NCBI GenBank assembly: GCA_020809425.1
Contig: JAGGDC010000001.1
Location: forward strand, 1,488,001-1,552,000
Source of the DNA: Candidatus Synoicihabitans palmerolidicus
Lineage (GTDB): Bacteria; Verrucomicrobiota; Verrucomicrobiia; Opitutales; Opitutaceae
Direction of reading: 5' to 3'
DNA length: 64,000 bases
In this document: positions 1-64,000 of the stretch, piece by piece
Numbering within the stretch: position 1 is the first letter of the stretch
Layout: each line of letters opens with the position of its first letter
The notes under the pieces: generated by a model
Database searches by the model: none
What the model saw: only the letters and a program-made list of their open reading frames with translations
Told to the model about the DNA's origin: nothing
Made by a program: the position numbers and the translations under genes

Positions 1-697
1 GGTATGCCGAGAGGCGGTGCGTCGCATGATTTTGCGTCCAGATAGCCGAGGGCGGCGAATAGCGTGACCGTGCCGTGGCGGGTGTAATCGTGGGTGGCGG
101 TTGTGATGTGCCCGATACCCAAGGCAGGCCCGGCTGGGTGCGCTCAAGCGCCTGGCACTGGCTTTTCTCGTCGCAACACAGCACCAAGGCCCGATCGGGC
201 GGATTCAGATACAAGCCGATGACATCCCAAAACTTGGCCTCAAAGTTCCGGTCACGCGACAACTTGAACGTTCGTCGCAAATGGGGCTTCAGGTCATTGG
301 CCCGCCACAGACGCTGCACGGTGTGGGCCGACACCCCCTTGGCCTTGGCCATCGCCCGTGAGGACCAGCGGGTGCGCCAGGCCGGGGGTTGCGTGACCTC
401 AGTGACGATCTGAGCGCGAATCGCCACATCCACACTCGGCTTCCGGCCCGAACGTCTCGCTTCGGCCCATCCAGCCAACCCTGCCTCACGAAATCGCTTT
501 TCCCACTTCGCCACCACCGGACGATTCACTCCGATTTGAGCAGCCACCGTCTCCTGGCTTTCCCCTTCGGCCCGCAATAACAGTTCGGTGCGCGCCCGCC
601 TGACCTCCCGTTGCGGCGTGGTCGGGCATTTGATCATCTGTTCAAGTTCTTGATGCTGCGCGGCATCAATGATTAGCGGCTTAACAGGGCGGGCCAT
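1..697 (-). pseudogene. IS630 transposase, frameshifted and partial
   Basis: The start is ATG at 697 (protein begins MARPVNPLIIDAAQ). It has an N-terminal helix-turn-helix (AAQIGVNRPVVAKWEKRFRE) followed by an RNase-H-like region containing ALVLCCDEKSQCQALERTQP, where DEKSQ carries one catalytic Asp of the IS630/Tc1 family. Compared with copy 2, single bases are missing near 33 and near 120, so the frame is broken at least twice. The C-terminus is outside the window. The transposase would cut and paste the element at TA sites, but this copy looks inactive. Confidence 0.8.
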
Positions 698-755
698 GCA
701 CCCATCCTGCACTACTCTTTTTGTTTCGTATAGCTAATTAACTCCCACTACACTA
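1..755 (-). mobile_element. IS630-family element, copy 1 (cut by window edge)
   Basis: The sequence is nearly identical to the element at 15669-16706, and its transposase reads leftwards. The outer end is at the TA dinucleotide 754-755, and the terminal sequence inside it matches the copy 2 terminus. The other end lies outside the window. It keeps about 170 bp of transposase (roughly 190-358) that copy 2 has lost. It has been inserted into, or deleted into, the group II intron fragment at 756-889. Confidence 0.85.
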
Positions 756-889
756 GCCTTCTTCACCTCGTTGGGTTACCTCAATCGCAGTTGGCTTCGT
801 GTAGTTGTTTAATTTCATGTTTTATCATGTTTGGTTTTCCAACAGGGGACTCTCACCCCATTTACATCGTGCCCATGCCGGGCGCTACA
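756..889 (-). mobile_element. Group II intron fragment, 5' end only
   Basis: Read on the minus strand, the segment starts near 889 with GCGCCCGGCATGGGC and continues to GGTGAGAGTCCCC. This is the conserved start of domain I in bacterial ORF-carrying group II introns (consensus start GTGYGCCCGGCATGGG...GGTGAAAGTCC). The first bases are altered (TAGCGCC rather than GTGCGCC). It is cut by the IS630 element after about 130 nt. No reverse transcriptase or domain V is linked to it in the window. Confidence 0.7.
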
Positions 890-910
890 GAGAACCTCCA
901 CAGCTGTCAC

Positions 911-931
911 GGAGCGTGCTGCGCACGCTCC
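911..931. repeat. Short perfect hairpin upstream of the 978 gene
   Basis: GGAGCGTGC and GCACGCTCC are separated by a 3-nt loop. There is no T-tract, so it is not a typical terminator. It lies between the intron fragment and the start of the small gene at 978. Its role is unknown. Confidence 0.4.
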
Positions 932-977
932 GCGCCGGCTGCTCCGGTCTCTGACCTCAAACGTTCGGCATTACAAC

Positions 978-1343
978 ATGGGACAAGTTACCTTAGATTT
1001 TGTGACCCGTCGTCCAGATGGATCGTATTGTATCCGCCTATTGGAAGAAGGTCTGTGGAATACGTCCACTGAGGAGGCTTTAAGCGGAATACAGAGCAGG
1101 CTTTTCGATGCCGTTGAAGTCATTATCGAAGGGAGAGTCGCTGAGCTCTATCCCGAAAGTAAGGGCCAGAAGATATATATCGCACTGGATTGTTTCCGAC
1201 TTCCCCGAGAAGATATGGGTACTTTCTTTTCAGCATTTCTGTCGTTCATCCGTTCCTCCCCCGAATGGGCATCTGACTGCGAGGCGATGAAATTCGAAAT
1301 CCCCCACTTAGAAGAGCCGAATCGGGTAGGCGGAGGTAATTAG
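978..1343 (+). CDS. Small hypothetical protein; C-terminus replaced by intron sequence
   Basis: An open frame of 121 codons begins at ATG 978 (MGQVTLDFVTRRPDGSYCI); the frame is open further upstream but lacks a better start. The acidic protein has no signal peptide or membrane segment. The pattern YPESKGQKIYIALDC loosely recalls the DUF6572 family, but this is from memory and unverified. The last codons (after EEPN) and the stop lie inside the 3' end of the antisense group II intron that begins at 1321, so the natural C-terminus has been lost or altered. It is sandwiched between two intron remnants. No function is proposed. Confidence 0.5.
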   Translation: MGQVTLDFVTRRPDGSYCIRLLEEGLWNTSTEEALSGIQSRLFDAVEVIIEGRVAELYPESKGQKIYIALDCFRLPREDMGTFFSAFLSFIRSSPEWASDCEAMKFEIPHLEEPNRVGGGN

Positions 1344-1923
1344 CCTCCGCCCCCCACACCACCCGACATGCGGGTCCGCACCGGGCGGTTCCGGAACGCT
1401 ATCGGACCGTAGTTGGATAGAACCGAATCACCTACTTGGCAGGTGGGCCCTTCGGTTGAGTTTGAGAAAACCGTTTCGCGCCGACCACCCGATACACCGG
1501 TCGGTGTCGGAGGGTGGATCGAGCAAACGGACTCGCGCTCATCATTTTGGTTCGGGCCTTCGTCACAGTTGAGACCTCCAGTTCATTCGTCGGACGGATA
1601 ACCCGTCAGCGACTACTCCCGGCTCGTTTCCCGTGACTACTATGCCTTCTGCTGACTCCTCTGTTTCTTCCGTCGTCGTTACCGACGCGGCTGCTCCCCG
1701 TCATAGACGGGACGCGGGGCGCAGAGGCCTCCCCGGATAATGGCATCAACTTCCCTCGCACAAGCGCACCGTCTACCCTACATCCAGTACCACAGGACTT
1801 CGTCATGTGGTGGTGACTCGTCCCGGATGCTAAGCCTATTACCATGTTTCTGTTCGTCGCCTCACGAGTTTGCCTACGGCTTCTTTCAGACCCAGCCTCA
1901 CGGCTACGCCCTTGCCCTCAGCT

Positions 1924-3257
1924 TGAGGTGGACCCATGAAGTTGGACAGGAGGGATGATTAAATCCCAAAGGAGGCCAATATGTCGAAGAAACGACGTGC
2001 CTTCAGTGCCGAATTCAAAGCGAAAGTAGGGCTCGAAGCCCTCAAGGGAATCGAGCCGCTCCACGTAATCGCGCAGCGTCACGAGGTGCATCCGGTGCCA
2101 GTGAGTCAGTGGAAGAAGGAGGTGTCCGAGCGGTTGCCGGAGGTCTTCGCGAAGCCCTCGGCGCAGGTGCGCGACAAGATCGAGCGGAATCGCAAAGAGA
2201 AGGCACTGTATGCGCGGATCGGGCAGCTGCAGATGGAGCTCGAGTGGCTCAAAAACAAAGTTGGCCCATTTGGGGAGTAAGGAGCACCGCAGCATGATCG
2301 AAACTGAGCATCCGAAGCTGAGTGTGGCTCGGCAGTGCGAACTGTTGGAGCTGCTACGCTCAACCTACTACCACCACCCGCAGCCACCGAAGGAAGCGGA
2401 CCTGGCGTTGATGAAACAGATCGACGAGATCTACCTCGAGTCACCGTTCTTTGGTAGCCGCCAAATGACCCGTTGGTTGCAACGCGAAGGACACGTGGTG
2501 AACCGTAAACGGGTGCGACGATTGATGCGATTAATGGGGCTCACGGCGATCAATCAAAAATCGAGTCTGTTGAAGAAAGCGGCCTCTCATCAGATCTACC
2601 CGTATCTGCTGCGAACGCTGAAGGTTGAAAGGTCGAATCAAGTGTGGGCAACAGATATCATCTACATCCCGGTGTGCGGTGGCTTCGTTTACCTGTGTGC
2701 GGTGATCGACTGGCACTCGCGGATAGTGCGCGCATGGGAACTGTCCAACACGCTCGATGCGTCGTTTTGCGTGCGAGCGGTGCAGCGCGCGATGGCGATT
2801 TACGGCAAGCCGGAGATCTGCAACACCGACCAAGGCGGCCAGTTTACCAGCGCCGAGTTCACCCAGCCATTGTTGGCCTTCGGCGTGCGACTGTCGATGG
2901 ACGGCAAAGGACGGTGCTTGGACAATGTCTTGGTCGAACGCCTGTGCGCAGCGTCAAATACGAGGAAGTCTATCTGAAACGCTATGAGACGATGGTCGAG
3001 GCCCATGCCAACTTGGAGACCTACTTGCTGTTCTACAACGACCGACGACCGCACTCCGCCCACGGCCGCCCAACACCATCCGAGGTCTACCACGCACCAC
3101 TCGACCAAACCGCCGCCTAACGCGGCGGCTATCCGAGCGGGGAGGAAGCCGCGCTTCCTCCCCTGCGCCCCTCCATTATCTTTTATTCTTGGTCAGAAAA
3201 ACCAGAAACCATAACTATAAATCCGCCCGACCTGTCCAACCGACGGGGTCCACCTCA
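1924..3257 (+). mobile_element. IS3-family element, copy A (1334 bp)
   Basis: The terminal inverted repeats begin TGAGGTGGACCC at both ends. The element is flanked by a 3-bp target duplication, GCT at 1921-1923 and 3258-3260, so this is a clean insertion into the group II intron. Copies B (6103-7434) and C (46514-47846) share the same ends but show no flanking duplication. Confidence 0.92.
1981..3120 (+). pseudogene. IS3 transposase OrfA/OrfB, copy A, inactivated
   Basis: OrfA starts at ATG 1981 (MSKKRRAFSAEFKAKVG, helix-turn-helix) and ends at 2280. The slippery A-tract is altered to AAAAACAAAG near 2250, so normal programmed frameshifting to OrfB is lost. OrfB has the rve integrase core with WATDIIYI (first Asp) and NTDQGGQFTS (second Asp). 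A G is missing near 2944 compared with copy B, which shifts the frame just before the catalytic Glu. The tail (YLLFYNDRRPHSAHGRPTP) continues in another frame to 3120. Confidence 0.85.
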
Positions 3258-3384
3258 GCTAGTGCTTTTATTTATCTGACTTTCCTTTCGGTATTTCATT
3301 TATTTGGTTCCATGCACAGAGGACTTAAACCTCATCAGTTGATGCCCATGCCGGGCATACACCCAGCATTTACAAACTTTTACC

Positions 3385-3417
3385 GGCAGGTCGGATCACG
3401 TTCGACCTGCCTTTTTT
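3385..3417 (+). terminator. Rho-independent terminator
   Basis: The stem GGCAGGTCG (3385-3393) pairs with CGACCTGCC (3403-3411) and is followed by TTTTTT. It lies just beyond the intron's 5' boundary and 42 bp before the DUF368 gene. It may originally have ended the gene now interrupted at 1321. Confidence 0.75.
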
Positions 3418-3458
3418 GTGGCCTGCCATTTCGATCCGACGCCTCTTCCCTGAATTCT

Positions 3459-4394
3459 ATGTCTTCGTTCATCCATCATCTTCGTATCGCTGTTGTCGGC
3501 TTCCTCATGGGCTGCGCCGACGTTGTTCCCGGCGTTTCCGGCGGCACCATCGCGTTCATTTGTGGTATCTACGAACGACTTCTCAATGGGATTAAAAAAA
3601 TCGATCTGACCACGCTGGGGATGCTCATGCGCGGCGATATCAAAGACGCGTGGGCTCGTATTCCGGGGGGATTTTTTGTCGCCCTCGGAACGGGTCTCCT
3701 TCTCGCCGTACTGACCTTTGCGAAGGTGCTTGAACACTTGATGGTGCACCACCCAGTGCTCCTCTGGGCATTCTTTTTGGGACTGGTCGTGGGCTCCATC
3801 GTCCTGTTGGCCCGCCAAACCTGGGTGTGGAAGCCTGTCGACTGGTTTGTTTTCCTGGGCTTCAGTTTCGGGACGTTTATTTTAGTTGGTCTGGAGGCCA
3901 CCAATACGCCAGCCGGTCTTCCTTTTGTATTCCTCGCGGGTGAAATCGCCATCTGTGCCATGATTCTCCCCGGGATCTCGGGCTCTTACCTGCTGCTCAT
4001 CATGGGCAAGTACCAAGAAGTGCTGACCGCCGTGAACCAACGCGATTTTGTCACCCTGGGGGTCTTTTGTTTGGGCATCGCCACAGGAATTCTGTCCTTT
4101 GTTCGGATCGTCAGTTGGTTACTGAACCGTTTTCGCCACACCACGCTCATCGCCTTGACGGGAGTTATGGCGGGCGCTCTCCGCACACTTTGGCCTTGGA
4201 AAGAAACCCTGACGACCCGCATCAGTAGTTCCGGCGAGGAAGTTCCTCTGGTCCAGATTAACATCATGCCCGGTCAAGATGGACAAATCTGGTTGGCGCT
4301 GGGTCTGGCCATACTAGGCGGAGTCGCCGTCACTCTGGTCGAACGCTGGGCCCGTGCAGAGGAAACGTCCGCCAAGTCGCTTGATTTAATCTAG
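3459..4394 (+). CDS. DUF368 membrane protein, PopT-type undecaprenyl-phosphate translocase
   Basis: A 311-residue polytopic inner-membrane protein starting at ATG 3459 (MSSFIHHLRIAVVGF). The frame is open upstream through intron sequence, but this Met precedes the conserved start of the family. It has the two family signatures: GCADVVPGVSGGTIAF near residues 20-35 and LPGISGSYLLLIMGKY in the second half. DUF368 proteins (PopT) are known to return undecaprenyl phosphate across the membrane for cell-wall synthesis. The stop codon TAG at 4392-4394 overlaps the first bases of the repeat element at 4391, so that insertion lies exactly at the 3' end of the gene. No partner genes are adjacent. Confidence 0.88.
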   Translation: MSSFIHHLRIAVVGFLMGCADVVPGVSGGTIAFICGIYERLLNGIKKIDLTTLGMLMRGDIKDAWARIPGGFFVALGTGLLLAVLTFAKVLEHLMVHHPVLLWAFFLGLVVGSIVLLARQTWVWKPVDWFVFLGFSFGTFILVGLEATNTPAGLPFVFLAGEIAICAMILPGISGSYLLLIMGKYQEVLTAVNQRDFVTLGVFCLGIATGILSFVRIVSWLLNRFRHTTLIALTGVMAGALRTLWPWKETLTTRISSSGEEVPLVQINIMPGQDGQIWLALGLAILGGVAVTLVERWARAEETSAKSLDLI

Positions 4395-4489
4395 AAAACG
4401 CACTCCACATAAGAAACGCATGTAACAAAGTTATGTTATCCAGTAGGTTAGCGGGTTTCAAACGTGCCCACGCCGACTCACCTGGCAGG
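4391..4489 (+). repeat. Left half of the 186-bp miniature element (copy R4)
   Basis: It begins CTAGAAAACGCA and aligns along its length with the first half of the intact copy at 31443-31628, ending in the palindrome half CACCTGGCAGG. From 4490 the text is the 5' end of a DUF4338-ISAs1 element. The right half of the repeat is not found on the other side of the insertion. Confidence 0.75.
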
Positions 4490-6102
4490 CAGGACTATTT
4501 CATAATAAAATGTAAGTTGCAGGTAAATAATATTATATGTAATTTGAAATGGATTTTTTCCCGGCATGTCCGACCAGAGTCGGCAAATGTTTTAGAAAAC
4601 GACCCGTCCAAACCGCCGTCAGAGATACCTGCTGGATAATGCCACGATCCGGTTGCTCGACGATCAAGCAGAGATAGAGTGATGAAACGACCTGATCCGC
4701 ACTCACCATTATTTGCGCAGTTCGAACGTGGCGGGAAAAGCGCTGCGCTACGTGGTGGAAGTGGCAGGGAAGTGGGCGGCACTGCTCTCGTTCAGCTCCG
4801 CAGTCTACCATCTAAAGGCACGCGACAGCTGCATTGGCTAGGAAGCATGGCAGCGCCTCGAACTGCTCGTTGCCAACAGCTGCTTGCTGATTGTTGGGTC
4901 GTCGCGCTCCATGCCAAATCTGGCGTCCCAAAGCCTCTCGCTGGCGCTCAGACGCCTGCCCGAAGACTGGCGTGGTGCTTTTGGCTCGGAACCTGTCGCA
5001 GTCGAGACCTTCGTGGATCCGGAGTTTTTCGAGGGCACTTGCTATAAGGCCGCCAACTAGACGGTGGTAGGTTCGAGCCAGGGGTTCGCCCGCCAAGCGG
5101 CAGATTTTTACCAGCATCACGGCAAGCCCAAGACGATTCTGAGGTATCCACTGCGGCAGGACTTCAAGGAGCTGCTGTGCCGCGAGGAGCTACTCGAGCC
5201 CTACCATGGCTACTGCCAGCAGCAGCAAAAGCGGTATCCGCGCCTTGCCGAAGGTAAGGCGATCGGCTCGCTCATGGAAGCCTTTAGGTTGCTCGAGGAC
5301 CGGCGCGAGCACAAGGGGCGCCGATATCGCCTCTCCGGGTTGCTCGGCGTGGTCGTTTGCGGATACTTCGCGGGGTGCCGCTCGCTGGAGCAGTGCGCCG
5401 CCTTCGCCGCTGCGTTGAATCAAAGGCAGTGCCGCAGCTTCGGCTTCTGGCGTGCCCCCGGCACCGGCCAGCTCGTCGCCCCCTCCCATACGACACTATG
5501 GCGAGCCATTTGCGCTGCGCAGCCAGAGGCCTTCGATAAAGTCGTGGAAACATGGCTCCGGCAGCATCAGCACGACGCCCCGCAGGCCATCGCCATCGAC
5601 GGCAAGGTGATCAGGGCGACGGCGACACTCGCCAATCCTGAGGCCTTGAGCGTCTCGGCGATCAGCCATAGCCCAAGGGATTTTTTTTCAGCAGCCTTTG
5701 CGTCAGGGGAAAGAACCACGAGCCGTAGGCCGTCGTCGATCTGCTCGGCAAGATCGGTCCGATCGATGGAACGCTCGTAACCGTTGACGCCCTACCCTGC
5801 CGCAGGACGCTAGCCCACAGCATCGTGCAGGAGAACGGAGCCGATTATCTGATGAGCGTGAAGGGCAACCGCCCGGCGCTGCGCAAGGCCATCGTCAAAA
5901 GGATGGATGCCAGCGAGGTCAGAAGATCTTCACCCTGAAAAAGGGCCATGGCAGGACCGAGCGCCACAGCATCGCAGCGATCGACGTCAGCCCGACCGAC
6001 CTGACCTGGCCATTCGCGGCGCAAGCCGGCCGGATCACCCGAGAGCGCGAGAACCTCACGACAGGTAAAAAACAAATCCAATGCATAGTTTTCGTGACCA
6101 GC
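4490..6102 (+). mobile_element. DUF4338-ISAs1 element, type 1, copy A (3' truncated)
   Basis: The left end (CAGGACTATTTCATAATAAA) is shared with the opposite-strand copy at 59998-61555, and in both it abuts CCTGSCAGG. The right end is lost where IS3 copy B begins at 6103. The IS3 has no target duplication here, so a deletion accompanied or followed that insertion. Confidence 0.8.
4565..6102 (+). pseudogene. DUF4338 + ISAs1-type transposase, type 1, broken
   Basis: By comparison with the second copy, the protein starts at ATG 4565 (MSDQSRQMFE). The N-terminal half is a DUF4338/DruA-like domain (DLINTHHYLRSSNMAGKALH; NLASQSLSLALRRLPEDWRG; VDPEFFEGTCYKAANWTVVG). The second half is an ISAs1-type DDE transposase (FRLLEDRREHKGRRYRLSGL for the DDE-associated domain; AIAIDGKVIRATA for the first Asp). 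Several frameshifts interrupt it (about 4590-4680, 4840, 5060, 5680, 5920). The C-terminus is cut at 6102. The element is probably inactive. Confidence 0.75.
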
Positions 6103-7434
6103 TGAGGTGGACCCATGAAGTTGGACAGGAGGGATGATTCAATCCCAAAGGAGCCCAATATGTCGAAGAAACGACGTGCCTTCAGTGCCGAGTTCAAAGC
6201 GAAAGTAGGGCTCGAAGCCCTCAAGGGAATCGAGCCGATCCACGTAATCGCGCAGCGTCACGAGGTGCATCCGGTGCCAGTGAGTCAGTGGAAGAAGGAG
6301 TGGTCCGAGCGGTTGCCGGAGGTCTTCGCGAAGCCCTCGGCGCAGGTGCGCGACGAGATCGAGCGGAATCGCAAAGAGAAGGAACTGTATGCGCGGATCG
6401 GGCAGCTGCAGATGGAGCTCGAGTGGCTCAAAAAAAAGTTGGCCCATTTGGAAAGTAAGGAGCGCCGCAGCATGATCGAAACCGAGCATCCGAAGCTGAG
6501 TGTGGCCCGGCAGTGCGAACTGTTGGCGCTGCCACGCTCAACCTACTACCACCACCCGAAGCCACCGAAGGAAGCGGACCTGGCGTTGATGAAACAGATC
6601 GACGAGATCTACCTCGAGTCACCGTTCTTTGGTAGCCGCCAAATGACCCGTTGGTTGCAACGCGAAGGACACGTGGTGAACCGTAAACGGGTGCGACGAT
6701 TGATGCGATTAATGGGACTCACGGCGATCTATCAAAAACCGAGTCTGTCGAAGAAAGCGGCCTCTCATCAGATCTACCCGTATCTGCTGCGAACGCGGAA
6801 GGTTGAAAGGTCGAATCAAGTATGGGCAACAGATATCACCTACATCCCGGTGTGCGGTGGCTTCGTTTACCTGTGTGCGGTGATCGACTGGCACTCGCGG
6901 ATGGTGCTCGCATGGGAACTGTCCAACACGCTCGATGCGTCGTTTTGCGTGCGAGCGGTGCAGCGCGCGATGGCGATTTACGGCAAGCCGGAGATCTTCA
7001 ACCCTGACCAAGGCAGCCAGTTTACCAGCGCCGAGTTCACCCAGCCATTGTTGGCCGCCGGCGTGCGACTGTCGATGGACGGCAAAGGACGGTGCTTGGA
7101 CCATGTCTTGGTCGAACGCCTGTGGCGCAGCGTCAAATACGAGGAAGTCTATCTGAAACGCTATGAGACGATAGTCGAGGCCCATGCCAACTTGGAGACC
7201 TACTTGCTGTTCTACAACGACCGACGACCGCACTCCGCCCACGGCCGCCAAACACCATCCGAGGTCTACCACGCACAACTCGACCAAGCCGCCGCCTGAC
7301 GGCGGCTATCCGAGCGGGGAGGAAGCCGCGCTTCCTCCCCTGCTCCCCTCCATTATCTTTTATTCTTGGTCAGAAAAACCAGAAACCATAACTATAAATC
7401 CGCCCGACCTGTCCAACCGACGGGGTCCACCTCA
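6103..7434 (+). mobile_element. IS3-family element, copy B (1332 bp)
   Basis: The ends TGAGGTGGACCC...GGGTCCACCTCA are complete. The flanks are CCAGC and GTCCA, so there is no target duplication. It joins a truncated DUF4338-ISAs1 element on the left to a truncated EamA gene on the right, the signature of a deletion or rearrangement at an IS. Confidence 0.92.
6160..7299 (+). CDS. IS3-family transposase, single fused frame (copy B)
   Basis: 379 residues from ATG 6160, preceded by AAGGAG. The OrfA part carries a helix-turn-helix and a leucine-zipper-like segment; the OrfB part has HTH_21 (RRLMRLMGLTAIYQKPSLS) and an rve integrase core. The usual OrfA/OrfB frameshift site (A-run near 6430) here contains eight A, which fuses both frames. 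The catalytic triad can be read as WATDITYI, DQGSQF and LVERLWRSVKYEEVY. One oddity is NPDQGSQF where related copies have NTDQG, a Thr to Pro change next to the second Asp. This is the only IS3 copy here with an unbroken frame and thus the best candidate for activity. Confidence 0.9.
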   Translation: MSKKRRAFSAEFKAKVGLEALKGIEPIHVIAQRHEVHPVPVSQWKKEWSERLPEVFAKPSAQVRDEIERNRKEKELYARIGQLQMELEWLKKKLAHLESKERRSMIETEHPKLSVARQCELLALPRSTYYHHPKPPKEADLALMKQIDEIYLESPFFGSRQMTRWLQREGHVVNRKRVRRLMRLMGLTAIYQKPSLSKKAASHQIYPYLLRTRKVERSNQVWATDITYIPVCGGFVYLCAVIDWHSRMVLAWELSNTLDASFCVRAVQRAMAIYGKPEIFNPDQGSQFTSAEFTQPLLAAGVRLSMDGKGRCLDHVLVERLWRSVKYEEVYLKRYETIVEAHANLETYLLFYNDRRPHSAHGRQTPSEVYHAQLDQAAA

Positions 7435-8149
7435 GTCCACTCCATCACGTAGCCATCAAACCACTGCAGGTCTCCCCGCACGATGGCCGGCCCCCCCCAG
7501 CGCGGTCAGGACCAGCCCCCCCAGCAACAACGAGAATCCCGTGCCCGCCCGTGTTCCCATCGTACGCTTGACCCGTTGAAACGCCAGTAGCCCCAGCGCA
7601 AAAAAAACTCGCCGCCAATATCAGCAGCCCCCCGAGTTGAGGATGCCCTTCAACGACCCCGGGCGAGTAAACCGCCAAAGACACCCCTGTTCCGCCCGCC
7701 AACAGCACGAACCACTGACGACGCGTCAGCGCCGGTGACCCCAGAAACGGCGGTGCCAGCAAAACCCACCAGAAGCTCCCGCTCGAAACCAACAACGCCG
7801 CCAGCGCCCCGCTCGACAAACTCAAGCCCAGGTAGAAACAAACATATTGCCCCACGGTCTGCGCGCCCGTCATCGCCAATATCAAATGCCACGGCGTCTC
7901 CCTCAACTCCCGCCGAGGCGCTCGGGCTAACAGCAACAGACCCATTCCCGCCACTACGAAGCGTACACCGGCAAAGAGCGAGCGCGTCGAAAAATTAACC
8001 ACCACGCCCTGCTCCGCCCAATGTCCATACACCAACTTGATCCCGGGAAACGTCGAGCCCCACAACACGGCGCACACCGACACCCAGCCCAGCAAACGCC
8101 AGGGCGAAGGGCGGCTCACGCCATAGTTCGGATCAGTTACCGTGACCAT
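7435..8149 (-). pseudogene. EamA/DMT-family transporter, 3' truncated by IS3
   Basis: The start is probably ATG 8149 (MVTVTDPNYGVSRPSPWRLL). Successive hydrophobic segments (GWVSVCAVLWGSTFPGIKLV; LVSSGSFWWVLLAPPFLGSP) match the drug/metabolite transporter superfamily. The frame shifts at a run of eight T on the minus strand (about 7603-7610) and again at a G-run (about 7490). Coding similarity stops where IS3 copy B begins (7434), so most of the second EamA repeat is missing. The substrate is unknown. Confidence 0.72.
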
Positions 8150-8283
8150 GCCTGCAGCACGACTGACGGCTCCGATTCGCGCCAGCCAATTTTCGTTGCC
8201 CCCCGGCCGTCGCTCCGAGATTTCCGGCTTCCCGTAGAAACCAAGTAGATTCGTATCACATATCAGGATACTCGTAACGCAAC

Positions 8284-9062
8284 GTGCCGACAACAAACTC
8301 ACCATTGCGCACCGCCGGCATTTCTTCGCTTCCGCCCACCGCCTGCCGCGAACTCGACGCCATGCTCGCCGTCGCCGATGGGTTCTCCGAAAGTACGATG
8401 AACGATTTAACCGATCCTGCGTGGACCGAAATCCGACAACGCACTCAGGCCTCCCAAAAACTGCGCGCCATCCACTGCCTCGAAAACCCGGGCTACCGCG
8501 ACCTCTCCGTGCAACGTCATGGCCGCGGTGATCTCGCCCGCGCTCTCGAGATCTACGAAGCCGACCTCATCATCCATCTCACCTGCGCCAATTCCCCCGA
8601 AATTGGCCTTCTCTCCGCATCGGGTCGGTCCGCCGTCCTGAATCCTCGCGCCAATACGACCCTCGGGCTGCCTCCTCCTCCCATTCTGCCTCTGTTTGAC
8701 GCCGGAGCCAACCTCCTCCTAGGCACCGACAATGTCATGCTGACGCCGCCCAACCTTTTCGCCGAACTCGAATTCACTTACCGGTTCGCCCGTTCCCAAG
8801 CCGGCGAAACCCGCGCCACCGCCCCGCGGCCATCCTCCCAATGGTCACAAGCAACGTTCGCACGGCCTTGGGCGGAGACCACTACGGCTACCTGGGCTCG
8901 GACCTGCCCGCCTCCTTCGTCGTAGTCGACTTCAACGCCCCCCTCCTTCGCCACACTCACAACCTGCTCGCCTCACTTATCACCCGCGCCGGCACCTCCG
9001 ATATCCTGGCGACTTACCACCAAGGCCGGGAACTCTGGCTTTTCCCCCAACTGTCATTCTGA
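8284..9062 (+). pseudogene. Amidohydrolase (chlorohydrolase-type) fragment
   Basis: The frame runs from 8284; a shift near 8815 leads to the C-terminal frame ending at 9062 (GTSDILATYHQGRELWLFPQ). Motifs of metal-dependent amidohydrolases are present: AIHCLENPGY, ADLIIHLTCANSPEIGLL, AVLNPRANTTLGLP and LLLGTDNVMLTPPNLFAE, where the TDN Asp is the conserved metal/catalytic residue. The usual N-terminal HxH metal site and about 130-150 residues are absent; the upstream 134 bp show no matching frame. It is probably a 5'-truncated remnant. The substrate cannot be told. Confidence 0.6.
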
Positions 9063-9071
9063 TCTGCCCCA

Positions 9072-10300
9072 ATGTCTCAACTTCCTCCCCGTGATCGGTT
9101 CCTGCAAACCCTCCGTGCCGCCGTCACCGACGCTTCCTTGGTCAAGCTCATGCTTGGTAAATACCGTGGAGCCGACGCCTCCCTCAAAAACCTCTTCGTG
9201 CGTCCCGTCGATCTCAAGTCCGGTCCGCACCTCAGCTTCGTCTGGCGTCACGCCACCCGCGATGTCACCAAAAACCACCCGCCCGCCGAGGCCCTGGCTA
9301 CGATCGAAAAACTCATCGGCACCGACTTCCTTAATGCCCACCTGTTCACTCCTGCTCCAACCGCTCAATTGGAAACCGCGCCCAACGGTCGCGTGCGCGT
9401 GAAGTTCAAATTCGCTGACTCTGCGCCGCCTGTTTCGGGTCCCGGCCACGACCAAACCAAGCACCGCCTCATCGACCCGAATTCCCCTTGGTTGCAAGAT
9501 CTCGGCGTCACCAATGAACACGCCCAACTTCGGGCTGGTCTCGCCCCCACATTTCGTCAGATCCAGAAATTCGCCGAAACCCTGCAACACCTGCTCAACA
9601 CCGCCGGGCTGCGAGGCGAGGACATCAATGCCGCGGAAACTCCTCTTCTCCTGGCCGACATGGGATCCGGCAAAGGCTACCTCACCTTCGCCACCGCGGC
9701 CCTTCTGGGTCCTACGGCCACCATCACCGGCATCAAACGCCGCGACGAACTCGTCGATCAATCGCACCGCATCGCCAAAAAACACGGTCGCGGTCACCTC
9801 TCCTTCAAGACGGGTGAGATCACCCCCACCGCGGCCGATCTCGGCGAACTCGATGTGCTCATCGCGCTTCACGCCTGCGATACTGCCACCGACGACGCTC
9901 TCGCCGCCGGCATCGCCGCCGGAGCCTCCTTACTGTCGTCTCCCCCTGCTGCCCAAAAGAACTCCGTACGCAACTCGTTGCCCCCAAGGTCCTGGCTCCC
10001 GCGCTTCGCCACGGCATCTTCCAGGAGCGCCAAACTGAATTCGTTACCGACGCCCTGCGAGCCCTCATCCTCGAGGCCTTGGGTTTTGAAACCAAAATAT
10101 TCGAATTCGTTTCCACCGAACACACCGCGAAAAACCTGATGTTGGCCGCCTGGCACCCACGTGACACGCCCCGCCGGCCCTCGCCCGCCGCGCTGCACAC
10201 AGCTCGCGACTTCGCTGCCTTCTACGGCATCAAAACTCAAGCACTCGCCTCCCTCCTCAACCTGGACCTCCTCCCCGCATCTTCCGCGTCGCGCGACTAA
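9072..10300 (+). CDS. Class I SAM-dependent methyltransferase (Methyltransf_32-like), frameshifted
   Basis: It starts at ATG 9072 (MSQLPPRDRFLQTLR), 9 bp after the amidohydrolase remnant. The N-terminal module contains LMLGKYRGADASLKNLFVRP and HLSFVWRHATRDVTKNH. The Rossmann methyltransferase core has the SAM motif ADMGSGKGYLTFA and an ALHACDTATDDALA segment. A frameshift around 9930-9960 moves the C-terminus (ALILEALGFETKIFEF... to LLPASSASRD) to another frame ending at 10300. The core resembles the Methyltransf_32/METTL25-like group. The target is unknown; its neighbour is an Rsm22-type methyltransferase, so an RNA or ribosome role is possible. Confidence 0.68.
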
Positions 10301-10364
10301 AGTTTCGGCCCCTATGCGCGCTCCCTGAAGTGCCCACCCGTTCACCCGCTCATCCCCCCCCCCC

Positions 10365-11378
10365 GTGGTTAATCTCAATTGGGACAACTTGGACTGGTCC
10401 ATCCTCGACCGTCTGCGCGAAGGCTTCATCACCGGTTCCGCCGCTCGCGGTCCCTATTGGGAAACTGAAGACGACCTCGCCCACTACGATCTCACTTACG
10501 CCGAACGCATCGGTTGGAAGTGGGATCACGTGCTGCGCGAACTCACTCGTCGCGGTTGGTCTCCCGCGCCCGGCCCTATCTTGGACTGGGGCTGTGGCAG
10601 CGGCATCGCCGACCGACGCGTGTTCGCCCACTGGCCGCAACTCGTCACGCCCGACACCCACCTCCACGTCTTCGATCATTCCACGCTCGCCGAGACCTAC
10701 GCCGCCCAGCGCGCCCAAGCCTGCTATCCAACCCTCACCGCTCAATCCTGGAACCGCTCCGCCTCCATTTCCACCGTCGTCATCAGCCACGTGCTCCATG
10801 AACTTGATGCCGATAGCGCCGCGGACCTTCGCGACATCATCGATCGTGCGTCCACCGTCATCTGGATTGAACCCGGCACCTCCGCTGTCGCCGCCCGTCT
10901 CGTCGATTGGCGCGAACAACTGCGTGACCAGTTTCGCATCACCTACCCCTGTCCGCACCAAGGAGCCTGCGGTCTGCTCGTCCCCGCCAACGAACGTCAT
11001 TGGTGCCACCACTTTGCCACGCCGCCACCCGGCATTTTTGCCGACTCCCATTGGGTCAAATTCGGCCAACGCGCCGGCATCGACTTACGCAGCCTGCCCT
11101 TCAGTGCGCTCGTCCTCGAGCGTCACGAGCAACTGGATACCGCTCCGCTTCCGCCCGACGCCGGCCGTATCATTGGACGCCCTCAAGTCTTCAAACCCTA
11201 CGCGCGCCTCCTCGGATGTGATGCCACCGGCGTCACCACACTGACGCTTCCCAAACGCGCCGCCCCTCAACTCATCAAACGCTTCGAACGTCCCGAGTCC
11301 CCTCGCCTTTTCCAGTGGACCCACCAGGACGGCCAACTCGCCCCCCCCACGCCAATCCCTTGCACGGATTCGGCGTAG
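10365..11378 (+). CDS. Rsm22/METTL17-like SAM-dependent methyltransferase
   Basis: 337 residues from GTG 10365; no ATG lies near the start. It has a methyltransferase core with ILDWGCGSGIADRR (SAM motif I) and ISTVVISHVLHELDADS. The cysteine cluster YPCPHQGACGLL...ERHWCHHF is typical of the Rsm22 family, whose mitochondrial members bind an Fe-S cluster and assist small-subunit ribosome assembly. The C-terminal half ends in a short OB-like segment. It lies 64 bp downstream of another methyltransferase on the same strand, possibly co-transcribed. The frame is intact. Whether it methylates anything is not evident from sequence. Confidence 0.78.
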   Translation: MVNLNWDNLDWSILDRLREGFITGSAARGPYWETEDDLAHYDLTYAERIGWKWDHVLRELTRRGWSPAPGPILDWGCGSGIADRRVFAHWPQLVTPDTHLHVFDHSTLAETYAAQRAQACYPTLTAQSWNRSASISTVVISHVLHELDADSAADLRDIIDRASTVIWIEPGTSAVAARLVDWREQLRDQFRITYPCPHQGACGLLVPANERHWCHHFATPPPGIFADSHWVKFGQRAGIDLRSLPFSALVLERHEQLDTAPLPPDAGRIIGRPQVFKPYARLLGCDATGVTTLTLPKRAAPQLIKRFERPESPRLFQWTHQDGQLAPPTPIPCTDSA

Positions 11379-11585
11379 GTATCTCCGATACCTCAAACCC
11401 TCCCGCCTTCGTTAATTAACCCAATTTTGATCGCGGACTCTCCTTCTTCCCATTATCGGGACACTCTAGTTGCACTCATGGTGTCCGTGCGCCCTAACGC
11501 AATCCCCAACGATTTTATTATATCCTATACATAAACCACATAAGGATATTTTAATAAACTGGAACGGGACGTGTTAGAGTAAGGT
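11379..11585. other. Intergenic region, no gene seen
   Basis: An AT-rich stretch (about 11510-11570, including TTTTATTATATCCTATACAT) separates the Rsm22-like gene from the cut frame at 11586. It could hold a promoter for that frame, but no clear -35/-10 pair was identified. Confidence 0.4.
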
Positions 11586-11760
11586 GTGATTCTCTCCGTT
11601 TTAACAATTTTCGTCACGCTCATCACCCAATCGCTCTCTGTTTCATCGGATTCTTCCGGATTTAGCTCAACGACCATCATGAGCCCCTCCGCATCACTGC
11701 AGGCGCCCTCTCAATCCATACCCTCCTCTGATTTCTCGGAGTTTACGCCGCCATCCGACC
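11586..11760 (+). pseudogene. Possible N-terminal fragment of a secreted protein, cut by an IS
   Basis: A frame opening at GTG 11586 encodes a hydrophobic start (ILSVLTIFVTLITQSLSVSS) followed by a Ser/Pro-rich stretch, and runs straight into the DUF4338-ISAs1 element at 11761. It reads like a signal peptide plus linker. There is no homology evidence and it may be chance. Confidence 0.25.
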
Positions 11761-13602
11761 CATGGTCTTTTGTTTTAGGAATGGGAACGGATGGCGCGCA
11801 GGGAGATATGCGTGGCATGTTGGCAGGATTCGAAGACGTGCGGCAGGGGCCGCTCGGGCCAGTGTTGGGCGCAGACGCGCAGCAGGACGCTGCGCAAGAG
11901 GGCGAGGTTGGCCAGGGGGCGTTGACGTTGCGGGTACGCGAGTGGTCTTCGCGCCAGCAGGCGTCGCGGCGCCAGTGGTTGCGGATCTCCACTCCGCCCC
12001 AGTGCCCGCGGATCAAGGCGAGCATTTGCGCAGGGCTGCGTTCTGCGGGTGCCAGGTTGCTGGCGTAGGCGTGTTGCTCGCAACTTTCGGTGAGGTCGCG
12101 TTTTCGCACCGTGGTTTTGTCCACGAGCACCAGGCTGCGCAGCCCGGGGTAGTCGGCTTGCGAGGGCGTGGCCACCACCACGGACACCCGCCGGTCACGC
12201 GGCCCCGACTCGGATCGTCAGCTCAAAAAAGGGGGGTGGAACGGTCCGGGCGCGCGGGACCAGCGCGCTCAGCTGAGGTTGGTTGCCTCTGATCTGGGGC
12301 ACATACTCGCCGCCTTTTTCCACGATGGTGCGGGCCTGCTCGCGGGTGGCGTGCAAGGCGTCGCCGGTGTGACGATCTGCTCGTCTAACGACGCGGCGGC
12401 CAACACCTCACCGGCGCGGGCCTGTTCACTGCGCGGGGTGTTTTCCTTTTGATCGACGATGGCCAGGGCGAGCGCTCCGGGCAGGGCACCGGCGTGGGCT
12501 GTGAGCCAGCGGTTGTGAGGGCCTGGGCAAAGGCCTCCGGATCTAGCCGGGTGAGCACGTCGTAAAACACGCTGTAACTGGGGGCCAGGCGGACCTTTTT
12601 GCCGGCCTCACGGGGCAGGGCCAGGGCGAAGTGCTGGTCTTGGTCGAGCAGGTTGGCCATACGAGCGATCGACGCGATGTCGCGCCGGCCGGCAGGCAGC
12701 GCGAGCGCCATGATGCCAAGAACCGGACCGATCTTGAAGCGGGTGTTTTTGGCGCGCGGATCGGGCACGCCGCACAAGGCCTCCCACAGAGAGGGCAACT
12801 GGCCGTTTTTGAGCGGCAGGGTGCCGGTGGGCGCGCGGCGCAGTCCCGCCCGGCAGTCCTCGGGCAAAGCGGGGTCGGGGGCGCTCAGCAGGGCCTTGGC
12901 CGAGGGGTGCAGGGGCCGCAGCAGCCACAGGTGCTATGGGGTTTGCCGTGCTCGCGGTAAAAGTCGCCTCGGTGCCGTTCGTAACCCTGGCTGGTCCCGA
13001 CCGGCTCCCACGCGGAGGCCCTGTAGCACGTGCCTTGGTAGGCCTCCGGGTCGGTGAAGGTCTTCGGCTAGCAGCGGCCGATAGCCGAAGCGTTCCTGCC
13101 AATGGCCCGGCAACGTGCGCACGGCCGCCGCGAGCACCTGGGAGGCGAAATTGGGCTCCTCGCCGTGCTTGGTGAGCAGTAGAAAGCGGCGGTTTTGCAC
13201 CACCAGGGAAAGCCGTTCGACCCGGCGGGTCGCATCCCAGCCCACCCACCGGTCCCGGTCCTTGAGCGCGTAGCAGGCCGGACCCCACGCCAGCAGCGCC
13301 ACACCGCCCGCCCCCCTCTTTCGACAATCTGGCGCAGGTAATCGCCCACCGGATGCCCGGATCCCAAGTAGTGCCGCTCGTGCAGCTGCGCGTCGAACCA
13401 CTCCTGCTCGGCCGCAGTGGCCATGCGCACCTCCACGTTTCGATCCCAGTGCTTCTGCTCCGGGGTTGCGTTCGTCGCTTCCCTTTCCGTTTCACCTTTA
13501 GATTTCATCCCACTGAAACAGATCGAAAATCGGCCAAATGGTTTAGCTCAAAGTTACACCGCTGACCTTCAATCACTTCACCCGTCACGGGAAAAGACCA
13601 TG
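11761..13602 (-). mobile_element. DUF4338-ISAs1 element, type 2, copy A (1842 bp)
   Basis: Both ends carry the same terminal inverted repeat: CATGGTCTTTT at 11761 and its complement AAAAGACCATG ending at 13602. The transposase lies on the minus strand. This is the longest of three copies (others at 29280-30974 and 47847-49209). No flanking direct repeat was found. It ends 73 bp before the prfC ATG, so it may have displaced the prfC promoter. Confidence 0.85.
11775..13508 (-). pseudogene. DUF4338 + ISAs1-type transposase, type 2, copy A, frameshifted
   Basis: It starts at 13508 (MKSKGETEREATN). The DUF4338 domain is recognisable as LHERHYLGSGHPVGDYLRQI, a GWDATRRVERLSLVVQNRRF segment, and the EAYQGTCYKASAW-like motif in shifted frames. 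The ISAs1 domain follows: GVPDPRAKNTRFKIGPVLGI, LALDGK-type first Asp and the C-terminal HWGGVEIRNHWRRDACWRED, matching the HWxIEN...ED signature. At least five frameshifts are seen between 13310 and 11930. It is inactive as read. Confidence 0.78.
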
Positions 13603-13674
13603 CTTCTGTGATGACAACATGTTGCTCCATCCTTGACGCGCATCGATCCTCGCCGGACGCTCGCCGATTTCGTC

Positions 13675-15315
13675 ATGACACCCGCTCAAGAAATCGCCCG
13701 CCGTCGCACATTTGCCATCATTTCGCACCCCGACGCGGGTAAGACCACGTTGACCGAGAAATTCCTCCTCTACGGCAATGCCGTGCATCTCGCGGGGTCC
13801 GTCACGGCCCGTAAAAACCAACGCTCCACCACGTCCGACTGGATGGCGCTAGAACGCCAACGCGGCATCTCGGTTTCCTCTACCGTGCTGCAATTCGATT
13901 TTCGCGGTCACGCCGTCAACTTACTCGATACCCCGGGCCACAAGGACTTCTCCGAAGACACTTACCGCGTCCTCACCGCCGTCGATGCCGCCCTCATGGT
14001 CATCGACTCCGCCAAAGGCATCGAACCACAAACCCGTAAACTATTCGAAGTCTGCCGTCGCCGCGGCGTGCCGATCTTCACTTTCATGAACAAGTGCGAT
14101 CGTCCGACGCTCGATCCCATCGCGCTGCTGGATGAACTCGAAGAAGTACTCGGACTCGCTCCGGTGCCCGTCACGTGGCCCTTGGGAAATGGACTTAATT
14201 TTAAGGGCGTATACGACATCCGTCAGCAACATGTTCACCTGTTCAAACGCACGCCAGGCGGTGCCTACCGCGCCCCCGAGAGAGTGTCCGGCCTCAACGA
14301 TTCGACCTTACGCGAAGCGCTGGATCAGGACGACTATGCGTCCGCCGTCGAGCAGTTGGAAATGCTAGAAGGCGCCGGCCACGAATTCGACTTGGCCGAG
14401 GTGCACGCCGGCAAACAAACCCCCGTCTTCTTCGGTTCGGCGGTTAACAACTTCGGCGTGGAGTTACTTCTCAATGGGTTCCTCACCGACTCGGTGCCCC
14501 CAAGTACCCGTAAATCAGTGTCCATGGCCACTCCCGGCATGCCCACCGCCACCGACGCGCGCGAGATTCCCGTTACTCACGAAAAATTCTCCGCTTTCGT
14601 CTTCAAGATCCAGGCCAATATGGATCCGAAACACCGCGATCACACCGCTTTTGTGCGGGTCTGCTCCGGCAAATTTTCCCGCGACATGGTCGTCACGCAC
14701 CAACGCACCGGCAAAAGTGTGCGTCTCTCCTCTGCGCACAAATTGTTCGGTCAGGATCGCGAAACGGTCGATGAAGCTTGGCCGGGCGACGTCATCGGTT
14801 TGGTTGATCATGACGCATTTGGTATCGGTGACACCCTCACCGAGGATCGCAGTATCGCTTACGACGAAATCCCCCGCTTTGCCCCCGAAGTTTTCGCTTC
14901 GCTCACCAATCCCACTCCCGCCGACGCCAAGAAATACCGCGCCGGTCTCGAGCAACTGCTGCTCGAAGGTGTCATGCAATCATTCGAGGTCCGCCACGCC
15001 CCTCCCGGAGCCACCTTGCTCGCCGCCGTCGGTCCCCTCCAGTTTGAGGTCGTGCAGGCTCGCCTCGAAAGCGAATACAACGCCAAGTCGAAGCTCACGC
15101 CTGCACCTTTCGAATACCTACGTTGGATCGCGCCTCATCCCTCGCTCGAAACTCCGGAGACCCTCCTCATGCCGGGTGGCGTGAATCTAGGCTCCGACAA
15201 GTTTGGTCATCCCGTGATCCTGTTCCCCAACGACTGGACCATGGACTACTTCACTGGGAAAAATCCCGATCTCGTCCTGCACGACCAACCCATCGAGCAG
15301 TCCGTCGACGCCTGA
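13675..15315 (+). CDS. prfC: Peptide chain release factor 3
   Basis: A translation GTPase that recycles RF1/RF2 from the ribosome. 546 residues from ATG 13675 (MTPAQEIARRRTFAIISHPD); a TTG at 13633 would add 14 residues, but the family usually begins close to EIARRRTFA. G-domain motifs in order: SHPDAGKTT (G1), RGISVSST (G2), DTPGHKDF (G3), NKCDRP (G4). The C-terminal domain includes PLQFEVVQARLESEYN. The frame is intact and length is near the family norm of about 530. An IS end lies only 73 bp upstream, so expression may depend on a short or IS-borne promoter. Confidence 0.95.
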   Translation: MTPAQEIARRRTFAIISHPDAGKTTLTEKFLLYGNAVHLAGSVTARKNQRSTTSDWMALERQRGISVSSTVLQFDFRGHAVNLLDTPGHKDFSEDTYRVLTAVDAALMVIDSAKGIEPQTRKLFEVCRRRGVPIFTFMNKCDRPTLDPIALLDELEEVLGLAPVPVTWPLGNGLNFKGVYDIRQQHVHLFKRTPGGAYRAPERVSGLNDSTLREALDQDDYASAVEQLEMLEGAGHEFDLAEVHAGKQTPVFFGSAVNNFGVELLLNGFLTDSVPPSTRKSVSMATPGMPTATDAREIPVTHEKFSAFVFKIQANMDPKHRDHTAFVRVCSGKFSRDMVVTHQRTGKSVRLSSAHKLFGQDRETVDEAWPGDVIGLVDHDAFGIGDTLTEDRSIAYDEIPRFAPEVFASLTNPTPADAKKYRAGLEQLLLEGVMQSFEVRHAPPGATLLAAVGPLQFEVVQARLESEYNAKSKLTPAPFEYLRWIAPHPSLETPETLLMPGGVNLGSDKFGHPVILFPNDWTMDYFTGKNPDLVLHDQPIEQSVDA

Positions 15316-15381
15316 TCCAGTCTAAGCGACCAAACAAGCCCGGCATCGGATGGTCACTCCGCCACTTCGATACACCACGAT

Positions 15382-15624
15382 TCAATTTTTACACGTGGTT
15401 TTCTGCGTATAAAACGGCACCAATGTCTCCAAGTGGCTCTGCACAATCTTCGCAATCGTGCTCGGAGCCGTAGCATTTCCATGCAACTCGAATAACGCCA
15501 CCAGAAGCGCTAATTCGATGTCTACCTTCTTCGGACTCGTCATCTTCATCTCCCGCACAAGTTCGAGCGCCTTCGCTTCCGCACGTTTGTAGTCGTTAAA
15601 ATTTTCCTGAGTAGCTTGAGCCAT
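15382..15624 (-). CDS. Small hypothetical protein
   Basis: 80 residues from ATG 15624 (MAQATQENFNDYKRAEAKAL); an upstream ATG at 15660 would add 12. It is predicted mostly helical and charged, with a segment KKVDIELALLVALFELHGN. It has no signal peptide or membrane helix. It is convergent with prfC and ends about 70 bp from it; an IS630 end at 15669 sits just before its start. The family was not recognised and the frame may be fortuitous. Confidence 0.4.
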   Translation of the reverse strand: MAQATQENFNDYKRAEAKALELVREMKMTSPKKVDIELALLVALFELHGNATAPSTIAKIVQSHLETLVPFYTQKTTCKN

Positions 15625-15668
15625 ACCCTCAAGGGGTCCGTCGTCGGCCTTCATCGTCAAGTCAACCC

Positions 15669-16706
15669 TAGTGTGCTGAGAGTTAATGAACTATACTGAA
15701 TGAAGGGATGCGGCGGTGCGGGCGCGTTGGATTTTCTCCAGAATGGCGGCGCCTTCGGTCTTCCAAGTGTAGTGGGTGGGTTCGAGGTCGCGTGCGGCCA
15801 TGTAGGTTTCGATGGCGTTGGTGAGGTCTCGAACGCTGGTGAAGCTGCCATCGCGGATACAATCGACGGTGAGGTCGCGGAAGAAGCGCTCCACTAGATT
15901 CAACCAGGAAGAGGATGTTGGAGTGCAGTGCAGTGGTGCAGTGCAGTGCGATGCGCTCGACGCCATGGGCTTTGGCATGGCGCTGATTGCGCCACTTTAT
16001 TTAGCTCTTCACTTTGGCGTGCTTGTGGGTGGCGTAGTTGTCGATGCTCAGATGCAGGACCAAGCCGTCGGGTGCCTGCGCATCGATGTGCTTGAGGAAA
16101 CCGAGCCATTCGCGGTGGGTATGCCGAGAGGCGGTGCGTCGCATGATTTTGCCGTCCAGATAGCCGAGGGCGGCGAATAGCGTGACCGTGCCGTGGCGGG
16201 TGTAATCGTGGGTGGCGGTTTTGATGTGCCCGATACCCCATGGCAGGCCCGGCTGGGTGCGCTCAAGCGCCTGGCACTGGCTTTTCTCGTCGCAACACAG
16301 CACTAAGGCCGTGGAGGACCAGCGGGTGCGCCCGGCCGGGGGTTGCGTGACCTCAGTGACGATCTGAGCGCGAATCGCCACATCCACACTCGGCTTCCGG
16401 CCCGAACGTCTCGCTTCGGCCCATCCAGCCAACCCTGCCTCACGAAATCGTTTTTCCCACTTCGCCACCACCGGACGATTCACTCCGATCTGAGCAGCCA
16501 CCGGCTCCTGGTTTTTCCCTTCGGCCCGCAACAACACGATGCGCGCCCGCCTGACCTCCCGTTGCGGCGTGGTCGGGCGTTTGATCATCTGTTCAAGTTC
16601 TTGATGCTGCGCGGCATCAATGATTAGCGGATTAACAGGGCGGGCCATGCACCCATCCTGCACTACTATTTTTGTTTCGTATAGCTAATTAACTCCCACT
16701 ACACTA
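15669..16706 (-). mobile_element. IS630-family element, copy 2
   Basis: Bounded by TA dinucleotides (15669-15670 and 16705-16706), the expected IS630 target duplication. Imperfect terminal inverted repeats of about 30 bp are visible: CTAGTGTGCTGAGAGTTAAT at the left and, inverted, CTAGTGTAGTGGGAGTTAAT at the right. It lacks about 170 bp of transposase present in copy 1. Confidence 0.9.
15691..16648 (-). pseudogene. IS630 transposase with internal deletion and frameshifts
   Basis: It starts at ATG 16648 (MARPVNPLI). The helix-turn-helix half is intact, then TRWSST joins directly to ALVLCCDEKSQ; copy 1 has about 56 more residues there (AKAKGVSAHTVQRLWRANDL...). Further frameshifts occur near 16225 and 15985. 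The C-terminal TPTSSSWLNLVERFF, with the catalytic Glu, is in the frame ending at 15691. A GTGCAGTGCAGTG repeat at 15931-15950 sits where the DNYATHKHAKVK region is disrupted. Confidence 0.82.
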
Positions 16707-16786
16707 GGATCCGGACCATCCTCTCGCTGAAATCCCCTTGAGGCCAAACCCCGGGCTTGTTCTTGGTCGTTGCTCCGCGTTCCCTT

Positions 16787-16826
16787 GGAACTCGTTTCAT
16801 CTCCCTGGAACTCGTTTCATCTCCCC
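16787..16826 (+). repeat. Tandem 20-bp duplication upstream of the ROK gene
   Basis: Two adjacent copies of GGAACTCGTTTCATCTCCCY occupy 16787-16806 and 16807-16826, ending three bases before the ATG at 16830. The duplication covers the expected ribosome-binding region, where no strong AGGAGG is seen. Confidence 0.8.
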
Positions 16827-16829
16827 CCC

Positions 16830-17867
16830 ATGGCCACCTCCCCCATCTACATCGGCACCGACAGTGGTGCAACCACTTCCAAAACCGGCGCCATTCACGC
16901 CGACGGCACCCTCGTCGCTCACCAACTGCGTCAAAGCTCCACCAATTCCAATGCTGGCACGGCCGCGGTCATTGCTGGGTGGGTCGAAGGCGTGAAGGGT
17001 TTCCTCACCGACCACAAAATTTCTTGGGACCAGGTCGCCGGTGTCGGACTCGCTCTCCCCGGCCCCTATCAAGCCTACGGTGTGCTCGATAATTCAGCCA
17101 ACTTGCCCGATAGCTTCACCGGCTGGAACTTTCTTGCCGACTACACGGCGGCGCTTTCCACCGAAGCCAGCCGTCCCATATTGGTCGCTACCGGCAACGA
17201 TGGTGATCTCGGCGGTGTCGGCGAAGCTCACGCCGTTCGCGGCGATCGTAAGGTCGGCGTCCTCCTCCTTGCGCCGGGCTCCGGCCTGGGCTGCGCTTAC
17301 ATCGCCCCCGACGGCCTGCATCTCGCCGGCGACCATTTCGCCGGAATGGAAGCCGGTCACATGCCCGCCCCGCTTCACCTCTTGGGAAACGCCCCGGTCT
17401 ACGAGTGCGGTTGCGGCAAAGGTTGGGGCTGCATCGAAGCCTACACCACCATCTCGGGGCTCCCTCACATTCTACGCGATACGCTCAAACGGTTCCCCGA
17501 CCACGCTCTCCACCAATCAGATCTACCGATCAAGCAACAGTGCTTCTCCCTCCGGGATCTCGCTCAAGTCGGCGACGAACTCGCTCTAGATATTTTCGAT
17601 TTTCAAGCTCGAGCCCTCGGCCTTCACGTGGCCAACCTCATCATGGCCCTCGATCCGACATACGTGGTCATCGGTGGCGGCCTCATCGACCCCGAGTCGA
17701 CGACCGCAGACTTTCGCGCCCACTACCTCAACGGCATCCGCGAGGCCGCCTTGCCCTACCTTTTCCCAGCCCAACGCCAGAACATACAATTCGTCCCCGC
17801 CACCCTTGGTGAATTATCCCAGTCCATTGGCGCTGCCCTCGTCGCCCGTCAATTGGCGCTGCAATAA
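16830..17867 (+). CDS. ROK-family sugar kinase
   Basis: 345 residues from ATG 16830 (MATSPIYIGTDSGATTSKTG). It has the ATP-binding DSGATTSKTG near residues 10-20, GVGLALPGPY, LLLAPGSGLGCAYIAPDG, and GMEAGHMPAP in place of the common GEIGHM-type motif. The ROK zinc signature appears as ECGCGKGWGCIEAYTT, with an extra Trp compared with CxCGxxGCxE. The product presumably phosphorylates glucose or another hexose; the substrate is not determinable. It is preceded by an IS630 end and followed by a D,D-carboxypeptidase gene on the same strand. Confidence 0.82.
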   Translation: MATSPIYIGTDSGATTSKTGAIHADGTLVAHQLRQSSTNSNAGTAAVIAGWVEGVKGFLTDHKISWDQVAGVGLALPGPYQAYGVLDNSANLPDSFTGWNFLADYTAALSTEASRPILVATGNDGDLGGVGEAHAVRGDRKVGVLLLAPGSGLGCAYIAPDGLHLAGDHFAGMEAGHMPAPLHLLGNAPVYECGCGKGWGCIEAYTTISGLPHILRDTLKRFPDHALHQSDLPIKQQCFSLRDLAQVGDELALDIFDFQARALGLHVANLIMALDPTYVVIGGGLIDPESTTADFRAHYLNGIREAALPYLFPAQRQNIQFVPATLGELSQSIGAALVARQLALQ

Positions 17868-17927
17868 ACGTGTCCCCTGAATTTGATTTTTAAGAAAGTA
17901 ACAAGGCAAACAAAGAGACTTTCATTC

Positions 17928-18974
17928 ATGCCTTTGCTCCCCTCGTTGACGGCGGTAAAGCTCCTCTGGCTCGGCTTACTCTCGGTATCCTGTGCCACTC
18001 TGTCCGCGCAGGTTTACAAGGGCGCCATCGTGCTCAACGCGGCGACCGGCGAGATTCTCTTCGAAGATCGCTCCGATTACCAAGGTCCGCCTGCCAGCGT
18101 GACAAAACTGATGACGTTTCTTGTCATCCATGACGCGATTCGTGACGGCGAACTCACCCTGCGCACCCCCATCGAAGTCTCGGCCGCCGATTCGCGTATG
18201 GGTGGCACCCAAGTCTGGCTTAAGCACCGCGAGGTCTTTCCGGTCGAGGAGTTGCTCTACGCACTCATGATCCAATCGGCCAACGACGCCGCCCACGCCC
18301 TCAGCCACGCCGCCGGAATCACTCGAGAGCAGTTCGTCGAGCGCATGAATATCCGAGCCCGATCCCTTGGCATGAGCGATACCATCTGGCGCTCCCCCCA
18401 CGGCCTGCATCCTCGCTCCCGTCGCCTCGACGAAACTGACCAAACTTCTCCCCGCGATCTCGTCAAACTCGCCCAAGCGCTGCTCCGCGAAACCGACGTC
18501 CTTCGTTTTACCTCCATCGAGAAACGTCCCTTCGGCACCGGCGTGCGCGCCAAGCCCGTGATGATGGACAACCACAACAATCTCATCGGCAAAGTTCGTG
18601 GCATTGATGGCTTGAAAACCGGATTCACCCGAGCAGCCGGCTTCTGCCTCGTCGCCACGGCACGACGCGACGGTCAACGCATTATCACTGTCATTATGGG
18701 CAGCCCGAGTTCAAAGGAACGTGACATCAAGATGGCCGAACTGATCGAGAACGCCTTCGCTCACCTTCCTCGCGGCCCCATCCAGTCCATGCCGGAAGCC
18801 AACCCCATCACGACCACGACCGAGCAACCCGCCCCGTCCATCACTCCTTCACCAGCACCTATCGTTCGTCCCCTGCAAATCACCCCGATCGATCTGGAAG
18901 ACGACGATGAGTCGGTCCGTCCCTCGACCTCCGATGACCCCCCCCCGACGGTGAAATTCGAACTGCCTTACTGA
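17928..18974 (+). CDS. D-alanyl-D-alanine carboxypeptidase (peptidase S11)
   Basis: 348 residues from ATG 17928. A signal peptide (LLWLGLLSVSCATLSAQ) is followed by the penicillin-binding fold: SVTK (SxxK nucleophile motif), SAN (IQSANDAAHAL) and KTG (GLKTGFTRAAGF). It trims the terminal D-Ala of peptidoglycan stem peptides in the periplasm. The C-terminal about 70 residues are Pro/Thr-rich and acidic (IDLEDDDESVRPS) rather than the usual PBP5 beta-domain plus amphipathic anchor, so membrane attachment may differ. The frame is intact. It is convergent with the permease gene at 19007. Confidence 0.9.
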   Translation: MPLLPSLTAVKLLWLGLLSVSCATLSAQVYKGAIVLNAATGEILFEDRSDYQGPPASVTKLMTFLVIHDAIRDGELTLRTPIEVSAADSRMGGTQVWLKHREVFPVEELLYALMIQSANDAAHALSHAAGITREQFVERMNIRARSLGMSDTIWRSPHGLHPRSRRLDETDQTSPRDLVKLAQALLRETDVLRFTSIEKRPFGTGVRAKPVMMDNHNNLIGKVRGIDGLKTGFTRAAGFCLVATARRDGQRIITVIMGSPSSKERDIKMAELIENAFAHLPRGPIQSMPEANPITTTTEQPAPSITPSPAPIVRPLQITPIDLEDDDESVRPSTSDDPPPTVKFELPY

Positions 18975-19006
18975 GTTCAGGCCAGGTTTTGTCCCCAACG
19001 CCCCGG

Positions 19007-19741
19007 TTAATGGCTGTGCTGCAGCGTCAGTGCGATGATTCCCAACACCGTAAACAGCCCGGCCAGTAAGCCCGCTTCGTAGCGCTCAAATCGTTCTACC
19101 CTGAATCGTTTGCTCCCCACCAGCGTCAGCCAAGTCAGCAAGGTCATCCCGCCCACCGCGCCTACCCCCAAAATCAGACTGAGCACCACAAAACCGCGCC
19201 AACCAAACTGCACGCCCGACAAGTAGATCGGCAAAAACCCTTCGCACGGCGAGAGCGTCAACATCAGAAATAACCCACTCACCGCAGCCCAATCGCCCCG
19301 GTCCGGCTTCACCAAAGGGGTATCCTTCAACTCTTCATCCCAATGCGTGTGCTCGTGATCATGTTCATGCGAACTGCACTCGGCGCTCGGCGCATGCGCA
19401 CTTCCGGGCGGATGGTGATGGCACACCCCGCGCCCCGAACATTGGCGCCACGCGTAATACAGTCCGATCGCAAACAACAACCCTGCGGTAAGCAGAGGAA
19501 AGGCATGCCCCAGACTCTCATCCAATTGAAATCCGAACCACGCGATCCCCAGTCCGAGCAAACTGGTCAATCCGACGTGCCCTAGGCCCGCCGCCGCCAC
19601 CATCAGCAGAGTCCGAGCCGTCGTCCACCCACGTGCGCGTCCCACCAGAACAAACGGCAGCCAATGCGTAGGAATGGCCGCATGGAGAAAAGCCACGGCG
19701 AATCCGCTGAAGGCTATGGTTGCTAAGGCTGTGTCATTCAT
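19007..19741 (-). CDS. Polytopic permease with histidine-rich loop
   Basis: 244 residues from ATG 19741 (MNDTALATIAFSGFAVAFLH). About six hydrophobic segments are visible in two halves, joined by a loop rich in His (CHHHPPGSAHAP, HEHDHEHTHWDEE). Conserved-looking motifs are HAAIPTHWLPFVLVGRARG and LTLSPCEGFLPIYLSG. The pattern suggests a divalent-metal or TauE/NiCoT-like transporter, but the family is not certain. The frame is intact. The gene is divergent from hemF, with 143 bp between the starts. Confidence 0.6.
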   Translation of the reverse strand: MNDTALATIAFSGFAVAFLHAAIPTHWLPFVLVGRARGWTTARTLLMVAAAGLGHVGLTSLLGLGIAWFGFQLDESLGHAFPLLTAGLLFAIGLYYAWRQCSGRGVCHHHPPGSAHAPSAECSSHEHDHEHTHWDEELKDTPLVKPDRGDWAAVSGLFLMLTLSPCEGFLPIYLSGVQFGWRGFVVLSLILGVGAVGGMTLLTWLTLVGSKRFRVERFERYEAGLLAGLFTVLGIIALTLQHSH

Positions 19742-19746
19742 CGTGA

Positions 19747-21881
<2,135 letters not shown>

Positions 21882-21952
21882 CGATAGCCTACTGGGCATA
21901 TTCTCGCCACTATGACCAGCCACCGTCGTCTGCTTGCTCTTTCTTCCCAGCC

Positions 21953-23326
21953 GTGAGCCACTCCCCCTCCATTGCGATCGTCGGCGGCGGTGCTACCGGT
22001 CTCTCCGCCGCTTACCACCTCACCCAAGCCGGTACCCAAGTACGCGTGTTCGAGGCGTCGAATCGCCTCGGAGGAGCAGTCAAAAGCGAGCGGCACGGCG
22101 AATGGATGGTGGAAGCCGGTCCCAACTCCCTGCAGGAAAGCTCCCCCGAACTCACCGCGCTGATCCGCGACCTGGGTCTCGATTCTTTCCGCTGCGCGGC
22201 TCTGCCCGCCGCCAAAAATCGCTACATCCTGCGCGGTGGTCTGCCCGTTGCCGCCCCCGCTTCGCCTCCCGCCCTGTTCAAATCCCCTCTTTTCTCCTTC
22301 GGAGCCAAACTTCGTCTCTTCGCCGAAATCTTAAAACGCCCTCGAATCCGTCCCGCCGATATTAGCTTGGCCGACTTCGTCCGCTCCCATTTTGGCGACG
22401 AACTGGTTGACTACGGTCTCAACCCCTTCGTCTCCGGGGTTTATGCAGGCGACGCCGAGAAACTCTCTGCCAAACACGCCTTCCCTTCTCTGTGGAAGAT
22501 CGAACGCGAAACCGGCTCCATCATTCGTGGCCAGATCAAAGCTGCCAAAGCCAAGCGATCCCGTGGTGAAACTTCCGGTCCCCCCGCCATTATTTCGTTC
22601 CAAGAGGGCTTGGGCATGATCCCCGCCGCCTTGGCGAGCCATCTACCTGCCGGCTCCCTCGAACAACGCACTCTTGTCAAATGTCTGATCCACGGCGCAT
22701 CCGGCTGGAATCTCATGTGGGGACGTGACGGCCAGACCTATACTGAGACGGTCGACCGCGTTCTGCTCGCCCTCCCTGCCCGGCCCTTGGCCCGGCTCAC
22801 CATCGGGAGTCTGGGCGAACGGCCGTTGGCTCCATTGGTCGACATTGCCTACCCTCCCGTGTCGTCTCTTTTTCTGGGTTTTCGGCGTGAACAGGTTACC
22901 CACCCACTTGACGGCTTCGGCGTGCTCATGCCCCAAGTTGAGCACCGCCAAGTCCTCGGCATCCTGTTTTCGTCCTCCCTATTCGCCCATCGCGCTCCGG
23001 ACGGACACGTAGGACTGACCGTCATGATGGGTGGCGTCCGTCGACCTGACTTGGGCACTGCGTCCCTTGACGAGCTCCTCCCTGTGGCTCTGCGCGAACT
23101 TTCCGAAATTTTAGGCGTCTCCGGCGAGCCGGTCTTCACGCAACTCCACCAATGGCCCCACGCCATTCCCCAATATAACTTGGGCTACGGCCAATACTTG
23201 CGCACCATGGAAGACTGCGAACGTCTCAATCCGGGACTCCTTATCGGGGGCCACGTACGCGACGGCATCTCCCTGCCCAACTGTCTCTCCGCCGGCCACA
23301 AACTCGCTCGACGCGCACTGAAGTGA
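21953..23326 (+). CDS. hemG: Protoporphyrinogen oxidase, FAD-dependent (HemG/HemY type)
   Basis: 457 residues from GTG 21953, intact. It oxidises (copro/proto)porphyrinogen using FAD. The N-terminal dinucleotide-binding fold reads IAIVGGGATGLSAAYHLTQA, with a Glu at the end of strand 2 (VFEASNRLGG). The mid-protein LNPFVSGVYAGDAEKLSAKH is typical of the family, and the C-terminal GLLIGGHVRDGISLPNCLSA is the second FAD-contact motif. It follows hemE by 71 bp, completing an operon for consecutive late steps of heme synthesis. In contrast to hemF and hemE the frame is clean. Confidence 0.92.
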   Translation: MSHSPSIAIVGGGATGLSAAYHLTQAGTQVRVFEASNRLGGAVKSERHGEWMVEAGPNSLQESSPELTALIRDLGLDSFRCAALPAAKNRYILRGGLPVAAPASPPALFKSPLFSFGAKLRLFAEILKRPRIRPADISLADFVRSHFGDELVDYGLNPFVSGVYAGDAEKLSAKHAFPSLWKIERETGSIIRGQIKAAKAKRSRGETSGPPAIISFQEGLGMIPAALASHLPAGSLEQRTLVKCLIHGASGWNLMWGRDGQTYTETVDRVLLALPARPLARLTIGSLGERPLAPLVDIAYPPVSSLFLGFRREQVTHPLDGFGVLMPQVEHRQVLGILFSSSLFAHRAPDGHVGLTVMMGGVRRPDLGTASLDELLPVALRELSEILGVSGEPVFTQLHQWPHAIPQYNLGYGQYLRTMEDCERLNPGLLIGGHVRDGISLPNCLSAGHKLARRALK

Positions 23327-23506
23327 CCTGAGATTCCGCCCCGCGGAAGCACTTCCCTCCCGTCCGGCGACGCCCCTCTTTGCAGGTGGCGAGAACTTAC
23401 GATTCGCCTTCCGTCTGTTACTGGGCGGAGGCACCGATTTTAAATACCCCGCCGCCGCCCTTGACTCCCCAAGGCGCCGGAGTACCTTTATGGCCTTTAT
23501 TTCCGG

Positions 23507-26350
<2,844 letters not shown>

Positions 26351-26374
26351 ACCCACCCTCATCCCCTAAAAACG

Positions 26375-27418
26375 ATGGCAAAGAAAAAACCCTCCTCCTC
26401 CGCCAAAAAGAAAGCCGCTTCCGATATATCCTCTGCAGCAAAAAAGATTCCCGAGAAAGCTGTCGTAAAAAAACCATCCACCAAGAAATCCGCTACTTCC
26501 TCCAAGAAAGCGTTATCCAAGACGCCGGGCGGCACGAATCCTGTTTCCACTGTTAAGAAATCCCCCAAATTGCCGAAGACGTCTTCAGCTCTGGCAGACA
26601 AGTCGGCAACCGCCGCACCGAAACCAAAATCAACTTCTGTGAGTTCACCAGGTAAACCAAAACCCACCGCCAAAACACCGACCAACAAAGGGTCCCTAAA
26701 GAGCCGCGTGCTCAGGCGGTCCAAAGGCTTCAAATCTATCGCTTTCAGCCTCGACGAGGTGAAGGCGATCGCCAACACCTCCGCTTCCAAGGAGAAAACT
26801 GAGGAACCCCAAAAATCCTCCAACAGCGCCGAGAAGAAAGCCGCCATCGAGGCGACTCTCGCCGCCGCCAAACCTGTCCGGGTCGCTGCCGCGTCACTCG
26901 CCGACATTCTCGGCTTCAACCCCGCCGTCCAAGCCGCCAAGTCGCCATACGACGACCCCATGCAGGTCCCCGAGAAGTATCGCCGCTATTACAAGCTGCT
27001 CCTCGAACTGCGCAGTCACCTGACCGGCCAGATCGATCAACACGCCGAGGACACGCTCAAGCGTTCATCCAAGGACGATGCCGGTGATCTGTCATCCTAC
27101 GGGCAACACATGGCCGACGCTGGCACCGACACCTTCAACCGCGATTTCGCCCTCTCCCTCGTTGCCAACGAACAGGAAGCTTTGGCGGAAATCGAATCCG
27201 CCATAACTCGCATCACAAAAGGCACTTACGGCATCTGTGAAGTGACCGAAAAACCCATCGCCAAGGAGCGCTTGCTTGCTGTTCCTTTCACCCGTTACTC
27301 CGCCGAGGCTCAAAAGCAGATCGAACGCAACCATCACCGCGTTCGCACTCAAGCCGGTCTCTTCGGTGAGTTCGGAGAAGATGGCGCGACCATCACCGAA
27401 GCCAGCGACGACGATTAA
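26375..27418 (+). CDS. TraR/DksA-like protein with long histone H1-like N-terminus
   Basis: 347 residues from ATG 26375. The first about 170 residues are low complexity, rich in Lys, Ser, Ala, Thr and Pro (AKKKPSSSAKKKAAS at the start). The C-terminal about 150 residues match the DksA/TraR fold, with a coiled-coil region (LLLELRSHLTGQIDQHAEDT) and SYGQHMADAGTDTFNRD. The zinc-ribbon position reads GTYGICEVTEKPIAKERL, so only one of the usual four Cys remains. The fold suggests binding in the RNA polymerase secondary channel, and the basic tail may bind nucleic acid; both are inferences. It sits between ileS and lspA. Confidence 0.8.
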   Translation: MAKKKPSSSAKKKAASDISSAAKKIPEKAVVKKPSTKKSATSSKKALSKTPGGTNPVSTVKKSPKLPKTSSALADKSATAAPKPKSTSVSSPGKPKPTAKTPTNKGSLKSRVLRRSKGFKSIAFSLDEVKAIANTSASKEKTEEPQKSSNSAEKKAAIEATLAAAKPVRVAAASLADILGFNPAVQAAKSPYDDPMQVPEKYRRYYKLLLELRSHLTGQIDQHAEDTLKRSSKDDAGDLSSYGQHMADAGTDTFNRDFALSLVANEQEALAEIESAITRITKGTYGICEVTEKPIAKERLLAVPFTRYSAEAQKQIERNHHRVRTQAGLFGEFGEDGATITEASDDD

Positions 27419-27467
27419 TTCCGTCCATTGCCCGTTGCCTCGCCCCACGGGCATTTTATGTTCACGC

Positions 27468-28058
27468 ATGGCCTCGCCGTCGAGTTCCTCTAGTCCGAAG
27501 TCTCCGGGCTCCTCCCTCGCCCCGTCGACGTCAGGGCCATCCCGTGGCCAACGCTTCTTTGCCTACCGGTCACTTTGGCTGTTGGCCATTGCCGTCTTGG
27601 TGTTGGATCAACTCACCAAACTCTGGATCGTGCAACGCATGCCCTTGGGAACCTACGGAGCCGCCCCCGGCACGATCACCGTCAACGAAGGATTCTTCTA
27701 TTTGGTTCACGTCGGCAACACGGGCGCCGCCTGGAGCCTGTTCACCGGCCGGAGTTCCTTACTGGCCATTCTCGCCGGAGGCATCTTGCTCGCCATCTAT
27801 TTCTGGCGCGACGCACTCGCCCTGCGAGAACGTGTCGTGCAAATCAGTTTTGGCCTGCTTGGCGGCGGCATCGTCGGTAATCTCATCGACCGTATCGCCT
27901 ACGGCCACGTGGTCGACTTCCTTGATTTTCACTTCGGCAGCTACGTCTACCCCACTTTCAACGTTGCTGACTCCGGCATCTGCATTGGCGTAGGACTCTA
28001 CTTGATACACAGCCTCCGTCACCCTCCGGAAGATGTGAAAAAAAGCACTCCCCAATAA
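27468..28058 (+). CDS. lspA: Lipoprotein signal peptidase (signal peptidase II)
   Basis: 196 residues from ATG 27468, preceded by a 25-30 residue Ser/Pro-rich extension before the first membrane segment (LLAIAVLVLDQLTKLWIV). Four hydrophobic segments and both catalytic aspartates are present: GNLIDRIAYGHVVDFLDF and FNVADSGICIG. It cleaves signal peptides of prolipoproteins in the inner membrane. The frame is intact, 49 bp after the DksA-like gene, in the common ileS-dksA-lspA order. A predicted lipoprotein client (the S41 peptidase) is in this window. Confidence 0.93.
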   Translation: MASPSSSSSPKSPGSSLAPSTSGPSRGQRFFAYRSLWLLAIAVLVLDQLTKLWIVQRMPLGTYGAAPGTITVNEGFFYLVHVGNTGAAWSLFTGRSSLLAILAGGILLAIYFWRDALALRERVVQISFGLLGGGIVGNLIDRIAYGHVVDFLDFHFGSYVYPTFNVADSGICIGVGLYLIHSLRHPPEDVKKSTPQ

Positions 28059-28165
28059 CCAAACTCTAAGTCGTCCCGTCTCAACGTTGTACCTAACGTG
28101 GACCTTATGATTTCGACTGTGAGAGTTTGAGATTGGGCAGTTTCATCTGACGACCACCGGAAGTT

Positions 28166-29020
28166 TTACTCCACATTCGCCATCTGCTCGCGAATCCGTT
28201 CGAGCTCATTCTTCAGCTCAATGACCTGCTTTGCGATGGTCAAGTCGTTGGCCTTGCTGCCGATTGTGTGCACTTCACGCCCGATCTCCTGCAAGATAAA
28301 CTCTCCCTTCCGCCCGATTTCTCCGTCCGCCTGCAACAAGGTCTCGAGTTGTTGCAGATGACTCTTCAAACGCGTCAGTTCCTCGGTCACATCGCAACGA
28401 TCAGCGAACAGGGCGACCTCCTTTAGTACCCGCTCATCCGAAACATCGAGCTCAAGCTCCGCCTCCCGAAGACGTTTGAATAACACGTCTCGATAGGTTG
28501 CCGACACTAGGGGAGCTCGCTCCGCCACGGTCGCAATACACCGCTTCAATGCATCCAACCGGGTCTCAAAATCAATTAACAGTGAGTCGCCTTCCTTCTC
28601 ACGCATGTCGGCAAACGCCTGCAACGCATCCTTCGCCGCCGCCAACACCACCGCCTCTACCGTCGCATCCAACTCCGGATCCGCAGACGCCCGACGATCA
28701 TTCGCCATCTCCCAAAGCAACCGCGCGTCCGGAGTGAAGGAAAGCCCGTTCGCCTCGGCAATCTTGGCCAAACGGTTCAACGCTCCACCCACCTTCGCCT
28801 CGTCATTACTCGCCGCTTCGAGGCCGATCTGCACATGCACTTTGCCTCGCGACGCGACCGCCCGCACCGCTTCCCCAATCTTCGGTTCGAGGCCAGACCA
28901 CGCCTCCGGCAATCGCATCGAAAGATCAAGCGACTTCCGATTCACGGACTTCACCTGCACCACCACGGTCGCATCACCCAAGGAAGCGAAGGCCCGCCCA
29001 AAGCCAGTCATACTCTTCAT
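28166..29020 (-). CDS. yicC: YicC-family endoribonuclease
   Basis: 284 residues from ATG 29020 (MKSMTGFGRAFASLGDATVV). The N-terminal MTGFGRA and VKSVNRKSLDLSMRLPE are hallmarks. The C-terminal DUF1732 part has EIGRKGEFILQEIGREVHTIGS and NDLTIAKQVIELKNELERIREQ. The E. coli homologue degrades the sRNA RyhB and has RNase activity. The frame is intact. It is convergent with lspA; no terminator was identified in the 107 bp between them. Confidence 0.92.
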   Translation of the reverse strand: MKSMTGFGRAFASLGDATVVVQVKSVNRKSLDLSMRLPEAWSGLEPKIGEAVRAVASRGKVHVQIGLEAASNDEAKVGGALNRLAKIAEANGLSFTPDARLLWEMANDRRASADPELDATVEAVVLAAAKDALQAFADMREKEGDSLLIDFETRLDALKRCIATVAERAPLVSATYRDVLFKRLREAELELDVSDERVLKEVALFADRCDVTEELTRLKSHLQQLETLLQADGEIGRKGEFILQEIGREVHTIGSKANDLTIAKQVIELKNELERIREQMANVE

Positions 29021-29196
29021 TCTCTAATCCTAAATCCTAGATCCTAATTACAAACAAGCTCACTCACCATCTAGTCGCACTAAGGTGGAGAAATCCCCCG
29101 ACATCAGTCGCTGAGTGGATCGTTGTGTTTCACCGAGTACTCTCGGTCCTCCCGATTCAAAATGCGCGATCTCGGATCCGATACCCTCGCTTCATC
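29021..29196. other. Intergenic region upstream of yicC
   Basis: It contains a short degenerate repeat (TCCTAAATCC, TAGATCCTAA) right before the yicC start. No gene was recognised. It ends at the miniature-element half at 29197. Confidence 0.4.
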
Positions 29197-29279
29197 CTAG
29201 AAAACGCATGTTACAAAATTATGTTATCCAGTCGATTAGTGATTTTCAACCGTGCACACGTCGACTCACCTGACAGGAG
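29197..29279 (+). repeat. Left half of the miniature element (copy R29)
   Basis: It starts CTAGAAAACGCATG, lacks about 15 bp near its left end compared with R4, and ends CACCTGACAGG. It then meets, after AG, the CATGGTCTTTT terminus of the type 2 DUF4338-ISAs1 element. The right half is not present beyond the element. Confidence 0.72.
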
Positions 29280-30974
29280 CATGGTCTTTTCCCGTGACGG
29301 GTGAAGTGATTGAAGGTCAGCGGTGTAACTTTGAGCTAACCCATTTGGCCGATTTTCGATCTGTTTCAGTGAGATGAAATCTAAAGGTGAAACAGCAAGG
29401 GAAGCGACGAACGCAAACCCGGAGCAGAAGCACTGGGATCGAAACGTGGAGGTGCGCATGGCCACTGCGACCGAGCAGGAGTGGTTCGACGCGCAGCTGC
29501 ACGAACGGCACTACTTGGGATCCGGGCATCCTGTGGGCGATTACCTGCGCCAGATTGTCGAAAGAGGGGGGCGGGCGGTGTGGCGCTGCTGGCCGAGACC
29601 TTCACCGACCCGGAGGCCTACCAAGGCACGTGCTACAAGGCCTCCGCGTGGGAGCCGGTCGGGACCAGCCAGGGTTACGACCGGCACCGAGGCGATGTTT
29701 ACCGCGAGCACGGCAAACCCAAGCACCTGTGGCTGCTGCGGCCCCTGCACCCCTCGGCCAAGGCCCTGCTGAGCGCCCCCGACCCCGCTTTGCCCGAGGA
29801 CTGCCGGGCGGGACTGCGCCGCGCGCCCACCGGCACCCTGCCGCTCAAAAACGGCCAGTTGCCTTCTCTGTTGGAGGCCCTGTGCGGCGTGCCCGATCCG
29901 CGCGCCAAAAACACCCGCTTCAAGATCGGTCCGGTTCTTGGCCTCGTGGCGCTCGCGCTGCTGGCCGGCCGGCGCGACATCGCGTCGATCGCTCGTATGG
30001 CCAACCTGCTCGACCAAGACCAGCGCTTCGCCCTGGCCCTGCCCCGTGAGGCCGGAAAAAAGGTCCGCCTGGCCCCCAGTTACAGCGTGTTTTACGACGT
30101 GCTCACCCGGCTCGATCCGGAGGCCTTTGCCCAGGCCCACACAACCGTTGGCTCACAGCCCACGCCGGTGCCCTGCCCGGAGCGCTCGCCCTGGACGAAA
30201 AGTTTATCCGCGACGCGGTCGGGGTGCTCAGCCTGGTCGAGGCCGACACCGGCGCGCCGGTCGCCCTGGCCATCGTCGATCAAAAGGAAAACACCTCGCG
30301 CAGTGAACAGGCCCGCGCCGGTGAGGTGTTGGCCGCCGCGTCGTTGGACGAGCAGATCGTCACACCGGCGACGCCTTGCACGCCACCCGCGAGCAGGCCC
30401 GCACCATCGTGGGAAAAGGCGGCGAGTATGTGCCCCAGATCAAAGGCAACCAACCCCAGCTGAGCGCGCTGGTCCAGCGCGCCCGGACCGTTCCACCCCC
30501 TTTTTTGAGCTGACCGATCCGAGTCGGGACCGCGTGACCACCTGGCGGGTGTCCGTGGTGGTGGCCACGCCCTCGCAAGCCGACTACCCCGGGCTGCGCA
30601 GCCTGGTGCTCGTGGACAAAACCACGGTGCGAAAACGCGACCTCCCCGAAAGTTGCGAGCAACGCGCCTACGCCAGCAGCCTGGCACCCGCAGAACGCAG
30701 CCCTGCGCAAATGCTCGCCTTGATCCGCGGGCACTGGGGCGGAGTGGAGATCCGCAACCACTGGCGCCGCGACGCCTGCTGGCGCAAAGACCACTCGCGT
30801 ACCCGCAACGTCACCCCCCCTGGCCAACCTCGCCCTCTTGCGCAGCGTCCTGCTGCGCGTCTGCGCCAAACACTGGCCCGAGCGGCCCCTGCCGCACGTC
30901 TTCGAATCCTGCCAACATTCCACGCATATCTCCCTGCGCGCCATCCGTTCCCATTCCTAAAACAAAAGCCCATG
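29280..30974 (+). mobile_element. DUF4338-ISAs1 element, type 2, copy B (1695 bp)
   Basis: It begins CATGGTCTTTT at 29280 and ends AAAAGCCCATG at 30974, matching copy A's inverted repeats with one mismatch. It is shorter than copy A because about 150-170 bp of the DUF4338 region is deleted near 29590. The left flank is the R29 repeat half and the right flank is the interior of a response-regulator gene, so flanking DNA was lost on at least one side. Confidence 0.85.
29374..30960 (+). pseudogene. DUF4338 + ISAs1-type transposase, type 2, copy B, deleted and frameshifted
   Basis: It starts at 29374 (MKSKGETAREATN). The DUF4338 domain jumps from GGRAVWRC to ETFTDPEAYQGTCYKASAW; the missing part in copy A lies between two near-identical GCTGCTRGC boundaries. 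The ISAs1 domain is well preserved (CGVPDPRAKNTRFKIGPVLG; VALALLAGRRDIASIARMAN), with shifts near 30140, 30360, 30420 and 30820. The C-terminal RGHWGGVEIRNHWRRDACW is visible. Confidence 0.78.
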
Positions 30975-31440
30975 GCTTAAACCCGTGACCGCCGAACGCC
31001 TCGCCGCCAGCTTGCAGCGCCTGTCCGATCTCGCCACCTCACCGAACCCGATGCCGCCTCCTCCCGGCGCTCCCTTCGTCCTCGACGACCGAGTCTTTGT
31101 CAAATCCTGCCACACCACCCGCTTCGTGCCCATCAACGAAATCGTTTCCATCAGCAGCTGCGAAAACTACACCGAACTCTAGCTCGTCGACGGCGCCAAA
31201 ATCATGGCGCTGCGCACACTCAAATCCAGGGAAGATAGTCTGCCCGATTCCGTCTTCGTGCGCGTCCATCGCCAATCGATCATCAACCTCCACCACGTGA
31301 CTACCATCGTGCGCGCCGAAGACGAAGACGTGCGCTTCCAATTCGCGGGCCCCCTTCGCGATATTTCCGCTAGTCGGCGGCGCGTTTCTGAGCTCCGCAA
31401 CCGACTGGCCGAAGCCGGACTCACTCAACTCCTGCCCTGA
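30975..31440 (+). pseudogene. LytTR response regulator, N-terminus removed by IS, internal stop
   Basis: Reading resumes immediately after the IS with LKPVTAERLAASLQRL, which looks like the end of a receiver domain (the conserved Lys-Pro). The phosphoacceptor part is therefore gone. A LytTR DNA-binding domain follows: RFVPINEIVSISSCENYTEL, then an in-frame TAG at 31180-31182, then LVDGAKIMALRTLKSRE and FVRVHRQSIINLHHVTTIVR to 31440. A GTG at 30985 could start a short product, but the stop would end it early. The target genes are unknown and no histidine kinase is adjacent. Confidence 0.78.
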
Positions 31441-31442
31441 AC

Positions 31443-31628
31443 CCAGAAAACGCAGTTCACATAAGAAAACGGATGTGATAAATTTATGTTATCCTGTCGG
31501 TGAGTGAGTTTCAACCGTGCACCCACCGACTCACCTGACAGGTGAACGAATCGATGCCTTCGACGGATCGTAACTCGTTACAACTTAGCGCCCTTCGTTC
31601 CCTTTTGTAACATCCCACTTCGGAATTT
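31443..31628. mobile_element. Intact 186-bp miniature element with 9-bp target duplication (copy R31)
   Basis: The direct repeat GCCCTGAAC flanks it exactly (31434-31442 and 31629-31637). It has no coding capacity. Centrally it can fold: CCTGTCGGTGAGT (31493-31505) against ACTCACCTGACAGG (about 31529-31542), with the palindrome CACCTGACAGGTG. Related sequence occurs at 4391, 29197, 45192 and 61556. A 9-bp duplication fits the 8-10 bp produced by ISAs1-type transposases, so it may be mobilised by the resident DUF4338-ISAs1 elements (inference). Confidence 0.82.
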
Positions 31629-31730
31629 GCCCTGAACGCACGCGTCACTCGTTCCTCGTCGCCAAACCCCCAGCCGATTTCCTTGACCTCCAAGCATCAC
31701 CCCGGCGGCGGCGACCGGGTCAAGGGCAGG

Positions 31731-32965
31731 CTAATGCCGCCCCTCGCTGCCCTTCACCACCGCCCGCAGCCAATCGACTGCGGCCTCCACTTCGAGAGCT
31801 CGACCCGCTCTGACTTCAGCCAACGTGCTCTCCACCAACAAGTCCGGCTCCACCCCGTTGCCCTCCAACCGATTCCCATCCAACGATTCGTAATCGAAGG
31901 TGCCAATTTGAAGTCTCCCGCCATCGCGTAACTCGAAGTACTGACTGGCCACCACGACCCCGGTGGTCGATCGCCCCACGAGCGTCGCCCGTTCGTAATG
32001 CTTCATTACGTGCGCCAATATCTCCGCCGAACTGGCTGATCCCGGTCCAATCAGCACGACCAATTCGCCTTGGTAGCCGACCCCATCCCGCCAGGCCGAC
32101 TTTTCGTCCGCCAGCCGGCCTTTGTGCGACACAAACGCGTCATAAGGCATCCGCTCTTCGAAGAAATCATTGATTACCCGCTTCAAAGACGACACCGTTC
32201 CTCCGCTGTTTTGCCGCAAATCCAAGACAATACCCGGCGCCTCTCGGTGCACTTCCAACCGTTCGCGCAACCAATCGTGATAGTCCTCCTCAAACTCATC
32301 GAAGCGCAGGTAAATCCATCCCTCCGCCGAATGCCGCTCCACCGGCGGCATGCGGTCCGATAGCGTGCGCGCTTCCAACACCACCTGCTTCATCACATTT
32401 TCCTCATCCACAAAGGTCCACTCGTAGCCGACGCCCGGTTCACTCGTAAACGTGATCCCCTCGTCGCCCAACGTTTCCCCATCCCTGGCAATGGCCACCC
32501 ACCCCGTCTGCACGCCAGCCTCCTCAGTCGCACTGCCGGGCCGGAGCTCCACCACGACCCCCTGATCCTCCACCCGCTCCAAATTCACCCCCACAAAGGC
32601 CCGTTCCGCCACATAGTCTTCCCACGCCGCCCAAGGATCCATCGGCCGCTGTATGCGCATCATCCAGCTCCCTCAACATCTCATTGATTACCTCGTAGAG
32701 CGCGTCCAGTTGACTCCGCCACCGCCGCCCGTTCCCGGTAGCGTTCAAACGCCGTGTCCCAATCCGCACCATTGTAACTCGCCGAGTAAAACCGCTTCTG
32801 CACCATTTTCCATGCTTGCTCCCCAAGCTCCGTATGCGCCTCCGCCCGCTCCTCCATCGAAGCATAAATCCGCTCCCGCGGCGGTCCCGATTGGATCGAG
32901 ACACACCCCGTACCCCCGATCATAATTCCCAGCGCCAACCCTCCCCAACGCACGAGGAACAGCAT
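31731..32965 (-). pseudogene. S41-family (C-terminal processing) peptidase, lipoprotein, frameshifted
   Basis: The likely start is ATG 32965 (MLFLVRWGGLALGIMIGGTG followed by Cys), a lipoprotein-type signal. The N-terminal helical domain (TELGEQAWKMVQKRFYSASY) continues after a shift near 32690 as YEVINEMLRELDDAHT and after another near 32640 as the main body. A PDZ-like part (GVVVELRPGSATEEAGVQTG) is followed by the S41 catalytic core: GIVLDLRQNSGGTVSSLKRV and LIGPGSASSAEILAHVMKHY, where the SAS Ser is the expected nucleophile. An exported protease, otherwise full length (about 411 residues). Indels may be sequencing errors. Confidence 0.78.
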
Positions 32966-33118
32966 TTGAGACTGCAGACGGCTTAACATTAGGGAACAGA
33001 CAGCACCAACGAGGCGAAGCCAACCCCCCCCCCCCGGCCTCTCCCACGGGTCAAGTATCACCGCGCTTCTCCATCATCCATCCTCGTATCGCGCCTCACG
33101 CCCCCCCACGCTCTCCTC

Positions 33119-33772
33119 ATGGCTCATACCCCCCAATCCCAATTTGAACTCCAAGTGCTGGATATGATCGAACTCAGTCCCACCGGCGAAGTTCCCCACA
33201 CCCCTGCCCATCGGAAAGCGCTCGCCCACCTCATTTCGGCCCACCAAGTCTACGCCTCCGCCGACCACCCCGATGGCTTCGTCACCGTGCGTAACCTCGC
33301 CGAACAACCCGCCTTTCACGCACAAAATATCGAAGCCGTCATGGCGGGTTCCCTCTCCGATACCAACCTCGAATCTGACGAAGGCATCTACGACCGTTAT
33401 CTCGAGTCCCTGTCCGAACCGCTACGCGATGCCGCCACCCACTTTCGCCAACTCGCCGTCGGGCGTCGCCACCTCCACCGCGCCAAACACAACGGCTCTC
33501 AGGTCCACGATCCCATTCACAGCCTTTTCCTCGTCCCCGGCGGTGGGCCCCACCCAGGACTCCCCGGCAACTACCTCCACAGCTCCATCTTCCAAGACCA
33601 CCTCGACGACCTCACCGGGCCTTGGGCCCTCCACCTCCATGACCGCGACGACGGTGCCGCCACGATCGAAGTCCCCTCCCGCGACGCCGCCCTCGAAAAA
33701 CTCCAGGAACTCCTCGCCTGTGCCCCCTTCCTTCTCAGCGAACTCGAAGCCCTCGACTTCCGCCTAAACTAA
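33119..33772 (+). CDS. Hypothetical protein, 217 residues
   Basis: Intact frame from ATG 33119 (MAHTPQSQFELQVLDMIELS). It is soluble, with no signal peptide. Two His-containing stretches, HRAKHNGSQVHDPIHSLFLV and GGGPHPGLPGNYLHSSIF, are followed by an acidic C-terminal half (DHLDDLTGPWALHLHDRDDG) and a leucine-rich end. The gene start is divergent from the S41 gene; a helicase gene lies 156 bp downstream. The family was not recognised. Codon use matches its neighbours, which supports a real gene. Confidence 0.7.
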   Translation: MAHTPQSQFELQVLDMIELSPTGEVPHTPAHRKALAHLISAHQVYASADHPDGFVTVRNLAEQPAFHAQNIEAVMAGSLSDTNLESDEGIYDRYLESLSEPLRDAATHFRQLAVGRRHLHRAKHNGSQVHDPIHSLFLVPGGGPHPGLPGNYLHSSIFQDHLDDLTGPWALHLHDRDDGAATIEVPSRDAALEKLQELLACAPFLLSELEALDFRLN

Positions 33773-33928
33773 TCCGCGCTCCCCAACGCCCACCCAATAG
33801 GCGAAACCATCCGGGTGCATCCGTCATAAAAAACCCGAACCAGTCCTCCCCGCCCCTCCGTCCATCCCTCCCGCCCTGCCCCTGCCCTCACGCTCGACAC
33901 ATAGCCCTCCCGTCATCCACTTCGCTCC

Positions 33929-35237
33929 ATGCCATTCACCGCGCTAGGCATCACGCCTCCACTCAACCGCGCCCTCACCGCGCTCGGCTACGTCACGCCC
34001 ACCCCCGTGCAAACTGCCGCCATTCCCGTCGCCCTGCGCGGTCGCGATATCTGGGCCCAAGCCGCCACTGGTTCCGGTAAAACGGCCGCCTTTGCCCTGT
34101 CCATCCTCCAACACGGCGCCGAGAAACTACGCTCCACCCGCCGCGTCACCGCCGCCTTGGTCTTGGCGCCCACTCGCGAACTGGCCGCCCAAATCGCCGA
34201 CGCCTTCCGTCTCTACGGCGAACAACTCGCTTCGCCCCCCAAAGTCATCACCGCTGCCGGCGGCGTATCCATCAATCCCCAGATGATGTCCCTGCGCGGC
34301 GGCGCCGATGTGGTCGTCGCCACCCCCGGCCGCCTGCTCGACCTCATCGACCAAAATGCCCTGCACCTCGACGCCGTCGAAACCCTGGTGCTCGACGAGG
34401 CCGATAAACTCTTCGCCCTCGGCTTCGCCGACGAACTCGGCCGCATCCTCGCCCTACTCCCCGCGAAACGTCAAAATCTGCTCTTCTCCGCCACCTTCCC
34501 GCCCGAGGTCACCACCCTCGCCTAAACCCTGCTGCAGGAACCCGAGCGTATCGTAATTTCCGATACTCCGGCCATTTCCTCCGCCATCACCGAATCCGCC
34601 CTCGAGGTCGACGCACCTCGCCGCACTCAACTTCTGCGCCAACTCATCGAAACGCATGCCTGGCCCCGGGTTCTCGTCTTCGTGGCCACCAAATACTCCA
34701 CCGGGCACGTGGCCGAAAAGCTGCGCCGCCTCGGCCTCGAAGCCGGCTCCCTTCACGGCGCACTGAGCCAAGGCGCTCGCACCCAGGTCCTCGCCGATTT
34801 CAACGCCGGTCAACTCCAGGTCCTTGTCGCCACCGATATCGCCGCCCGTGGTCTCGACTTCGTAGCCCTGCCCGTCGTCATCAACTACGACCTGCCTCGC
34901 TCCACCATCATTTACACCCACCGCATTGGCCGCACGGGTCGCGCCGGTGCGACCGGAGAGGCCATCAGTTTTGTCAGCGTCGACACTTTCGCCCACTTCC
35001 AACTCGTCGAAAAACGGCACGGTAAACCCATCCCGCGCTCGATCATCCCCGGCTTCGAACCCCAAGCCCTCCCGCCTCCATTACACGATGAAGTGCTTTT
35101 CTGGAACCGGAGGCATCAAAGGCAAACGCAAGAGCAAGAAGGACAAACTCCGCGAAGCTGCCGCTCGCGCCGCCGGCTTGCCCGTCCCCACCCCATTGCC
35201 TCCGAGCGCCCGCGCTCCCACACCGCCCATCGACTAG
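33929..35237 (+). pseudogene. DEAD-box RNA helicase (RhlE-like) with in-frame stop and frameshift
   Basis: Start ATG 33929 (MPFTALGITPPLNRALTALG). Helicase motifs in order: Q motif (YVTPTPVQTAAIPVALRGRD), AATGSGKT (I), PTRELAAQ (Ia), VLDEADKL (II), SATF (III), then TDIAARGLDF (V) and HRIGRTGRAG (VI). A TAA at 34523-34525 interrupts the frame between domains where CAA or GAA would be expected (LA*TLLQEPERI). A shift near 35100 restores a basic tail, GIKGKRKSKKDKLREAA, ending at 35237. Presumed role: RNA unwinding in ribosome biogenesis or RNA decay. Confidence 0.8.
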
Positions 35238-35412
35238 TCTCTCCCAAAGCCTCCAGTCAAACCTCGCCCCCAGTCTACGCCCAAGCCCAGACCCGCCTCC
35301 GACGCTTCCGTCTCTTCCCACCCTCCGCGTCCTGCCCGCGAAGAGACCTTTCTCAAACCATCCGACAACCCCTTCCGCCGTTAGCTGCCTCCCAACCTCC
35401 TGTTACCCCTCC

Positions 35413-36837
35413 ATGAACGTCCACGTCCTTGGTACCGCCGGTGGTGAAGTCACCGGTTCCTGCTATCATCTCGAAACCAACCAGGCCCACGTCCTGGTGG
35501 ATTGTGGTCTCTTCCAGGGCTCACGCGACGCCGACGTCCTGAATCATCAGCCCCCTCTGACCAACATCACGCAACTCGACGCCCTGGTCGTCACCCACGC
35601 CCATCTCGATCACGTCGGTCGCATCCCCGTGCTCACCAAAGCCGGCTACCGTGGCCCCATTTTCGCCACCTCCGCGACCATCGATCTGATGATGATTATC
35701 CTCGAGGATTCCGCTCGCATCCAACAGAGCGACATCGAGCGCACCAATCGCAAACGTCGTCGCGCCGCTTCTTGAACCGATCTACGGTCCCGATGATGTC
35801 GCGCTGGTCCGCACACTCACCCGACCTGTCGAGCTTCACCAACCCATCGAAGTCGCCCCCGGCATCACCGCCCGCTACTTCGAAGCCGGTCACATGCTCG
35901 GTTCCACCAGTATCGAACTCACGATCGACGATGCCCACAAAACCAAGACCGTGGTGTTCTCCGGCGACCTCGGCCCTGCCGATCGCCCCGTCCTCCGCGA
36001 CTTTGAAACCGTCCCCCAAGCCGATCTCATCTTCATGGAATCCACCTACGGCGATCACAATCATCGGCCCTACGCCGATACTGTCACGCAGTTTGAGGCC
36101 ATCGTCGAAACAGTCGTCGCCGCCCGCGGCAAAATCCTCGTGCCGACCTTCGCCGTCGGCCGCTCCCAACAAATCATCTACCACCTCGCCGTCATGTTTC
36201 ATGAGCGCAAAGTGGAACCCTTCCCGTCTTTCTCGACAGTCCCATGGCAATCGCGGCCACCGCTGTTTACGCCAAACACCCCGAACTCTTCGACGACGAG
36301 ATGGTTGCCTACCGCGATAGCGGACTCTTCCCCATCAGCGGAGGCTACTTCAAACCCTGCCGCACCGTCGATGAATCCCGAGCCCTGAACCATATCAACG
36401 GTCCGTGCGCCATCCTCGCAGGTGCCGGCATGTGCAACGCCGGCCGCATCCTCCACCACCTCAAACAAAACCTCTGGCAGCCCGACACCCACGTCCTGAT
36501 CGTCGGTTACCAAGGCCATGGAACCCTCGGTCGTCGCCTCGTCAACGGCGACGCCAAGGTGAAAATCCACGGCGAAACCATCACCGTACGCGGCCACATC
36601 CACACCCTCGGAGGTTTCAGCGCTCACGCCGACCAAAACGACCTCCTGCGCTGGATCAAGCCCCTCGCCGCCAACCAGCCCAACGTGGTCCTGACCCATG
36701 GCGAAGACGCCGCCCGTCAGCCCCTCGCAGCCCTCCTGCAGTCCCGCTTCAACCTCACGTGCACGCTCCCCAATCTTCGCGACACCATTACCCTGAGTCG
36801 CCGCGGCCGTGTCGTCACTTACCCCCATTCATCTTGA
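35413..36837 (+). pseudogene. Metallo-beta-lactamase/beta-CASP RNA nuclease-like protein, frameshifted
   Basis: Start ATG 35413 (MNVHVLGTAGGEVTGSCYHL). It has the metal-binding motif THAHLDHVGRIPVL, then after a shift near 35775 EAGHMLGSTSIELTI, VVFSGDLGPADRPVL and FMESTYGDHNH. After another shift near 36230 comes the beta-CASP/RMMBL portion: AGAGMCNAGRILHHLKQNLW, HTLGGFSAHADQNDLLRWI and VLTHGEDAARQPLAALLQ. The pattern matches the bacterial CPSF73-like nuclease family. It is about 474 residues if the frames are joined. It follows the helicase gene on the same strand, consistent with RNA metabolism. Confidence 0.82.
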
Positions 36838-36998
36838 TCAGTGCCCCGGGCCCATCACCTCACCAGCCCAGCCCGTAATAAAGTAAGCACACAGGTTTCG
36901 TTGATCGGTCCTCCGCCTTTCCCGCACCGAGGAGGCTATCGCGCCTCCTCCTCCACCCTAAGCCCCCCTTCTTTCGTCTGTCCCGTCTCACCTCATCG

Positions 36999-39773
36999 AT
37001 GAAACTCCCCTCACTCTTTAATACACTGTCCGTGGGCGCCTTCACCCTGCTCGGAGTGACGCTTGCCGCGCAAACCGCTCCGTCATCCGCTTCCGCGCCC
37101 CCGCGCGAACGAGTCTCTCTCAATGCCGGTTGGACGTTCTATAAATACGCCCAAGCCGAGGACGCGGATGACTTGATCTACGATGTGCGCCCGGAGGTCG
37201 TCGACGCCGAGGACGCTCGCCCGGCCGACGCCAAACCCACCGAGGCGGTCGCCGTCGAGGCCCACCAACCCGTCCTCAAACCGTGGATACTCCCGACCGG
37301 CAACCGCTTCCTCACCGACCCAGCCCGTCATCACATTCGTCCCGAGGGCAACCCGGGACACGACTTCCCATTCGTGCAGGCGGACTTCGATGACACTGCC
37401 TGGGAACCGGTCACCCTCCCTCACGACTGGGCGATCGCTGGTCCCTTCATGGCCGGTGACGATGCTCCGGTCGGTGGAGGCATGGGACGCTTGCCCAGCC
37501 CCGGCGTCGCATGGTATCGTAAGTCCCTCGATATCCCGGCTTCCGACGCCGGCAAATCCCTCTTTCTCGAGGTCGAGGGTGCCATGTCCTACGCCATGTC
37601 CTACGCCATGGTCTGGCTCAATGGTCACTGGGTCGGCGGCTGGCCTTACGGTTACACTTCGTGGCAGGTCGACCTCACCCCCTACATCGTCTCGGGCGGC
37701 GTCAATCAACTGGCAATCCTCCCCACTCTTCTCGCTGGTATACTGGGGGTGGACTCTACCGCGACGTCTGGCTCACCAAGACCCAACCCGTGCATGTCGG
37801 CCAATGGGGAACCCAGATCATCACTCCGTCCGTTTCCCCCGCCTCGGCCACCATCGGCCTCGCCGTGACCATCGACAACGATTCCGCCACCTCCGCCGAT
37901 GTCGAAGTCACCACCCACATCTTCGTCGCAAACGCCTCCGATCAGCCTGCCGGTGGATCTGTGGCCACCATTCCCGCCCACCAGGTCACCGTCGCGGGGA
38001 CTTCCAGCGCCATCGTCCGAGGATCCACGACCGTCGCGAACCCTCGCCTGTGGGGCCCTCCTCCCGGTCAGGCTCCTCACCTCTATGTCGCCGTGACTCA
38101 AGTCTCGGGGGCCACCGGTCTGGTGGACGAGGTTCAAACCACTTTCGGGATCCGCGAGCTGCGTTTCGACCCGGTCGATGGTCTTTTCGTCAACGGCGAA
38201 CCTGTCTACATGCAGGGCGTCAACCAGCATCACGATCTCGGCACCCTCGGCGCCGCCTTCAACGTGCGCGCCGCCGAGTGCCAATTGGAAATCCTCCGCG
38301 GATGGGCTGCAACGCCATCCGCATGGCCCACAACCCGCCCGCCTCCGAACTCCTCGATCTGACCGACCGCATGGGCTTTCTGGTCATCAATGAGAGCTTC
38401 GACATGTGGGAACGTAAGAAAACGCCCCTCGATTCCCATTTGATCTACCCCGACTGGCACGAACAGGACATGCGTGCCCTCGTTCGTCGCGATCGCAACC
38501 ACCCGTCCGTCATCATGTGGAGCACCGGCAACGAGGGCGGCGAACAGTACACCGATATCGCCGGCGCCGTCATCGCCAACCGGCTCCACGCCATCACCAA
38601 GGAGGAAGATCCCACGCGCCCCACCGCCGCGTCCATGAACTACGCCAAACCCCACATGCCGTTGCCGGCCGTCATGGACACGATTACGCTCAACTACCAA
38701 GGTGAGGGCATCCGCAACGCTCCCGCCTATGCCCACCTTCAGGGCATCCGGACCTCCCCGCTCTACCCTGCCTTCCACGCGGCCTTCCCCGACAAGATCA
38801 TCAGCAGCAGCGAAAATGCCGCCGCCATCAGCAGCCGTGGAGAATACCTCTTCCCGGTCTCCGATGGCATCAGCGCCCCCGTTGCCGATGGCTTCGGCGG
38901 CGATCCTGTTCGCGCTCATGTGAGCGCCTACGAACTCTACACCGCGCCCTTCGGATCGTCTGCCGACAAAGTCCTGGGCTCCCTCGCCCGCCATCCCTTC
39001 GTCGCCGGCGGCTTCGTCTGGAGCGGCTGGGACTACCTCGGTGAACCCACGCCTTACTACTCCGCCCGTAGCTCCTACTTCGGCGTCATCGATCTCGCCG
39101 GTTCCCCAAGGATCGCTTCTTCCTCTACCAAGCCCACTGGCGCCTCGATTTCCCCATGGTCCACATCCTGCCCCACTGGACCTGGCCCGAACGCATCGGC
39201 GAAATCACACCGGTCCACATCTTCACGTCCGGAGACGAGGCCGAACTCTTCCTCAGCGGGAAATCTCTGGACCGTCGTCAAAAGGGTGAACACGAATTCC
39301 GCCTGCGCTGGGACTATGTCACCTACCAGCCCGGTGAACTGAAAGTCCTCGCTTACCGCGACGGCCAGGTCTGGGCCAAAAACCAAGTCGTCACCACCGG
39401 TCCCGCCACGGAATTGTCCGCCTCCGCTGACCGCGCGCAAATCCGCTCCGACGGCAAAGACCTCTCCTTCATCACCGTACGGGTCACCGACAAGGCCAGG
39501 CTCACCATCACTCGCGCCCACCCCGCCATCTCCTTCCGTATCGAAGGTCACGGCGAAATCGTGGCCACCGACAACGGCGACCCCTCCAACCTCAATGCAT
39601 TCCCTTCCACTACTCGTCACGCCTTCAACGGTCTAGCCCTTGTCATCGTGCGGTCTCTTCTCGGCCATTCCGGCCCCATCACGGTGACCGACCAAGCAGA
39701 AAACCTCACCAGCACGCAAGTCGGCATCCAGGCATCGGACTCAACCGGATCCATGCAGGCGAAGATTGAGTAG
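36999..39773 (+). pseudogene. Glycoside hydrolase family 2 (beta-galactosidase-like), secreted, frameshifted
   Basis: Start ATG 36999 with a signal peptide (LSVGAFTLLGVTLAAQ). The sugar-binding domain has SLNAGWTFYKYAQAEDADD, VTLPHDWAIAGPF and GRLPSPGVAWYRKSLDI. After a shift near 37720: YTGGGLYRDVWLTKT and FGIRELRFDPVDGLFVNGEP. After one near 38300: NAIRMAHNPPASELLDLTDR and the acid/base motif VIMWSTGNEGGEQY. A fourth segment from about 39105 runs to the end (HILPHWTWPERIGEITPVHI). It joins to about 925 residues. A 12-bp tandem duplication at 37584-37607 gives MSYAMSYAM where one MSYAM is expected. Confidence 0.83.
37584..37607 (+). repeat. 12-bp tandem duplication inside the GH2 gene
   Basis: ATGTCCTACGCC occurs twice in a row and keeps the frame, adding four residues (MSYA) to a strand of the jelly-roll domain. 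Confidence 0.85.
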
Positions 39774-40153
39774 CAAGGCTCGATGGCGAGCAGATTTCGG
39801 TGGTGAATGACCCAGGACGGAGCGAAGCGGAGATGGCGTAGCCCGAAGCCGAAGGCGTAGGGCGAACAATACCCAGCGGATATATCGCCGAAGGTGCCGT
39901 CAATTCGCCTCGCAACGACCCTCTCGACTGCATGGTTCAGGCCATGCCCGTTCCTCACCAAACAGGGAGGCATTCGCTTCCCCCCATTTGATTACCACGA
40001 ACTTTGCGATATTTTATAATATGTCAAAGTCCACGGTTCTGGTCCCAGGGGCGAGCGGCGGCATGCGCCGCGCCGCCGGTCGATCCATCCCTTCGTCCTC
40101 CGTTCCGGGATTACTGAACCACTCTCCGACGGTACTTATCGCCTGTTGCTCAA
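39774..40153. other. Intergenic region, no gene seen
   Basis: No convincing frame. A GC-rich stretch near 39820-39870 has near-repeats of GAAGCGGAGATGGCGTAG / GAAGCCGAAGGCGTAGGG, followed by an AT-rich patch at about 39995-40025 that may carry a promoter for the DUF4174 gene. Confidence 0.4.
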
Positions 40154-40575
40154 ATGAAACTCCCGCCGTGCCTTCGACTCATCGCTTTTACTCTTGGGGC
40201 TGCCTCCTCGCGGCACTGGCCGTGTTCGGAGGAGTCCCCATGTGCACCTCCGCCCACAACGACTTGCCCGACGTCAGCGGCTCCCGCTGGAAGGCTCGCG
40301 TACTGGTCGTCGACGCTCCGTCGTATCAAGATCCCAAGTATGAGGAGCAAGCCGCTCTCTGGATCGCTACCTGGGAAGCCATAAACGCCAGAGATTTGGT
40401 GGTGCGCGCCCAGTTTGGGCCCAACGCCTTTCGGCTGCGTCTCATCGGCAAGGACGGTTGAGTGAAGGTGGATCAAACCGAGGGCATGCCGCCATCCGAC
40501 CTGTTTGCCATCATCGACGCCATGCCCATGCGACGAGCCGAAATGCGGGACGCCCCCGCCGCCAAAAAACCCTAG
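40154..40575 (+). pseudogene. DUF4174-domain protein, secreted, with frameshift and TGA
   Basis: Start ATG 40154: MKLPPCLRLIAFTLG is the first part of a signal peptide, which after a shift near 40198 continues CLLAALAVFGGVPMCTSAHN. The DUF4174 body follows: RWKARVLVVDAPSYQDPKYE, NARDLVVRAQFG and RLRLIGKDG. The frame is then interrupted by TGA at 40459-40461 (family has GKDGGVK) and continues VKVDQTEGMPP and LFAIIDAMPMRRAEMRD to 40575. The family is small, periplasmic or lipoprotein-like, and of unknown function. The next gene on the strand is a cut CHASE4 sensor. Confidence 0.75.
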
Positions 40576-40689
40576 CGCCCCGCCCTCTCAACACCTGGTC
40601 TGATCAAAATCAGACCGCAACCTGAGCACGGGATCGACGCCCCTTTGGTTTTCCTGCAATTTGCGTGAATCAGACGTCTGAAGTTCACT

Positions 40690-41110
40690 ATGTCTCTGCG
40701 CACTCGTCTTATTGCCCTGCTCTCCCTCATCACGGCGGGGTTTCTCTCGGCCACGGCACTGCTTCATCTTTCCGAACGCAACGAACGGCCGCAGGTCCTC
40801 GCCGCCGCCCACGCCGCGGGTGAAGACGCCACCGAGCGTTGGATCCACCTTGAGGGCGTGGCCATGCGACAATGCGTCGACGATTACAGTTGGTGGGACG
40901 ATATGGTCACGTTTGTGGACCACCCCTCTCCGGAGTGGGCGGAAACCAATTTGGAGGAGATGATCGAGTTTTTCGCGCTCGATGGCATTTGGGTCTTCTC
41001 CCTCGCCTGCAACGCTGTCTACGCCATCACGGATCCTAACCATCCTCAGGTCGCACCGCCTTCTCCGGTGCTCCCCCACGAGCTCCAACCCATCGCTGCC
41101 CACGATACCT
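40690..41110 (+). pseudogene. CHASE4 sensor protein, truncated by an IS
   Basis: Start ATG 40690. An N-terminal membrane helix (LIALLSLITAGFLSATALLH) is followed by a periplasmic CHASE4 domain (CVDDYSWWDDMVTFVDHPSP; NLEEMIEFFALDGIWVFSLA). The stop TAG falls at the very start of the IS at 41111. CHASE4 domains sense extracellular signals and are normally linked to histidine kinase, GGDEF or cyclase output domains; the output half is missing here. Confidence 0.72.
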
Positions 41111-42932
41111 AGAGCGTGTCCAACAAGCGCAAGAGGTTGGCGAAGAGGAGGTAGCGCAAAAAGAAAGAGGCCTAAACTGGGAGGGTTTCCTGGTTTCGGC
41201 ACAAAAACGGCGTGTATAATTTGGTGTGAACAATACTACCGAAGCCGTCGCCCCGGAAGTTGCCCTGAAAACCTGGCTGCGTCCAGACCTGACTCCGGTC
41301 GGACCCAACAAAGATTACGCCGCGTTTCGCGATCAACTGGGGGGGGCTCGACCAGTTGCTGGCCAATAGTCACTTGGAAGCGATGGCCGTGGACTTTGCC
41401 CGGGAAAACTGGCGAGGCGACGACGTGGCCGGGTTGCCGCGACACCTGCAGTTCGCGCGCAAGGCGCGGCGGGGGCAGGTATTGCGCATGATGTTCGTAA
41501 ACATCAGCTTGCGTAAACTTTCCCTGAGCATCGCCTCCAGCGATCTGTTGGCCGACTTTTGCGGAGCGCGCCGGATCGACGGCATCAAGGGGGTCTCCCA
41601 AAGAAAGCGTGCGGGAGCGTGCGTCCAAATGCTTCACCGCCGGGCAGGTGCGCAGGATGAGCCAAGTCTTTATCGAGATGTGCGGTGAGGCGGACCGGGC
41701 GAGCGAACTGGAACTGGCTGCGGCGCAGCCGATGGATACGTGCCTGGTGGACTCGACCTGCAGGCCAACATCCATTTCCCAGTCGACTGGGTGCTCTTTC
41801 GCGACGTGAGCCGCACCCCCTGCTCAAGGCGGTGAAACTGCTCCGTGCAGCGGGGTTGCGGGGTCGGATGCCGAACGAGCCGCCAGCCTTTGCCAAGCAG
41901 ATGAATCGGTGGTGCATCGCGATGACCCACAGCCGACGGCGCCGCGATGCGAAGCGGGCCTGCAAGGGTGTGCTCCGCCAGATGAAACGCCTGCTGCGCA
42001 CCATCGGCGAGCACGCCCGCCGCCATCGCGACCACCTCGCCGCCGACTACGCCCGGACCCGCTTCAGTGAGCGCCAGGCCACCCGCATCATTGCGCGCAT
42101 CGACGCCATGCTCGAGCAACTGCCGGCCGCGATCAAACAGGCCCACGAACGCATCATCGGCGCGCGACCAGTGCCCAACGCCGAGAAGATCCTCAGCGTC
42201 TACGAACCCGACGTGCAGACCGTGGTCCGGGGCAAGGCGTCCGGCGAGGTCGAGTTTGGCAACACCCTCATGATCAGTGAGAACGTGACGGGGTTGATCA
42301 CCGATTGGCAGTTGTATCAGGGAATGGCTCCGGCCGAATGGCGTCAGTTCGACCAGAGCCTCGAGCGCCAGAAGCAGTTTGACCTGAGCACCCCGATCAA
42401 AGCGGCGAGCACCGACCGAGGCTTCTCGACCAAACGGCTGTGCGAACGCTTGGCCGAAGCCGACATTTATGACGCCACTTGCCCCCGCGATCCGCAGCTG
42501 CTGCAACGGCGCATGCAGGAGCCGCAATTCGTGGCGCTCCAACATCGCCGGGCTTCGACGGAAGCCCGCATCGCCATCATCAAGCAACGCCAAGGCAAGC
42601 GATTGAGTGCCAGAGGCTTCACGAATCGCTACCTGGCGGTAGCCTGGAGCATCCTCGGTCACAACCTGTGGCTCATCGCCCGACTGCTGGCCGACCAACC
42701 ACCGCAGGCCCAAGCCGCCTAAAACCACCAAGCCTACTCCAACGATGAACAATAAACCGGCTGCCGGAGGTTCCCTCATGGAAACGATCCAGGCACTGAC
42801 TGCTGCACACTGCAATTTAGCCATTAAATTGCATCTGCGCGCGCCTACATCCGCCATTGGTAGTCGGAAATTCGCTCAAAAAATCGGCTTTTTTGCCCCC
42901 CTTCCAAAATCCGGGTAAATGGGACACGCTCT
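41111..42932 (+). mobile_element. DDE-transposase IS (unassigned family), copy A
   Basis: It begins AGAGCGTGTCC and ends GGACACGCTCT. A 7-bp direct repeat ACGATAC lies within two bases of each end (41102-41108 and 42933-42939), a probable target duplication. The left flank is a CHASE4 gene and the right flank an ABC ATPase. It is related to the element at 43301-44862. Confidence 0.82.
41226..42722 (+). pseudogene. DDE transposase of copy A, frameshifted
   Basis: Start GTG 41226 (VNNTTEAVAPEVALKTWLRP). The N-terminal helical region is followed by TCLVDSTC-type first Asp sequence, ANIHFPVDWVLFRDVSRT, and the long middle section RRHRDHLAADYARTRFSERQ...AIKQAHERIIGARPVPNAEK, then IKAASTDRGFSTKRL (second Asp) and RRASTEARIAIIKQRQGKR (Glu). 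The end is AWSILGHNLWLIARLLADQ. Frameshifts lie near 41340, 41605, 41750 and 41815. The family may be IS1182/ISNCY-like; I could not assign it. It retains about 80 internal residues that copy B lacks. Confidence 0.72.
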
Positions 42933-43300
42933 ACGATACTCCTTTGGGCGAAGGCGGCTCACGCCTCTCCACCGGTCAACGCCAACTCGTTTCCTTTGCC
43001 CGCGCCTTGCTCGCCCGCCCCAGCATCTTTATCATGGATGAAGCGACGTCTTCCATCGACACCGAAACGGAGCAACTCATCCAACAGGGGCTCCGCCATG
43101 TCCTCGACGATCGTATCAGCTTTGTGATGGCGCATCGCCTCAGCACCATCCGCCGCGCCGACCGTATCCTCGTCATCGAACAAGGTCGCATCGCCGAAAG
43201 CGGCACCCACGCCGAACTCCTCCAACTGCGCGGTCACTACTACACACTCTACACCAACCAATGCAGTGAAGAGCGCGTCGCCAAAACACTGGATACATGA
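42933..43300 (+). pseudogene. ABC transporter ATPase, C-terminal fragment
   Basis: Coding resumes after the IS as YDTPLGEGGSRLSTGQRQLV, with the ABC signature LSTGQ. Walker B follows (PSIFIMDEATSSIDTETEQL), then the His switch AHRLSTIRRADRILVIEQGR, ending with TGA at 43298-43300. Such a sequence belongs to exporter-type (MsbA/MdlB-like) ABC proteins. The membrane domain and Walker A are missing. A second IS copy begins immediately after the stop. Confidence 0.85.
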
Positions 43301-43356
43301 AGCCTGTCCCGTGGGCGCATGTCGTTGTTTATAAGTGGTAAGCGTGATAGAAAAGA

Positions 43357-43389
43357 GGCCTAAACCGGGAGTAAATCCTGGTTTAGGCC
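43357..43389 (+). repeat. Subterminal hairpin of the IS
   Basis: GGCCTAAACC and GGTTTAGGCC form a perfect 10-bp stem with a 13-nt loop, upstream of the transposase start. The equivalent site in copy A (about 41168-41201) is degenerate. It could reduce read-through transcription into the transposase or bind it. Confidence 0.75.
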
Positions 43390-43413
43390 CAAAAACGGCG
43401 TCTATGATTGGGT

Positions 43414-44658
43414 GTGAAACTAATACACAAAGCCGTCGGTGATGAAATTGCCCTGCAGAGCTGGCTGCGTCCAGCGCTTACGACTGTCGGGCCGAACAAA
43501 GATTACGGGCAGTTTCGCGAGCAGCTCGATGCGGTGGACCGAGTGCTGCGAGCCAGCCACCTTGCATCGATGGCGATGGACTTCGCGCGGGTGGGCTTCG
43601 AGTCGGTCGACGCCGGGCAGCTGCGCCGTCGTCTGGAGTTCGCGCGCAAGGCGCTTCGGGTGAATGTGTTGCGTATGCTGTTGGGAAACATGCCTTTCCG
43701 GCAACTTTCGCGCACGATTGCATCGAGCGACTTGCTGGCCGACTTTTTCGGGGTGCGCACGATTGAAGGCATCAAGGGCGTTCCCAAGAGCGTGTTGGAG
43801 CGAGCTTCGCAGTGCTTTACCGCCGAACCGGTGCGGTGGATGGGTCAGGTGTTTATCGAGATGGTCGCCGAGGCGGACCGGGCGGCCGAACTCGGTCGGG
43901 CCGAGCCGCAGTCGATGGAGACGTGCCTGGTGGACTCGACGTGCTTGTCCACCAACATCCACTTTCCGGTGGATTGGGTGCTGCTGCGCGATGTGAGCCG
44001 AACCCTGCTCAAGGCGGTGATCCTGATCCGCCGGGCCGGCATGCGTGCACGCATGCCGGCGGAGCCGGAGGTCTTCGCCCGACAGATGAACCGGCTGTGC
44101 ATTGAGATGACGCACACCCGACGGCGTGCGAATGCCAAACGAGCGCGCAAGCAGGTGCTGGTCAGAGGCAAGGCATCGGGCGAACTCGAGTTTGGTAACA
44201 CAGCGATGATCAGTGAGAACGCGACCGGATTGATCAACGACTGGCAGATGTATCAGCAGGCTGCCCCCGCCGAATGGCGCCAGTTGAGCGAAAGCTTTGA
44301 TCGTCAGAATCAGTTCGACGTGAGCACGCCGATCACCGCCGCGGGCACCGACCGGGGCTTCGCGACCACGCGGATGCGTCAGATCCTGGCCGCTGCGCGC
44401 ATCTACGACGCGACCTGCCCGCGCGATCCTCAAGAACTGAAGCAACGTATGACGGAACCAAAGTTCATCCAATTGCAACGCCGCCGGGCCTCGACTGAGG
44501 CCCGCATTGCCATCCTCAAGCAGCGTCAAGGCAAGCGTTTGCGAGCCAAGGGCTTTATGCACCGCTACTTTACGGTAGCATGGAGCGTCCTCGGCCACAA
44601 CCTCTGGCTGATCGCCAGACTGCTGGCCGACGAGCCGCCACTGGCCCAAGCGGCCTGA
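43414..44658 (+). CDS. DDE transposase of copy B, one frame but internally deleted
   Basis: 414 residues from GTG 43414 (VKLIHKAVGDEIALQSWLRP); the frame also opens at TTG 43408. Key segments: SMETCLVDSTCLSTNIHFPV (first Asp), TPITAAGTDRGFATTRMRQI (second Asp), RRASTEARIAILKQRQGKRL (Glu) and SVLGHNLWLIARLLADEPPL. At about residue 247, AKRARKQVL joins to VRGKASGELEFGN; copy A has about 80 more residues between these points, including the AIKQAHERIIGARPV stretch. The frame is open, but loss of this insertion domain probably removes activity. Family not assigned. Confidence 0.75.
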   Translation: MKLIHKAVGDEIALQSWLRPALTTVGPNKDYGQFREQLDAVDRVLRASHLASMAMDFARVGFESVDAGQLRRRLEFARKALRVNVLRMLLGNMPFRQLSRTIASSDLLADFFGVRTIEGIKGVPKSVLERASQCFTAEPVRWMGQVFIEMVAEADRAAELGRAEPQSMETCLVDSTCLSTNIHFPVDWVLLRDVSRTLLKAVILIRRAGMRARMPAEPEVFARQMNRLCIEMTHTRRRANAKRARKQVLVRGKASGELEFGNTAMISENATGLINDWQMYQQAAPAEWRQLSESFDRQNQFDVSTPITAAGTDRGFATTRMRQILAAARIYDATCPRDPQELKQRMTEPKFIQLQRRRASTEARIAILKQRQGKRLRAKGFMHRYFTVAWSVLGHNLWLIARLLADEPPLAQAA

Positions 44659-44862
44659 GGTTATCACCAAAATCACTCCGTCACGATGCCCAACCGGATC
44701 ACCGGAGGGCTGCGCTCCGGAGCACATCCGCATTGAGGATTCCTTCACGCAACGTATTTGCGTTTCAAGAGGTGGAATCCGCTCTTTTCGCTTCATAATC
44801 CTGTGAGCGAAAATCTCCTCACGATCCTATGCACGAAAATCGGAGTAAATGGGACAGGCTCT

Positions 44863-45191
44863 AACTAACCCGCGCCTCCATCCCCTCGGCCCTTCGCAGT
44901 GCGTCTGCACCAACACGCGTAAAGCAACACCACACTTCATCAAATCGTCACCGGGAGAGGTCACGGATTTAATTGAGAATCCGCGCGTTCCTATCCGTCG
45001 ATCATCTGTCTCTTCAAGTCATTCGACGAGCAATACTCGGCCCCACGACCGAAGGCTGGGGCTCAACACCGCTCCCTCGGAAACGTGCGCTGCGACGGTC
45101 CATCGGCAGCGCCGCTTCCTCTCATCGGGCCAACCCAGCATACTGACCCACGGCCAACCAAAAAGCGCCCGGTTGAGGTTGCTCGCTCAAT
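44863..45191. other. Intergenic region, no gene seen
   Basis: No frame with recognisable content. It lies between an IS end and a miniature-element copy. It could be decayed coding sequence, but nothing can be named. Confidence 0.4.
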
Positions 45192-45376
45192 TTATAAAAC
45201 GCAGTTTACATAAAAACACTATGTTACAAAATTATGTTATCCAGTCGGTTAGTGATTTTTAGCCGTGCACCCGCCGACTCACCTGGCAGGGGAACGAATC
45301 GATGCCTTCGACGAACCGTAACTCGTTACAACTTCGCGCCCTTCATTCCCTTCTGTAACATCCAACTTCGAAATTT
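45192..45376. mobile_element. Miniature element, full-length degenerate copy (R45, 185 bp)
   Basis: It aligns with the 31443-31628 copy from TTATAAAACGCAG to TTCGAAATTT. The central palindrome is altered to CACCTGGCAGGGG. The flanks TCGCTCAAT and AGGTTCAAT agree at 6 of 9 positions, consistent with an aged target duplication. Confidence 0.7.
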
Positions 45377-45385
45377 AGGTTCAAT

Positions 45386-46194
45386 CTAGTCTTCCAAATA
45401 CCAACACCCAATGGACCTCAATTCGTCCCGCTTTGAGGCCTGAGTCTTGCGACTCAAGACATGATACACCAACGGTCTTACTGCGGGATCGTATCGCCTG
45501 GACACATCCAACGCCGACCAGACTCGAACTCGGAACCCACTGCTCTCGCAGGTCCCATCTATGGTCCGATTGACTTGGAAATAGGGACGGTTTCAGAAGA
45601 AACGTCCTATTGAATCACGCCAAAAAGGATCCCCATTCAGATTCATCCTTTTGAGCACTAGATTGAGCGCTACCTGATCATCAGCACACTGAGTCACGTC
45701 GTCAAATGCCTGCATCAGAATAGTTTCTTGGTGATCTGATTGGAACGAAAGACGAAGAACCCCGCACAAAAAAACCCGTATTTCAGCACAGCTCGATAGG
45801 GCCAGACCGTACCCTGACTGAATAGAGCGTCGGCGTTGTTCAAATGCGCCCGTATCCAGTCCATCGGATTTCTAATCCAAATCGCGGCCGCATCCGTGTG
45901 CAGAACATCGAACCCATTATCGATTAACAACTGCAGGACCTCTATGCGCGTGATCCAGAGTTCATTGGTGGAACCCAGGCATTCGAGCGAGACTTCCGCC
46001 CCACTCGTACCTTCACCAAGGACGTCCAACGGACCACCAAAACTGAGCAACAACAGGTTATCCAAATTATAATCCTTCACACCTGAAATCCAATTGCGAA
46101 CCACCTCCCGATAAGCCGCATTGGCGGACATCAATACAACCAGGTTCCCCGAGGCTATATTGCACGCGCAATCTAGGATCTCCTGCGCCTTACG
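45386..46194 (-). pseudogene. Nucleotide-diphospho-sugar transferase (Nucleotid_trans-like), degraded
   Basis: Coding similarity runs leftwards from about 46194 (AQEILDCACNIASGNLVVLM), through ELWITRIEVLQLLIDNGFDV, LHTDAAAIWIRNPMDWIRAH (the HTDAAA in place of the DxD-containing sugar-nucleotide site) and YGFFCAGFFVFRSN. After a shift near 45716 comes MQAFDDVTQCADDQVALNLV. A TGA near 45598 follows GRFF, and the same frame then continues to VYHVLSRKTQASKRDELRSI, ending at 45386. An upstream TAG at 46195 marks the limit of the readable frame. The acceptor is unknown; such enzymes decorate glycans. Confidence 0.65.
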
Positions 46195-46416
46195 CTATGA
46201 TATCCGCCGAGAAGGAGTCATTTTCCAACCGGTGCATACCGGCGTTCGACTAATGCCATGAGATTTTCATTTCGTTTTTTCGCAGCAATGGCCAAGTTCC
46301 ACACGCGATTAGCCCGCAACGAAATCCATGGCGCTTGATTCGAATCCACGCATCCTGCCCAATGCCTCCAGTTAGCGAAGATCACCCTGTCAACTTCCTC
46401 TTCCTTGTCTACGCAC

Positions 46417-46513
46417 TCAACGGCGGCGACGATTCGTCGCCACTAATCAGAGACACCCCCAACCGAGAATTATGGCGTAAGTCGAAGCCTCGGGCACTGC
46501 GGATGCTGCAACC
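46417..46513 (-). pseudogene. PEP-CTERM protein, C-terminal tail only
   Basis: Reading leftwards from the IS3 boundary: VAASAVPEASTYAIILGWGC, then Leu, an in-frame TGA (46450-46452) and LVATNRRRR before the true stop at 46417. This is the tripartite PEP-CTERM sorting signal (VPEPSTYA-like box, hydrophobic segment, Arg cluster) recognised by exosortase/archaeosortase-type enzymes. The rest of the gene was removed when IS3 copy C or an associated deletion arrived. A Trp codon would be expected where the TGA lies. Confidence 0.72.
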
Positions 46514-47846
46514 TGAGGTGGACCCCGTCGGTTGGACAGGTCGGGCGGATTTATAGTTATGGTTTCTGGTTTTTCTGACCAAGAATAAAAGATAATGGAG
46601 GGGAGCAGGGGAGGAAGCGCGGCTTCCTCCCCGCTCGGATAGCCGCCGTCAGGCGGCGGCTTGGTCGAGTTGTGCGTGGTAGACCTCGGATGGTGTTTGG
46701 CGGCCGTGGGCGGAGTGCGGTCGTCGGTCGTCGTTGTAGAACAGCAAGTAGGTCTCCAAGTTGGCATGGGCCTCGACCATCGTCTCATAGCGTTTCAGAT
46801 AGACTGCCTCGTATTTGACGCTGCGCCACAGGCGTTCGACCAAGACATTGTCCAAGCACCGTCCTTTGCCGTCCATCGACAGTCGCACGCCGGCGGCCAA
46901 CAATGGCTGGGTGAACTCGGCGCTGGTAAACTGGCAGCCTTGGTCGGTGTTGCAGATCTCCGGCTTGTCGTAAATCGCCATCGCGCGCTGCACCGCTCGC
47001 AAAACGACGCATCGAGCGTGTTGGACAGTTCCCATGCGAGCACCATCCGCGAGTGCCAGTCGATCACCGCACACAGGTAAACGAAGCCATCGCACACCGG
47101 GATGTAGATGATATCTGTTGCCCACACGTGATTCGACCTTTCAACCTTCCGCGTTCGCAGCAGATACGGGTAGATCTGATGAGAGGCCGCTTTCTTCGAC
47201 AGACTCGGTTTTTGATAGATCGCCGTGAGTCCCATTAATCGCATCAATCGTCGCACCCGTTTACGGTTCACCACGTGTCCTTCGCGTTGCAACCAACGGG
47301 TCATTTGGCGGCTACCAAAGAACGGTGACTCGAGGTAGATCTCGTCGATCTGTTTCATCAACGCCAGGTCCGCTTCCTTCGGTGGCTTCGGGTGGTGGTA
47401 GTAGGTTGAGCGTGGCAGCTCCAACAGTTCGCACTGCCGGGCCACACTCAGCTTCGGATGCTCGGTTTCGATCATGCTGCGGCGCTCTTTACTCTCCAAA
47501 TGGGCCAACTTTTTTGAGCCACTCGAGCTCCATCTGCAGCTGCCCGATCCGCGCATACAGTTCTTTCTCTTTCTTTGCGATTCCGCTCGATCTCGTCGCG
47601 CACCTGCGCCGAGGGCTTCGCAAAGACCTCCGGCAACCGCTCGGACACCTCCTTCTTCCACTGACTCACTGGCACCGGATGCACCTCGTGACGCTGCGCG
47701 ATTACGTGGATCGACTCGATTCCCTTGAGGGTTTCGAGCCCTACTTTCGCGTTGAACTCGGCACTGAAGGCACGTCGTTTCTTCGACATATTGGACTCCT
47801 TTGGGATTTAATCATCCCTCCTGTCCAACTTCATGGGTCCACCTCA
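46514..47846 (-). mobile_element. IS3-family element, copy C (1333 bp)
   Basis: Complete TGAGGTGGACCC ends. The right flank is the interior of a type 2 DUF4338-ISAs1 element; the left flank is the PEP-CTERM tail. There is no target duplication, so the left portion of the ISAs1 element was deleted after insertion. Confidence 0.92.
46649..47789 (-). pseudogene. IS3 transposase OrfA/OrfB, copy C, frameshifted
   Basis: OrfA starts at 47789 (MSKKRRAFSAEFNAKVGLET). An insertion near 47575 disrupts the ERNRKEKE region, and the slippery A-run has six A rather than seven or eight, so OrfB is in the +1 rather than -1 frame. OrfB keeps WATDIIYIPVCDGFVYLCAV and NTDQGCQFTS, with another shift near 47000. 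The end is at 46649 (YHAQLDQAAA). Confidence 0.85.
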
Positions 47847-49195
47847 GAGGCCTACCAAGGCACGTGCTACAAGGCCTCCGCATGGGAGCCGGTCGGGACC
47901 AGCCAGGGTTACGAACGGCACCGAGGCGACTTTTACCGCGAGCACGGCAAACCCAAGCACCTGTGGCTGCTGCGGCCCCTGCACCCCTCGGTCAAGGCCC
48001 TGCTGAGCGCCCCCGACCCCGCTTTGCCCGAGGACTGCCGGGCGGGACTGCGCCGCGCGCCCACCGGCATCCTGCCGCTCAAAAACGGCCAGTTGCCCTC
48101 TCTGTTGGAGGCCCTGTGCGGCGTGCCCGATCCGCGCGCCAAAAACACCCGCTTCAAGATCGGTCCGGTTCTTGGCCTCGTGGCGCTCGCGCTGCTGGCC
48201 GGCCGGCGCGACATCGCGTCGATCGCTCGTATGGCCAACCTGCTCGACCAAGACCAGCGCTGCGCCCTGGCCCTGCCCCGTGAGGCCGGAAAAAAGGTCC
48301 GCCTGGCCCCCAGTTACAGCGTGTTTTACGACGTGCTCACCCGGCTCGATCCGGAGGCCTTTGCCCAGGCCCTCAACCGCTGGCTCACAGTCCACGCCGG
48401 TGCCCTGCCCGGAGCGCTCGCCCTGGACGGAAAGTTTATCCGCGACGCGGTCGGGGTGCTCAGCCTGGTCGAGGCCTACACCGGCGCGCCGGTCGCCCTG
48501 GCCATCGTCGATCAAAAGGAAAACACCCCGCGCAGTGAACAGGCCCGCGCCGGTGAGGTGTTGGCCGCCGCGTCGTTGGACGAGCAGATCGTCACACCGG
48601 CGACGCCTTGCACGCCACCCGCGAGCAGGCCCGCACCATCGTGGAAAAAGGCGACGAGTATGTGCCCCAGATCAAAGGCAACCAACCCCAGCTGAGCGCG
48701 CTAGTCCAGCGCGCCCGGACCGTTCCACCCCCTTTTTGGAGCTGACCGATCCGAGTCGAGGCCGCGTGACCACCTGGCGGGTGTCCGTGGTGGTGGCTAC
48801 GCCCTCGCAAGCCGACTACCCCGGGCTGCGCAGCCTGGTGCTCGTGGACAAAACCACGGTGCGAAAACGCGACCTCACCGAAAGTGGCGAGCAACGCGCC
48901 TACGGCCAGCAGCCTGGCACCCGCAGAACGCAGCCCTGCACAAATGCTCGCCTTGATCCGCGGGCACTGGGGCGGAGTGGAGATCCGCAACCACAGGCGC
49001 CGCAACGCCTGCTGGCGCGAAGACCACTCGCGTACCCGCAACGTCAACGCCCCCCTGGCCAACCTCGCCCTCTTGCGCAGCGTCCTGCTGCGCGTCTGCG
49101 CCCAACACTGGCCCGAGCGGCCCCTGCCGCACGTCTTCGAATCCTGCCAACATTCCACGCATATCTCCCTGCGCGCCATCCGTTCCCATTCCTAA
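47847..49195 (+). pseudogene. DUF4338 + ISAs1-type transposase, type 2, copy C
   Basis: The N-terminal half of DUF4338 is missing; the text starts EAYQGTCYKASAWEPVGTSQ. The ISAs1 domain is the best preserved of the three copies: a continuous frame covers CGVPDPRAKNTRFKIGPVLG through LNRWLTVHAGALPGALALDG (first Asp) and VLAAASLDEQIV, with shifts near 48600, 48735 and 48905. The C-terminal RGHWGGVEIRNH...CWREDHSRTRN is readable to 49195. Confidence 0.78.
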
Positions 49196-49209
49196 AACAA
49201 AAGACCATG
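47847..49209 (+). mobile_element. DUF4338-ISAs1 element, type 2, copy C (5' truncated)
   Basis: It begins inside the DUF4338 coding region (GAGGCCTACCAAGGCACG) directly at the IS3 border and ends AAAAGACCATG at 49209, the expected type 2 terminus. It is convergent with argD, with 43 bp between the IS end and the argD stop. Confidence 0.85.
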
Positions 49210-49252
49210 CACGTCGTTACCCAATGGTCACGGCGCTGCGACGACAGGCCGA

Positions 49253-50476
49253 CTACGCAATCTTCTTGGCCTTCAATACGTCCGCGAAAATCGTCACCGC
49301 CTGCATCAGTTCCGCGGCTGTCGCATTCAGCGGGGGCAACATGCGCACCACGTTTCCACCGGCCATCGGCACCAACAAACCTGCTTCCCGCAGCGCCGCC
49401 ACCCAACCCGCCGCATCAGCTCGCATCTGCAATCCCACCATGAAACCGCTGCCGCGGATGCCGACCAAATGCTCAGGATACTGCTCGACGAGTGACCGCA
49501 GCTGCGCGTGCCACGTCACACTCTCCCGCGTCACGTGCTCCAACAGCTTCTCCTTTTCAATAATATCCAATACCGCCAGCGCCGCCGCACACGCCAACGG
49601 TGTACCGCCGAAAGTGGTACCGTGTGATCCCGGTTTGAAGAGCTCGGCCGAAGTTTCGCCGATCCAGATCGCCCCGATCGGGAAGCCCCCCCCCAACCCC
49701 TTGGCCATTCCAATCGCATCCGGCCGCACATCAGCATGCTCAAATGCAAAAAACTTCCCGGTGCGCCCGGCCCCGCACTGAACTTCATCGAGCATGAGCA
49801 ACAGGTTGTGTTTCGAACACAACGCCCGCAGCCCCCGCAAAAATTTCGGCGTCGCGGGATTCACCCCGCCTTCACCTTGAATGGTTTCAACGAATATCGC
49901 CGCGGTCTGATCATCGATCAAATCCGCAAAACTCTGCAGATCATTCAACCGCCCGAACGCAAACCCAGGCACCAATGGCCGAAATCTACCTTGAATCTTC
50001 TCCTGCGGCGTGGCGCTCATCCCTCCAAAAGTGCGACCGTGGAAGGCGTTCTCCGCACACAGCACCTTGAAGCACTTGCCCTCTTCGCCACTCCCTTTGC
50101 GCATGCCATGCAACCGCGCGAGTTTGAGTAGACCTTCGTTCGCCTCGGCTCCGCTGTTGCAGAAAAATACCCGTCCAGGTCCCGCCCGCTGCACCAACCG
50201 CCGCGCGAGCTCTCCTTGATTCGGATTCCGGAAAAGATTGCTCACATGAATCAACTCTCCGGCCTGTTTCTGCACCGTCTCAACCCAATGCGGGTGACAG
50301 TGTCCGAGCGCACTTACTGCAATTCCCGATGTAAAATCCAAGAACCCCTTGCCCTCGTCATCCCAAACCTTCGCGCCTCGACCCCGCACCAACGTCAACG
50401 GGGCGCGTCCGTAGTTTTGCAACACATGGGCGTCGTAGAGGTCAGCGGTATGAGTGCGAACGATTTCAGCAGACAT
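49253..50476 (-). CDS. argD: Acetylornithine aminotransferase
   Basis: PLP-dependent step of arginine synthesis (N-acetylglutamate semialdehyde to N-acetylornithine). 407 residues from ATG 50476 (MSAEIVRTHTADLYDAHVLQ). Class III aminotransferase motifs: FCNSGAEANEGLLKLAR (phosphate contact), LMLDEVQCGAGRTGKFFAFE (PLP-ring Asp), AIGMAKGLGGGFPIGAIWIG with the Schiff-base Lys in MAKGLGGG, and GSHGTTFGGTPLACAAALAV. The frame is intact. It lies downstream of argB on the same strand (132 bp gap), and the two form the left arm of a divergent arginine locus with argJ. A related lysine or succinyl-ornithine role cannot be excluded. Confidence 0.92.
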   Translation of the reverse strand: MSAEIVRTHTADLYDAHVLQNYGRAPLTLVRGRGAKVWDDEGKGFLDFTSGIAVSALGHCHPHWVETVQKQAGELIHVSNLFRNPNQGELARRLVQRAGPGRVFFCNSGAEANEGLLKLARLHGMRKGSGEEGKCFKVLCAENAFHGRTFGGMSATPQEKIQGRFRPLVPGFAFGRLNDLQSFADLIDDQTAAIFVETIQGEGGVNPATPKFLRGLRALCSKHNLLLMLDEVQCGAGRTGKFFAFEHADVRPDAIGMAKGLGGGFPIGAIWIGETSAELFKPGSHGTTFGGTPLACAAALAVLDIIEKEKLLEHVTRESVTWHAQLRSLVEQYPEHLVGIRGSGFMVGLQMRADAAGWVAALREAGLLVPMAGGNVVRMLPPLNATAAELMQAVTIFADVLKAKKIA

Positions 50477-50608
50477 GGCAGGATTCAGTTTGTGGAATAC
50501 AGGTTCTATCGCCACGGAAGAGAAGGAGTCCGGCAGCCTCGATTGATCTCAGATAACGGACGTCGCGCCAACTTCATCCACGGGGAATCGCGAAATTTAC
50601 CGCCCAAT

Positions 50609-51487
50609 TCATCCATGCACGATTTCCGTGCCAATTCCCTTGTCAGTGAAGATCTCCAACAGCAACGAGTGAGGGAGGCGGCCATCAATAAAGTGAACCC
50701 GGTGCACTCCGTCCTGCAGCGCCCGCATCGCACCGCCCACCTTCGGCCGCATGCCTTTGCTAATCACGCCCGACTCCTTGAGGCCTTCGACCCCGGAAAT
50801 TTTCAAAGTAGAGATTAATGAATTCGGATTGGTCGGATCGCTCAACAGGCCCGGCACATCACTCATGTAGACCAAACGCCGTGCGCGCAGAGCACTGGCC
50901 ACCCGTCCGGCCGCCATATCCGCGTTCACATTGTAGGGCTGCCCCTCCTGGTCGATCGCTACCGGTGAAATCACCGGAATCAACCCGCCCGCAATGGCCT
51001 TTTTGATCAATTTGACCTTCACGTCCGTGACTTCCCCCACGAACCCCAAATCGATCGCATTACCGTCATCGTCACGATCCAATTTGCGACACATCAAGAC
51101 TTCGTCGCCCGGCAATCCTTTGGGCTTTCCCCGCGCTGCCGTAATCGCCGTGCACACATCGGAATTGACCACTTCATTGAGTGTGCGCCGCACAATCGAC
51201 ACCGTCGCTGCATCGGTCACCCGCATCCCGTTGATAAATTTGGCCTGTAAACCAGACTCCGCCATCGCCTTGGTAATCGCTTTACCGCCCCCGTGGACCA
51301 CAACCGTGTTGATCCCGCACGCCGCAAAAAACGCGATATCGTAAGCGACCCGACTGCGCACCGTGGGATCCGGATCGTCCATGAAGCTGCCTCCGTATTT
51401 AACTACAAAGGTCGCGCCTCGAAAATTCTGAATGTAAGGTAAGGCTTCGAGCAGCACCTTGGCTTTGGCAGTGATTTCTTCCTTCAT
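50609..51487 (-). CDS. argB: Acetylglutamate kinase
   Basis: It phosphorylates N-acetylglutamate, the second step of arginine synthesis. 292 residues from ATG 51487 ([20 protein letters not shown]); the frame extends upstream, but this Met fits the family. Amino-acid-kinase motifs: [12 protein letters not shown] (Lys at the phosphate site), [14 protein letters not shown] (Gly-rich loop, N-acetylglutamate site) and [14 protein letters not shown]. The N-terminal helix [15 protein letters not shown] is typical of the hexameric, arginine-inhibited enzymes, so feedback inhibition is plausible. It is divergent from argJ with a shared 189-bp control region. The frame is intact. Confidence 0.94.
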
Positions 51488-51603
51488 GTCAGTCAAAGTA
51501 TCTCGGTCGGCAAGAAGTCCGGCCACGAACCAAACGTGACAGTTCCTCAATTCCAACGAAACGAGCATGCGGTTATGCCTGCTGCCCCCATGTTTTCGAT
51601 GTA

Positions 51604-51637
51604 ATTCTTCGTCAGCCTGCGGTACCCGACGAAGAAT
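51604..51637. promoter_or_regulatory. Inverted repeat between divergent argB and argJ
   Basis: ATTCTTCGTC (51604-51613) and GACGAAGAAT (51628-51637) form a perfect 10-bp stem with a 14-nt spacer. It lies 40 bp before the argJ start and 117 bp before argB, in the only intergenic region that can carry both promoters. It could be an operator or an RNA hairpin in the argJ leader. It does not obviously match the E. coli ARG box. Confidence 0.5.
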
Positions 51638-51676
51638 CGACTTAACAGCCAGCCCACACCTCGCCAGTGCTGGTCC

Positions 51677-52996
51677 GTGGCCAGCACTCAACTTACGTTT
51701 AATAACCGAGACGAACACCGGGCGTGGCTGGCTAGCCAAGCCTCCTTACCTCGAGGTTTTCGTGTCGGCACGACTCAGTTCTCGTTCACGCCCGGCGAAG
51801 CACCCAAACCGGCCCGGATGACGCTGACGCTGATCGCCCTCGACCAGCCAACTTCCGATTTTGCCGCCGTCTTCACCCGTAACGCTTTTCCTGGCGCGCC
51901 CATCATCCTCGGTCGCCAACGTCTCGCTGAGTCTTCGCTGGGAGCTATTATCATCAATAATAAGATCTCCAACGTCTGTGCTCCAGGCGGTAGTGACGCC
52001 GCGGAAAAAATCAGCACCGCCACTGCGGCGATTCTCGGTCTGGATTCCTCGCAAATCTTGCCGAGCTCGACCGGAATAATCGGCTGGACTCTCCCCACCG
52101 AAGCCATGATCAGCGCCCTGCCGGCCGCGGCATCTCAACTGCAGGCAGACTCCATTCTGCCGGCCGCGGAGGGCATCGTGACCACCGATCTCTATCCTAA
52201 GATCCGCTCCGTCTCCCTCGGCGAAGGTCGTATTGTCGGCATCGCCAAGGGCGCCGGCATGACCGAGCCCAATCTCGCCACAATGCTCGTTTACATTTTG
52301 ACCGATCTCGCGGTTCCGCGTGACACCTTGCGCACCATGCTTCAGTCGGCTGTAGACCAGAGTTTTAATCGCATCAGCATCGACAGCGACACGAGTACGT
52401 CCGACACCGTGGCGTTAATCTCCAGCGGCACCGTCACCTCCAACGTCTCCCTCCGCGCGTTCGGCGACGCTCTCAATGAAATCTGCCGTGATTTGGCCGA
52501 AGATGTCGTGCGCAACGGCGAAGGAGTGCGCCACGTGATTCGCACCACCGTAACCGGAGCCAAAGACAACGAATTCGCCCACCTGACGGGCAAAGCCGTG
52601 GTCAATGCCCCGTTATTTAAGTGCGCCGTCGCCGGAAACGACCCCAATGTCGGACGATTGGTGCAAGCGATCGGCCGCTTCCTCGGCAATCTACCCGATC
52701 AAGTCGACGCATCTGCGCTTCGTCTTACCATGGGAGGACACGCAATTTTCGCAAACGGCGTCTTCCAACTGAACCCCACCAAAGAAATCGCTCTGGTCGA
52801 GCACCTCAAGCAGGCCGAACTTTACTCCAGCGCGCCGACGGCCGATGGGGTCTTCACACCTCCGGTTGACTACCCGACTCACGAACGTTGCGTCGAAATA
52901 GGCATCGAAATTGGATCAGGTCCCGGGCAGGCCATCGTGATCGGTGGCGACCTGACCCACGAATACGTGACCGAAAACGCTGACTACCGTAGCTGA
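51677..52996 (+). CDS. argJ: Bifunctional glutamate N-acetyltransferase/ornithine acetyltransferase
   Basis: It transfers acetyl from acetylornithine to glutamate (cyclic arginine pathway) and may also use acetyl-CoA. 439 residues from GTG 51677; no ATG lies nearby. The self-cleavage site is in [20 protein letters not shown], where the Thr of ATML becomes the nucleophile of the beta chain. Other motifs: [30 protein letters not shown] and the C-terminal [19 protein letters not shown]. The frame is intact. With argB and argD it covers most of the acetylated branch; argC is not in the window. Confidence 0.94.
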
Positions 52997-53115
52997 TCGC
53001 GAGTCCTTCGCCGGACTATAAGTGGACACTCGGCCTCGTGCATCAATCCAGTGAGCAGATGCTGCATCGGGTCGATTCGACCTTTGCTGTCAAATTTCAG
53101 TCGTCACTCTCGCAC

Positions 53116-53145
53116 AAAAAAACCGCTCCGAAATGGAGCGGTTTG
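53116..53145 (-). terminator. Rho-independent terminator of the rplM-rpsI operon
   Basis: The stem AACCGCTCC/GGAGCGGTT (53121-53143) has a 5-nt loop and, on the minus strand, is followed by a run of seven T. It lies 26 bp after the rpsI stop. Confidence 0.88.
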
Positions 53146-53170
53146 AAAATTGTGACAGGTCGAAACCAGA

Positions 53171-53572
53171 TCAGCGCTTGGAGAACTGGAAACGCTTACG
53201 CGCACCCGGTTGACCGGCTTTCTTACGTTCCTTCTGGCGGGGATCACGCTTGAGATGACCAGCCTTCTTCAACACTGGACGGAGCTCTGCGTTCATCTTT
53301 TGCAACGCTCGTGCGATGCCATGCGACACGGCTCCGGCTTGACCGGAAACGCCGCCACCAACCACGTTGGCAACCACATCCATCTGGTCCTTCAACTCAG
53401 CGGTGATAAGGGGGGTGTAGGCGATCTTGGTAAAATTCTCGTGAGAGAAGTAATCCTCGAAGTCACGGCCGTTGGCCACGAATTTGCCGGTGCCTGGGGT
53501 GATCCGGACCCGAGCGGTAGCAGTCTTGCGGCGACCGGTGGCGGAAAAGATAGTAGCGGTTTCAGCACTCAT
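53171..53572 (-). CDS. rpsI: 30S ribosomal protein S9
   Basis: 133 residues from ATG 53572 (MSAETATIFSATGRRKTATA). Family signatures are SATGRRKTATARVRI at the N-terminus, NVVGGGVSGQAGAVSHGIAR in the middle and the basic C-terminal tail GQPGARKRFQFSKR ending in KR, which reaches the P-site tRNA. It follows rplM by 9 bp in the conserved L13-S9 operon and is followed by a terminator. The frame is intact. Confidence 0.97.
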   Translation of the reverse strand: MSAETATIFSATGRRKTATARVRITPGTGKFVANGRDFEDYFSHENFTKIAYTPLITAELKDQMDVVANVVGGGVSGQAGAVSHGIARALQKMNAELRPVLKKAGHLKRDPRQKERKKAGQPGARKRFQFSKR

Positions 53573-53581
53573 AGGAGGTGA

Positions 53582-54010
53582 TTAAAGCGGGAGCGGAGTC
53601 GGAGTTTGCGCCGTGTGAGTATGCTCCGGGCCAGCGAATACACGCAGTTTCTTGAGCATCTGACGGGCGAGGCGGTTCTTCGGTAGCATGCCCTTGACGG
53701 CGTGCTCGATGATGAATTGGGGATTGCGAACACGTTGCTCGGAGAACGAGCGGTAGCTTTCGCCACCGACGTAACCGGAGAAGAACATGTAGATGTTTTG
53801 TTCTTCTTTCTTACCGGTCGCGACAATCTTCTCAGCGTTGATAACGATGACGTAGTCGCCGGTGTCGACGTGCGGCGTGTAAGAGACTTTATGGCGACCG
53901 CGCAGAACATTGGCGATCTTCACCGCCATGCGGCCAAGCACCTGACCCTCGGCATCTATAATATGCCACTTGGGTTGCACGGTTTCCTTTTTGGCGAGGA
54001 ATGTTTTCAT
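53582..54010 (-). CDS. rplM: 50S ribosomal protein L13
   Basis: 142 residues from ATG 54010 (MKTFLAKKETVQPKWHIIDA). Hallmarks: WHIIDAEGQVLGRMAVKIAN, GDYVIVINAEKIVATGKKEE and VKGMLPKNRLARQMLKKLRV. The frame extends 14 codons upstream, but the MKTF start is universal in the family. It is first in the rplM-rpsI operon. In E. coli L13 represses its own operon translationally; no matching leader structure was identified here. Confidence 0.97.
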   Translation of the reverse strand: MKTFLAKKETVQPKWHIIDAEGQVLGRMAVKIANVLRGRHKVSYTPHVDTGDYVIVINAEKIVATGKKEEQNIYMFFSGYVGGESYRSFSEQRVRNPQFIIEHAVKGMLPKNRLARQMLKKLRVFAGPEHTHTAQTPTPLPL

Positions 54011-54109
54011 GGGAAAAGAGCCGATAGCTAAGTTTTGCGGAAGACGTGTCAACCTGCATTTTAAGAGGAGAAAAGAAATCCAGAAAAAATAACCTATTTC
54101 AAAAACGGC

Positions 54110-54793
54110 TTAGAAGCCAAGGCAGATACCTGTGTTGACGTAGAAGAACGAGTCATCAGAGCCCGCTCCGATGTCGTTACCCGCATAGACCAAGCCGAGG
54201 TAAGTGCTGGCCGTGTCGCGCAAAGACAGGTTGTAGGTGCCGCTCAGACCCCAGTAGCTGGAGTCTCCACCACCGCTAAAGCCCACGAAACCGTAGTCGC
54301 CCGCGAGATCGAAGATGCTGGTGTCGGAGACTTCGACACTGTAACCGAGGCTCAATTGGACCGTCGAAGCTTCGAATTCAGTCCCGTAATAGTAGTAGGC
54401 CGAGGCACTCATGCCGCCACCGAGATCACCCGAAAGTCCCACGTAGGGCTCAAACTGCTCATCACCCGACGGAGTCTCCGGGTAGTAGTAGTAGGTGAAA
54501 CCGAAATCCAAAGCCCAAGTGCCGCGCAAAGCAGCACCGTAGCCGATGTAGAAATCGAACTCGGTGGCAATGTTACCGGTCACCGGTTGGCTGGTCCACA
54601 TACCGGCGTAGAAGTCGCCCGTGGCGAATTCAATCGACGGTTGAATGGAGTCATCGGCGAATTTTACGCCGCGGAACACGTAATCACTCACGAAAGGGAA
54701 ATCCATCGTAATTGAATAGGAGGAATCCTCTTGGGCACTCAGGTTCGAGCCGGTCAGGACGGCAACGAGAAGTAAGGCAGCAGTTTTCTGCAT
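54110..54793 (-). CDS. TorF-family outer-membrane porin-like protein
   Basis: 227 residues from ATG 54793. A signal peptide (TAALLLVAVLTGSNLSAQ) is followed by alternating hydrophobic/polar strands rich in Tyr, Gly and Ser (FTYYYYPETPSGDEQFEPYV; SASAYYYYGTEF), ending in Phe (NTGICLGF) as in beta-barrels. The N-terminal VSDYVFRGVKFADDSIQPSI matches the TorF/Gcw_chp pattern (SDYxFRGxxxSxxxPAxQ). The substrate is unknown. It is monocistronic, with AT-rich DNA upstream. Confidence 0.82.
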   Translation of the reverse strand: MQKTAALLLVAVLTGSNLSAQEDSSYSITMDFPFVSDYVFRGVKFADDSIQPSIEFATGDFYAGMWTSQPVTGNIATEFDFYIGYGAALRGTWALDFGFTYYYYPETPSGDEQFEPYVGLSGDLGGGMSASAYYYYGTEFEASTVQLSLGYSVEVSDTSIFDLAGDYGFVGFSGGGDSSYWGLSGTYNLSLRDTASTYLGLVYAGNDIGAGSDDSFFYVNTGICLGF

Positions 54794-54979
54794 TTGTGTA
54801 GTAGTAGTCTGACCTGTATGTAGTATGTCTTGTATCAGCGGTCCCGATTCTATGCTTTCTTTTCAACCGTAAAACCCTCCTTCGATGGTTTAGCTAGACG
54901 GGATCAATTTCAGCTTGAAATAAACTAGACGCGCGAGCCAGTCATTCTAAGCAATGCTCGCGCCAGAGCGAGCCTATCT

Positions 54980-55357
54980 ATGAAAAATATTCCCCTTACA
55001 GCCGCCGTACTCGCGCTGCTAGGGGTCCTCTTCGGCTCCTTTGGTGCGCATGCTCTACGTGACATCTTGACCCAACATGACACGACCAGCGTCTGGGAAA
55101 CCGCCGTGTTGTACCACCTGATTCATTCAGTCGCAGCTTGGGCTCTCGGCCAAAAAGCCACCGACCTGACGCGTTCTCAACGGGTCGCCGGCCGTGCATG
55201 GCTAATGGGTGTCCTCCTGTTCAGCGGCTCGCTCTATTGCCTGGCATTAGGTGGCCCCCGTTGGCTGGGTCCTATCACTCCCTTGGGGGGAATCGCTTTC
55301 ATCATCGGCTGGATAGCCGCTGCCGTCGCCGCCAAATTCTCGGCGACATCCCACTAA
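54980..55357 (+). CDS. DUF423 membrane protein
   Basis: 125 residues from ATG 54980 (MKNIPLTAAVLALLGVLFGS). About four hydrophobic segments with the family motifs FGSFGAHALRDILTQHD, WETAVLYHLIHSVAAWALG and GVLLFSGSLYCLALGGPRWLGPITPLGG (in parts). It is a small inner-membrane protein of unknown function (YwdK/YgdD family). It ends two bases before the start of the nucleotidyltransferase gene, suggesting translational coupling. Confidence 0.88.
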   Translation: MKNIPLTAAVLALLGVLFGSFGAHALRDILTQHDTTSVWETAVLYHLIHSVAAWALGQKATDLTRSQRVAGRAWLMGVLLFSGSLYCLALGGPRWLGPITPLGGIAFIIGWIAAAVAAKFSATSH

Positions 55358-55359
55358 AA

Positions 55360-56760
55360 GTGATTGATCTGCCTCCAGCGCTGATTCCCGTACTTGAAGC
55401 TCTACGGAGAGTGGGACGACCTCGGTTGGTGGGCGGGTGCGTGCGCGACCAACTGCTCAACCTGACCCCCGGCGATATCGATATCGAGGTCGCGGACACC
55501 GATTTCGACCAACTGCACGCTGCGTTGCGTCCTTTCGGATCGACCGACGTCGTGGGCCGAAGTTTCGGAGTGATCAAGCTCCGCCGCCATGACGTTGAAT
55601 ACGACTTTGCCCTCCCTCGCCGCGAATCCAAAACCGGCCGTGGTCATCGAGGCTTCAAAGTGCAACCAGATCCATCCCTCAGCGACACGGAAGCCGCCGC
55701 TCGACGAGATTTCACAATCAACGCTATGGCCTGGGACCCATTTTCCCAGCAGCTCATCGATCCTCATCATGGCCAGCAGGATCTCGCCGCCAAACGACTT
55801 CGCCACACCAGCGAGGCGTTCGTGGAAGATCCCCTGCGAGTGCTCCGCGCGATGCAATTGGCCGCTCGGTTCGATTTCACGCTCGCCCCCGAAACCGCTG
55901 CACTTGGCCAAACGATGGTCCCCGAGGCCGCTTCTCTTTCATTATCGCGCATTTGGGGGGAGTGGGACAAATGGTGCCTGCTATCCGCCAAGCCGGCGCG
56001 CGGTCTCGAGGTGTTGGCTCAATCGGGTTGGATAAACCACTTCCCTGAGCTCGCATCCCTCGTAGGAACGCCTCAAGAGCCCGAGTGGCACCCCGAAGGG
56101 GATGTTTTTGTTCACACCGGACATTGTCTAAACGCGCTCATTTCCACCGAAAATTGGTTCAACGCACCTCCTGACCGTCGGCGCATTCTCATGTTGGCCG
56201 TGCTCGCCCACGATTTTGGCAAACCTGCCACCACCAGTCGGATTGAAAAACGAGGTCAACTCCGCTGGACCAGTCCCGGACATGCAGTAGCCGGCCTGCC
56301 CCTCACTGAGTCATTTCTGCAGCGCATCGGTGCCCCTCTACGCCTCACCGCACCTATTCTCCCGCTCGTGCAACACCACCTGGCCCATGTAGGGAGCCCG
56401 CATGACACTTTCAGTGACACCCAAGTACGCCGGCTCTCTCGCAAACTCGCCCCTGCTTCCATCAACGATCTGGCCGAGGTGATGAAGGCCGACGCCCGCG
56501 GCCGTCCTCCCATCGACCCGGAACCGACTCTCACCCTGATCGACAGACTAGCCCGCCATGCCGACTCACTGGCTCTGCAGGACTCCGCCCCGCGCCCCCT
56601 GATTCAGGGGCGTCACCTCGTCAGCCGTAGTCTCAAGCCCGGTCCCTCGTTCACGCCCATCATCACCACCGCCTATGAAGCCCAGCTTGACGGCGCGTTT
56701 TTTGATGAGAATACCTCATTAAATTGGTTAGATCGATATTTGAAGAGTGCGAAACCTTAG
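55360..56760 (+). CDS. tRNA nucleotidyltransferase/poly(A) polymerase family protein
   Basis: 466 residues from GTG 55360. The class II nucleotidyltransferase head has LVGGCVRDQLLNL and GDIDIEVADTDFDQLHA (catalytic DxD). The neck region has ARRDFTINAMAWDPF and FVEDPLRVLRAMQLAARFDF. The C-terminal HD domain includes LMLAVLAHDFGKPATTSRIE and GHAVAGLP, as in CCA-adding enzymes with phosphohydrolase activity. It probably adds or repairs the tRNA 3' CCA; poly(A) polymerase activity is an alternative. The frame is intact, 2 bp after the DUF423 gene. Confidence 0.88.
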   Translation: MIDLPPALIPVLEALRRVGRPRLVGGCVRDQLLNLTPGDIDIEVADTDFDQLHAALRPFGSTDVVGRSFGVIKLRRHDVEYDFALPRRESKTGRGHRGFKVQPDPSLSDTEAAARRDFTINAMAWDPFSQQLIDPHHGQQDLAAKRLRHTSEAFVEDPLRVLRAMQLAARFDFTLAPETAALGQTMVPEAASLSLSRIWGEWDKWCLLSAKPARGLEVLAQSGWINHFPELASLVGTPQEPEWHPEGDVFVHTGHCLNALISTENWFNAPPDRRRILMLAVLAHDFGKPATTSRIEKRGQLRWTSPGHAVAGLPLTESFLQRIGAPLRLTAPILPLVQHHLAHVGSPHDTFSDTQVRRLSRKLAPASINDLAEVMKADARGRPPIDPEPTLTLIDRLARHADSLALQDSAPRPLIQGRHLVSRSLKPGPSFTPIITTAYEAQLDGAFFDENTSLNWLDRYLKSAKP

Positions 56761-56775
56761 GGTAGTGATTGGTTG

Positions 56776-57707
56776 ATGCTCTCCCAACTTGAACAACTAA
56801 AGACCTTCACCACGGTCGTCGCCGATACTAGCGACTTCGAAAGCATGAAGGCCTACACGCCCCAGGACGCGACCACCAATCCGTCCCTCATTCTCAAGGC
56901 CGCGGGTCTTCCCGCCTACGAGCCTTTGATCGATAAAGCGATCGCCGAAGCCGGTCCCGATGCCAGTCTCGATGCAATCATCGACCGCCTCTTGGTTACT
57001 TTCGGTCAGGCAATCTTGAAAATCGTCCCCGGTCGCGTCTCCAGCGAAGTGGACGCCCGTCTCTCCTTCGACACCACCGCCACCATCGAACGTGCCCACG
57101 GGTTGATCGACCTTTACGAACAAAGCGGCACGTCCCGGGATCGCGTCTTGATCAAAATCGCCTCCACTTGGGAAGGCATCAAAGCAGCCGAATCCCTCGA
57201 AAAGGAGGGGATCCATTGCAATCTCACCCTGCTCTTCTCCGTCGCTTGTGCCGAAGCCAAGGTGCAGCTTATTTCGCCTTGCGTGGGCCGTATCCTCGAC
57301 TGGCATAAGAAAGCCACCGGACAGGAATACTCCGGCGCCGCCGACCCTGGCGTGATCTCCGTCACCGAAATATACACCTACTAGAAAAAGTTCGGCTACG
57401 CGACGGAAGTCATGGGCGCCAGCGTCCGCAACACGGTGAGATCCTTGAACTCGCTGGCTGCGACTTGCTCATCATCTCGCCCGCCTTGCTGAAGAAATTG
57501 TTCGAGACCGCAGGCGACGTGCCTCGTAAACTCGACGCCGCCCAAGCCGGCACCGCCGAGCTTGAGCGCACCAGTTGCAATGAAAGCAGCTTCCGCTTCG
57601 CCTTCAACGAAGACGCCATGGCCACGGAAAAGACCGCCGAGGACATTCGTGGATTCTCCGCCGATATCGTCCAATTGGAGAAATTAATCACCGCCAAACT
57701 CGGTTGA
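56776..57707 (+). pseudogene. tal: Transaldolase, with in-frame TAG and a frameshift
   Basis: Pentose-phosphate pathway enzyme transferring dihydroxyacetone units. Start ATG 56776 ([20 protein letters not shown]). Motifs: [20 protein letters not shown], then [20 protein letters not shown] with the Schiff-base Lys in LIKIAST, and [23 protein letters not shown] at 57382-57384 replaces a Tyr codon ([19 protein letters not shown]). After a shift near 57435 the protein resumes [20 protein letters not shown] and ends at 57707 ([17 protein letters not shown]). It is otherwise full length (about 310 residues). A terminator follows at 57736. Confidence 0.87.
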
Positions 57708-57735
57708 TCCTTCCTTTCAGCGATTCTGCTTCCCA

Positions 57736-57762
57736 GCCGGACCTAGGTCCGGCGTTTCTTTT
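57736..57762 (+). terminator. Rho-independent terminator after transaldolase
   Basis: GCCGGACCTAGGTCCGGC (57736-57753) is a perfect 18-nt palindrome, followed by GTTTCTTTT. Confidence 0.85.
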
Positions 57763-57768
57763 GCCCAT

Positions 57769-59700
57769 ATGATCCGTGCGTTTCAATGGGACCTCGCCCG
57801 ACAGGTCGAGCGTCTCGACTGGCTGCTCGCCCAACTCCACAAGTATTCAAAGTGTGGATACAATGAGCTGCACCTGCACTTCGAGGATGCCGTCGACTAC
57901 CCCAGCCTGCCTAGAGTCGCCCGTCGCGACGCCTATTCCTGGCGGCAATTTCAACGACTGGTCGGCCCGCCGCCGGCGCCGTTGACATCAAAGTCGTACC
58001 CATCGTCAACCTGCTCGGACACACGCAATACTTGATCAAGACCGCCGAGTGGCGGGATCTGAACGAACTGCGCGACGCCAACGGCGATCCTCTTCCCGAC
58101 GGACAGATTTGCCCGAGCCATGCTCAAACCTCTTAGAGGTGGCGCAAAAACTCATCGCCGATGTCGCCCTTTATTGCACCGCCGGCAAAGTGCACGTGGG
58201 TCTCGACGAGTCGTTTCATCTTGGCAAGCACCCCGCGAGCCGAGCGGCAGTCCAATCCATTGGACTGGACCGCTACTTTGCTGACTATGTGAATCGGACT
58301 CCACCGCATCGCCTCCCTACACGGTCTACGCACCGCCATTTGGGCCGATATGTTGATCCTACTTCCCACGGCAATTCCCCTGCTGCCCCGCGGATTCATC
58401 GCTTACGACTGGTATTATCACGCGTTCGGCCAGCACCCTCGGTTCGAACTGCATAATTTTAAGCCCTACAACCTGTTACCCGCGCTGCGCGATCGGGGTA
58501 TTGAGTATTGGGGCTGTCCCATGAATGAAGCCTTCCGCCATGAGCCACTCCCGGGTTTTGGCGATCGTCTGGCCAACGCCCAATCTTGGTGGCAACGCTG
58601 CCAAAAGGTTGGCGCGGAGGGATTCTTGGTCACAGGTTGGGAACCTAATCGATTGTCGCGGCCAACGACCTCAATAGTCGACGCCGCCATTGCAGGACTT
58701 TGGTTGGACCCCGGTCCGCACGACCAAGTATCCCTGCTGAAGCGTGGCATCGAACGGGTGCACGGTCGCAAAAACTCCTCTGAACTCGCCCGCCTTCTTC
58801 TCGCCTGCGATGAACACGCCTTCAGCGGCTATGCCCGATGGGAAACCCACCGTCGATGGGACATTGTTCATGGTCGTGAAGGGCCAGGCCCTTCGGCCGT
58901 CGAGCAGCGGTTTTTCCAACGCTGAGTGACTAAGCGACACCTCCCTCCCTCCTTGAACGCCAGTCTGCGGTGGCGTCACTACTTGGCCGACCGCGATAGG
59001 CTTATTCGCGAAATGGCCAGCCAAACGTTTCGCGGCCGACGTCTGCTCCACCGTCATCGCTACACCGAACTCGCATCCCTTGTTCAAGGCTCGCTTCAGG
59101 AAGTCAGCGCATTTGCCAAAACGTTCCCTCACGCGCGCCGCGCCGCGAACGACATGTGGCTGGAAACTCGCCGCAAGACTCAATCGAATCCCAACTTGGC
59201 CATTATTGCCGCCGACCGGTCGCGCCTTTCCTTACTCACGAAATGGTGGCAAGCAGTCGTTCGAAAACCCGAGCTCATTAAAAATTCCTCGGACGTGGTG
59301 GGCGCTTGGAACGTGCAGGCATTAGTGCACATCACGCATCCGAATCTGCAGTCCATAATGAACCAAACTCAGAACGATCAGGGAATATGGCGGGACGTTC
59401 ATAAACGCTACCTGATAGAATTCCGCACCTACGCAGCTCGCCGTAAAACCAACATCCGACACTCGATCAACTTCCCTCTCTCCTCTGCGACCACTCCGGT
59501 GCGATTCGCGCTTCGAGGATTCGGTCAGTTCACCCTCAGCGACGTGCACCTAACAGACGGCGTGCAAGAACTACGGGCCCTATCTCCCAACGGACGCTTG
59601 CGGCGCCGAGTCGTGTTGGCTCAAACAAACCACCTTATCGACATCATGAACTCAAACCGCTCGCAAAACATGGCGGAATGGCAACGGCGGCGTCAAGCGG
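57769..59700 (+). pseudogene. GH20-like glycoside hydrolase, frameshifted, 3' end abutting IS30 remnant
   Basis: The first readable codons (57769 on) encode IRAFQWDLARQVERLDWLLA and GYNELHLHFEDAVDYPSLPR. After a shift near 57970: DIKVVPIVNLLGHTQYLIKT. After one near 58110: CTAGKVHVGLDESFHLGKHP, with the GH20-type HxGxDE motif. After one near 58310: RGFIAYDWYYHAFGQHPRFE and TGWEPNRLSRPTTSIVDAAI. TGA at 58923-58925 follows FFQR, and the same frame continues to RRRQAASA near 59700, where an IS30 remnant begins. An N-terminal domain may be absent. Likely a beta-N-acetylhexosaminidase-type enzyme; substrate unknown. Confidence 0.65.
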
Positions 59701-59997
59701 CTAGTGCACAGTTTTTTGTATAATAGCATGAAAGACTTCAGCGGGAGACTGTCCGTCGAGCCCGATGCGAGGGCGATTATTGAGTCGCCACTCCGCTTTG
59801 GCCATTTGGCCTTTGGTGACGGTGTTAAAGTCGATGCCTTGAGGGAAGTATTCCCGGATCAGGCCGTTGATATTCGCGACCGCACCGCGCTGCCAAGGGC
59901 TGTGTGGATTGCAGAAGTAGACCGCCACTTTTGTGGCCAGGGAGAAGGCGGCATGTTGGGCCATTTCGCGGCCGTTGTCGTAGGTGAGGGTCTTTGC
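59701..59997 (-). mobile_element. IS30-family transposase, C-terminal remnant
   Basis: Reading leftwards from 59997: KTLTYDNGREMAQHAAFSLA, KVAVYFCNPHSPWQRGAVAN, NGLIREYFPQGIDFNTV and NNRPRIGLDGQSPAEVFHAI, ending at 59701. These are the last two-thirds of the IS30 DDE domain (YDNG carries the second Asp; the Glu lies near NxNGLIR). It is joined in frame to the ISAs1-type sequence at GAGAGCG (59998-60004), forming a chimeric ORF. Confidence 0.82.
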
Positions 59998-61480
59998 CGC
60001 TCTCGGGTGATCCGGCCGGCCTGCGCCGCGAAGGGCCAGGTCAGGTCGGTCGGGCTGGCGGCGATCGCTGCGATGCTGCGGCGCTCGGTCCTGCCATGGC
60101 CCTTTTCCAGGGTGAAGATCTTCCTGACTTCGCTGGCATCCATCCTTTTGACGATGGCCTTGCGCAGCGCCGGGCGGGCTCATCAGATAATCGGCTCCGT
60201 TCTCCTGCACGATGCTGTGGGCTAGCGTCCTGCGGCAGTGTAGGGCGTCAACGGTTATGAGCGTTCCATCGATCGGACCGATCTTGCCGAGCAGATCGAC
60301 GACGGCCTGCGGCTCGTGGTTCTTTCCCCTGACGCAAAGACTGCTTAAAAAAAATCTTTTAGATTATGGCTGATCGCCGAGACGCTCAAGGCCTCAGGAT
60401 TGGCGGGTGTCGCCGTCGCCCTGATCACCTTGCCGTCGATGGCGATGGCCTGCGGGGCGGCGTGCTGATGCTGCCGGAGCCATGTTTCCACGACTTTATC
60501 GAAGGCTTCTGGCTGCGCAGCGCAAATGGCTCGCCATAGTGTCGTATGGGAGGGGGCGACGAGCTGGCCGGTGCCGGGGGCACGCCAGAAGCCGAAGCTG
60601 CGGCACTGCCTTTGATTCAACGCAGCGGCGAAGGCGGCGCACTGCTCCAGCGAGCGGCACCCCGCGAAGTATCCGCAAACGACCACGTCGAGCAACCCGG
60701 AGAGGCGATATCGGCGCCCCTTGCGCTCGCGCCGGTCCTCGAGCAACCTGAAGGCTTCCATTAGCGAGCCGATCGGCCTTATCTTCGGCAAGGCGCGGAT
60801 ACCGCTTTTGCTGCTGCTGGGCCGTAGCCATGGTAGGGCTCGGATAGCTCCTCGCGGCACAGCAGCTCCTTGAAGTCCTGACGCAGTGGATACATCAGAA
60901 TCGTCTTGGGCTTGCCGTGATGCTGGTGAAAATCTGCCGCTTGGCGGGCGAACCCCTGGCTCGAACCTACCACCGTCCAGTTGGCGGCCTTATAGCAAGT
61001 GCCCTCGAAAAACACCGGATCCACGAAGGTCTCGACTGCGACAGGTTCCGAGCCAAAAGCACCACGCCAGTCTTCGCGCAGGCGTCTGAGCACCAGCGAG
61101 AGGCTTTGGGACGCCAGATTTGGCATGGAGCGCGACGACCCAACAATCAGCAAGCGGCTGTTGGCAACGAGTCGTTCGAGGCGCTGCCTGCGCTGCCATG
61201 CTTCCTAGCCAATGCAGCTGTCGCGTGCCTTTAGATGGTAGACTGCGGAGCTGAACGAGAGCAGTGCCGCCTACTTCCCTGCCACTTCCTCCACGTAGTG
61301 CAGCGCTTTTCCCGCCATGTTCGAACTGCGCAAATAATGGTGAGTGTTGATCAGGTCGTTCCATCGCTCTATCTCTGCTTGATCGTCGAGCAACCGGATC
61401 GTGGCATTATCCAGCAGGTATCTCTGACGGCGGTTTGGACGGGTCGTTTTCTCAAACATTTGCCGACTCTGGTCGGACAT
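59998..61480 (-). pseudogene. DUF4338 + ISAs1-type transposase, type 1, copy B, frameshifted
   Basis: Start ATG 61480 (MSDQSRQMFEKTTRPNRRQR). DUF4338 domain: DLINTHHYLRSSNMAGKALH, then in other frames NLASQSLSLVLRRLREDWRG and VDPVFFEGTCYKAANWTVVG. ISAs1 domain: SLMEAFRLLEDRRERKGRRY, GYFAGCRSLEQCAAFAAALN and PQAIAIDGKVIRATATPANP. A shift near 60360 lies in a run of A; the segment VQENGADYLMS and TERRSIAAIAASPTDLTWPF runs to the IS30 junction. Shifts also occur near 61270, 61160, 60830 and 60180. It differs from copy A by many single-base changes, so the two are not recent duplicates. Confidence 0.75.
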
Positions 61481-61555
61481 GCCTAAAAATATCCATTGTG
61501 AATTACATATAATACTATCTACCTGTAACTTACATTTTATTATGAAATAGCCCTG
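59998..61555 (-). mobile_element. DUF4338-ISAs1 element, type 1, copy B (3' end replaced by IS30)
   Basis: The 5' terminus at 61555 matches copy A (4490): inverted, it reads CAGGGCTATTTCATAATAAA directly after CCTGCCAGG. The 3' part is lost at 59998, where IS30 sequence starts. Relative to the repeat it interrupts, it is inserted in the opposite orientation to copy A. Confidence 0.8.
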
Positions 61556-61650
61556 CCTGGCAGGTGAACGCATCGGTGCCTTCGACGGACCGTAACTCGT
61601 TCCAACTTCGCGCCCTTCGTTCCCTGCTGTAACATCCAACTTCGGAATTT
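61556..61650 (+). repeat. Right half of the miniature element (copy R61)
   Basis: CCTGGCAGGTGAACGCATCG through TTCGGAATTT aligns with the second half of the 31443-31628 copy. It begins at the palindrome, exactly where the type 1 IS end stops. The left half is missing. Confidence 0.75.
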
Positions 61651-61744
61651 AGGTTAATTTCACCCAATCTGCCGTCGTCCGCTTTGGTCAGTTGAATCTC
61701 GCGGGTCAGTCTAGCCCTCACCCGCCGTGATCGTCCGAGGTACT

Positions 61745-63100
61745 CTAACCCTCGGTAATGACCTTCTTTTCAGTCAGGGGCAGCATGACTCCCCGGCGGA
61801 ACAAGGTCACTTGGCCCGTGCTCGCCGAGACCACGACCGCAATGCACCTGGTCACCATGCTGATCGCCGCCGCCGCCGCGTGCCGACTGCCCAGTCCACT
61901 GGGTAACAGATGCTCCGTATCCATTGTCTCAATCAAGCTGCCGGCGGAAATCACCACTCCATCGCCGCGAATCACAAACGCACCATCGATGGTGGAAAAC
62001 TCCTTCACGGTCTCATCCATGAACGGGTTCAGAATATTCCGGTCTTCGTCCTTATAACCGTAAAACGGATTAAGTACTAATGGCTTAGTATATTTATCGA
62101 CCTGGGCTGTTCCGCCCAAAACAAAGAGACATCCCACTGGCTTCCCTTCACGGCCTTCGACCCCCAATTCCGTCGCCACTGCGATCACTCGCTCGAAAAC
62201 TTCCGGTTTCACATCATCAGGCAACAAATCTGCCTGTCCCGTCAGCAATGTCTGAAATTCACGCTCCACCTCGACCACACCGACCGTATCCAGCTGATTA
62301 CTCCCCTGCACACCGCCAATACAACAAAGGCGATCCGTAAACACGATGATCCCCCGGGTCAGCGCCACTAGGATAGCGCTTCGCACTTGAGCCAAACGCT
62401 GAGGCGAAAACGAGCGCACATGAATCACCTCGGCAAAAGTATCAAAAATTCCCGAGCCATCCGGCGCATTGTTCGTCACCAAAACTGACTTGATCTTCGG
62501 TGTCCACATCGAGACATCGATGCCTCCCACAAAAGTATCACCCATCACCAAAATCGCATCGCAGTCCGCCCCTTTGGCCACCCGGGCGGCCTCCCGGATC
62601 ATAAGCCGATTAATCTTATTTTGCTTTTGTGGAATCCGCCGGACGTTCATCCCCCCCAAGCCCGCGATCAATCGATCAAATAGTCCTTCAACTGTTTCCG
62701 CTTCCACCAAGCTGTTCACCAACTCCGGTTCCTTCACCAACCGCGCAATCGCCGCCAATACCTGTAAATAGTCGCGCGACTTCTCGTCTGCCAACAACAT
62801 GATCACCAAGTGGGAGCTTTCGGCCTCCGAGCTGTCGTGACGAATCCCCTCCCTGCTTCGACCGATGGCAAAAATATACCGCCGCCCCAGCCGAGCCCGC
62901 ACATGAGGCAGAGATACCCCCAGCCCCAGATAGGTGGTCATCGTGCTCTCTCTCGCCATCAACCCGCGCAGCAGTGGCTCCGTCTTTAAGTCTTCGAACC
63001 GATGAGCGCAGACCGCCAGCATCTCGCTGAGCGCTCCCTTCATGTCAGTGGCCTGAAGCTCTAGGATTCTACTCCGGGCGATTAATTTTTCGAGCCGCAT
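61745..63100 (-). CDS. Fusion of PTS EIIA-like domain, linker and DisA_N/DAC-like domain
   Basis: 451 residues from ATG 63100, intact. Residues about 1-150 look like a PTS EIIA type-2 domain: TTYLGLGVSLPHVRARLG (His in the phosphorylation position), then SHLVIMLLADEKSRDYLQVL. The middle (about 165-310, AKGADCDAILVMGDTFVGGI) resembles the pyruvate-kinase C-terminal-like domain of archaeal DacZ cyclases. The C-terminus has DGAFVIRGDGVVISAGSLIE and LGSRHAAAAAISMVTRCIAV, corresponding to the DGA and RHR motifs of diadenylate cyclases but with RHA instead of RHR. A c-di-AMP role controlled by phosphotransfer is an inference. It lies 29 bp downstream of nuoA. Confidence 0.78.
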   Translation of the reverse strand: MRLEKLIARSRILELQATDMKGALSEMLAVCAHRFEDLKTEPLLRGLMARESTMTTYLGLGVSLPHVRARLGRRYIFAIGRSREGIRHDSSEAESSHLVIMLLADEKSRDYLQVLAAIARLVKEPELVNSLVEAETVEGLFDRLIAGLGGMNVRRIPQKQNKINRLMIREAARVAKGADCDAILVMGDTFVGGIDVSMWTPKIKSVLVTNNAPDGSGIFDTFAEVIHVRSFSPQRLAQVRSAILVALTRGIIVFTDRLCCIGGVQGSNQLDTVGVVEVEREFQTLLTGQADLLPDDVKPEVFERVIAVATELGVEGREGKPVGCLFVLGGTAQVDKYTKPLVLNPFYGYKDEDRNILNPFMDETVKEFSTIDGAFVIRGDGVVISAGSLIETMDTEHLLPSGLGSRHAAAAAISMVTRCIAVVVSASTGQVTLFRRGVMLPLTEKKVITEG

Positions 63101-63129
63101 TCCCCGCTTTCTTGAATCTGGCTAGGCAC

Positions 63130-63507
63130 CTATTTCTCCCACTCCAGTGCGCCTTTCTTCACTTCGTAGAACAGCCCGAGCACGAGCACGAAGAGGAAAA
63201 ACATAATGGGAGACAGAATGGCCACATTGTTGGCGAGGAAGTCCCGGTAGACAAAAGTCCACGGAATCAGAAAAACGACCTCGATATCGAACAAAAGGAA
63301 CAACATCACGGTGACATAGAATTTCACCGAAAACCGTGTGTGCACGATCCCCTCCCCCTTCACGCCGCATTCGTAGGCGGTATCCTTGATCGGGCTCTTG
63401 AAACGCACTCGTTGCGCCGCGAAATGGTTAACGATATAGATCGTGAGCCCTACCCCGAGGGCTAGGATCGCTTGGATCAACAACGGTAAATAAGCGGCGG
63501 AGGTCAT
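63130..63507 (-). CDS. nuoA: NADH-quinone oxidoreductase subunit A
   Basis: 125 residues from ATG 63507 (MTSAAYLPLLIQAILALGVG). Three membrane segments, with the conserved loop SPIKDTAYECGVKGEG containing the Cys near the quinone channel, and FSVKFYVTVMLFLLFDIEVV. It is a membrane subunit of respiratory complex I. The next gene downstream is not nuoB but the EIIA/DAC fusion, so nuoA is separated from the rest of the complex. The frame is intact. Confidence 0.93.
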   Translation of the reverse strand: MTSAAYLPLLIQAILALGVGLTIYIVNHFAAQRVRFKSPIKDTAYECGVKGEGIVHTRFSVKFYVTVMLFLLFDIEVVFLIPWTFVYRDFLANNVAILSPIMFFLFVLVLGLFYEVKKGALEWEK

Positions 63508-63573
63508 GACAACTCTGATACAGGCGGCAGCCCCCATGGGCTGACAAGGCGAAACTCGTTTGATCGCGACCTA

Positions 63574-64000
63574 TCAGTCCACCCGGATGATTCTCTCCGG
63601 TAAATTAGCTAAACTCCCGACGGCCAACACCTCTGCGAATTCCAATGTGCGAATTTCTTCCGAAACAATGGGGAAACCCGCGTTCCGGCGATGTCGATTG
63701 ATCTTTTCCAACATCAACGTGTCCAGTGCGACCGGATCTGTACTTAACCAAACTTCCCGGTCTGAAACTGTATACAGAGAATTAAAAGCGGGACCGCCTA
63801 TAAACTGGTAGTGTTGCAGGCTCGCAATCGTGAACAACCAGGTCTGCCGTAACTCAGGGATCGCACTCATCTCCGCCACTGCCACCGGACCACTGGTCGC
63901 ACTATTGAAGAATCGTGCCGTATTCGAAGCATTCCACAGCGTCGCATTCACCAGCGCTCCGTTGATCCCCAACGTCGGATGATCGGTATAAACCGGCAGG
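63574..64000 (-). CDS. DUF362-like protein, C-terminal part (runs off the window)
   Basis: The frame is open from the window edge (VYTDHPTLGINGALVNATLW) to a stop at 63574. The segments LYTVSDREVWLSTDPVALDT and LMLEKINRHRRNAGFPI fit the C-terminal DPVALD motif of DUF362 proteins. These are often linked to Fe-S or periplasmic proteins of unclear function. The N-terminal part is not visible. It is transcribed towards nuoA, 66 bp away. Confidence 0.6.
   Translation of the reverse strand, partial: LPVYTDHPTLGINGALVNATLWNASNTARFFNSATSGPVAVAEMSAIPELRQTWLFTIASLQHYQFIGGPAFNSLYTVSDREVWLSTDPVALDTLMLEKINRHRRNAGFPIVSEEIRTLEFAEVLAVGSLANLPERIIRVD

What the first reader, a model, noticed from the sequence alone, without database searches (positions are those of the whole stretch)
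4380..4520. Two different DUF4338-ISAs1 elements abut the same palindromic point of the repeat family
Type 1 copies at 4490 and 61555 and the type 2 copy at 29280 each begin next to the CACCTGRCAGG half-palindrome, in both orientations relative to the repeat. Either the palindrome is a preferred target (a hairpin target) or the repeat halves are terminal parts of these elements. All three have lost the opposite half, so the two models cannot be separated here. This is the best candidate for an undescribed system in the window.
Basis: partly seen in the sequence, partly recalled or inferred. Interest (0 to 1): 0.82.

Follow-up and report, generated by a model that had tools for sequence, protein, structure and literature searches.

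The report
Jumping gene that targets a palindrome
In this bacterial genome one kind of jumping DNA (an ISAs1-family insertion sequence) was found only at the centre of a palindrome inside a scattered short repeat, in either direction, which makes the repeat a landing site and not a part of the jumping element.

Summary
Type 1 (a 1.9-kb DruA/DUF4338-ISAs1 element, tips CAGGGC) sits in the repeat at every end that could be read: 16 of 16 left ends and 11 of 11 complete right ends, always as CACCTGNCAGG|IS|CCTGNCAGGTG or a near variant; 9 insertions one way, 10 the other. All 8 two-ended copies keep complementary repeat halves. 27 repeat sites carry none of the elements studied, and a sister species has the repeat without a type 1 match. 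So the palindrome is the target; the halves are not element ends. Type 2 differs: 2 of 30 loci abut the repeat, probably the two sides of one insertion. An IS110 element uses a second fixed point of the same repeat (27 of 30 left ends). Among ISAs1 relatives, 23 showed exact 10-bp duplications without this palindrome, so type 1 is an outlier. Unexplained: the two 9-bp copies flanking type 1 usually differ, and the right one is nearly constant. REP-targeting insertion sequences are known; my searches found none in ISAs1.

The parts
4388..4489 (+). left half of the ~190-bp repeat, ending in the palindrome arm CACCTGGCAGG (4479-4489)
   Evidence: direct reading; repeat family D7; site table
4490..6102 (+). 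type 1 DruA-ISAs1 element (about 1.6 of 1.92 kb), left tip CAGGACTATTTC; right end replaced by an IS3-family element; frame broken
   Evidence: (L193)
59995..61555 (-). type 1 DruA-ISAs1 element, left tip at 61555, right part cut by an IS30-family element (boundary approximate)
61556..61653 (+). right half of the repeat beginning CCTGGCAGGTG
29196..29277 (+). left half of the repeat (with an internal gap near its start) ending CACCTGACAGG
29280..30974 (+). type 2 DruA-ISAs1 element (tips CATGGTCTTTT, about 210 bp missing inside compared with other copies); its left side abuts the repeat
31441..31628 (+). uninterrupted repeat with perfect palindrome CACCTGACAGGTG (31532-31544): an empty site
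45189..45380 (+). uninterrupted repeat (CACCTGGCAGGGG): an empty site
11761..13602 (-). type 2 copy A, no repeat at its ends, no self duplication
47847..49209 (+). type 2 copy whose 5' part is cut by an IS3-family element

Best explanation
Type 1 is an ISAs1-family insertion sequence with an N-terminal DruA domain. It has become target-specific: it inserts at the centre of the palindrome CACCTGNCAGGTG inside a ~190-bp, MITE-like repeat, in either orientation because the target is symmetrical. Shown: the fixed junction, both orientations, complementary halves, sites without the element, and the repeat in a sister species without a type 1 match. Inferred: the DDE transposase itself recognises the palindrome (most likely as duplex DNA, one subunit per arm), perhaps with repeat context, cuts the strands 9 bp apart symmetrically about the central base, and joins its CAGGG tips there, leaving CCTGNCAGG on both sides. 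An unrelated IS110 element uses another fixed point of the same repeat, so the repeat serves as a landing pad for two transposition systems.
For: 16 of 16 left ends lie on the repeat arm (one search gave 20 type 1 loci with 40 of 109 candidates scored; the other 4 loci lack the left end, that of L075 being L077). 11 of 11 complete right ends lie on the repeat (all 24 candidates scored). Orientation: 9 one way (L062, 065, 066, 068, 069, 070, 072, 073, 079), 10 the other (L061, 063, 064, 067, 071, 074, 075 with 077, 076, 078, 080). 8 of 8 two-ended copies have complementary halves in one repeat orientation. 64 repeat sites by my count: 19 with type 1, 25 with IS110, 8 of these with both (7.4 expected), 1 with type 2, 27 with none (a few of the 27 are partial repeats). 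Sister genome G224 has about 14 repeat copies (69-76% identity) and no type 1 match at E 1e-40 (6 of 8 candidates scored). Protein: DruA 76.5 bits, DDE_Tnp_1_assoc 53.8, DDE_Tnp_1 31.1; NCBIfam ISAs1 158 bits, cut-off 70. Near-palindromes exist outside the repeat (inside type 2 copies, and at 13 of the 16 places read), yet no type 1 end has such flanks.
Against: The two flanking 9-mers should be identical copies. In the 8 two-ended copies they differ at 1, 2, 2, 2, 2, 2, 2 and 0 positions. Counting the similar copies L068 and L070 once, 11 differences stand against about 3.8 expected at 3% per lineage (P about 0.002). Even the youngest pair, L063 and L067 (0.4% apart), shows 2 each. Relatives with readable ends duplicate 10 bp, not 9. 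The outer TNA triplets of the repeat disagree in 4 of the 8 copies, so some exchange between repeats is likely. No open full-length type 1 frame was seen in the five copies translated in all frames, and nothing was tested by experiment.
Confidence: 0.87

Rival explanations
1. The repeat halves are the terminal parts of a larger element, and the uninterrupted repeats are its deletion products.
For: In the window alone the halves always touch the element tips.
Against: Both orientations of the element relative to the repeat (9 and 10); halves complementary in 8 of 8; the repeat has its own ends and a shared TNA triplet in 9 of 14 empty copies examined; a sister species has the repeat without a type 1 match; IS110 occupies 17 repeats that hold no type 1.
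Confidence: 0.03
2. Type 1 does not duplicate its target: its right end carries its own copy of the core (CCTGCCAGG), which is joined next to the broken palindrome, somewhat like the core carried by IS110/IS1111 elements or (recalled) the coupling sequence of Tn916.
For: The right 9-mer is exactly CCTGCCAGG in 9 of 11 and has centre C in 11 of 11, in both orientations; the left is CCTGCCAGG in 5 of 16 (Fisher P 0.018; 0.089 after collapsing related copies). The young copies L063 and L067 have different left 9-mers and mismatched pairs. Relatives with readable ends give exact 10-bp duplications.
Against: The effect is weak after collapsing related copies; one repeat subfamily (right half beginning GATCG, seen also in L080) has centre C itself; one copy (L075 with L077) has identical 9-mers; recombination, gene conversion or consensus polishing of the assembly could level the right flank.
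Confidence: 0.18
3. The palindrome is recognised as an extruded hairpin or cruciform and not as duplex DNA.
For: The palindrome is nearly perfect, the insertion is at its symmetry axis, and known REP-targeting elements use potential hairpins (PMC1525189, Results).
Against: A symmetric duplex site serves a transposase dimer equally well; the stem is only 5-6 bp; no test here separates the two.
Confidence: 0.15
4. The pattern comes from recombination between element copies, or from mis-assembly, and not from targeting.
For: Among 25 left and 29 right type 2 ends read, no copy had a matching duplication on its own two sides, only between copies, so rearrangement or mis-joining is common here; 4 of 8 type 1-bearing repeats have unequal outer TNA triplets.
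Against: Shuffling cannot make 16 of 16 and 11 of 11 ends lie at one point of a repeat, and free reassortment would give half the copies two like halves (0 of 8 seen, chance 0.004).
Confidence: 0.04

Closest known systems
ISRm22 (IS4 family) in Sinorhizobium meliloti REP elements (PMC1525189: Results, part 1 of the Discussion, and tables read)
   Same: All copies in a repeat, at the palindrome axis; some copies with unequal duplications
   Different: IS4 family, 6-bp duplication, REP target; type 1 is ISAs1 with DruA and its target lies in a ~190-bp MITE-like repeat
IS621 and ISPa11 (IS110/IS1111) in REP elements (PMC11208160 and PMC11187229, passages read)
   Same: Repeat-specific insertion; the IS110 element found here is probably of this kind
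   Different: RNA-guided DEDD recombinases; type 1 is a DDE transposase and no guide RNA was looked for in it
DruA-ISAs1 fusion of Candidatus Thiodictyon syntrophicum plasmids (L177, L178) and relatives
   Same: Same domain order DruA + DDE_Tnp_1_assoc + DDE_Tnp_1, CAGGG tips, 31-36% identity for Thiodictyon
   Different: Exact 10-bp duplications at unrelated sites where ends could be read

Membership tests
ISAs1 insertion-sequence family | ISAs1 transposase by curated model | tested here: met
   NF033564 158.1 bits, cut-off 70, positions 2-314 of 314, on one broken copy with TAG read as W
ISAs1 insertion-sequence family | terminal inverted repeats beginning CAGGG | tested here: met
   CAGGGCTATTTCA and CAGGGCAATTTCA
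ISAs1 insertion-sequence family | target duplication of about 10 bp | tested here: inconclusive
   9-bp direct repeat, identical in 1 of 8 two-ended copies; 23 relatives give an exact 10 bp (9 of 14 plasmid loci, 14 of 40 genome loci scanned)
REP-targeting insertion sequence ('type 1 association' of PMC1525189) | all copies at the same point of the repeat | tested here: met
   16 of 16 left ends, 11 of 11 complete right ends
REP element (the repeat itself) | short palindromic unit | tested here: not met
   the repeat is ~190 bp with terminal inverted repeats and TNA triplets outside; a REP-associated transposase was not searched for
MITE (the repeat itself) | short, terminal inverted repeats and target duplication | tested here: met
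   ends CCTAGAAAACGCAGTT / CCTAAATTCCGAAGTT (imperfect); shared TNA in 9 of 14 empty copies examined
MITE (the repeat itself) | an autonomous parent element with the same ends | not tested
   no search for one was made
IS110 family (second element in the repeat) | DEDD transposase by curated model | tested here: met
   NF033542 166.2 bits, cut-off 140; Pfam PF01548 and PF02371
IS110 family (second element in the repeat) | guide RNA complementary to the target | tested here: inconclusive
   288-nt 5' region with a strong predicted fold; best target matches of 7-9 nt (some with G-U) are not distinctive
Druantia defence system | DruA together with its partner genes | not tested
   DruA is here fused to a transposase inside an insertion sequence; PADLOC was not run

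The most novel reading that the evidence does not exclude
Type 1 is a DDE transposon that behaves like a site-specific recombinase element: it carries its own copy of the 9-bp target core at its right end and inserts beside the core of the palindrome without making a true target duplication.
Probability: 0.18. Interest if true: 0.75.

Novelty: new variant of a known kind. Interest (0 to 1): 0.52.

Why it matters
Most insertion sequences choose targets loosely. A DruA-ISAs1 element with one fixed palindromic target, beside relatives with the same domains but no fixed target seen (Thiodictyon, Acidithiobacillus, and type 2 in the same genome), gives a natural comparison for finding what part of a transposase sets the target. 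It would add a family to the repeat-targeting insertion sequences, and it shows one MITE-like repeat serving as landing pad for two unrelated systems at two different points.

Tried and rejected
Repeat halves as element ends: rejected by the two orientations, empty sites and the sister species. Type 2 as a second user of the palindrome: rejected; one insertion event explains both contacts. Palindrome alone as sufficient target: disfavoured but not excluded; near-palindromes outside the repeat exist and no type 1 end has such flanks, but the list was truncated and the context was not tested. A general ISAs1 preference for palindromes or for CAGG: not supported; 22 duplications compared have a mean of 1.4 of 5 symmetric pairs, although one (GCGAAATCGC, L254) has 4 of 5 and one (GGGTGACCCC, L248) 3 of 5. 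Reciprocal exchange between L031 and L041: their other flanks do not match. Type 1 relatives in the same order and phylum: none at E 1e-40 and 1e-50 among the other 272 and 386 genomes sampled. Scans with single or poor queries found nothing. A guide RNA in the IS110 element: not identified. Rfam at gathering thresholds: no match in the repeat.

End scans of relatives: 14 plasmid loci, 9 with an exact 10-bp duplication, 5 without any found. Of the 80 loci kept, 40 were scanned: 15 gave an exact duplication of 8-10 bp (13 of them 10 bp), 25 none. Nineteen loci were rescanned (17 without one, plus L281 and L282): L282 gave an exact 10 bp, L286 matched at 9 of 10; 8 loci without one were not rescanned.

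Caps that bear on the counts: searches scored 40 of 109, 128, 109 and 60 candidates, so numbers of repeats, type 2 and IS110 copies are lower bounds.

Literature: Tobes and Pareja (PMC1525189) Results, part 1 of 2 of the Discussion, and tables read; Murray et al. (PMC8636102) passages and part 1 of 2 of one section; PMC11208160, PMC11187229 and PMC8565338 passages only. The papers listed (one each) were not opened. 'No ISAs1 element with a palindromic target found' rests on searches 25 (20 of 7,480 papers listed), 57 and 84 in an open-access library.

Full report
Setting. The window is G000:C1:1488001-1552000 of a 4.40-Mb assembly in 10 contigs, 69.8% complete. Size, contig number and GC (59.2% in the window) fit 'Candidatus Synoicihabitans palmerolidicus' (4.3 Mb, 10 contigs, 58.7% GC, Opitutaceae; PMC8636102, passages). 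This identity is inferred, not confirmed.

Observation.

Type 1 in the whole genome. A search with the window copy gave 20 type 1 loci, L061-L080 (40 of 109 candidates scored). I dropped 21 further 35-bp hits, which match only the IS30-like end included in the query. Sixteen loci keep the left end and all 16 have the repeat arm directly outside the tip...CACCTGNCAGG|CAGGGCTATTTCA, with variants. A search with the right end gave 15 matches, all 24 candidates scored: 11 complete right ends, all on the repeat (...TGAAATTGCCCTG|CCTGNCAGGTG); one (L065) is 4 bp short and has no repeat; the other three are internal pieces. L075 and L077 are the two parts of one copy split by a later insertion (their query ranges overlap by 10 bp), so there are 19 insertions: 9 with the left half of the repeat at the element's left end and 10 the other way round. 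All 8 two-ended copies carry complementary halves of one repeat orientation.

The repeat. It is about 190 bp, with ends CCTAGAAAACGCAGTT...CAACTTCGGAATTTAGG forming imperfect inverted repeats, and a TNA triplet shared on both sides in 9 of 14 empty copies examined; 3 of 8 copies with IS110 only and 4 of 8 with type 1 share it. A 30-base right-half pattern occurs 51 times with up to 3 mismatches, against 0 for the reversed control. My count is 64 sites (65 clusters, less one internal fragment, less one for the split copy, plus two double clusters, and the two type 2 halves counted once); four more turned up later (L207, L215, L224, L227). Of the 64, 19 carry type 1, 25 carry IS110, 8 of these both (7.4 expected if independent), 1 type 2, and 27 none of the three, a few of the 27 being partial. 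A sister species (G224) has about 14 copies (69-76% identity), mostly with the arms CACCTTACGGGTG, and no type 1 match at E 1e-40 (6 of 8 candidates scored). So the repeat is a separate MITE-like family that does not depend on type 1. All six listed places with a perfect CACCTGNCAGGTG lie in repeats (the list was truncated). Near-palindromes outside the repeat exist: inside type 2 copies, and at 13 of the 16 places read (two of the other three are repeats and one is type 2). No type 1 end has such flanks, which suggests, but does not prove, that repeat context matters.

Type 2. Thirty loci were fetched of at least 40 copies (40 of 128 candidates scored). Two abut the repeat: L031, which is the window copy, on its left side, and L041 on its right. 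Among 25 left and 29 right ends read, no copy has a matching duplication on its own two sides, but exact 10-bp matches link different copies, for example L045 left with L038 right, L050 left with L054 right, L055 left with L043 right. L031 left (CTGACAGGAG) pairs with L041 right (CTGACAGGTG) at 9 of 10, so both contacts probably come from one insertion. Type 2 therefore has no target preference that can be seen here.

A second targeted element. IS110 (166 bits to the IS110 model, cut-off 140) lies at CGTTCCCTT|CTGTAAC of the repeat in 27 of 30 left ends (40 of 60 candidates scored). The three outside (L200, L206, L212) share only a short core around the same point, as expected for an element with a short target of its own.

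What type 1 is. One broken copy, read through with TAG as W for search only, gives DruA (76.5 bits), DDE_Tnp_1_assoc and DDE_Tnp_1 and the ISAs1 equivalog at 158 bits. No type 1 was found in 272 other genomes of the order or 386 others of the phylum at the strict limits used (both are samples). Relatives elsewhere are common: 565 stretches encode a relative of at least part of it, 80 loci were kept, and 36 of the 80 match from the DruA part through the ISAs1 part. Exact 10-bp duplications within one copy were read in 23 elements: 9 of 14 plasmid loci (2 of them the DruA fusions of Thiodictyon) and 14 of 40 genome loci; the rest gave none or an imperfect or shorter one. None is CCTGNCAGG; one (GCGAAATCGC) is itself nearly symmetric. 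Six Acidithiobacillus marinus copies have six different duplications. Type 1 is thus an outlier in target and in spacing (9 bp).

Unexplained. The two 9-mers flanking type 1 are identical in 1 of 8 two-ended copies. They differ by two bases even in L063 and L067, which are 0.4% apart. The right 9-mer is CCTGCCAGG in 9 of 11, the left in 5 of 16 (P 0.018; 0.089 after collapsing related copies). A carried right core, gene conversion, or levelling in the assembly could do this. The repeat's own TNA triplets agree in 4 of 8 type 1-bearing copies, so some exchange between repeats is likely.

Known kinds. Insertion sequences that always insert in REP palindromes are known in IS3, IS110 and IS4, with weaker preference in IS256 and IS5 (PMC1525189). 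Type 1 works like these. It differs in family, in having a DruA domain, and in using a MITE-like repeat. No ISAs1 case was found in the searches made.

Noticed in passing
type 2 loci L031-L060: No type 2 copy read has matching duplications on its own two sides; exact 10-bp duplications link different copies. This suggests replicative intramolecular transposition, massive recombination between copies, or mis-assembly.
   Followed up: partly
L194-L223; repeat sites such as C1:2101129, C3:376473: An IS110 element uses a second fixed point of the same repeat; 8 repeats carry both elements. Its 288-nt 5' region has a strong predicted fold.
   Followed up: partly
L062, L063, L067 (type 1 frame): These three type 1 copies share in-frame TAG at three Trp positions; L063 is otherwise open over 606 codons, as if dead copies were spread in trans.
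   Followed up: no
L075/L077, L076, L078: Type 1 is itself interrupted near position 324-348 in three copies, two at the same point, perhaps another targeted insertion.
   Followed up: no
window 1742-1907, minus strand: Group II intron D1-D4-3 match (Rfam RF02001, 123 bits).
   Followed up: no
G224:C1:2217035-2217358, 2091171-2091390, 5493675-5493828: A ~29-bp piece of the repeat's right half recurs alone and in loose groups in the sister genome.
   Followed up: no
repeat family: 51 right-half matches lie 38 forward and 13 reverse on the contigs, a strand bias not explained.
   Followed up: no
L226, L228, L235, L236: Another repeated sequence, GAACCGAATCACC then CACTTGGCAGGTG or a variant, then GGCCCTTCGG, carries a near-palindrome of the same kind.
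   Followed up: no
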